Shown: piece by piece, positions 1 through 37,578 of the stretch
How positions within the stretch are numbered: the first letter of the stretch is position 1
Layout: the number at the start of each line of letters is the position of its first letter
Source: Alphaproteobacteria bacterium
Lineage (GTDB): Bacteria; Pseudomonadota; Alphaproteobacteria; Puniceispirillales; Puniceispirillaceae
DNA: 37,578 nt
Reading direction: 5' to 3'
Assembly: GCA_011522945.1 (NCBI GenBank)
Contig: WTHY01000185.1
Location: 1 to 37,578 of the forward strand
Notes under the pieces: generated by a model
Seen by the model: the letters and a program-made list of their open reading frames with translations, nothing else
The model's database searches: none
What the model was told of the DNA's origin: nothing
Position numbers and translations under genes: made by a program

Positions 1-331
<331 letters not shown>

Positions 332-740
332 TCACCTCTAAAAGAATCACAGAATCAAATAAAGTCAATGCCTTATGATCCACTCTTCATCTAATATCTA
401 GATATTGTATGTGACATGAGTCTGGCCCCGGAGATATTGTGTCAGCAAAATCATACTGATTGGCATTATCTCAAATACCGCACCAAGAAGGGTCATCTAT
501 TCAGGGTGTGTCGCCTGCGGCCAAACGAAACAATATATAGTTCGACATAGGTCAGATACAGGCTTGCGACGAGGCATAAATAAACTAGCCAGTGACAGAA
601 AACAGACCGCACCAGCGGTGCTGAATCATATCGCTTTAAAATTACAAGTATCTTTAGTCATACCTATCGGCGTAACAGGCTATAAACACCCTCGATTAGT
701 CTCATATAAAAGATGTGTAAAATAGAGGAGCTATCCGAGT

Positions 741-1400
741 TTAGGATTTATTTATAATTGCCTGTATAGGCTTAAAAGAGCGGCGATGCTCAGGACAAGG
801 GCCATGCGTGTAAAGCGCCTCTTGATGTGCCTTTGTGCCATAGCCTTTATGTTTGGCAAATCCATACACCGGATAGGTTTCATCTAAGATACACATTTGT
901 CTGTCACGTGCTTCTTTTGCCATGATTGACGCTGCAGCAATCGATAGGCTTCGTGAATCACCTTTAATGATAGCTTGTATCTCCGCGCCTTGGCATGAGG
1001 GAAGGGGCGGGACAAGATTACCATCTACCAATATCGCTGTAATTGGCTTGTCTAGGCGTTCAGTTAGAGTAGAAATAGCTCTATCCATAGCTGCAAAGGT
1101 CGCTGGTAACAGGCCTATCTCATCTATTTCACGTGAAGAGGCTTCGCCTACACCAAAAAGATGCGGCCCCATCATAAGTGCCGTTTCAATCCGGCGCCTA
1201 GCCAGAGCTGATAATTTTTTTGAATCAGTGAGGCCCTTAGGTACGTCATCAAGCTTATCTGGCGCAATCCAGAACGCAGCTGCCACAACGGGGCCAGCCC
1301 AAGGTCCGCGCCCAGCCTCATCAATCCCTATCACAATGGCATCATCTGGCCAGCCTGCCTCAAACTGATAATTTGGTCCCTCTTTATCTGTCTTATCCAC
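741..1400 (-). CDS. rnhB: Ribonuclease HII
   Basis: ORF with GIDEAGRGPWAGPVVAAA and DSKKLS motifs. Confidence 0.95.
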   Translation of the reverse strand: MDKTDKEGPNYQFEAGWPDDAIVIGIDEAGRGPWAGPVVAAAFWIAPDKLDDVPKGLTDSKKLSALARRRIETALMMGPHLFGVGEASSREIDEIGLLPATFAAMDRAISTLTERLDKPITAILVDGNLVPPLPSCQGAEIQAIIKGDSRSLSIAAASIMAKEARDRQMCILDETYPVYGFAKHKGYGTKAHQEALYTHGPCPEHRRSFKPIQAIINKS

Positions 1401-1956
1401 GTTTGCGGCCTGCTTTGCCTTGCTCTGTAAGACGCGGCATAATTTCTACAAAATTACAGGGCCGATGCCGTATATCTAGCTGATGCACTAGCAAATCGTC
1501 CCAGGCATCTTTGCAGGCAGATGGTGAGCCTGGCAGCGCAAATAAATAGGTACCGCTCGCAACACCTGCAACAGCTCGGCTTTGCAATGTGGATGTGCCA
1601 ATCTTTTGAAAGGATAGGAAGCGGAACATTTCACCAAATCCTTCTATCTCCTTGTCAAAAAGACTGCGAAACGCTTCTGGTGTCACATCTCGTCCCGTTA
1701 AGCCCGTACCACCTGTTGAAATCACAACATCAATATCTGACTGCGAAATAAAACCCTGCACAGCATCTGTAATCTCTGAAATCTCATCTGAGACAAGGGC
1801 ACGTGCCGCCAGATTATGTCCTGCAGCCTGTAACCTTTCAACCAGCAGATTACCGGATTTATCATCTTCCAGAGCTCGTGTGTCTGACACTGTCAAGACA
1901 GCTATATTTACAGGCAGAAATGAAATACTCTCATCCAGACGCGACATGGGTTTCAC
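1393..1956 (-). CDS. moaB: Molybdenum cofactor biosynthesis protein MoaB
   Basis: AVLTVSDTR...STGGTGLTGRDVTPEA...ALPGSPSACKDAWD; MoaB/Mog fold motifs. Confidence 0.9.
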   Translation of the reverse strand: MKPMSRLDESISFLPVNIAVLTVSDTRALEDDKSGNLLVERLQAAGHNLAARALVSDEISEITDAVQGFISQSDIDVVISTGGTGLTGRDVTPEAFRSLFDKEIEGFGEMFRFLSFQKIGTSTLQSRAVAGVASGTYLFALPGSPSACKDAWDDLLVHQLDIRHRPCNFVEIMPRLTEQGKAGRKRG

Positions 1957-1981
1957 TATTCCTTATCCTGTGATGTAGGCG

Positions 1982-3781
1982 TTACTCGTTATATCCCAGC
2001 AACAAGCCCACATGGTCAACCGTGCGCCTTGTAGAGACGACATCACGCAAAACAGGCATGTCCTCACCATATTTTATGCGATAAAATGACATATCTGTTA
2101 AAACAGACTTTATGTAATTGCGCGTTTCTCTTGCTGGCAGACCTTCAATCATTAAAAACACATCATCATGATAGTCTAATTTGCGCAGCCATTTCGATAA
2201 ATTACCAGGCCCGCCATTATAAGCCGCAAGCAGCTTGACAAGAGAGCCATCAACAATGCGCTCATTCAGCAAATGCACAATATATTTCTGGGCAATTTCA
2301 AGATTTAGCTCAGGGTCATGCAATAAATGCCGATGTACATTCCGATACCGTCTATCTTGTGTCACAAACGCAGCTGTTGCTGGCATTAATTGCATCATAC
2401 CGGTTGCCCGTACTGAACTTCTGGCAGTTGGGATAAAGCTGGATTCTTTGCGTGCTATGGCCCAAACCAGCGCCTGATCTACTTGAAAGGCCTGCTCTAT
2501 AATGGGCTCAGGATAGAGTGCGGCATAATAAATTTCGCCTGTATCCTGACGCAACACATCTGCCACGCGGAATGCGAGCCCTGGCATATTATGCTCTAGG
2601 GCAAACACCATAATATCACGGCGTCGATTATCATCAGCCTCTGGAAACAGATAGCGCAATTCACGGGAGGCCGCATTTGCCTGACCAACCTGCAGCAAAG
2701 CAAGCACGCGTCTGCCACCGCGGCTCTTTGTCAACCAGGCCGCAAAATCATCTGATAAAGCTGGTAGGCTGAAATCCAATTGCCGTATTTGACCTGTTGC
2801 CTGTAGCGCCATCATGCCATAAAAGCGCTGCGGATATTGTGCAGCAATATCCAGATAGACCATTGCTTTGGCAGGTCTGCCCTCACGCAATTCAAGTCTA
2901 TGAGCCCAGAAAGCCGCACTAGACCGCAACACATCAGGCGCATCTTCAATCTCTGCCAGCGTGCGCATAAACATACCTGACAACGCATATTGATGCGTGC
3001 GCCAAGCTGCCAGACCACCTGCCCAATACGCCATATAGGCTTTATCTTTACCTTTGGCGATTGCTTGACGTGCTGCTCGTATCGCTTTGTCATCAAGCCC
3101 AAAAATAAAATAGCCATGCGCGATTTCACCGCGAAGCGTGGCCTCTTCAACTGAGGTTAAATATCGTAGCGTTCCTTTTTGGGAGAGGTATTCATTAGCA
3201 TTGGTTGGCTGTTTACGCCTAATCAGCCTGCGAATATCGGCGGCTATCTGCGCCGTCTTGCGCGGACTTGCCCGTCCTGAGCGACTCATTGGAATGTAAG
3301 GGCGCCAGCTTTGATACAGATGTGTACCCACACCTTTCAGATAGCCAGATTTTGGTTTCTGCGCAGCGGCTGCAGTTTTCGGCTTACGTTTATCAGCCAA
3401 CCATTTAATCCGGCTAGCATCAGGATGGTCGTTATAAACAGACAGCCAATCACGTAATTCAGAAAATTTTGACCGATAGACTGTTGGATGCAGATATCGC
3501 TGTGCCTGAACATGACCCATGAGCATTTTATTCTGAACACGTGCAATCAGCCCATCTGCTTGCGATAATTTGCCTAACTCCTGTAGCAAAAATATCTCTT
3601 CATATAAGACAACATCACCAGCACTTAACGGCTTGGGCAAATCTTGATTATCAACGGCACGCGCTGCACTTATCGGCAGGATCATAGCCAATGCAAGGCC
3701 AACAAAACCAAGATAGCTCCATTTCAAGGCTATAGATTTCATAGCTTTAAATAGCGATGATAAGAGCTGCATATATCTCAT
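1982..3781 (-). CDS. Soluble lytic murein transglycosylase
   Basis: C-terminal SLT domain: WAIARKESSFIPTARSSVRATGMMQLMPATA...LAAYNGGPGN; N-terminal signal-like segment. Confidence 0.9.
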   Translation of the reverse strand: MRYMQLLSSLFKAMKSIALKWSYLGFVGLALAMILPISAARAVDNQDLPKPLSAGDVVLYEEIFLLQELGKLSQADGLIARVQNKMLMGHVQAQRYLHPTVYRSKFSELRDWLSVYNDHPDASRIKWLADKRKPKTAAAAQKPKSGYLKGVGTHLYQSWRPYIPMSRSGRASPRKTAQIAADIRRLIRRKQPTNANEYLSQKGTLRYLTSVEEATLRGEIAHGYFIFGLDDKAIRAARQAIAKGKDKAYMAYWAGGLAAWRTHQYALSGMFMRTLAEIEDAPDVLRSSAAFWAHRLELREGRPAKAMVYLDIAAQYPQRFYGMMALQATGQIRQLDFSLPALSDDFAAWLTKSRGGRRVLALLQVGQANAASRELRYLFPEADDNRRRDIMVFALEHNMPGLAFRVADVLRQDTGEIYYAALYPEPIIEQAFQVDQALVWAIARKESSFIPTARSSVRATGMMQLMPATAAFVTQDRRYRNVHRHLLHDPELNLEIAQKYIVHLLNERIVDGSLVKLLAAYNGGPGNLSKWLRKLDYHDDVFLMIEGLPARETRNYIKSVLTDMSFYRIKYGEDMPVLRDVVSTRRTVDHVGLLLGYNE

Positions 3782-4611
3782 TATATTTTGTCACTCATAA
3801 ATTGCTGTAATTGCAACAAATCCTGATAGCTTAGGCGCTTTTGCCCCGGTGATCGCAATAAATAGGCTGGATGCAGGCTTGGCAATACGGGCACAGGTGC
3901 TTCAAGTCCGAAATCACGTTCAACAATACGACCGCGTAATTTCAATATTCCTGTTGTTTCATCAAGCAATAATTTTGCCGAACTCCCTCCCAGCGCCATA
4001 ATAATGCGTGGTGATTTTAATTGAATATGTCTTTGCAAAAACGGCCAAAGCATCTGTGTTTCCTCAACCGTTGGTGTCCGATTGCCCGGCGGACGCCATG
4101 GCAGGATATTGCAAATATAGACAGATGTTCTATCAAGCCCGATAGCATGCAGCATTTTATCTAACAGCTGACCGGCGGCACCAACAAATGGTAGACCAAC
4201 CCTATCCTCATCACGGCCTGGTGCCTCACCAATTAACATAATCTCAGCCTCTGGATTTCCATCGGCAAAGACAAGGTTGCTTGCTGTCTGTTTCAATGCA
4301 CAACCATCAAAAGTCGCAAGGGCTTGTTTTAGCTCGTCCAGACTTTCTATGTGCGATAAATCTTGAGACATGCCTGTCGTAATAGCCGTTTGTTTTGACG
4401 GCGAGGCTGGCGCTGTGGCAAGCGGCATATCTGCTACAGTTTCCCGCAGCTCGGATATGGGTGGTGCGGGCTGTGTTTGTGGCGATGGGGTTTGTAAACA
4501 GCGCGACAAAGCTATAGCTGTATAATCTGCCGGCGGTGTATCAAGCAACGTAGCATCAGCTCCAATAGCAATTTGCCAGGCAAGTGCTTCTTTTAGCTGC
4601 TCACGATCCAT
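3781..4611 (-). CDS. Uracil-DNA glycosylase, family 4
   Basis: [27 protein letters not shown]...[17 protein letters not shown]...SLHPAYLLR. Confidence 0.9.
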
Positions 4612-4674
4612 GCCTGGTTTACCTCTATCCTTGCCTGTTCAGCGGCCTATTGGCCCACATTAGTTTTGGCGTAT

Positions 4675-4950
4675 TTATCATGCCTATTTTCCAATCAGTT
4701 TTCCAACCAATTCTGAGACCAATTCCACCGCCACTTTTTAGGCCCATTCGCCAAAACATGCGCAAGCCATATTGCCAAAAGATTTGGCTACTCATTTGCC
4801 AGGCAAGGCTCCGGCTAATTTTCTGGCCAATTCTCTGGCCAATTCTCTGGCCAATTTTCCGGCCAATTTTCCGGCCACTTTGCCAGCTTATTTGCTGACC
4901 CATTTGGTAACGCATCTGCTGACCTGATAGTTGGCCTGATAGTTGGCCTG
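4675..4950. repeat. Degenerate tandem repeat with 12-bp period (consensus about TTCTGGCCAATT), including two perfect CTGATAGTTGGC copies
   Basis: Consecutive 12-mers 4809-4904: ctccggctaatt/ttctggccaatt/ctctggccaatt/ctctggccaatt/ttccggccaatt/ttccggccactt/tgccagcttatt/tgctgacccatt; ctgatagttggc x2 at 4924-4947; more diverged copies 4680-4800. Confidence 0.85.
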
Positions 4951-5262
4951 CATCTCTGCCAGCAAAATGACGTTGCTGTTTGATGGGCCTCCACTCGCAA
5001 TTTAGGCGTGTTTCCCTAAAAAAACAGCCCTGATTTAACGAGCCTGTGATTTAGACACCACACATAATCTCACGTAATATTGTCATAGAATGTTTCCAGT
5101 TTTTGCGCAATCTGTCTTCGTTGTGAAAAAACATGTCCTGTTCACAAAAAATTACTGTACAAATCCGCCTAACATCGTCTTTGTCTTTAGAAACGGAATA
5201 AGACAGTAATTGCGTGGCTAACAGCATAATGCGCTAGAGGATAAAATAGGCGGAGAAAGTAA

Positions 5263-6897
5263 ATGGAACGCGAATCCATGGAATTTGATGTAGTGATTGT
5301 TGGCGGTGGACCATCAGGTCTATCAGCAGCAATTAGGCTAAAGCAGCTAGCCGCAGAACAGGATAAGGATATATCTGTCTGTCTCATTGAAAAAGGCAGT
5401 GAGGTTGGTGCGCATATCTTGTCCGGAGCTGTATTGGAGCCTCGCGCCTTAAATGAGCTGATTCCAGACTGGGCAGATAAAGGTGCACCGCTAGATACAG
5501 CTGTAAAAACAGATAAATTTATCTATCTGACAAAATCAGGTTCCTTCCGTCTGCCAACACCGCCACAAATGAATAATCATGGCAATTATATCATCTCACT
5601 TGGCAATTTCTGCCGTTGGCTCGGAGAGCAGGCTGAGGCAATGGGTGTTGAAATTTATCCTGGCTTCCCAGCAGCTGAAGTTCTCTATGCTGAAGATGGC
5701 TCTGTCCGCGGTATTGCAACTGGCGATATGGGTATAGGCAAAGATGGCGAACAGACTGACGGTTATATGCGCGGTATGGAGCTGCTTGGTAAACAGACAA
5801 TTTTTGCTGAAGGTTGTCGTGGTCACCTAACAAAAACATTGTTTGAAACTTTTGATTTACGTGAAGGCAAAGACCCGCAAACCTATGCTATTGGCATTAA
5901 AGAGCTTTGGGATATTGATCCTGAAAAATCCAAGCCAGGAACAGTGTGGCATTCTGTTGGCTGGCCTTTATCTACTGATACATATGGCGGCTCATTTCTC
6001 TATCATTTAAATGGAAATCAAGTGGCTGTTGGTTATGTTGTTGGTCTGGATTACAGCAACCCGCACCTATCACCTTTTGAAGAATTCCAACGTTTCAAAA
6101 CACATCCAGCTGTGCGAGATGTATTTGAGGGCGGTCGGCGTGTTTCATATGGCGCACGTGCGCTGAATGAGGGCGGCTTCCAGTCCGTGCCAAAATTAAC
6201 ATTCCCAGGCGGCTGTCTGGTGGGATGTACAGCAGGCTTTTTGAATGTGCCTAAAATCAAAGGCACACATACAGCCATGAAATCTGGGATGCTGGCAGCT
6301 GAGGCGATCTTTGACCAACTTGCCTCTGAGCAGCCAACAGCTGAACCTGTATCTTATGCAGCAAATCTGGAAAATAGCTGGTTATGGAAAGAGCTTTATA
6401 AGGTGCGTAATATCCGCCCTTCCTTTAATCGCGGCTTCTATTTCGGCATGGTCTATTCTGCATTGGATACATATATTTTACGTGGCAATGCGCCTTGGAC
6501 CTTCAAGCATCATGAAGATCATAAAAGCCTGAAAAAAGCATCTGAAGCGCCAAAAATTGACTATCCAAAGCCAGATGGCATTGTCAGCTTTGACAGGAAT
6601 TCATCTGTATTTCTATCCGGCACAAATCACGAAGAAAATCAGCCAGCACATTTAACGCTGAAAGATGCAAGCGTGCCAATTGCCCATAATCTGGCGCTGT
6701 ATGACGCGCCTGAGCAGCGCTATTGCCCTGCTGGTGTTTATGAGATTGTGCGTGAAGATGATGGTAGTAATCCACGTCTGCAAATAAATGCACAGAATTG
6801 TGTCCACTGCAAAACCTGTGATATTAAAGATCCAACACAAAATATTAGATGGGTAACGCCTGAAGGCGGCGGCGGGCCAAATTATCCAAATATGTAA
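5263..6897 (+). CDS. Electron transfer flavoprotein-ubiquinone oxidoreductase
   Basis: FAD-binding [15 protein letters not shown]-terminal Fe-[34 protein letters not shown]. Confidence 0.95.
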
Positions 6898-6941
6898 CAG
6901 GGCAAACATCTGATTTGCCCTATACAGAAAGGCAAAATCTG

Positions 6942-8744
6942 ATGCCCTCGACATGCCAGCACGGCACGCGCATTATAACTGGTTTGGCAGGCTTTATGCC
7001 TGCCAGCCTAATCGCACTGTGCCTGGTTATATCAGGATGTTCGACTTCTTCCATCGACACAGTATCACAATCTAACCCTGCACCATCTCAACAGGCTGAT
7101 GACAGCTTATCACCTCCGCAACTTGAGCAATTCGTGCCAGGACCTGCCTTAAGCACAGATAGTGATGCTGCAAATTATCTTATCGGCCATACCGCCCTTA
7201 CGCTTCGCGATCTTGATGTCGCCGCCGACTATTTCACACGTACGCTTGCTGGCGATAAGACCAATCCAGATTTGCTACAACGCAGTTTTCTAACATTGTA
7301 TCAAACAGGACAAATTGATGAGGCTGCTATTATCGCCCGCCAGATTGAGGCTGCAAATATAAGCTTGCCATTATCATCTGAACCAGCAGCTGTCATTGCT
7401 ATAACAAATGCAGATTGGGACGCAGCTCAGGCATTATCTGATCAGATGCTGGCATCAGGCGGTGCCTCGAATCTTGCCTATCTAACCTCTATCTGGAGTA
7501 AATTTGCACGTGGCCAGGAGACAGCGGCCTTGTCAGATATGACACGCTTTTCCCGCGACATGACAGGTGCAGATATACCCCCTTTCATGTATTTGCACCT
7601 CTCACATTTAGCTGAGCTGTCCGACCAGCCTGACTCAGCACGTGCCTATTTAGATTTCATTTTGAATGGTGGGGCTGAAAGTGCAGAGGTAATTATATCT
7701 GCAGCAGCAAGCTACTGGCGTCTTGGCAAAGAGGATGTGGCAACCCAGCTATTAACTGACAGATTGGGCAGCAACTTTTACGCACCAAAATTGCTAGACC
7801 AAATGCAAAGTGCCGCCTCAGAGCTTACGCGCCCCCTCACATTACAGCGCGCTGTTGCACAGTCTATTTTAGATGAAGCATGGTTGAATGCTAATCAATC
7901 AGGATCAGGTTTGCTGATGCCACATGCCTATCTTGCGCTTCGTATCGACCCAGAGCTTCATGCCGCCCGCTTTGTGCTAGCACAGCTCTATACAGCGATG
8001 AATAAGTTAGATATGGCACAGCAATTCCTGGATGCGATCCCACACACCAGCGTCTGGTCCCAGCCTGCTACATTTTTACATATCAATATCCTGATTGAAA
8101 AAGAAGCACTTGCAGATGCGCGCACGCGCCTAACCACAGAATTAGACGCCTGGCCGGAAAATAGACGTCTATATCATTTGCTAGGTGATCTATATCGCAG
8201 AGATAGGTTATGTGAAGACGCACTTACAGCTTATGCAGATGCAGAAAAACGAGGAGACAGATCAGGTGCACTCTATCGAAGCAAAGGGGTTTGTTATGCT
8301 GAATTGCAGGAGATGGCCTTAGCCGAAGATAATCTTCAGCGTGCCATTGATCTAAATCCAAATGATGCGAGTGCATTAAATTATCTTGGATATTTATGGG
8401 CAGATGAGGGCAGAAATCTAGACCGCGCACTCAGCTATATTGAAGATGCTGTGAGATTGCGTCCTGATAGTGGCTATTACGCAGATTCTCTTGGCTGGGT
8501 ATATTACCGGATGGATGAATTAGACCTGTCAGTGTCCTGGCTGGAAAAAGCATTCCAGCTCACGCCAGGGGACATCGTGATTTCAGAACATCTGGCAGAT
8601 GCCTATTGGCGTGTCGGACGCTGGCATGAAGCACGTTATAAATGGCATTATGCTCTTGAGCTAGCAGATGCAGCAGATGATATTGCACGTATTGAGGCGA
8701 AATTAGCGCTGGAACATAACATGCCCCTGCCATCACAAGATTAA
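6942..8744 (+). CDS. TPR-repeat lipoprotein
   Basis: ORF 6915-8744; ATG at 6942 preferred over the upstream TTG; lipobox LVISGCSTS; TPR-like repeats (NPNDASALNYLGYLWADEGRNLDRALSYIEDAVRLRPDS). Confidence 0.85.
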   Translation: MPSTCQHGTRIITGLAGFMPASLIALCLVISGCSTSSIDTVSQSNPAPSQQADDSLSPPQLEQFVPGPALSTDSDAANYLIGHTALTLRDLDVAADYFTRTLAGDKTNPDLLQRSFLTLYQTGQIDEAAIIARQIEAANISLPLSSEPAAVIAITNADWDAAQALSDQMLASGGASNLAYLTSIWSKFARGQETAALSDMTRFSRDMTGADIPPFMYLHLSHLAELSDQPDSARAYLDFILNGGAESAEVIISAAASYWRLGKEDVATQLLTDRLGSNFYAPKLLDQMQSAASELTRPLTLQRAVAQSILDEAWLNANQSGSGLLMPHAYLALRIDPELHAARFVLAQLYTAMNKLDMAQQFLDAIPHTSVWSQPATFLHINILIEKEALADARTRLTTELDAWPENRRLYHLLGDLYRRDRLCEDALTAYADAEKRGDRSGALYRSKGVCYAELQEMALAEDNLQRAIDLNPNDASALNYLGYLWADEGRNLDRALSYIEDAVRLRPDSGYYADSLGWVYYRMDELDLSVSWLEKAFQLTPGDIVISEHLADAYWRVGRWHEARYKWHYALELADAADDIARIEAKLALEHNMPLPSQD

Positions 8745-8790
8745 TGATATGCACCCTTACTGTAACCTGACCATATAATAGGCCAGCAGC

Positions 8791-9729
8791 TTGAAACATA
8801 TGAAACAGATGATCAGCCTTACAGCGCCAGCAAAAATCAACCTGAATCTGAACATCTTGGGCAAGCGAGATGATGGGTATCATGAGCTTGTATCACTGGT
8901 TGGATTCTCGGAATTTGGCGATCTGCTAAACTTCAGTCCAGCAGCTGAAGACAGGCTCATCATAGAAGGCAGAGATGCTGAAATACTGCACCAGGATAAA
9001 ACTGATAATTTGATTAGCAAAGCACGTGATGGTCTGCGCAGCTTGGGCGTTGATGTACCGCCAACCGAAATTCGCCTCGAAAAACATATACCTATTGGCG
9101 GCGGCCTTGGTGGTGGCAGTTCAGATGCAGCAACTACCATCCGTGGCTTGATACATTTATATGACCTGACCATCTCGAAAGATGAACTTCATAAATTAGC
9201 CTGTAATTTGGGGGCTGATGTACCAGCCTGCTTGCAGCCTGGTTGGAAAATTATGGCTGGTATTGGTGAGCGTATCTTACCGCTTGATAGCCACAATTTT
9301 GCGCCAAATATCCATGTAGCAACACCCTATATCACGCTAGCAAACCCAGCTATACATGTAAGCACTGCCAGTATTTTTTCAGACCTAAATGCCGCATCAG
9401 AAGCAAGAGATGTATTACAGGCTCGGCAAGCAAAAATAACTCAGGACATCATAGCCTGCTGGGACATGCGGAATTGGTCATCTGCACTAGCTCTAGGCAA
9501 TGATCTGACAGCGCCTGCTATTACAAATTGTGCTGCCATTGCAATGTTGCTAGAGCAAATAGACCGTCTGTCTGATAAACAAACATTATATGGCTATGCT
9601 ATGTCTGGAAGTGGTTCAAGCTGCTTTGCTTTATTTTCAGAAGCAGCAGCTGCAAAGGCGCTCTCTGAAAAACTGAATCAAGCTGGATATTGGGCTACAG
9701 CCACAGCAATGAGAAATACGGAAGGCTAA
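8791..9729 (+). CDS. ispE: 4-(cytidine 5'-diphospho)-2-C-methyl-D-erythritol kinase
   Basis: APAKINLNLNILGKRDDGYHEL; IPIGGGLGGGSSDAA GHMP kinase motif. Confidence 0.95.
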   Translation: MKHMKQMISLTAPAKINLNLNILGKRDDGYHELVSLVGFSEFGDLLNFSPAAEDRLIIEGRDAEILHQDKTDNLISKARDGLRSLGVDVPPTEIRLEKHIPIGGGLGGGSSDAATTIRGLIHLYDLTISKDELHKLACNLGADVPACLQPGWKIMAGIGERILPLDSHNFAPNIHVATPYITLANPAIHVSTASIFSDLNAASEARDVLQARQAKITQDIIACWDMRNWSSALALGNDLTAPAITNCAAIAMLLEQIDRLSDKQTLYGYAMSGSGSSCFALFSEAAAAKALSEKLNQAGYWATATAMRNTEG

Positions 9730-9845
9730 AACAAAAAAACCGCCATCCTAATGCGATTTTCTAAAAAAAGCTGATGATTTTTGATTGATCCGCCAAGTAG
9801 AGGTAACTATAGTGCGGCGACCATAGCGTAAATGACAGCGCATAT

Positions 9846-9920
9846 TGGGGCGTGGCCAAGTGGTAAGGCAGCGGTTTTTGGTACCGTGTATCGCAGGTTC
9901 GAATCCTGCCGCCCCAGCCA
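9846..9920 (+). tRNA. tRNA-Gln (anticodon TTG), encoded CCA
   Basis: TGGGGCG/CGCCCCA acceptor stem, GGTTCGAATCC T-arm, GCGGT-TTTTGGT-ACCGT anticodon arm, 3' GCCA. Confidence 0.95.
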
Positions 9921-10371
9921 AACTTCCTAAAAACTGATAAAACAAATGTCCCAAATTAGTAGCGGGTCAAATATAGTAACGAATCAGCGATAGTCTATTC
10001 ACTGATTTGCTAGCCCGTATAAGTTTGACGATAGTCACCAACCTTTGTAACGCCTTAGAAATACCTATGTCAGATAAGGGCTTGGCCCTGCGCCTAATCA
10101 AATGGATAAATCTAGGTGAACGGTTGAGAGCTAAAACGATTGCCCTTCGCTAAACCAGCTGACCCAAATGAACAAAGCCAAATTAGCCAGAATAAACTAA
10201 CAAGAACAAACGAACCAATCTAAGCTAGTCAGACGAAACTGGCCAGATGACCCTAATCGAGATAAACGGGCCTATCCCCACAAATCGCCAAAATATTTAG
10301 ATCGTCAGAATTTCAAAAAACGGACTTTGAAAACCTACCTGACAAACATAATTTCTAAATGCGTTCAAATA

Positions 10372-11070
10372 TCAAACAGATAATGAATATCCAGTCTTGG
10401 TCGTCGTAACAAGTTTTGCTGCCTCTACCCGACTTAGTTTTTGTCGAAGCCTATATATATGCGTTTCTAGCGTATGTGTGGTCAGATCAGGCTGAAAGCC
10501 CCAAACTTCTGTTAATAGCTGTTCTTTAGACACACCCTCCGGACGTGCCCGCACGAGCGTTTTCAGAATCAATGTTTCCTTTTCTGTAAGGCTAATACGT
10601 ATAGCCTTGGATCTATGTGTGATAGATTTATTTGCAGGCACGAAATCAAGGTCGCCTAATGTGAAACGCATAGCATCAGAGGCTTTAAATTGACGCAATT
10701 GTGTACGGATTCGTGCTAGAAGCTCACCAAATCGCATTGGCTTGGTGATATAATCATTAGCACCAGAATCTAACCCTTCAATAATGTCATCCTCTTCTGT
10801 TTGGCCGGTTAACATTATAATAGGTCTGTCAAACCCGCTCGCACGCAGGTTGCTACAAACCTCAAACCCGTTACCATCAGGCATCTGCACATCAAGAAGA
10901 ATAAGATCAGGCTCAAATTCTGATACAAGTCCAGCAACTTTTTCAGCTCTATCTGCAGACTCAAGATAAAGGACGCCCTCGCGTCGCAATTGATCTAGCA
11001 GTACAGACCGTAAATAATCATCATCATCAACAATGAGAATGCGGGCTTGTGAGAGAGCATGTTCCATCAC
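10372..11070 (-). CDS. OmpR/PhoB-type response regulator (orphan)
   Basis: Receiver domain ILIVDDDDYLR...LILLDVQMPDGNGFEV...YITKP; winged-helix C-terminus; no neighbouring histidine kinase. Confidence 0.9.
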   Translation of the reverse strand: MMEHALSQARILIVDDDDYLRSVLLDQLRREGVLYLESADRAEKVAGLVSEFEPDLILLDVQMPDGNGFEVCSNLRASGFDRPIIMLTGQTEEDDIIEGLDSGANDYITKPMRFGELLARIRTQLRQFKASDAMRFTLGDLDFVPANKSITHRSKAIRISLTEKETLILKTLVRARPEGVSKEQLLTEVWGFQPDLTTHTLETHIYRLRQKLSRVEAAKLVTTTKTGYSLSV

Positions 11071-11242
11071 ATATCATTTCGGAAAACAAAATCGTTAAGC
11101 ATATCGAGGTTCATATCATACTATTATGTAAACACATAAGATTGCATCAGCAACAGAGATCAGGATAAAAGAGGAACGCAAAAGCTGCAAGATATAGACA
11201 ATAGCTGCTATCTTTTGCACAGCCAATTAAGCCGGAAATGTA

Positions 11243-12409
11243 ATGACCAAAGATATAGATACAAACCCTATCAATTTATCCTCTGCTGATTTTACAGCAG
11301 GTAGGGATATAATTGATACCAAGCCTGACATGAAGCTGGAGCCGGCAATTTTTGCGCTGCGGCGTGGCAGCCCAGTTCTTATCAAAGATATTAAAGGTAA
11401 TGCGGCGCTGGTTCAGGCAGCAGAATATGCTGACTATACATATGTGCAATTAGATGCAGTGCCTACAAGTGGTACTGTTCTCTGTCTGACGAGCCAGCAT
11501 ATGCAGGCATTGGGGCGGAAGGTTTTACAAGACAGGCCTGCCTATAGCCTGCCTGTCCAATCACTAAGCCCGGCACAGATTATCTCTCTTATCCTTGGTG
11601 ATGAAACCGCAATTGATGAGACTATCAGCATATTACCTGAGCGTGCAGGCACTTTGCCAGCTTTGGCCAATCATCTCCTGAAATTATCAAAATTATTACC
11701 GGCAGCGCTTGTAACCAGAGTCTTGGTAGATGATGAGTCTGAGCTTTTACGTATAGCAGATACCTATCACATGCCCGTTGTATCTGAGCGCGATTTACAT
11801 CGTTATGAAGCAAAACGCCAAGAGCTGAAAATGGGTGTCAATGTGCGGCTGCCACTGGCGGCAGCACCTGATGCCAGAATGATTATGTTTCGCGCCTCAG
11901 GCCAGAGAGAAGAGCATTTCGCCATTATTATTGGTGAGGGATTAAAAACCAGCGCACCATTGGTACGTGTCCATTCGCAATGTCTTACTGGTGATGTGTT
12001 AGGCTCTCTCAAATGCGACTGTGGCCCACAACTGCAAACAGCTTTGCACAATATGCAAGAAGCTGGAGCTGGCATTTTGATTTATTTGGCACAGGAAGGC
12101 AGAGATATCGGGCTTCTCAATAAAATGCGCAGCTATGCCTTGCAGGATTCAGGTCTGGATACAGTTGAGGCCAATCACAGGCTGGGGTTTGAAACAGATC
12201 ACCGTGTCTTTGCGCCAGCCGCACAAATGCTTAAAGCACTTGGGCAAACACAAATCAGGCTCATGACAAATAACCCTGATAAGGTTACGCAACTTCAGCA
12301 GCACGAGATTGATATTATTGAGCGTGTGCCACTTATACTACCAACAAATCCACATAATCATAGCTATATGCAAACCAAGAAAGATCGCACCGGTCATATG
12401 CTTGATTAG
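11243..12409 (+). CDS. ribA: GTP cyclohydrolase II with N-terminal degenerate RibB-like domain
   Basis: VRVHSQCLTGDVLGSLKCDCGPQL, LAQEGRDIGLLNKMRSYALQD, MTNNPDKVTQLQQHEIDIIERVPL, HNHSYMQTKKDRTGHML. Confidence 0.93.
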   Translation: MTKDIDTNPINLSSADFTAGRDIIDTKPDMKLEPAIFALRRGSPVLIKDIKGNAALVQAAEYADYTYVQLDAVPTSGTVLCLTSQHMQALGRKVLQDRPAYSLPVQSLSPAQIISLILGDETAIDETISILPERAGTLPALANHLLKLSKLLPAALVTRVLVDDESELLRIADTYHMPVVSERDLHRYEAKRQELKMGVNVRLPLAAAPDARMIMFRASGQREEHFAIIIGEGLKTSAPLVRVHSQCLTGDVLGSLKCDCGPQLQTALHNMQEAGAGILIYLAQEGRDIGLLNKMRSYALQDSGLDTVEANHRLGFETDHRVFAPAAQMLKALGQTQIRLMTNNPDKVTQLQQHEIDIIERVPLILPTNPHNHSYMQTKKDRTGHMLD

Positions 12410-12683
12410 GGTATCTGTCTCTTTGAAATGTTGGTTGTTGCGCAGGTTTGTTTTTCCAGCAAATGATGTGAAAGACACATAGCTATATACAAACCAAGTT
12501 AGATTGCACCGGACACATGCTCGATACGGGGCTTATCTACTTTAGATATTTGTTTAATGCTCGTTTCTTCTTCCTGAAAATAGGTGCAAGATACGCATAG
12601 CTATAGGCGAACCAAGGCAGATAGCACAGGTCACATATTTGATAAGGCGCTGGCCTCTTTTAGATATTGCGCACGATATCAGT
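12357..12683 (+). repeat. Three tandem degenerate ~119-bp copies of the ribA 3' end
   Basis: tagctatatgcaaaccaagaaagatcgcaccggtcatatgcttgat (12361), tagctatatacaaaccaagttagattgcaccggacacatgctcgat (12480), tagctataggcgaaccaaggcagatagcacaggtcacatatttgat (12598). Confidence 0.88.
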
Positions 12684-13355
12684 TTAATCTCGGGGCAAGC
12701 GGGCACCAAACAAACTAGACCCAACTCTAATATGTGTTGCCCCAATTTGTATCGCGGCTGCATAATCTCCGCTCATACCCATAGATAATTTTGATAAACC
12801 TGCCGCATCCGCAAGTTTTTTTAGAAGCGCAAAATGCATCACTGGCTCTTCATCTGCTGGGGGAATACACATTAACCCACAAATATTTAGTCCATAGTCT
12901 TCCTGGCAGTCCTTTACAAAGGCAATTGCATCCTGAGGCATAATACCGGATTTTTGTGGCTCCATACCTGTATTTACCTGCACAAAGCATGGTAATTGCC
13001 TATTTTGTTTTTGCATTTCCTTAGACAAAGCCAGCGCCAATTTAGGCCTATCCAGCGTATGTATCACATCAAAAAGGGCTACCGCATCAGCTACCTTATT
13101 TGTCTGAAGCGGGCCAATCAGATGCAATTCCAAATCTGATATGGTCTTTTTATGATGTTGCCAATGAGTTTGTGCTTCCTGAACACGGTTCTCACCAAAA
13201 ACCCTAAGGCCGGCAGCCAAAGCTGCATCTAACTTTTCCTGAGGTTGTTGTTTTGAAACTGCAATGAGTGTCACAGGCTGGGTCTGCGGCGCTAAGCTTT
13301 GCGCACGTTCGATAGCTGTTTTTACAAGATCTAGGTTGTCAGATATCTGGTTCAT
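12684..13355 (-). CDS. YggS family pyridoxal phosphate-dependent protein
   Basis: TLIAVSKQQPQEKLDAALAAGLRVFGENRVQEAQ; HLIGPLQTNK; LSMGMSGDYAAAIQIGATHIRVGSSLFG. Confidence 0.95.
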   Translation of the reverse strand: MNQISDNLDLVKTAIERAQSLAPQTQPVTLIAVSKQQPQEKLDAALAAGLRVFGENRVQEAQTHWQHHKKTISDLELHLIGPLQTNKVADAVALFDVIHTLDRPKLALALSKEMQKQNRQLPCFVQVNTGMEPQKSGIMPQDAIAFVKDCQEDYGLNICGLMCIPPADEEPVMHFALLKKLADAAGLSKLSMGMSGDYAAAIQIGATHIRVGSSLFGARLPRD

Positions 13356-13598
13356 ACTAGGGGCTGTATCCTCACGCCATGCCTCATTATATCTAGTCTG
13401 TTATAAAATAGATTGCAAATTGGTGACATCCTAACCACCTAAGAATCCCTAATAAATCCTAGTTAGACATAGTCTGTGGCAAAATTGCCACAGTTTAGAA
13501 AAAAATAATCTAATGCAGATTATCAGTTATTGCTAAAGCACACATTTCTAATGATATTACAAGCTGCCAATTCCGGCATTATTCTTAAGGAGAAAATC

Positions 13599-14519
13599 AT
13601 GCGTAAGGTATTTCTAGCCTCTACAGCTCTGGTTGCCCTGACATCAGTTGCTTCAGCAGCTGACATCACACTAAGCGGTGACTCAGTATTCAACTACACA
13701 TCAATCTCAGACTCAACAGCTTACGGTGCTGGTAAAGATGGTAATTCAATGGCTATCGACGGCAACCTATCTGTTAGCTCAACAGCGACTTCAGACTCAG
13801 GTCTAACATACACAACAGCTTATGATGTTGACGGTGACTCAGCTGACCTGTCTATCTCTGGCGACTTCGGTACAGTGAAGATCGACGGCGGTTCAGACGG
13901 TCTTGGCGCATCAGGCGAAATGTCAGGTGACGTAGCTGCTGACGAAACAACAGGTATCACAACTATCCCATTCGATGGCGATAGCGCAGTTGCTGGTGGC
14001 TTCCTATCATATGCTTCACCTTCAATCGGTGGCGCAAATGTCTACCTAGGTTACACTGATGCTGGTGCAGACAACGACAATGCGACAACAGTATACTCAA
14101 TCAAGTATGCTACAGAAGCAGCTGGCGCATCTGTAACAGTTGGTTATGCAGCTTCATCAGCTGACACAGCTGAAACAGACACAACTTCAATGGGTGTTAA
14201 GATTTCATCTGGCGACCTAGCTCTGACAGCTGCGTTGAACACAAAGAAAATTGGCTCATCAGCTGACTACTCAGGTACATCAGTTGGTCTGACATATGCA
14301 GTATCTGATGCAATGGCTATCCAGATGCACCAGAAGAACGCTGAAAACGACAAAGATTCAACATATGATTATTCTGAATCAGCAATTTCAGCAACATACA
14401 CAATTGCTCCAGGTCTGACATCAGCTATCACGTACACAAGCTACGAGCTGTCACCAAACTCTGGTGCTGCAAAGCAAGACGGTTCAGCAACTAACGTTGA
14501 GCTGAAGGTGGCTTTCTAA
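13599..14519 (+). CDS. Outer-membrane porin
   Basis: ATG at 13599 with AAGGAG upstream; signal peptide MRKVFLASTALVALTSVASAA; beta-rich Gly/Ser/Thr/Asp sequence ending in Phe. Confidence 0.85.
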   Translation: MRKVFLASTALVALTSVASAADITLSGDSVFNYTSISDSTAYGAGKDGNSMAIDGNLSVSSTATSDSGLTYTTAYDVDGDSADLSISGDFGTVKIDGGSDGLGASGEMSGDVAADETTGITTIPFDGDSAVAGGFLSYASPSIGGANVYLGYTDAGADNDNATTVYSIKYATEAAGASVTVGYAASSADTAETDTTSMGVKISSGDLALTAALNTKKIGSSADYSGTSVGLTYAVSDAMAIQMHQKNAENDKDSTYDYSESAISATYTIAPGLTSAITYTSYELSPNSGAAKQDGSATNVELKVAF

Positions 14520-14545
14520 TCTGAAAGTTATCGTCTATAAAAGGA

Positions 14546-14573
14546 GGGGTCAGAGAAATCTGGCCCCTTTTTT
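14546..14573 (+). terminator. Rho-independent terminator after the porin
   Basis: GGGGTCAGA-GAAA-TCTGGCCCC followed by TTTTTT. Confidence 0.93.
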
Positions 14574-14600
14574 CATGCGCGAAACCGGAGACTCACCACG

Positions 14601-15107
14601 ATGAAACGCTTCATTCTGCTTAGCAGCCTTGCTATTCTGACCGCTTGTTCAGGTGGAAATTTTTCATCACCTCAGCCAACTCAGGATCCTGAAGATACAG
14701 GGTCTTTTCTCACAGGCCGGTCAACATCTGGCATTAGCCTGTCTGATTTGACTAATAATTTAGGTGGTGGCGCTGGGCTGCCTGTAAATGCACTTTTATG
14801 GCGCGCTGCATTAGATGTTACCTCCATCTTGCCGATTGATGATGTTGATGCTTTTAGCGGGTCGATTGTAACGGAATGGTATAGTCTGCCAAACAAGCCA
14901 AATGAACGTATTAAATTGGCTATATTTGTTCTGGACCGTGAATTACGCTCTGATGGTATACGTGTTGTCGTTTATGTTCAGGAGCAAAATGGTTCAGGCT
15001 GGCAGGATGCTGGTATTGACCAGAGTCTGGGCATAAAGCTTGAAGAGCTTATCCTTACGAGAGCACGTGAAATACGCGCTGCAACAGCTTTACAAACATC
15101 TGAATAA
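14601..15107 (+). CDS. DUF3576-like lipoprotein
   Basis: Lipobox LAILTACSGG; position directly before leuS as in other alphaproteobacteria. Confidence 0.7.
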   Translation: MKRFILLSSLAILTACSGGNFSSPQPTQDPEDTGSFLTGRSTSGISLSDLTNNLGGGAGLPVNALLWRAALDVTSILPIDDVDAFSGSIVTEWYSLPNKPNERIKLAIFVLDRELRSDGIRVVVYVQEQNGSGWQDAGIDQSLGIKLEELILTRAREIRAATALQTSE

Positions 15108-15199
15108 GTTTCAATGAAACCATCTGCAGCGGCCTTCAAAGACGGCCGTTGCGCAGATTCATATTTTATAGTGGTAGCACCCGGAGTGCTTAGAATATT

Positions 15200-17764
15200 A
15201 TGGCCGAGACATCATTACCGAATATTGAGCAAAAGTGGCAGAAAGTTTGGGACGCAGAACAGGCTTTTGCTGCGACCATGGATACATCACGCCCGAAATA
15301 TTATGTGCTGGAAATGTTTCCCTATCCATCTGGCCGGATACATATGGGGCATGTGCGCAACTATACTTTAGGTGATGTGGTAGCGAGATATAAGCGTGCT
15401 AAAGGATTTAATGTCCTGCATCCGATGGGGTGGGATGCGTTTGGCTTACCTGCAGAAAATGCGGCGCTAGAGCGTGGTTTACATCCGGCAGGCTGGACCT
15501 ATGAAAATATCGAGATGATGCGCGGTCAGCTCAAATCTATGGGACTGTCTTACGATTGGGATCGGGAGGTTGCAACCTGCGCACCTGATTACTTCCAGCA
15601 TGAGCAGAAAATGTTCTTGGAATTTTTGAAAGCTGGTCTTGCCTATCGCAAGGAATCTTGGGTGAATTGGGACCCTGTTGAAAATACCGTCTTAGCAAAT
15701 GAGCAGGTGGTTGATGGTAAGGGATGGCGTTCTGGTGCCCCTGTTGAGCGTAAACAACTATCACAGTGGTTCTTGAAGATTACAGCCTTTGCTGATGAGC
15801 TTTTAGAGGCTATTGAGGGGCTAGATCGCTGGCCAGACCGTGTGCGCACTATGCAACATAATTGGATTGGAAAATCCACAGGGGCACGGCTTAGCTTTTC
15901 AATTGATGATGAAAAGCATGACAAGATTGAGGTGTTTACAACACGCCCGGATACGCTTTACGGTGCATCTTTCATTGCCCTATCTCCTAATCATCCCTTG
16001 ACCCTTCAGCTAGCAGCAGAGCATTCTGAACTCGCTGATTTTGTCAGCGAATGCAACGCAATTGGCACGTCTGAAGCGGCTATTGAGCAGGCAGAGAAAC
16101 GTGGATTTAATACCGGTCTATTTGTTGAGCATCCGTTAATTGCTGACAAGAAACTCCCGCTTTACATAGCGAATTTTGTCCTTATGGATTATGGGACTGG
16201 GGCCATTTTTGGCTGTCCAGCGCATGATCAGCGCGATTTAGATTTTGCCAATAAATATGATCTGCCAGTTCTGCCGGTCGTCTGCCCCTCTGATGAGACC
16301 GCAGATAGTTTCACGATCACAGATACAGCCTATACCGGGCCTGGCAAACTCATCAATAGTGGGCCATGGACTGGTTTGGATATTGAGGCTGGTAAGGCAA
16401 AAGCGATAGAAGCTTTGGCCGCTGAGAATATCGGCCGTGCTGAAACAACCTTTAGATTGCGTGATTGGGGCGTATCGCGCCAGCGATATTGGGGATGCCC
16501 AATCCCGATTATTCATTGCGACGCTTGTGGCCCAGTACCTGTGCCTGATGAGCAACTGCCTGTTGAACTTCCCGAAGATGTGACATTTGACAAGCCAGGA
16601 AATCCGCTAGACAGGCACCCAAGCTGGAAATATGTGGGATGTCCATCCTGTGGCAAAGATGCGTTGCGTGAAACAGATACCTTTGACACATTTTTCGAAT
16701 CATCATGGTATTTCCTGCGCTATATTGACCCGACATCAGATCGTGGCTTTAGCCCAGAAGCTGCTGCCTATTGGATGCCAGTTGATCAATATATTGGCGG
16801 TGTGGAACATGCTGTTCTGCATTTGCTATATTCTCGGTTTTTCATGCGTGCCCTATCTGCAACAGGCTATTTGACATTGGATGAGCCATTCGCCGGTCTA
16901 ATGACGCAAGGCATGGTGTGTCATCAATCCTTTAAGGATAGTGACGGCAATTGGGTATTCCCAACCGAAATTGAAAAACGTGACGGTGGTTGGGTAAAAA
17001 TTGCAGATGGTACGCCTGTTGAGGCAGGCCGTGTGGAAAAAATGAGCAAGTCGAAACGCAATGTTGTTGACCCAGAACATATCATATCAGCCTATGGTGC
17101 TGATACAGCGCGTCTATTCATGATGTCAGATTCCCCACCAGCCAGAGATTTAGAATGGACAGAGTCCGGCGTTGAAGGCGCACATCGATTTATTAGCCGC
17201 ATCAGCCGCTTTGCTGCGGCGGCTGAAAAAATCGACGATTTTGTGTCTATTCCTAAAGCAGACGAGGTGAGCAAAGAAGCCCTTTCGCTTCTGAAAGTGA
17301 CACATCGTGCTGTAAATGACATTGGCATTGATATTGATCGGTTTGCCTTTAATCGCTGTGTGGCACAATTCCATATGCTGACAAATGCGATTTCTGATTT
17401 TAAGCCTGAAACTGACAGTGATAAACATGTTTACGCCCATGCGCTTGGGCGCCTTGCTATCGTCTTATCACCCTTTTCACCACATATAGCTGAAGAATTA
17501 TGGGCGGCATTAGGCGGAACAGGCCTTGTAACAAACGCCGCATGGCCTGAGATTGACGACACATTTCTGGTAGATGATGCTGTTACAATAGCCGTTCAGG
17601 TAAATGGTAAAGTGCGCACAAAAATTGAACTTCCTGTTGATTGTGCGGCAGAGGCTGCTGAACAGGCCGCTTTGGCGTTGCCGGAAGTGGAAAAACATCT
17701 TGCAGGACGAACACCAAAACGCGTTATTGTTGTACCAAACAGGATTATTAATGTTGTTGGCTAA
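15200..17764 (+). CDS. leuS: Leucyl-tRNA synthetase
   Basis: [49 protein letters not shown]. Confidence 0.98.
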
Positions 17765-18260
17765 ATTGAAATCATTTGTCGCTATTGCCATCTCTCTTCT
17801 GATTTTACAGGGGTGCGGTGGCTGGACCGTATCGCAATTACAAACCGACCTGCAGCCGACATTAGCGCAAATTGAATTGCCGAGACCGCAATCTCGCTTG
17901 GAGCAGCTTGTGCTTCAAGAACTAGATAAAAATATCTTAAATGCCTCTCAGAATAAGAACTATCAATTAGCATTCACTGTAACTGCTGGCGGTAATTCCA
18001 CAGTCTCAGTCCAGGGCACAAGCTCAAAATTGCGCACGAGTACAACAACTTTGTCATTCACACTGACTGAAAAATCTACCGGAAAGACCATTCTAAGTGA
18101 TAGTCTTAGCGCCTCAGCGTCTTCTGGTGCAGTTTCAGGCCTATATGCAAATGAGAAATCCTCCCAATTTAGTGGTGAACGTTTAGCTAAATTACTTGCT
18201 AACCGCATGATACAATCCATTGCCCTCTATATTGCTAACGCAGAGAATGGCGCCCAATAA
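17751..18260 (+). CDS. lptE: LPS-assembly lipoprotein LptE-like
   Basis: ATG at 17751 overlapping leuS by 14 bp; lipobox [10 protein letters not shown]; location between leuS and holA. Confidence 0.75.
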
Positions 18261-19288
18261 TGAAATTAGGGGCGCGTGATGTAAGGTCACTCCTAGAACA
18301 GTCGCAACCACCATTTTTAGCCTATCTCTTACATGGGCCGGACAGAGGTCTTGCACGAGAACGCAGCCGACAAATTGGTCTGAAATTTACAGATACATTA
18401 GATGACCCGTTTGCTGTTGAATATATTTCCGGCTCTCAGGCGAAATCAGATACAGCCTGTCTGGCTGATGCGCTCTCAGCTTTACCAGCTTTTGGCGGCC
18501 AAAGGCTTGTAATAGCCTCTGGTACAGGTGGCGAGTTGCTCGCAGCGGTGAAGAATGCTGCAGACTATCTTCATGAATCGGCCAAACTCATTATACTTGC
18601 CGAGGATGTAAATACACGTCATGCCTTGGTAAAATTCTGTGATGCAGAGAAACAGATTGCCTCAATTGCCTGCTATCCAGATGAAGATCGTGATATTGCC
18701 AGCCTAGCGCGTGATATATTTTCACGTGATCAGGTTCAAATCAACGCAGATGCATTACAGCTGCTTATCAGCAAATTGGGAAGTGATCGTGCCAGCAGCC
18801 GGTCTGAAATAGAAAAACTGGCGCTCATGGCAGGCCCATCCGGTCATCTTACAGAGATAGATATTGATATGGCTGTGGGAGATAGCGCTGCACAAGCAAT
18901 TGACCAGCTTGTTCTATCTATGGCAGATGGTGATTTACAGCCATTACAGATGCATTTTGCACGCGCCCGCCGTGAAGATATACAACCTATTGCGATTTTG
19001 CGGCAGGCCCAGACACATTATAAATCCTTATCTTCAGCCAAGACTGTCATGGAGTCTGGTCAAAATCTGCAATCTGCTCTATCAAGCCTTCGACCACCAC
19101 CACATTTCAAAGTAAAACCACGTCTGACAAGCCAGCTGCAAAGACTTTCACTTGCCTATATCGTTGATAGCCTTGATAGACTTATTCACATTGAAAAGGA
19201 CATCAAATCAGGTGGGAAATTAGATGGCTTTACCTTATTAGGCCAAACCATGCTGGGCATATGCCTTAGAAGTCGTGCCCAAAAATAA
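18260..19288 (+). CDS. holA: DNA polymerase III subunit delta
   Basis: AYLLHGPDRGLARERSRQI; leuS-lptE-holA order. Confidence 0.88.
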   Translation: MKLGARDVRSLLEQSQPPFLAYLLHGPDRGLARERSRQIGLKFTDTLDDPFAVEYISGSQAKSDTACLADALSALPAFGGQRLVIASGTGGELLAAVKNAADYLHESAKLIILAEDVNTRHALVKFCDAEKQIASIACYPDEDRDIASLARDIFSRDQVQINADALQLLISKLGSDRASSRSEIEKLALMAGPSGHLTEIDIDMAVGDSAAQAIDQLVLSMADGDLQPLQMHFARARREDIQPIAILRQAQTHYKSLSSAKTVMESGQNLQSALSSLRPPPHFKVKPRLTSQLQRLSLAYIVDSLDRLIHIEKDIKSGGKLDGFTLLGQTMLGICLRSRAQK

Positions 19289-19300
19289 CCTGTAAATAGC

Positions 19301-19321
19301 GCTATTTTATAGTAAAATAGC
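19301..19321. terminator. Candidate bidirectional hairpin between convergent holA and parB
   Basis: Perfect 9-bp inverted repeat GCTATTTTA-TAG-TAAAATAGC; low GC and no long U tract. Confidence 0.45.
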
Positions 19322-19354
19322 CACATTTCCTGTCATTTAGACCCGTTTTTGCCA

Positions 19355-20359
19355 TTAAAGCGGCAGACCAAGACGTTTTAGGATATCCTCAAATTCATCC
19401 AGAGACCGTACTGAAATTTTGATCGTGCCCCGCTCCGTATCCTCTTTCCAATCCAAGGCCATAGCTAACCCTAAATCTCTTTTTGCGCTATCTTCTAACG
19501 CTTTGATATCACTAGATTTATTAGAGGTGGCACTCATGGATGCTTTTTGTGGTATACCGAATTTTGCCAGCTTTTCTGCATCTCGTGCGGATAAGGATTT
19601 CTCTTTAACATAGCGGGCTAACATTGCCGCATTCTCATGACCAATTAATGGGCGTACCTGACCCATTGTAAGCTCTGCATTTGCCACCATCATCTGCACT
19701 GTCTCTGGCAGCGTTAGCAGGCGCATTAAATTAGTGATGTGAGGCCGAGATTTTCCAATAATTTCAGATAGTTCCTGCTGCGTATAGCCATGCATTTCAA
19801 TTAAGGTTTGATAGGCCTGAGCTTCTTCAATGACATGTAAATCACGCCGCTGAATATTTTCAATAAGCGCTATTTCCGACGCATCCTTATCACTCATATC
19901 TCGAATAAGTGCAGGAATTTCATGTAATTGTGCTATCTGGGCAGCACGCCAACGACGCTCACCGGCAATAATCTGATAACGACTTGGCTTATCCGGGTTA
20001 GGACGCACCAAAATTGGTTGGACAATGCCCTGTTGACGCATAGACGCTGCCAGTTCCTGAAGACCGTCTTGATCAAATACACGGCGCGGCTGCCAAGGTC
20101 CTGGATTTATCCATTCAACTGGTAGATTGCGAACAGCTGTACCTGTCATGCTGCTCGAATCTGCCGGCTGTGGAACAGGAGCTGGTTGTGCTTGAGGTGC
20201 CTGATCACCCAATGCAGCTGTAACAGCACTATCACCAAGCAAGCTGGACAGACCCCTACCTAAGCCCCTGTTGGTTTTCGCCGCTGCCTTTTTGGCTATA
20301 GTTTTTGGTTGGCTTTTTCCTGAGCCTGTTGCTGCCTGGCTTTTTTTTGCATCGCTCAT
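19355..20359 (-). CDS. parB: Chromosome partitioning protein ParB
   Basis: RGLGRGLSSLLGD; INPGPWQPRRVFDQDGLQELAASMRQQGIVQPILVRP; YQIIAGERRWRAAQ; HTH SEIIGKSRPHITNLMRLL. Confidence 0.97.
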   Translation of the reverse strand: MSDAKKSQAATGSGKSQPKTIAKKAAAKTNRGLGRGLSSLLGDSAVTAALGDQAPQAQPAPVPQPADSSSMTGTAVRNLPVEWINPGPWQPRRVFDQDGLQELAASMRQQGIVQPILVRPNPDKPSRYQIIAGERRWRAAQIAQLHEIPALIRDMSDKDASEIALIENIQRRDLHVIEEAQAYQTLIEMHGYTQQELSEIIGKSRPHITNLMRLLTLPETVQMMVANAELTMGQVRPLIGHENAAMLARYVKEKSLSARDAEKLAKFGIPQKASMSATSNKSSDIKALEDSAKRDLGLAMALDWKEDTERGTIKISVRSLDEFEDILKRLGLPL

Positions 20360-21138
20360 GCGACTTTCCTTTCCTGCTCAAGCACTTCTGCTGCCAGCGC
20401 GGCATAAGCTTGTGAGCCAGCACATTTAATATCATATATTAGCACAGGCTTGCCAAATGATGGCGCCTCTGAAATCCGGACATTTCTAGGAATGACAGTT
20501 TGATATACAATCTGCCCAAAATGATCACGTACATCACTTTCAACCATTTCAGATAGCTTGTTTCGGCTATCAAACATTGTCAGGACAATGCCTTGCATTG
20601 CTAAGTTTGGATTTAGGCCAGCACGAACCACATCCACTGTGCGCAATAATTGTGCCAACCCCTCCAATGCATAAAATTCACACTGTAAAGGTACCAGCAC
20701 AGAATCTGAGGCCGATAACGCATTAACGGTCAAAAGACCCAAAGAGGGCGGACAATCAATTAAAATATAGTCATAATGTCCACGGATAGCGTCTAAACCG
20801 CGCTTTAGATGATATTCACGTCCATCAACGGTACTTAATTCTACTTCAATAGCTGATAAATCCATCGTGGCCGGCACGAGATGCAGCCCTGGGACGATGG
20901 TTTCAAATAGACATATGGAAATATGTGCTTCACCTGTCAATAAACGATAGGAATTTGAGGTTCTGGCATGATCTGCCACGCCTAACCCTGTTGATGCATT
21001 ACCCTGCGGGTCGAAATCTACCAATAATACGCGTTTGCCGCAGGCAACAAGGGCTGTAGCTAAATTCACAGCTGTGGTGGTTTTACCCACGCCACCCTTT
21101 TGATTTGTTACAGCGATGATTTTCGTCTCAACAGACAT
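20356..21138 (-). CDS. parA: Chromosome partitioning ATPase ParA
   Basis: AVTNQKGGVGKTTTAVNLATAL; DFDPQGNASTGLG; YDYILIDCPPSLGLLT. Confidence 0.97.
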   Translation of the reverse strand: MSVETKIIAVTNQKGGVGKTTTAVNLATALVACGKRVLLVDFDPQGNASTGLGVADHARTSNSYRLLTGEAHISICLFETIVPGLHLVPATMDLSAIEVELSTVDGREYHLKRGLDAIRGHYDYILIDCPPSLGLLTVNALSASDSVLVPLQCEFYALEGLAQLLRTVDVVRAGLNPNLAMQGIVLTMFDSRNKLSEMVESDVRDHFGQIVYQTVIPRNVRISEAPSFGKPVLIYDIKCAGSQAYAALAAEVLEQERKVA

Positions 21139-21211
21139 AGTTTCATTCCCACTTATACAGATAGTGCCCTGCCCATAAATGATGCAGGCCTATTCTGAAA
21201 CACCTGATTGG

Positions 21212-21841
21212 TTAAGACGTAAATACCAATTCCAAAATCTGCCCATCATCTGAGCTAACAGACGGATAGGATCTGCTTTCTACTGTCGGCCAATCTTCTA
21301 AAATGGTCAATTCAGAAGTAACATTTCGGCCTTTTAAAAACACACATTTCAACCCCGGATGGTGCAGTGTGCGCGTCCAATCCAGCAATGTGCCCACAGG
21401 GGCAAGTGCCCGTGCCGTCAACACATCAATGTCTTTATGAGAGATTTTCTCAATCCGCATATTGTGAATTTCGGCTTTTGTTCCTGTTTCACGCAAGGCG
21501 GTGCGTAAAAAGGCACATTTGCGCTCATCTGACTCAACTAAATGCACTTCATGTGGCGTTGCAATTGCGAGCAAAAGTCCAGGTAGTCCTGCGCCTGTTC
21601 CAATATCCATAAGGCGGCTTGGTGTCTCTGGCAGATACGGTAATAGCTGGAGTGAATCAAGGATATGACGTTGCCATACCTCTCGCAAAGTTTGTGTAGA
21701 CACAAGATTGATCCGGGCCTGCCATTTGGCAAGCAGTTCAACATATATATGTAAACGGTCAATTGTTTCATGTGAAACATTGAGCTGGCCTAGCTCTGTT
21801 GCGACAGACGCAGCATTATCCATTTTCAAATATTTTGTCAT
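21212..21841 (-). CDS. rsmG: 16S rRNA (guanine527-N7)-methyltransferase
   Basis: RLMDIGTGAGLPGLLLAIA; location between parA and mnmG. Confidence 0.95.
   Translation of the reverse strand: MTKYLKMDNAASVATELGQLNVSHETIDRLHIYVELLAKWQARINLVSTQTLREVWQRHILDSLQLLPYLPETPSRLMDIGTGAGLPGLLLAIATPHEVHLVESDERKCAFLRTALRETGTKAEIHNMRIEKISHKDIDVLTARALAPVGTLLDWTRTLHHPGLKCVFLKGRNVTSELTILEDWPTVESRSYPSVSSDDGQILELVFTS
21764..21779. promoter_or_regulatory. parS-like ParB-binding site 1 (TGTTTCATGTGAAACA)
   Basis: 15/16 to TGTTTCACGTGAAACA. Confidence 0.8.
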
Positions 21842-21847
21842 AGGAAT

Positions 21848-23755
21848 TTAGCCATGTTTCTGCTGTTTGCTCTCAACATGGTTTGTATCTTGAGGCGCAT
21901 TACCCGTGCCACGCCGTATATAGCGAATGAGCGCAACGATTGCAGCTGGTGTCAGGCCAGCAATACGATTTGCTTGTGCAATCGTTTCAGGCGCATGTCG
22001 CTTCAGCAAATCCTGGCTTTCAGCAGATAGACCGCCAATCACGGTATAATCTATCGATTCTGGTATCAAAAGCGCCTCATCTCTGCGCATAGCAGAGATA
22101 TCAGCCTGTTGTCTGCGCAGATAGCCTGAATAGCGGCAATCTGTTTCTAGCTGACTGTGCAGATTATTGGGGATTGAGGCTAGATCAGGCCATATCGTCA
22201 TACAATCCTGAAGAGACACACCCTCCAACGATAAGAGATCAGCTGCAGATCGCTTTTTGCCATCTCTTGGCACAGGTAAATTATGTGCCTCCAAAATTGT
22301 TGGTTTAGCCGGGTCCTGTTGCAACATAAGACGCGCTGAGATAAGGGCTGCTTCCTTGTCACGCCAATGCGCCTCTCGCGATGCGCTTACAAGACCTATC
22401 TGTATAGCCTTATCTGTAAGGCGTTGGTCTGCATTATCAGCGCGCAATAACAAACGATATTCTGCACGAGATGTGAACATCCTGTAAGGCTCAGGCGCAC
22501 CTCTTGTGATTAAATCATCTATCATGACACCGATATAGGCATCAGCTCTATCCAAAATAAAGGGTGTGTCTGAGCCTGACACTGAGAGCGCTGCATTTAC
22601 ACCTGCCATAAGGCCTTGTGCAGCTGCTTCCTCATAGCCAGTTGTGCCATTAATCTGTCCAGCCAGATACAAACCTGGCAGTTTTTTTAACTCTAATGTC
22701 CGCTTTAAAGCACGTGGGTCAACGAAATCATATTCAATCGCATAGCCAAATTGCAGAATTTTTGCCTGTTCCAAGCCAGCAATTGACGCAATCATCTCTG
22801 ACTGTACATCACGTGGCAGGCTTGTACTTATGCCATTTGGATAGACGGTGTGATCATCAAGCCCCTCAGGCTCTAGGAATATCTGATGAGAGTCTTTTTC
22901 TGCAAAACGATGGATTTTATCTTCTATCGACGGACAATAGCGCGGGCCCTGCCCCTCGATTTGACCTGAATAGACAGCAGATAAATGCAATGATTGCTGA
23001 ATAATCTGATGTGTTTTTGTGTTTGTGCGCGTAATACCACATGGAATTTGTGGCACTGTGATCTTGTCTGTCATTGTTGAGAATGGCACAGGTGGATCAT
23101 CTGCATGCTGTTCTTCTAATGCAGCCCAATCTATCGTTCTGCCATCCAGACGTGCAGGCGTACCTGTTTTTAGACGCCCTACGGGTAGATCGAGCGCCCG
23201 AAGAGATTGTGCTAAAGTATTTGACGGTTTTTCACCAAAACGACCAGCTTCCGTCCGCTCTGGGCCAAGATGTATGATACCGCCCAGAAATGTGCCTGTA
23301 GTCAAAACCACAGCCCCTGCTGTTATAAGCCTGCCATCCTCCATAATGAGGCCAGCCACACGGCCATGTTTCACGTGAAACGCACCAACAGCAGCTTCAA
23401 TCACCTGGAGATTATCTTGCTCAGCTAATATATTTTGAATGGCATGACGATATAATTTACGGTCAGCTTGAGATCGAGGCCCCTGAACTGCAGGGCCTCT
23501 CGACTTATTCAAAACACGAAACTGGATACCAGCCCTGTCAATTGCACGCGCCATTATGCCGTCAAGTGCATCTATTTCGCGCACGAGATGGCCTTTCCCC
23601 AGCCCACCTATCGCTGGATTACAGCTCATTTCCCCGATTTTCTCTGCATCCATCGTGATCAAGGCTGTAGATGCACCAAGGCGTGCGGCGGCGGCGGCTG
23701 CCTCTGTGCCAGCATGGCCACCGCCAACAACAAGGATGTCAAAATCTTGTGCCAT
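21848..23755 (-). CDS. mnmG: tRNA uridine-5-carboxymethylaminomethyl(34) synthesis enzyme MnmG
   Basis: [63 protein letters not shown]. Confidence 0.98.
23367..23382. promoter_or_regulatory. parS site 2 (TGTTTCACGTGAAACG)
   Basis: 15/16 to canonical parS. Confidence 0.88.
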
Positions 23756-24361
23756 AATCAGCTATCAATCTGTTGAAAATCACGTGGTTACTATAAGTAT
23801 CAAACCTGCCGCACTTTATAGGCAAATCGATGTAATTGTCAAAACATGGTATGAGAGATGTGCAGATGTCATGTGGCAATTATTCGACCATGTGATGGGA
23901 ATATAGCGACATATCCTGCGCTTGGTTTCATGATACATCCCTGACTACCATTGAAAGCAGATGCAGCCGATAGTTCCAGATTAGTCACAAATCACGCAAA
24001 TGCGTAAATTATAGCGCTATCTGCACATATAGCTGTGCTGTCTTCGTGTTTTTGAGGCTAAAATGCCAGCATTGCGCACAATAACAAGCAGGCTATTTCA
24101 AATGCCGCTATTTGAGATATTCTGCCTTGCAAAGTGACAGCATCTATATCTCATTAGATTTGATATATAGCTTCGCTTATAGGCATCAGCGCTGAGTTGA
24201 CCTAGCACGATCTGGCATGACCTGGCATCATAGGCAACATTATCACATATGCGCTTACGTGCCTGCCATTTAGTGACTACCTGCCTAACCTCTTGGCATA
24301 TTGCAATTTGCAGATATAAAGCAAATGCGGCCTAAAGCTATCAGGCGAATGCCCTATAGTG

Positions 24362-25726
24362 TCATTTTCCAATACAGAAGGCTGTAAATATATGGTCTAG
24401 CAGATCTTCAATATCCACATCTCCTGTTAGCCTGCCAAGCGCATCTGCAGCACGTCTATACTCTTCAGCTACTAGCTCAGGTGTAGATGTAACATCAAGC
24501 GACAGGGCATCAGTTAAGGCAGATACAGCTGTTTCAATTGCGTGCCTATGACGCGCCCGCGTTATAAGAGGGGCCTCTTCAGCTGACTGTAAATAGGATA
24601 GAGATTGCCACAAATAGGCCTCAAGCTTGGCAATATCCCTATCAGCATTAGCGCCACCAAGGGCTAGCAATAAAGCCTGTTCTGGCAAGTCTTGTATCTG
24701 CGCGTCAAGTTTATCAGCCTTATTTGCAATCACAATATGATCAGCTACACCCCATGCCAGAAGCGCCTGATAATGGTTTGGCCAGTCAGGATCGCTAATA
24801 TCCAAGACAATTATAACAAGATGCGCAGACCCTGCTGCAGCCTTGGCCCGCAAAATGCCCTCACCTTCTACAACATCATCTGTCTCACGATATCCGGCTG
24901 TGTCTCGTACTGTTACAGAAATGCCCTCAATATCAAGATGTACCTCAATCACATCTCTGGTTGTGCCGGCTTGATCAGAAATAATGGCCGCCGGCCGTTT
25001 TGCTAAGGCGTTTAGCGTGGTGGACTTACCTGCATTTACAGGTCCGATTAAGGCTATTTCCACACCGTCTCTGATAATTTCACCAACATGACCATCATCT
25101 AAATGTTGACCCAAAAGAGATAGGAGGCGCCTGGAAGTCTGCTGCAACCTATCCAAAATAGATGTTGGTAATTCTTCATCTGCAAAATCAATAATGGCAG
25201 CCAATTCAGCATTTAGAGCAATAAGAGATAAGCGCCACGCTTGTGCAGCTTTATGCAACACACCAGAAATTTGCCGACTTGCCTGACGTCTCTGCGATTC
25301 TGTATCAGCATCAATTAGATCAGCTAGCCCCTCAACTTCCGATATCGTCATTTTTCCATTATCTAGCGCCCGTCTGGAAAATTCGCCCGCAGCTGCTGGA
25401 CGATATTCATCAGCCTTTGCAAGTCTGTCTGTTATGGCTGCGATAACTGCCGGACTTCCATGACAATGTATCTCTAAAACAGCTTCGCCGGTTGGGCTAT
25501 TTGCCGCTGGAAATGACAGGCACATCACTTCATCAAGTACTGACCCATCATCAAGCTGTAATCTAACAAATCGCATTTCCCGATTATAGGATGGTTTCAC
25601 GTGAAACAAATCAAGTGCATCTAATGCGCTAGGACCACTTAATCTGATAATGGCAATTGCTGATCTACCTGGCGGTGTTGCAAGCGCGAAAATTGTTTCA
25701 GCTGATATGTCTTTATGTAATGACAA
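24362..25726 (-). CDS. mnmE: tRNA modification GTPase MnmE
   Basis: IFALATPPGRSAIAIIRLSGP; GPVNAGKSTTLNAL; DTAGYRETDDVVE; C-terminal FCIGK. Confidence 0.98.
   Translation of the reverse strand: MSLHKDISAETIFALATPPGRSAIAIIRLSGPSALDALDLFHVKPSYNREMRFVRLQLDDGSVLDEVMCLSFPAANSPTGEAVLEIHCHGSPAVIAAITDRLAKADEYRPAAAGEFSRRALDNGKMTISEVEGLADLIDADTESQRRQASRQISGVLHKAAQAWRLSLIALNAELAAIIDFADEELPTSILDRLQQTSRRLLSLLGQHLDDGHVGEIIRDGVEIALIGPVNAGKSTTLNALAKRPAAIISDQAGTTRDVIEVHLDIEGISVTVRDTAGYRETDDVVEGEGILRAKAAAGSAHLVIIVLDISDPDWPNHYQALLAWGVADHIVIANKADKLDAQIQDLPEQALLLALGGANADRDIAKLEAYLWQSLSYLQSAEEAPLITRARHRHAIETAVSALTDALSLDVTSTPELVAEEYRRAADALGRLTGDVDIEDLLDHIFTAFCIGK
25593..25608. promoter_or_regulatory. parS site 3 (GGTTTCACGTGAAACA)
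   Basis: 15/16 to canonical parS with the 14-bp core GTTTCACGTGAAAC perfect. Confidence 0.88.
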
Positions 25727-25907
25727 AAAATATTACCTCGTCTTATCATATATGTATGCAGATATGGCTATGTGGGTCTTATGGCTCTTTATCACGAATG
25801 GTGACAGCTTAGGCAAGGCTGAATGTAACAAGGGGCAACTCTATAGATGGCCGCGATGCCTTATGTATCATCAATAAACACCCCCAATCTCTCAGGAGGC
25901 CCAGACT

Positions 25908-26429
25908 ATGCAGCTTGACACGGATACAGCTATCCTCACGACAGAGTTAGGCTATATGCGCCCTGTTGCAAGCCGTGACGGTCTTGTTCGTCTAGACTGG
26001 CAACAGGCGCCGTTTCAGCCGCTGACAGACAATGCCATTCCCAACAATCATCTTGATATCGCCTGCCAGGCAGCGAGCGAAATCGCAGATTACTTAAAAG
26101 GCGTTAGGCAGGATTTCACCGTGCCCGTCGATTTCGCCCAATTTACCACTGCTATGAGAGCTTGGTATCAGGTACTTCTAACCGTTCCCTATGGGCATAT
26201 TTGGTCATATGGAGAGTTGGCAAAGGCCTGGGGGAACCCTAAAGCTGCACGCCCTGCCGGACAGGCATGTCGCCGCAATCCTATCCCTATCATCATACCA
26301 TGCCATAGAATTAATACCTCGGCTGGCGGGCCAAACCAATATTCTGGTGGCTCAGAAACAACACCAACCGATGCTGGAAATCTTAGCCGCAAACTTTGGT
26401 TACAAGATATGGAATCACATTATAGGTAA
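25908..26429 (+). CDS. Methylated-DNA--protein-cysteine methyltransferase (Ogt/MGMT family)
   Basis: TVPYGHIWSYGELAKAWGNPKAARPAGQACRRNPIPIIIPCHRI; active-site PCHR. Confidence 0.93.
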   Translation: MQLDTDTAILTTELGYMRPVASRDGLVRLDWQQAPFQPLTDNAIPNNHLDIACQAASEIADYLKGVRQDFTVPVDFAQFTTAMRAWYQVLLTVPYGHIWSYGELAKAWGNPKAARPAGQACRRNPIPIIIPCHRINTSAGGPNQYSGGSETTPTDAGNLSRKLWLQDMESHYR

Positions 26430-27053
26430 TCGAAAGCTGTTAGATGCGTCAGACCAGTGCCTTTCCTATAAGTAGCGCCATAATCTCATCATATAGATAT
26501 TATTCTTGATACAAATATTAGCTTAGGTCGGAAGCTATCATATAAACCATCAATAAGGATCGACTGATAATAACATGATTGGTCACCCCATTATGGGCAT
26601 AGCTAAGATACCGCTTGATTGCCTGTAAAATCGGAGGTTGTGACTAGCCTTAAGAGGCTATCATGAATCTAGCTATAAAAGCCTCAATATTCCTAGTCTC
26701 GTTTCGTGCCAAAAGACGATATCTCATTAATGATATCACCTCATACGTTTCGCATAGGTATCACGGAGATAATCCGGCACAGAGCCGCGGCAGTTTTACA
26801 TAATTTTTCAAACACTGAAGCGGGTTGCAAAACCCCGTCTTAACTCACAGCGGTCGCAGGCCTGCAGTCTAGTCGCAAATATCCAGTCAGTTGTAAATTT
26901 CAGCTTTTTACCGTCAGCGCGCCTTATCCTGCCCCTAATATTCTATTGCAAGGTCTATTCTAATTTCGGCCGTTTTCGCATTAAGTCAGGGCGCAAGATT
27001 GCCCTACTGCTCACCTGCGATAAACATTATTGGCAAATGCGATATGAAGCAGA

Positions 27054-28325
27054 TTAGCTATTCATCTGTTCAAAGAAATCATCATTTGTCTTGGCATGAC
27101 GCAGTTTATCAGACAAGAACTCCATCGCATCAACAGGACCCATCTGCATAAGAATACGCCTTAAGACCCACATTTTTGACAAGGTGGCTTTATCAACTAG
27201 TAGCTCTTCCTTACGTGTACCAGATTTTGTGATATCAATAGCTGGGAAGACACGCTTGTCAGATAGTTTGCGATCAAGCACAACTTCACTATTACCTGTG
27301 CCTTTAAACTCTTCAAAAATGACTTCATCCATGCGAGACCCTGTTTCGATAAGGGCCGTCGCTATGATGGTGAGAGACCCACCTTCTTCAACATTGCGGG
27401 CGGCACCAAAGAAGCGCTTTGGTCTTTGTAAGGCATTAGCATCCACGCCGCCTGTAAGGACCTTACCAGATGATGGCACAACGGTATTATAAGCCCGCGC
27501 CAGGCGCGTAATAGAATCAAGCAAAATCACAACATCGCGCTTATGTTCCACAAGGCGCTTTGCTTTTTCTATAACCATATCAGTTACTTGCACATGTCGT
27601 GACGCTGGTTCATCAAATGTTGATGAAATCACTTCACCTTTGACAGATCGCTGCATATCTGTGACTTCTTCTGGCCTTTCATCGATCAACAGCACAATAA
27701 GATAAACCTCAGGATGATTCTCTGAAATCGCATGTGCAATAGATTGCAGCATCATTGTCTTACCCGTGCGAGGCGGTGCGACAATCAAGCCACGCTGACC
27801 TTTACCCATTGGCGATACTAAATCCATCACACGTGGGGTTTTATCTTTATTGTCCGGATTATATGGCAGCTCCATAGTGAGCTTTTCATCTGGATAGAGC
27901 GGCGTTAAATTATCGAAATTAATCCTGTGACGAACCGCATCTGGGTCCTGGAAATTAATGGATTCCACCTTAAGAAGTGCAAAATACCGCTCACCATCTT
28001 TTGGTGCTCTTATCTCACCTTCGACCGTATCTCCTGTTCGCAATCCAAAACGGCGTACCTGTGAGGGTGAGATATAGATATCATCTGGACCAGGCAAATA
28101 ATTCGATTCTGGCGCTCGCAAAAAACCAAAACCATCAGATAAGACTTCCAAAACACCACTGCCGCGAATAGTTACATCATTTTCAGCAAGAAGTTTTAGA
28201 ATGGCAAACATCATATCTTGCGTACGCAATGTTGATGCATTTTCCACTTCTAATTCTTCAGCATAAGCTAATAATTCAGCTGGTGATTTTCTTTTTAATT
28301 CTTCGAGGTGCATAGCAGCCACCAC
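27054..28325 (-). CDS. rho: Transcription termination factor Rho
   Basis: [37 protein letters not shown]; start probably [11 protein letters not shown] at 28313. Confidence 0.98.
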
Positions 28326-28473
28326 TATAATCTATGTATGGAAGGTTATCAGTCGTCTTGAAACAATCTGAGAGAGAATTGCCCTTTATAAAAGAGCGAC
28401 GCACCGAATGGGCATGCCTACATAATTTGCCAGACTCTAAGAATTGTCAAGTAAAAGCCATAAAGCATAGGTT

Positions 28474-28902
28474 TTAGAATGGTTCTACAACCGCCATCAC
28501 CACAATTATGATAAGCAATAAAAAGGGCATTTCGTTCCAAATACGATAGGCGGTATGTTTTAGTGGGTCTTCATCAGCTTCTAATTTTCGACGCATACGC
28601 GAAAACACCATATGAAGCCCTGTCATAAGCACCACGCAACTTAGCTTTATCCACATCCATGGCATGGATAGTAATCCTGGATTTAAATGCAACATCCAGA
28701 GACCAAATGCCCAGCTAAAGATCATTGCCGGGTTCATAATCCCTTTTAACAAGCGGCGTTCCATTAATTTAAAGGTCAGCGCCCGCGCAGACCCAATCTC
28801 AACCATCGCATGATATACAAATAACCGTGGTAAATATAAAAGCCCTGCCATCCACGCAAAAACAGATATCAAATGTAATGCTTTAACCCATTGATAATCC
28901 AT
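28474..28902 (-). CDS. hemJ: Protoporphyrinogen oxidase HemJ
   Basis: ALHLISVFAWMAGLLYLPRLFVYH; membrane protein; between rho and hemE. Confidence 0.9.
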   Translation of the reverse strand: MDYQWVKALHLISVFAWMAGLLYLPRLFVYHAMVEIGSARALTFKLMERRLLKGIMNPAMIFSWAFGLWMLHLNPGLLSMPWMWIKLSCVVLMTGLHMVFSRMRRKLEADEDPLKHTAYRIWNEMPFLLLIIIVVMAVVEPF

Positions 28903-28903
28903 A

Positions 28904-29923
28904 TTATTTGCCTCTTACTAACGATACTAATTTCGCCAAATGCTCAGGCGGTGTCGGTGGAGTTATGCCATGACCTAAATTAAAGATATGTGGTCGGTCT
29001 GAGCAGGCCTCTAATATAGCGTCTACAGCCTGTTCCATTTCTGGACCAGCAGACAAGAGTGATAAGGGGTCAAGATTTCCCTGCAATGCCATATGTGTTG
29101 GTAGTGTTTTAGCAGCCCATAGTAAATCAGTATTATGATCCACCGCTATTGCTTGGCAATCAACTCTATCAGCAAATGCAATGAGGCCTTCCCCTATTTG
29201 TTTGGGAAAATAAATAACTGGCTGCATAATGCCACGGGATCTCAAACCAGCAATAATTTTTTGCGCTGGCTCTATCACCATCATATTACGATGTGAGGCT
29301 GGTACAGCTCCTGCCCAGCTATCAAACAACATTAGCACATTCGCACCAGCTTCTGCCTGCACAGTTAAGAACTGAATGATCGCTTCAACTAATTGTTCTA
29401 ATAGTTTTTCTATGCCTGCCCTATCTGACCATAACCAGTTACGACAGGTTGCAAAATCTCTTGAACTGCCACCTTCTGCCATATAGGTGATTAATGTCCA
29501 AGGTGCACCGGAAAATCCTATAAGTGCCGTTTCTGACGGTAGATTTTGCCGTGTGAGACGAATAGCCTCTCCAACAGGTGCCCATTTATCAGGCAAACCT
29601 TCTAATAGATCATCTGATAAGGACCCAGCTGTTTCAAGAGGGGTTAATTTTGGACCATCACCTGTGATAAAATGTACATTTCGCTCCAAAGCCCATGGCA
29701 CCATAAGAATATCAGAAAAAATTATCGCTGCATCTAAACCAAACCGTCTAATAGGCTGAAGTGTTACTTCACTTGCTTTATCAGGCGTTAAGCAAAAGGA
29801 AATAAAATCTGTCGTTGTTGCCCTAACAGCACGATATTCCGCTAAATACCGTCCTGCCTGACGCATAACCCACATGGGTGGTGGTGTTATTTTCTGACCT
29901 GATAAAGTGTCGAGTAATTTCAT
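28904..29923 (-). CDS. hemE: Uroporphyrinogen decarboxylase
   Basis: PPPMWVMRQAGRYLAEYRAVR; IIFSDILMVPWALE; FNLGHGITPPTPPEHL. Confidence 0.98.
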   Translation of the reverse strand: MKLLDTLSGQKITPPPMWVMRQAGRYLAEYRAVRATTTDFISFCLTPDKASEVTLQPIRRFGLDAAIIFSDILMVPWALERNVHFITGDGPKLTPLETAGSLSDDLLEGLPDKWAPVGEAIRLTRQNLPSETALIGFSGAPWTLITYMAEGGSSRDFATCRNWLWSDRAGIEKLLEQLVEAIIQFLTVQAEAGANVLMLFDSWAGAVPASHRNMMVIEPAQKIIAGLRSRGIMQPVIYFPKQIGEGLIAFADRVDCQAIAVDHNTDLLWAAKTLPTHMALQGNLDPLSLLSAGPEMEQAVDAILEACSDRPHIFNLGHGITPPTPPEHLAKLVSLVRGK

Positions 29924-29939
29924 AAAGACCTCTTTATGC

Positions 29940-30417
29940 CTAGCCTGTCACACATTTATGAAAGGCTATTATAAATAAATATATATATATAATTTATTGT
30001 TGTTGTTTATATGTAGGGTGAAAATAGGGGATTACACTTATCTGCTAAACTTATCCCCATATTTTTACACAAAATTTTAAAATGATTTCCTTGGGATTGC
30101 TTGGTTTTAATCCTTAGTTATCAATATTTGAAGATATGGGTATAACTTTATTCATAATAGATATTTTTTGGGGATAATTATCGTAATTTGTGCGTAACTA
30201 GAGCTGCTCCGGCGTTTTATCCACATATATGTCGTGTCCTACAGCAAATAACCAATCATTATAAACAGTTCAGCTAAAGCTGTGTGTTTGAGGGGTAATA
30301 GATGACAAATATCCGGTTTTATAAACAGCCTATCACAAATCTACTTATATGAAGGTTTGTAGATAAAGCTAACGAAACAAGGATGACAGGCTTTTCCCTG
30401 ACTGCTACATCAATATC
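29940..30417. other. oriC: Predicted chromosomal replication origin (oriC)
   Basis: Between hemE and the DUF299/PPSR gene, as in Caulobacter Cori; AT-rich tract 29966-30010; DnaA box TTATCCACA 30217-30225 plus one-mismatch boxes at 30051, 30063, 30169(-), 30189(-), 30259, 30319 and 30358(-); flanking genes diverge. Confidence 0.9.
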
Positions 30418-31251
30418 ATGACTGATAAACCATTACATCTTCATCTCATATCAGACTCCACTGGCGAGACAGTGCATCAAACAGCCAGAGCAGCCTTGGC
30501 ACAATTCTCCGATAGGGATATCACCGAGCATATTTGGACACTTATCCGTTCTGTTCCACATGTGGATGCGTTTGAGAATTCACTACGGAAAAATCCGGGC
30601 ATTGTTTTATATTCTGTTGTTGATCCAGCTATCAGAAAAGAAATTGAAGATAGATGTAGACGCCATGCCGTGCCCTCCTTATCCATATTAGATCCGCTTG
30701 TTGATTTATTTTCATCTGTATTTGGTGAACAAAAACAACAAAGACCAGGTGCGCAACATCAGTTAGACCGTGCGTATTTTAAGCGTATGGCAGCCGTAGA
30801 ATTTGCGGTTAATCACGATGATGGCCTGAATATGAATAATGTGCATGAGGCTGACATATTATTAGTTGGTGTGTCTCGAACATCAAAGACCCCCACATCC
30901 ATGTATCTCGCTAATCGTGGCTACCGTGTAGCCAATTATGCATTAGTGCCGAATGTGCCTTTTCCGATTGAATATCTGGCAGATAAAAAGCCATTCGTCG
31001 TTGGTCTGACAACAGATCCAAAACGCTTAATACAGGTACGTCGCAACAGGCTTGAGCATATGCGTGACAAGCAAAACGTAAATTATGCAGATATGGATCA
31101 AGTCGCTGGTGAATTACGAGAGGCGCAACGCCTATTTGCTCGCAATAACTGGCCGGTATTAAATGTGTCTCGCCGCTCGATAGAGGAGACAGCTGCCTCA
31201 ATCATTCACTTATATACACAATCAATAGAAACAGCTGATGAAGACTCATAA
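30418..31251 (+). CDS. Pyruvate, water dikinase regulatory protein (PPSR/DUF299 kinase-phosphorylase)
   Basis: LHLISDSTGETVHQTARAAL; DILLVGVSRTSKTPTSMYLANRGY. Confidence 0.95.
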   Translation: MTDKPLHLHLISDSTGETVHQTARAALAQFSDRDITEHIWTLIRSVPHVDAFENSLRKNPGIVLYSVVDPAIRKEIEDRCRRHAVPSLSILDPLVDLFSSVFGEQKQQRPGAQHQLDRAYFKRMAAVEFAVNHDDGLNMNNVHEADILLVGVSRTSKTPTSMYLANRGYRVANYALVPNVPFPIEYLADKKPFVVGLTTDPKRLIQVRRNRLEHMRDKQNVNYADMDQVAGELREAQRLFARNNWPVLNVSRRSIEETAASIIHLYTQSIETADEDS

Positions 31252-31894
31252 TCTACACAAATGGCGCTTGCCTAATCAAAAAATTATCCTGGCATCGACA
31301 AGTGCGACACGCCAAAAGATGTTGGCGGATGCTGGTCTTGATTTTGAGGCTATAGCTGCGCCTATTGACGAAGAGGCTATACGCAAATCGGCTGAGGCAG
31401 ACCTTATGCCACCCTTAGATGTGGCTATATTGCTGGCAGAGCTAAAAGCCCAAAGATTAGCAATACAGGGTATAAATGACACGATCATAGGATGTGACCA
31501 ACTATTAGAATGTGAAGGCATCTTATATGGAAAACCCAAGACCAAATCCTCAGCAGCGTCACAATTATTGCAGTTATCTGGCAAGCAACATAGGCTCATA
31601 ACGGCGGCTGTGATTTTCCAAAATGGCCAAAGAGTATGGCACGCACATGCAGCGCCCAGACTGGCCATTCGCACTATGACTGAAGATGAAATAGAGGCTT
31701 ATTTAGATCGAATAGGAGATGCTGCCTTTTTCAGCCCAGGCTCTTATCAAATTGAGGGCTTTGGCGCGCAAATCCTGTCTATGTGCGATGGCGATCCATA
31801 TGCAATTTTAGGTATGCCACTTCTCGATATTCTTGGTTTTTTGCGCAATCATGGATTAAAGCTCCAAGCAGATATTGTGAGAGATGATGTCTAG
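31238..31894 (+). CDS. maf: Maf-like nucleotide pyrophosphatase
   Basis: IILASTSATRQKMLADAGLDFEAIAAPIDEEAIR; GCDQLLECEGILYGKP. Confidence 0.93.
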   Translation: MKTHNLHKWRLPNQKIILASTSATRQKMLADAGLDFEAIAAPIDEEAIRKSAEADLMPPLDVAILLAELKAQRLAIQGINDTIIGCDQLLECEGILYGKPKTKSSAASQLLQLSGKQHRLITAAVIFQNGQRVWHAHAAPRLAIRTMTEDEIEAYLDRIGDAAFFSPGSYQIEGFGAQILSMCDGDPYAILGMPLLDILGFLRNHGLKLQADIVRDDV

Positions 31895-32480
31895 GTCCGG
31901 TCAGATTATTGGTCTGACAGGATCTATAGCTGCAGGGAAATCAACTGCCGCACATATATGTCGTCAGATGGGGTTGCCAGTGCATGATTCTGATAAGGTC
32001 GTGCATAAGCTACTCGGCCCAAATGGTGTTGCTGTGCCTGTAATTCTGCAAAAATTTGGTCCTGTTGGTGATAGTGATGCTGGTATAGATAGGCAGGCAC
32101 TTGGGCAGATAATTTTTGGTGATCCCATAGCAAAAAATTGGCTGGAAAATCTACTTCATCCACTTGTGGAGCAGGACCGCACACGATTTATTCGCCAGTA
32201 TAAAGTCTGGGGGTATAAAAAAATTATTCTAGATGTGCCGCTCCTATTTGAAGTGGGGGCAGATAGAATTTGTGATAGCGTCATTACAGTTTGGGCGCCC
32301 GCATTTTTACGTCAACAACGCGCTTTGATGCGCCCTGGCATGACAGAAGAAAAATATCAGCAGATTATTGCCGCACAATTACCACAAACAGAAAAAATAC
32401 GGCTAAGTGATTTGTCACTTCCCTCAGGACTTGGTTATGCTGAAACGAGACGTCGTCTTAAGCGGTTTTTGGCAAAATAG
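31884..32480 (+). CDS. coaE: Dephospho-CoA kinase
   Basis: [49 protein letters not shown]. Confidence 0.96.
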
Positions 32481-32488
32481 AGAGAAGC

Positions 32489-33199
32489 ATGCGTGAAATT
32501 GTTTTAGATACAGAAACAACAGGGCTTGATCCAAAAGAGGGTCATCGCATCATCGAAATTGGTGCTTTAGAATTACAGAATTTAATGCCGACAGGGCGCC
32601 GCTTACATCTTTATATCAAACCAGATCGAGAGATAGACCCAGATGCCGAAAAAGTACATGGCATTAGTCGTGCTTTTCTTGAAGATAAGCCTGTATTTGA
32701 AGCGGTTGTTTCTGAATTTTTAGATTTTATCCAAGAGGATCCCATAATCATACATAATGCCCCATTTGATGTTGGATTTCTGAATGCCGAGTTGGCACGG
32801 GTAAGCCTGCCAGCCTTAGAGGCGTCACGCATAGTTGATACATTACCTATGGCACGGCAAAAATTCCCAGGTGCAAAGGCAAGCTTAGATGCTTTGTGTA
32901 AACGGTTTGAAATTGATAATAGTCACCGCGATTTACATGGCGCTTTAATTGATGCTGATTTATTGGCAGCTGTATATGTAGAATTAAAAGGTGGACGCCA
33001 GCCGGGCTTGCTTTCTGACAGTGATGCTCAGACACATAGCGCTACTGAGACATCTAATGGGCAAGATATATTGGACGGGTTTTCCCTAGAAGACAGGCCA
33101 TTACGGGCTGTGCGGCCACATCCAGTTCATGCAGACGAATTAGCTGCGCATGAGGCCTTTTTAGATACACTCACAGACCCAATTTGGAAATCTTCATAA
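32489..33199 (+). CDS. dnaQ: DNA polymerase III subunit epsilon
   Basis: [62 protein letters not shown]. Confidence 0.97.
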
Positions 33200-33233
33200 A
33201 AAAAGAGACGCTAATTTTTAGCCTCTCTTTTTT
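33198..33233. terminator. Bidirectional terminator between convergent dnaQ and secB
   Basis: AAAAAAGAGACGCTAATTTTTAGCCTCTCTTTTTT hairpin with A and T tracts. Confidence 0.88.
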
Positions 33234-33261
33234 GTTATTTATATGTGTTTTGCTGCCAGAC

Positions 33262-33792
33262 TTATTGCTTGGTCTGGTGGGGGGCATCTTCCTGAGCTTG
33301 CTGGCGTTGTGCTTCTAGGTTGGCACGATAGACGGCAACAAAATCAATTGGCTGAATATTCAAAGGCAGGAACCCGCCTTCACGTGTTGCATGTGCGATA
33401 GTGGCACGTGCAAACGGAAATAGCAGACGTGGGCCTTCTATCATAACAAGTGCATTCATTTGATCAGCTGTGACGCCTTGTGCTGTGACAATACCGCCAT
33501 AAGTGAGATCAACAAGAAATAGCTGTTTATCACCTGATTTTGCATCTGCAGTAATTTTCAACAGCACTTCATATTGATTATCATCCAACTTTGAGGCGTT
33601 GACATTGACGCCAACCTCTACGTTCGGTTGGCCCGCATTTCCTGTCAGAACAGAGGCAGCATTCGGATTTTCAAAGGATAAATCCTTAATATATTGCGCA
33701 TGCATAACCAATTGCGGTCGGCTGGTTTGCTCATCTCCGGAGGTTTGGTTGGCAGTATTTTCTGGTGCGGTGTTTTCTGGTGCGTCTGTCAC
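33262..33792 (-). CDS. secB: Protein-export chaperone SecB
   Basis: QYIKDLSFENPNAASVL; LFPFARATIAHATREGGFLPLNIQPIDFVAVY. Confidence 0.96.
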   Translation of the reverse strand: MTDAPENTAPENTANQTSGDEQTSRPQLVMHAQYIKDLSFENPNAASVLTGNAGQPNVEVGVNVNASKLDDNQYEVLLKITADAKSGDKQLFLVDLTYGGIVTAQGVTADQMNALVMIEGPRLLFPFARATIAHATREGGFLPLNIQPIDFVAVYRANLEAQRQQAQEDAPHQTKQ

Positions 33793-33855
33793 GATCTTTA
33801 CCCTTTATATCTCGAGACGAATAGTATCTTGGCCTCTGATCTACGCCAATTATGT

Positions 33856-34467
33856 TTATTTGTCTTTATCAAAATCTTTTGGATCTTGCGTTGGTTTTTC
33901 GGAGAATTCGCCTTCGATAAGATCATCCTCTAACGCTCTGCCATGCTGCTGGTTTCTAAAATCTGAGTCTACGAAGCCAGTTCCTGTAAAACCAGATGTG
34001 GTATCATCTGATGGGGCCCTATTTTTAAATTGGAAGTGCATAGAAGAAAATCCGTTTCTACCAAAGCCCCTGCCATGGGGGTTGGCAGCTGCTTTCATAA
34101 GGCGGCCCGCTAAATGTTTCATTAGGAATGTGCCAACGATAGTTCGAATCCCAGGTATAAAACATAATATACCCATGAAATCTGTGACATATCCTGGCAG
34201 CAGCATCAGAAATGCTCCCAAAACCAGCGATAAGCTATCCGCCATCTGAGATAGGCCTGTTTGACCCTGTGCCATTTGGGTTCGCATTGTGTGCATAACA
34301 GCATTTCCCTGGCTTCTCAGGAGTGACAAGCCAATAAGAGCAGTCACAAAAATTCCAAGGAAACTTGCCAGCCCACCTATCACATCACCAACAACAAACA
34401 AGGCCTCAAATTCGACCCAACCATAGATAATGATGATCCCAATAATGAGCCATCCCATATTTTTCAC
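33856..34467 (-). CDS. FxsA family membrane protein
   Basis: EFEALFVVGDVIGGLASFLGIFVTALIGLSLLRSQG; LMLLPGYVTDFMGILCFIPGIR. Confidence 0.9.
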   Translation of the reverse strand: MKNMGWLIIGIIIIYGWVEFEALFVVGDVIGGLASFLGIFVTALIGLSLLRSQGNAVMHTMRTQMAQGQTGLSQMADSLSLVLGAFLMLLPGYVTDFMGILCFIPGIRTIVGTFLMKHLAGRLMKAAANPHGRGFGRNGFSSMHFQFKNRAPSDDTTSGFTGTGFVDSDFRNQQHGRALEDDLIEGEFSEKPTQDPKDFDKDK

Positions 34468-34550
34468 TCCTAATTATTGTACTTTTAACCCGGCTGGCCT
34501 ATTTGTAGATAGTGTTCAGCACCGTAGTCACAAAGCCTCTTCATCTTCAT

Positions 34551-35219
34551 ATGGGAAGTCCAATGCCGTTTGTCGATATCCTTATTTTCGCAATTATTGC
34601 TGTCTTTTTAGCACTTCGTCTGCGCTCCATATTAGGGAGTAGGGATGGCTTTGAGCAACCGCAACGTCCATTTCAAGACTCAGACAGGGTAAATGGAGCT
34701 GCTGGAACGGCAGATAATGATAGTAATGTTATTCAGATGCCTGGCCAATCTGCTGGTGCTCTATCAGCGAGCGGGCTTGATGGTGTGCGCCGGTTAGACA
34801 CAACATTTCGGGATGATGAGTTTACTAATGGGGCTGCTGCTGTGTTTCCCATGGTTTTGCAAGCCTATGCCGATGGCGACATGGTCCAATTAAAGCGGCT
34901 TCTCAGCTTTGATTTACATGAAGAGTTTAGTGAGGCCATTCGTCAGAGAGATGAAGATGGCGATCGTTTGAATATCAAAATTGACGAGTTGAAATCTGTA
35001 GAGCTTTTGGACGGTCAGGTTGTAGATGCGATCGCATCTGTAACAGTCCAATACATATCGATACAGACACGTGAGCTGTTTGATAAGGATAATATTCTTA
35101 TTGAAGATGAGTCTGAAATTTCTGCTGAAATGACAGATATTTGGGTGTTTGAGCGTGATATTCAAAGTAATGACCCCAACTGGAAGCTTGTTGAAACACA
35201 GACTCCGGAGAGTGCATAA
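34551..35219 (+). CDS. Tim44-like domain protein
   Basis: N-terminal TM MPFVDILIFAIIAVFLALRLRSILG; C-terminal Tim44-like domain; ORF 34512-35219, start ambiguous (34551 or 34563). Confidence 0.88.
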   Translation: MGSPMPFVDILIFAIIAVFLALRLRSILGSRDGFEQPQRPFQDSDRVNGAAGTADNDSNVIQMPGQSAGALSASGLDGVRRLDTTFRDDEFTNGAAAVFPMVLQAYADGDMVQLKRLLSFDLHEEFSEAIRQRDEDGDRLNIKIDELKSVELLDGQVVDAIASVTVQYISIQTRELFDKDNILIEDESEISAEMTDIWVFERDIQSNDPNWKLVETQTPESA

Positions 35220-35266
35220 ACTGCTGAGGCAGTTAGCTTTCAGAGGGATTCCTGAGGGAGCTGGTC

Positions 35267-35818
35267 ATGACGGCTGATGATGATTCAGACTTGTGGCAGA
35301 AAATGGCGAATACGGTGAAACGCAAACCGTCTAGCCGTGCGCACCCCCAAGATGCTGATATTGCGCCGCGACCTTCTAAACAGACGCAAACAAAAGCTGC
35401 CTCAACAAAAAGGCAGATAGCTGTGCCAAGCCAAGCGAAACCAAAATCAACCATTCAACCTGCAGATTTACGCCTCGGCCAACGTGCTGGTATTGACAGG
35501 TCTTCTACCAAGCGCCTTACACAAGGTCGCTATGAAATTGATGATACGCTAGATCTTCACGGCATGACGCAGGCAGCTGCTCATGCAAAATTGCGGCAAT
35601 TCATTGTACGGGCTGCCAATCGAGGTGATCGCACAGTCCTCGTTATTACCGGAAAAGGTGCAGCTGGTCAGGGTGTTTTACGTCAACAAGTTCCACTATG
35701 GCTGAAGGATCAGGATTTATCGCCTTATGTGATCGCACTCGCACAAGCCTCTGGTAAAGATGGCGGCGGCGGCGCTCTATATATTCGCTTGCGGCGTAAT
35801 AGAGAGCAGACAATATGA
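35267..35818 (+). CDS. Smr/MutS2 domain protein
   Basis: LDLHGMTQAAAHAKLRQFIVRAANRGDRTVLVITGKGAAGQGVLRQQVPLWL. Confidence 0.92.
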   Translation: MTADDDSDLWQKMANTVKRKPSSRAHPQDADIAPRPSKQTQTKAASTKRQIAVPSQAKPKSTIQPADLRLGQRAGIDRSSTKRLTQGRYEIDDTLDLHGMTQAAAHAKLRQFIVRAANRGDRTVLVITGKGAAGQGVLRQQVPLWLKDQDLSPYVIALAQASGKDGGGGALYIRLRRNREQTI

Positions 35819-36174
35819 CGCCATTTGGAAAAAAAATGCGGTCTTTGCGTGCGGACCGTGGCCTTACCTTAAAAGACCAGGCACAAATATTGAGAGTATC
35901 AGAGGCCTATTTATCTGCATTGGAGCATGGTAAACGCGGACGGATTGCGCCCGCCACAGTTGATCAGATTTGTGTTTGGTTGGGGTTGATTTGGGATGAT
36001 GCAGAGGAATTAAAACAGCTAGCCCAGCTATCTCACCCCAAACCATCTATCGATACACGTAATCTAAGTGCTGATGCGACAGAAGCGGCGAATTTGCTTG
36101 CCCAAAATATCGATAGGCTCTCAGATGATGATTGTAAATTGCTCCGGAACTGGTTGCGGGAACATTTGCGCTAA
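35815..36174 (+). CDS. XRE-family helix-turn-helix regulator
   Basis: GKKMRSLRADRGLTLKDQAQILRVSEAYLSALEHGKRG HTH; ATGA overlap with the Smr gene. Confidence 0.88.
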   Translation: MTPFGKKMRSLRADRGLTLKDQAQILRVSEAYLSALEHGKRGRIAPATVDQICVWLGLIWDDAEELKQLAQLSHPKPSIDTRNLSADATEAANLLAQNIDRLSDDDCKLLRNWLREHLR

Positions 36175-36359
36175 ACTAGCACCTCAATATGCATTCATAA
36201 GTAAAATAGACACAAAATTTGGCATCTTTTAAGACGAGAGACAGTATAGAATTTACGCTCTGATACTGGTCAAACTCGCGAAAAGCTGGTAATTCGAGAC
36301 AGGACTTGTCAAACTATGTGGTTTTTCATCACATCTGGCTGAAACAAAGGCAAATTATT

Positions 36360-36962
36360 ATGACTAGAACCGCCAGCGTTGAACGCAAAACAAATGAAAC
36401 AGAGATTTCTGTAACCCTGACCATTGATGGTACAGGCAAGCGGGATATTCAAACTGGAATTGGATTTCTGGATCACATGTTAGAGCAATTAGCCCGTCAC
36501 TCATTGATGGATATTACGCTTGTGGCGAAGGGTGATTTGCATATTGATGATCACCACACAACAGAAGATACAGGTTGGGCCATTGGCCAAGCTCTGAAAG
36601 AGGCACTTGGCGATCGTAAAGGCATTATGCGTTATGGTGCCTGTAGCCTGCCTATGGATGAGACTTTGTCACATGTTGCTGTTGATGTCTCTGGCAGACC
36701 ATTTCTGGTATGGCGTGCAGAGATGACAACACCGAAGCTAGGTACAATGGAAACAGAGCTGTTCCGCGAATGGTTCCAGGCTTTTGCCATGGGGGCAGGT
36801 ATAACCCTTCATGTAGAAAATCTTTATGGTGCGAATTGTCACCATATTATTGAGAGCATATTCAAAGCAACAGCACGTGCGCTGAGAGCTGCCACGGAGA
36901 TTGATCCACGTGCGGCAGATCAGATTCCGTCAACAAAAGGGACTCTTGGTGGTTCGCTATAA
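36360..36962 (+). CDS. hisB: Imidazoleglycerol-phosphate dehydratase
   Basis: [64 protein letters not shown] opens at 36306 but ATG at 36360 preferred. Confidence 0.97.
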
Positions 36963-37036
36963 ATAGAGATCCAGTTCATTGGTGGCTCTAGGCAACGACC
37001 TTTAGGACTGAATTTGTCAGCAGAAAAAGGCAATTC

Positions 37037-37578
37037 ATGAAACTTGCAATTCTGGATTATGGATCAGGCAATTTGCGGTCTGTCGAGCAGGCTGTGCGAC
37101 GTGCCGCATATGATGTGTCTGCTGAAACAAATCAGCCTGAAATCTCTGTTTCTGTAACAAATCTTGCAGAGGATGCCTCTAAGTCTGATTTTATCATTTT
37201 GCCAGGCGTTGGTCATTTCGCAGATTGCTGGTCCAGCCTGCGGGCGACAGATGGCATGCTGGAGTTGCTGGACCAACAAATTCTAAAAGGCGGCAAGCCA
37301 TTTCTAGGCATATGTGTTGGTATGCAGCTTATGGCTAATCGTGGCTTTGAAGGTGTTGAGACTAAGGGCCTTGGCTGGATTGATGGTGATGTAATCTCTC
37401 TAAAAGGCGGTGTAGATGACACGGGTAGTGTTTTGAAAATACCGCATATGGGATGGAATAGAGTACAATTCCAACAAGCAGATCATGCGCTATGTGCCGG
37501 GTTGCAGGATGGTGATCAGCTGTATTTTCTGCATAGCTATTATATGCGTTTGCACAAGAGTGCAACAGGTCTTGATAG
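37037..37578 (+). CDS. hisH: Imidazole glycerol phosphate synthase subunit HisH, truncated by the right edge
   Basis: MKLAILDYGSGNLRSVEQAVRRA; ILPGVGHFADC; FLGICVGMQLMANRG; not in the ORF track because it has no stop within the window. Confidence 0.95.
   Translation, partial: MKLAILDYGSGNLRSVEQAVRRAAYDVSAETNQPEISVSVTNLAEDASKSDFIILPGVGHFADCWSSLRATDGMLELLDQQILKGGKPFLGICVGMQLMANRGFEGVETKGLGWIDGDVISLKGGVDDTGSVLKIPHMGWNRVQFQQADHALCAGLQDGDQLYFLHSYYMRLHKSATGLD

Follow-up and report, generated by a model that had tools for sequence, protein, structure and literature searches.

In Caulobacter crescentus the chromosomal origin was mapped experimentally between hemE and a gene of the COG1806 (DUF299) group, and the origin of Rickettsia prowazekii lies in the same place (PMC1914354). 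Both are bounded by divergent genes and contain an AT-rich stretch and DnaA boxes, and in Caulobacter parS is found within about 8 kb of the origin (PMC1914354, PMC4468827). The opening of the duplex has been described in more distant bacteria. In the basal unwinding system of Bacillus subtilis, composed of DnaA boxes and DnaA-trios, Asn187 of DnaA captures the middle A of each trio, and a T or G at this position slows opening (PMC10721633). The unwinding element of Escherichia coli oriC carries TTATT and TTGT motifs on its upper strand (PMC10316083). The locus described here resembles the two alphaproteobacterial origins in its flanking genes, their divergence, its AT-rich stretch, its DnaA boxes and its nearby parS sites, and is compared with the Bacillus and E. 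coli systems below.

The window, which is the whole stretch of DNA analysed (37,578 nucleotides), is a single contig from the draft genome (208 contigs) of an alphaproteobacterium of the family Puniceispirillaceae. Its region of interest is the 494-bp gap (positions 29,924-30,417, 32% G+C) between hemE, encoding uroporphyrinogen decarboxylase (28,904-29,923, minus strand; NCBIfam TIGR01464, 363 bits, cut-off 303), and a gene for a ppsR-type regulator of COG1806/DUF299 (30,418-31,251, plus strand; NCBIfam NF003742, 318 bits, cut-off 225). The curated models thus back both gene identities and the divergent arrangement proposed in the first-pass annotation, whose analogy with the Caulobacter origin between hemE and the RP001/DUF299 gene also agrees with the literature (PMC1914354). 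Further to the right, curated models identified Maf, dephospho-CoA kinase and dnaQ, and to the left hemJ, rho, mnmE, mnmG, rsmG, parA and parB; the neighbourhood differs from the mnmG/mioC setting of the E. coli origin. We consider the gap to be the oriC of a SAR116-type alphaproteobacterium, with a probability of about 0.95; replication from it and DnaA binding within it are predictions. The placement of the family in SAR116 is our own reading, and Candidatus Puniceispirillum marinum IMCC1322 is a member of the SAR116 clade (PMC3368413).

The gap is the densest spot of the window for DnaA boxes. Ten boxes with at most one mismatch from TTATNCACA were found within it, compared with a window average of 0.61 per 494 bp and with 0.95 (sd 0.96) expected from dinucleotide shuffles of the gap, of which 0 in 1000 reached ten. 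The A+T content was 68%, against about 52-59% for 1-kb tiles across the remaining window. An AT-rich stretch, the proposed duplex-unwinding element, was read at 29,968-29,998 and has a counterpart at the same place in relatives; the stretch had been noticed before, with a start at 29,966 that was corrected here by two positions. All eight boxes of the first-pass annotation were recovered by a rescan at the same coordinates and strands, and two were added. On the hemE side, a tandem pair is formed by TTATCCCCA (30,051-30,059, plus strand) and TTTTACACA (30,063-30,071, plus strand), each with one mismatch and with a start-to-start spacing of 12. The two additional boxes, TTATACCCA (30,137-30,145, minus strand) and TTATTCATA (30,148-30,156, plus strand), also have one mismatch each, and are followed by a second TTATCCCCA (one mismatch; 30,169-30,177, minus strand), by TTACGCACA (one mismatch; 30,189-30,197, minus strand) and by the perfect box TTATCCACA (30,217-30,225, plus strand). 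Distal to these lie two weak copies of TTATAAACA (30,259-30,267 and 30,319-30,327, both plus strand) and the weak box TTATCTACA (30,358-30,366, minus strand). Most boxes of the gap are weak, with a perfect match in only one. That single perfect box is in itself unremarkable, since the window contains four copies of TTATNCACA and the genome 102, close to the 85 occurrences of a reversed-pattern control.

A sequence artefact that bears on box scans was also noted. The Tn5/Nextera mosaic-end adapter AGATGTGTATAAGAGACAG is present at the starts of contigs C7, C43 and C103 of this genome and at the end of C117, the dnaA contig (loci L209, L210, L212 and L213). Because it mimics a DnaA box (TTATACACA), it can yield spurious boxes where contigs terminate, and the neighbourhood of dnaA is one such place. 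The occurrence of TTATACACA at several contig ends was initially considered as a dispersed repeat near dnaA, and this was rejected as most copies belong to the 19-bp adapter.

The arrangement is conserved across the family. In a set of 61 genomes the ppsR protein was found in 52, and the gap could be read at 44 loci, at all of which (44/44) hemE and ppsR are divergent, with a median gap of 405 bp. These 44 gaps hold 211 DnaA boxes where 26.5 were expected. Twenty-four of the copies are TTATCCCCA, against 0.1 expected, and TTATCCCCA is thus a genuine variant box in this family; the Caulobacter-type box TGATCCACA, in contrast, is absent from the window gap. The family alignment revealed a common footprint, consisting of a tandem box pair 11-12 bp apart adjoining the AT-rich stretch, then an inverted box about midway along the gap and a direct box beyond it. 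The window boxes at 30,051, 30,063, 30,189 and 30,217 match the aligned positions of the family, with 30,189 aligning with the conserved inverted box TGTGNATAA and 30,217 with the conserved ATCCCCA position, whereas those at 30,259, 30,319 and 30,358 do not, the last being out of line with the boxes in most relatives. The window gap exceeds the family median by about 90 bp, and both TTATAAACA copies fall within about 90 bp of sequence that relatives are without. Their 60-bp spacing, pointed out in the first-pass annotation, is real; its interpretation as a designed repeat was ruled out, as it is unconserved and lies inside sequence missing from relatives. Judging from the alignment, not all of the listed boxes need be DnaA sites, the unconserved distal three in particular. 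In other alphaproteobacterial families, the same gene pair surrounds a similar gap at most loci.

The GC skew points to the same place. The cumulative minimum of the window is at 29,873, and in 1-kb tiles the skew turns sharply from negative to positive there; divergent transcription also contributes part of this local change. As the genome itself is a 208-contig draft, the nearest equivalent of the genome-wide skew check proposed in the first-pass annotation was run on G020 and G015 (2,753,527 bases), two family members with closed genomes, with twenty 12-kb samples per genome. The local minima, at 1,491,844 in G020 and 1,808,564 in G015, are inside the hemE-ppsR gap or less than 100 bp from it. 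In these samples the skew changes from negative to positive at the hemE-ppsR locus and back again some half a genome distant, within 148-273 kb in G020 and 302-435 kb in G015, which implies two arms of roughly equal size. Box density agreed with this position: among 598 sampled 400-bp tiles per closed genome the maximum was two boxes, and the origin stretches hold five and six.

The claim that the window spans both a replichore start and a centromere was likewise borne out, as parA and parB, together with three parS-like sites, are situated 4.6-11 kb from the gap. The parB gene (19,355-20,359, minus strand) was matched by TIGR00180 with 192 bits (cut-off 58). Adjoining it, parA (20,356-21,138, minus strand) encodes a ParA/MinD-type ATPase whose best match, NF041546, scored 113 bits, under the cut-off of 180. 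One parS-like site, TGTTTCATGTGAAACA, has one mismatch (21,764-21,779), and two are copies of the parS core GTTTCACGTGAAAC (23,368-23,381 and 25,594-25,607). In relatives, parS clusters are found 3.5-9 kb from the gap. The number of sites varies: two and three parS-like sites were counted in relatives G020 and G001, and 19 with at most one mismatch in G015 (18 of them perfect GTTTCACGTGAAAC), eight of which are near the origin and the others scattered round the chromosome.

Two other readings of the gap were weighed. Divergent genes require promoters, and some promoters are regulated by DnaA, so the gap could mainly be the divergent hemE/ppsR promoter region with DnaA acting as a transcription factor and the origin at another locus, such as dnaA. 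Against this stand the ten boxes within 494 bp, a gene pair kept class-wide and the skew minima that both closed relatives have at the gap. Moreover, dnaA is about 70-86 kb from the hemE-ppsR locus in relatives, and in the genome studied here it is on another contig, in a stretch where the box scan found no box cluster; a dnaA-linked origin was rejected on this ground. We regard the promoter explanation of the gap as very improbable.

It is even harder to credit that the box array is the relic of a former origin in a lineage that now initiates at a shifted or second site. The presence of only one perfect box would fit such a history, as would the triplet element described below and its inverted box, both degenerate relative to those of relatives. 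The sharp skew switch in the window and the adjoining parS cluster, however, indicate current or recent use, and the conserved box positions persist. The first-pass identification of the gap as the origin is supported by its flanking genes, by the skew minimum of the window and by the skew of closed relatives, and the gap probably serves as the sole origin of the chromosome.

Known regulatory sites of the Caulobacter origin were searched for in this oriC. Unlike in Caulobacter, the window gap contains neither the CtrA site TTAA-N7-TTAA nor an IHF consensus, the latter also being a difference from E. coli. Over the 44 family gaps, two CtrA sites were found against 2.4 expected and one IHF site against 2.2, the IHF figures coming from a consensus scan only; as sites of neither regulator are enriched, control of the origin by CtrA or IHF was rejected. 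The missing CtrA sites are unsurprising, since a review found them lacking in most other alphaproteobacterial origins (PMC4468827). The genome does encode two CtrA-like response regulators (contigs C17 and C118; loci L217 and L220), both with CtrA as the best curated match at a score below the model cut-off. The CcrM methylation motif GANTC is about five-fold scarce in the 44 family gaps (11 versus 53 expected), and genome-wide it stands at about 0.4-0.5 of expectation, so that depletion is stronger in the origins. CcrM control at the origin was rejected given this scarcity, which is partly a genome-wide depletion. The locus is best seen as an oriC of the ordinary alphaproteobacterial type, without CtrA or IHF consensus sites, at the place expected for the group.

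A further feature of the family gaps is a run of triplets in strict three-base phase, for example AGG TAG TTG TTT TAG TAG, which lies beyond the AT-rich stretch and before the first boxes. The run is made of TAG, TTG and TTT triplets and resembles the DnaA-trios of Bacillus, with T as often as A at the middle position. Just downstream, the inverted box TGTGNATAA was recognisable at 19 family loci, and in 17 of these 19 the spacer is exactly 4 nt, a count in which the loci are not independent because most come from a few related genera. A period-3 signal of G on the plus strand was confined to the hemE-side part of the gap (mean z of 1.7 for the family and of 1.3 for other alphaproteobacteria), with values of about 0 for the C control and at the far end. 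A run of at least three G[AT][AT] triplets no further than 16 nt from an inverted box was present in 19 of 44 family gaps compared with 0.8 in shuffled sequences; this pattern was planned as a register control and picks up the same triplet run in another frame. For canonical trios ([TA]A[GA]) the count was 5 of 44 gaps versus 1.6 shuffled, with 0 in the complementary control.

The order of AT-rich stretch, triplets and box TGTGNATAA in relatives is that of the B. subtilis basal unwinding system, and in both the triplets share a strand with TGTGNATAA. The differences from B. subtilis are the middle base, which is A or T in the family, the DnaA residue 187, which is Tyr for Asn, and the degenerate state of the element in the window. 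The TTATT and TTGT motifs of the E. coli element also occur in tttaTTGTTGTTGTTT of the window, in the same orientation to TGTGGATAA (PMC10316083); the strict three-base phase in relatives is unlike E. coli. In its location, strand and orientation the family run agrees with the E. coli element as well as with the Bacillus trios, the TTGT/TTATT motifs of the E. coli upper strand preceding TGTGGATAA. In the window, the element appears as the G-phased triplets TTG TTG TTG TTT (29,997-30,008) followed by an out-of-phase TAG, together spanning 29,997-30,016 on the plus strand; alignment and scans indicate a degenerate copy of the family element with a presumed function in opening. No inverted box was recognisable within 20 nt downstream of it. 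With its own copy degenerate and the inverted box unrecognisable, the window is a poor example of the element, and the argument rests on the relatives. Under the loose published NAN rule, which asks for at least three trios 3'-NAN-5' no more than 16 bp from a box, hits were obtained at the boxes at 30,137 and 30,189 and not beside the conserved element. This rule is trivially satisfied in AT-rich DNA, and since the sole TAG is out of phase, canonical DnaA-trios are unlikely in the window.

The middle base of the triplets was then set beside the DnaA residue that reads it in B. subtilis. Among NNG triplets of the family the middle base was A in 60, T in 62, G in 16 and C in 2, and in those of other alphaproteobacteria A in 31, T in 60, G in 15 and C in 7; in the family, therefore, the middle adenine of trios is not kept, A or T being used about equally. 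Tyr occupies the position aligned with Asn187 of B. subtilis in the DnaA of this genome and in 25 of 27 family proteins, the other two having Asn, and over 28 readable DnaAs across the class, L205 included, the residue is Tyr in 26, Phe in one and His in one. E. coli DnaA has Gln at the aligned position, and the DnaA of Thermotoga, an organism using TAG repeats, has Asn. The guanine-contacting residues are retained or conservatively replaced (Glu228 kept, Arg202 to Lys). The DnaA of this genome (contig C117, locus L035) also has the loop SADQSPHNL versus SADKSPTDL in nearly all family DnaAs. G025, one of the two family genomes with Asn187 and the one with a readable gap, carries TAG TTG TTT TAG at the same place. 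The pairing of residue and base is thus not strict, as G025 has Asn yet TTG and TTT among its triplets. Taken across very few independent events, the correlation suggests that guanine capture may have been kept and the check on the middle base relaxed. It is conceivable, though we lean against it, that alphaproteobacteria open their origins via a variant motif, in which G-phased triplets with a middle A or T would be read by a DnaA with Tyr187 where Bacillus and Thermotoga have Asn.

Initiation at this locus could proceed as follows. DnaA would bind the conserved boxes, namely the tandem pair at 30,051 and 30,063 together with those at 30,169, 30,189 and 30,217, and would oligomerise toward hemE to melt the AT-rich stretch at 29,968-29,998. 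It might then capture the upper strand at the G-phased triplets (29,997-30,016), which would permit helicase loading and then bidirectional replication. The new origins would be separated by ParABS acting at the parS sites 4.6-8.5 kb away.

These results locate the origin, and with it the centromere region, in a marine lineage that is abundant, which is of use when growth is estimated from coverage (ori/ter) and when draft genomes are to be oriented. Why the single-strand motif recognised by DnaA differs between bacteria is a question raised previously (PMC10316083), and residue 187 in combination with the middle base of the triplet offers a testable hypothesis for these differing preferences. 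A survey of DnaA-trios explicitly expected deviant trios without a middle A (PMC8287927). If the proposed motif is true, these predicted deviant trios would gain a concrete, class-wide case, and the variant would bridge the TAG trios of Bacillus and the TTGT motif of E. coli.
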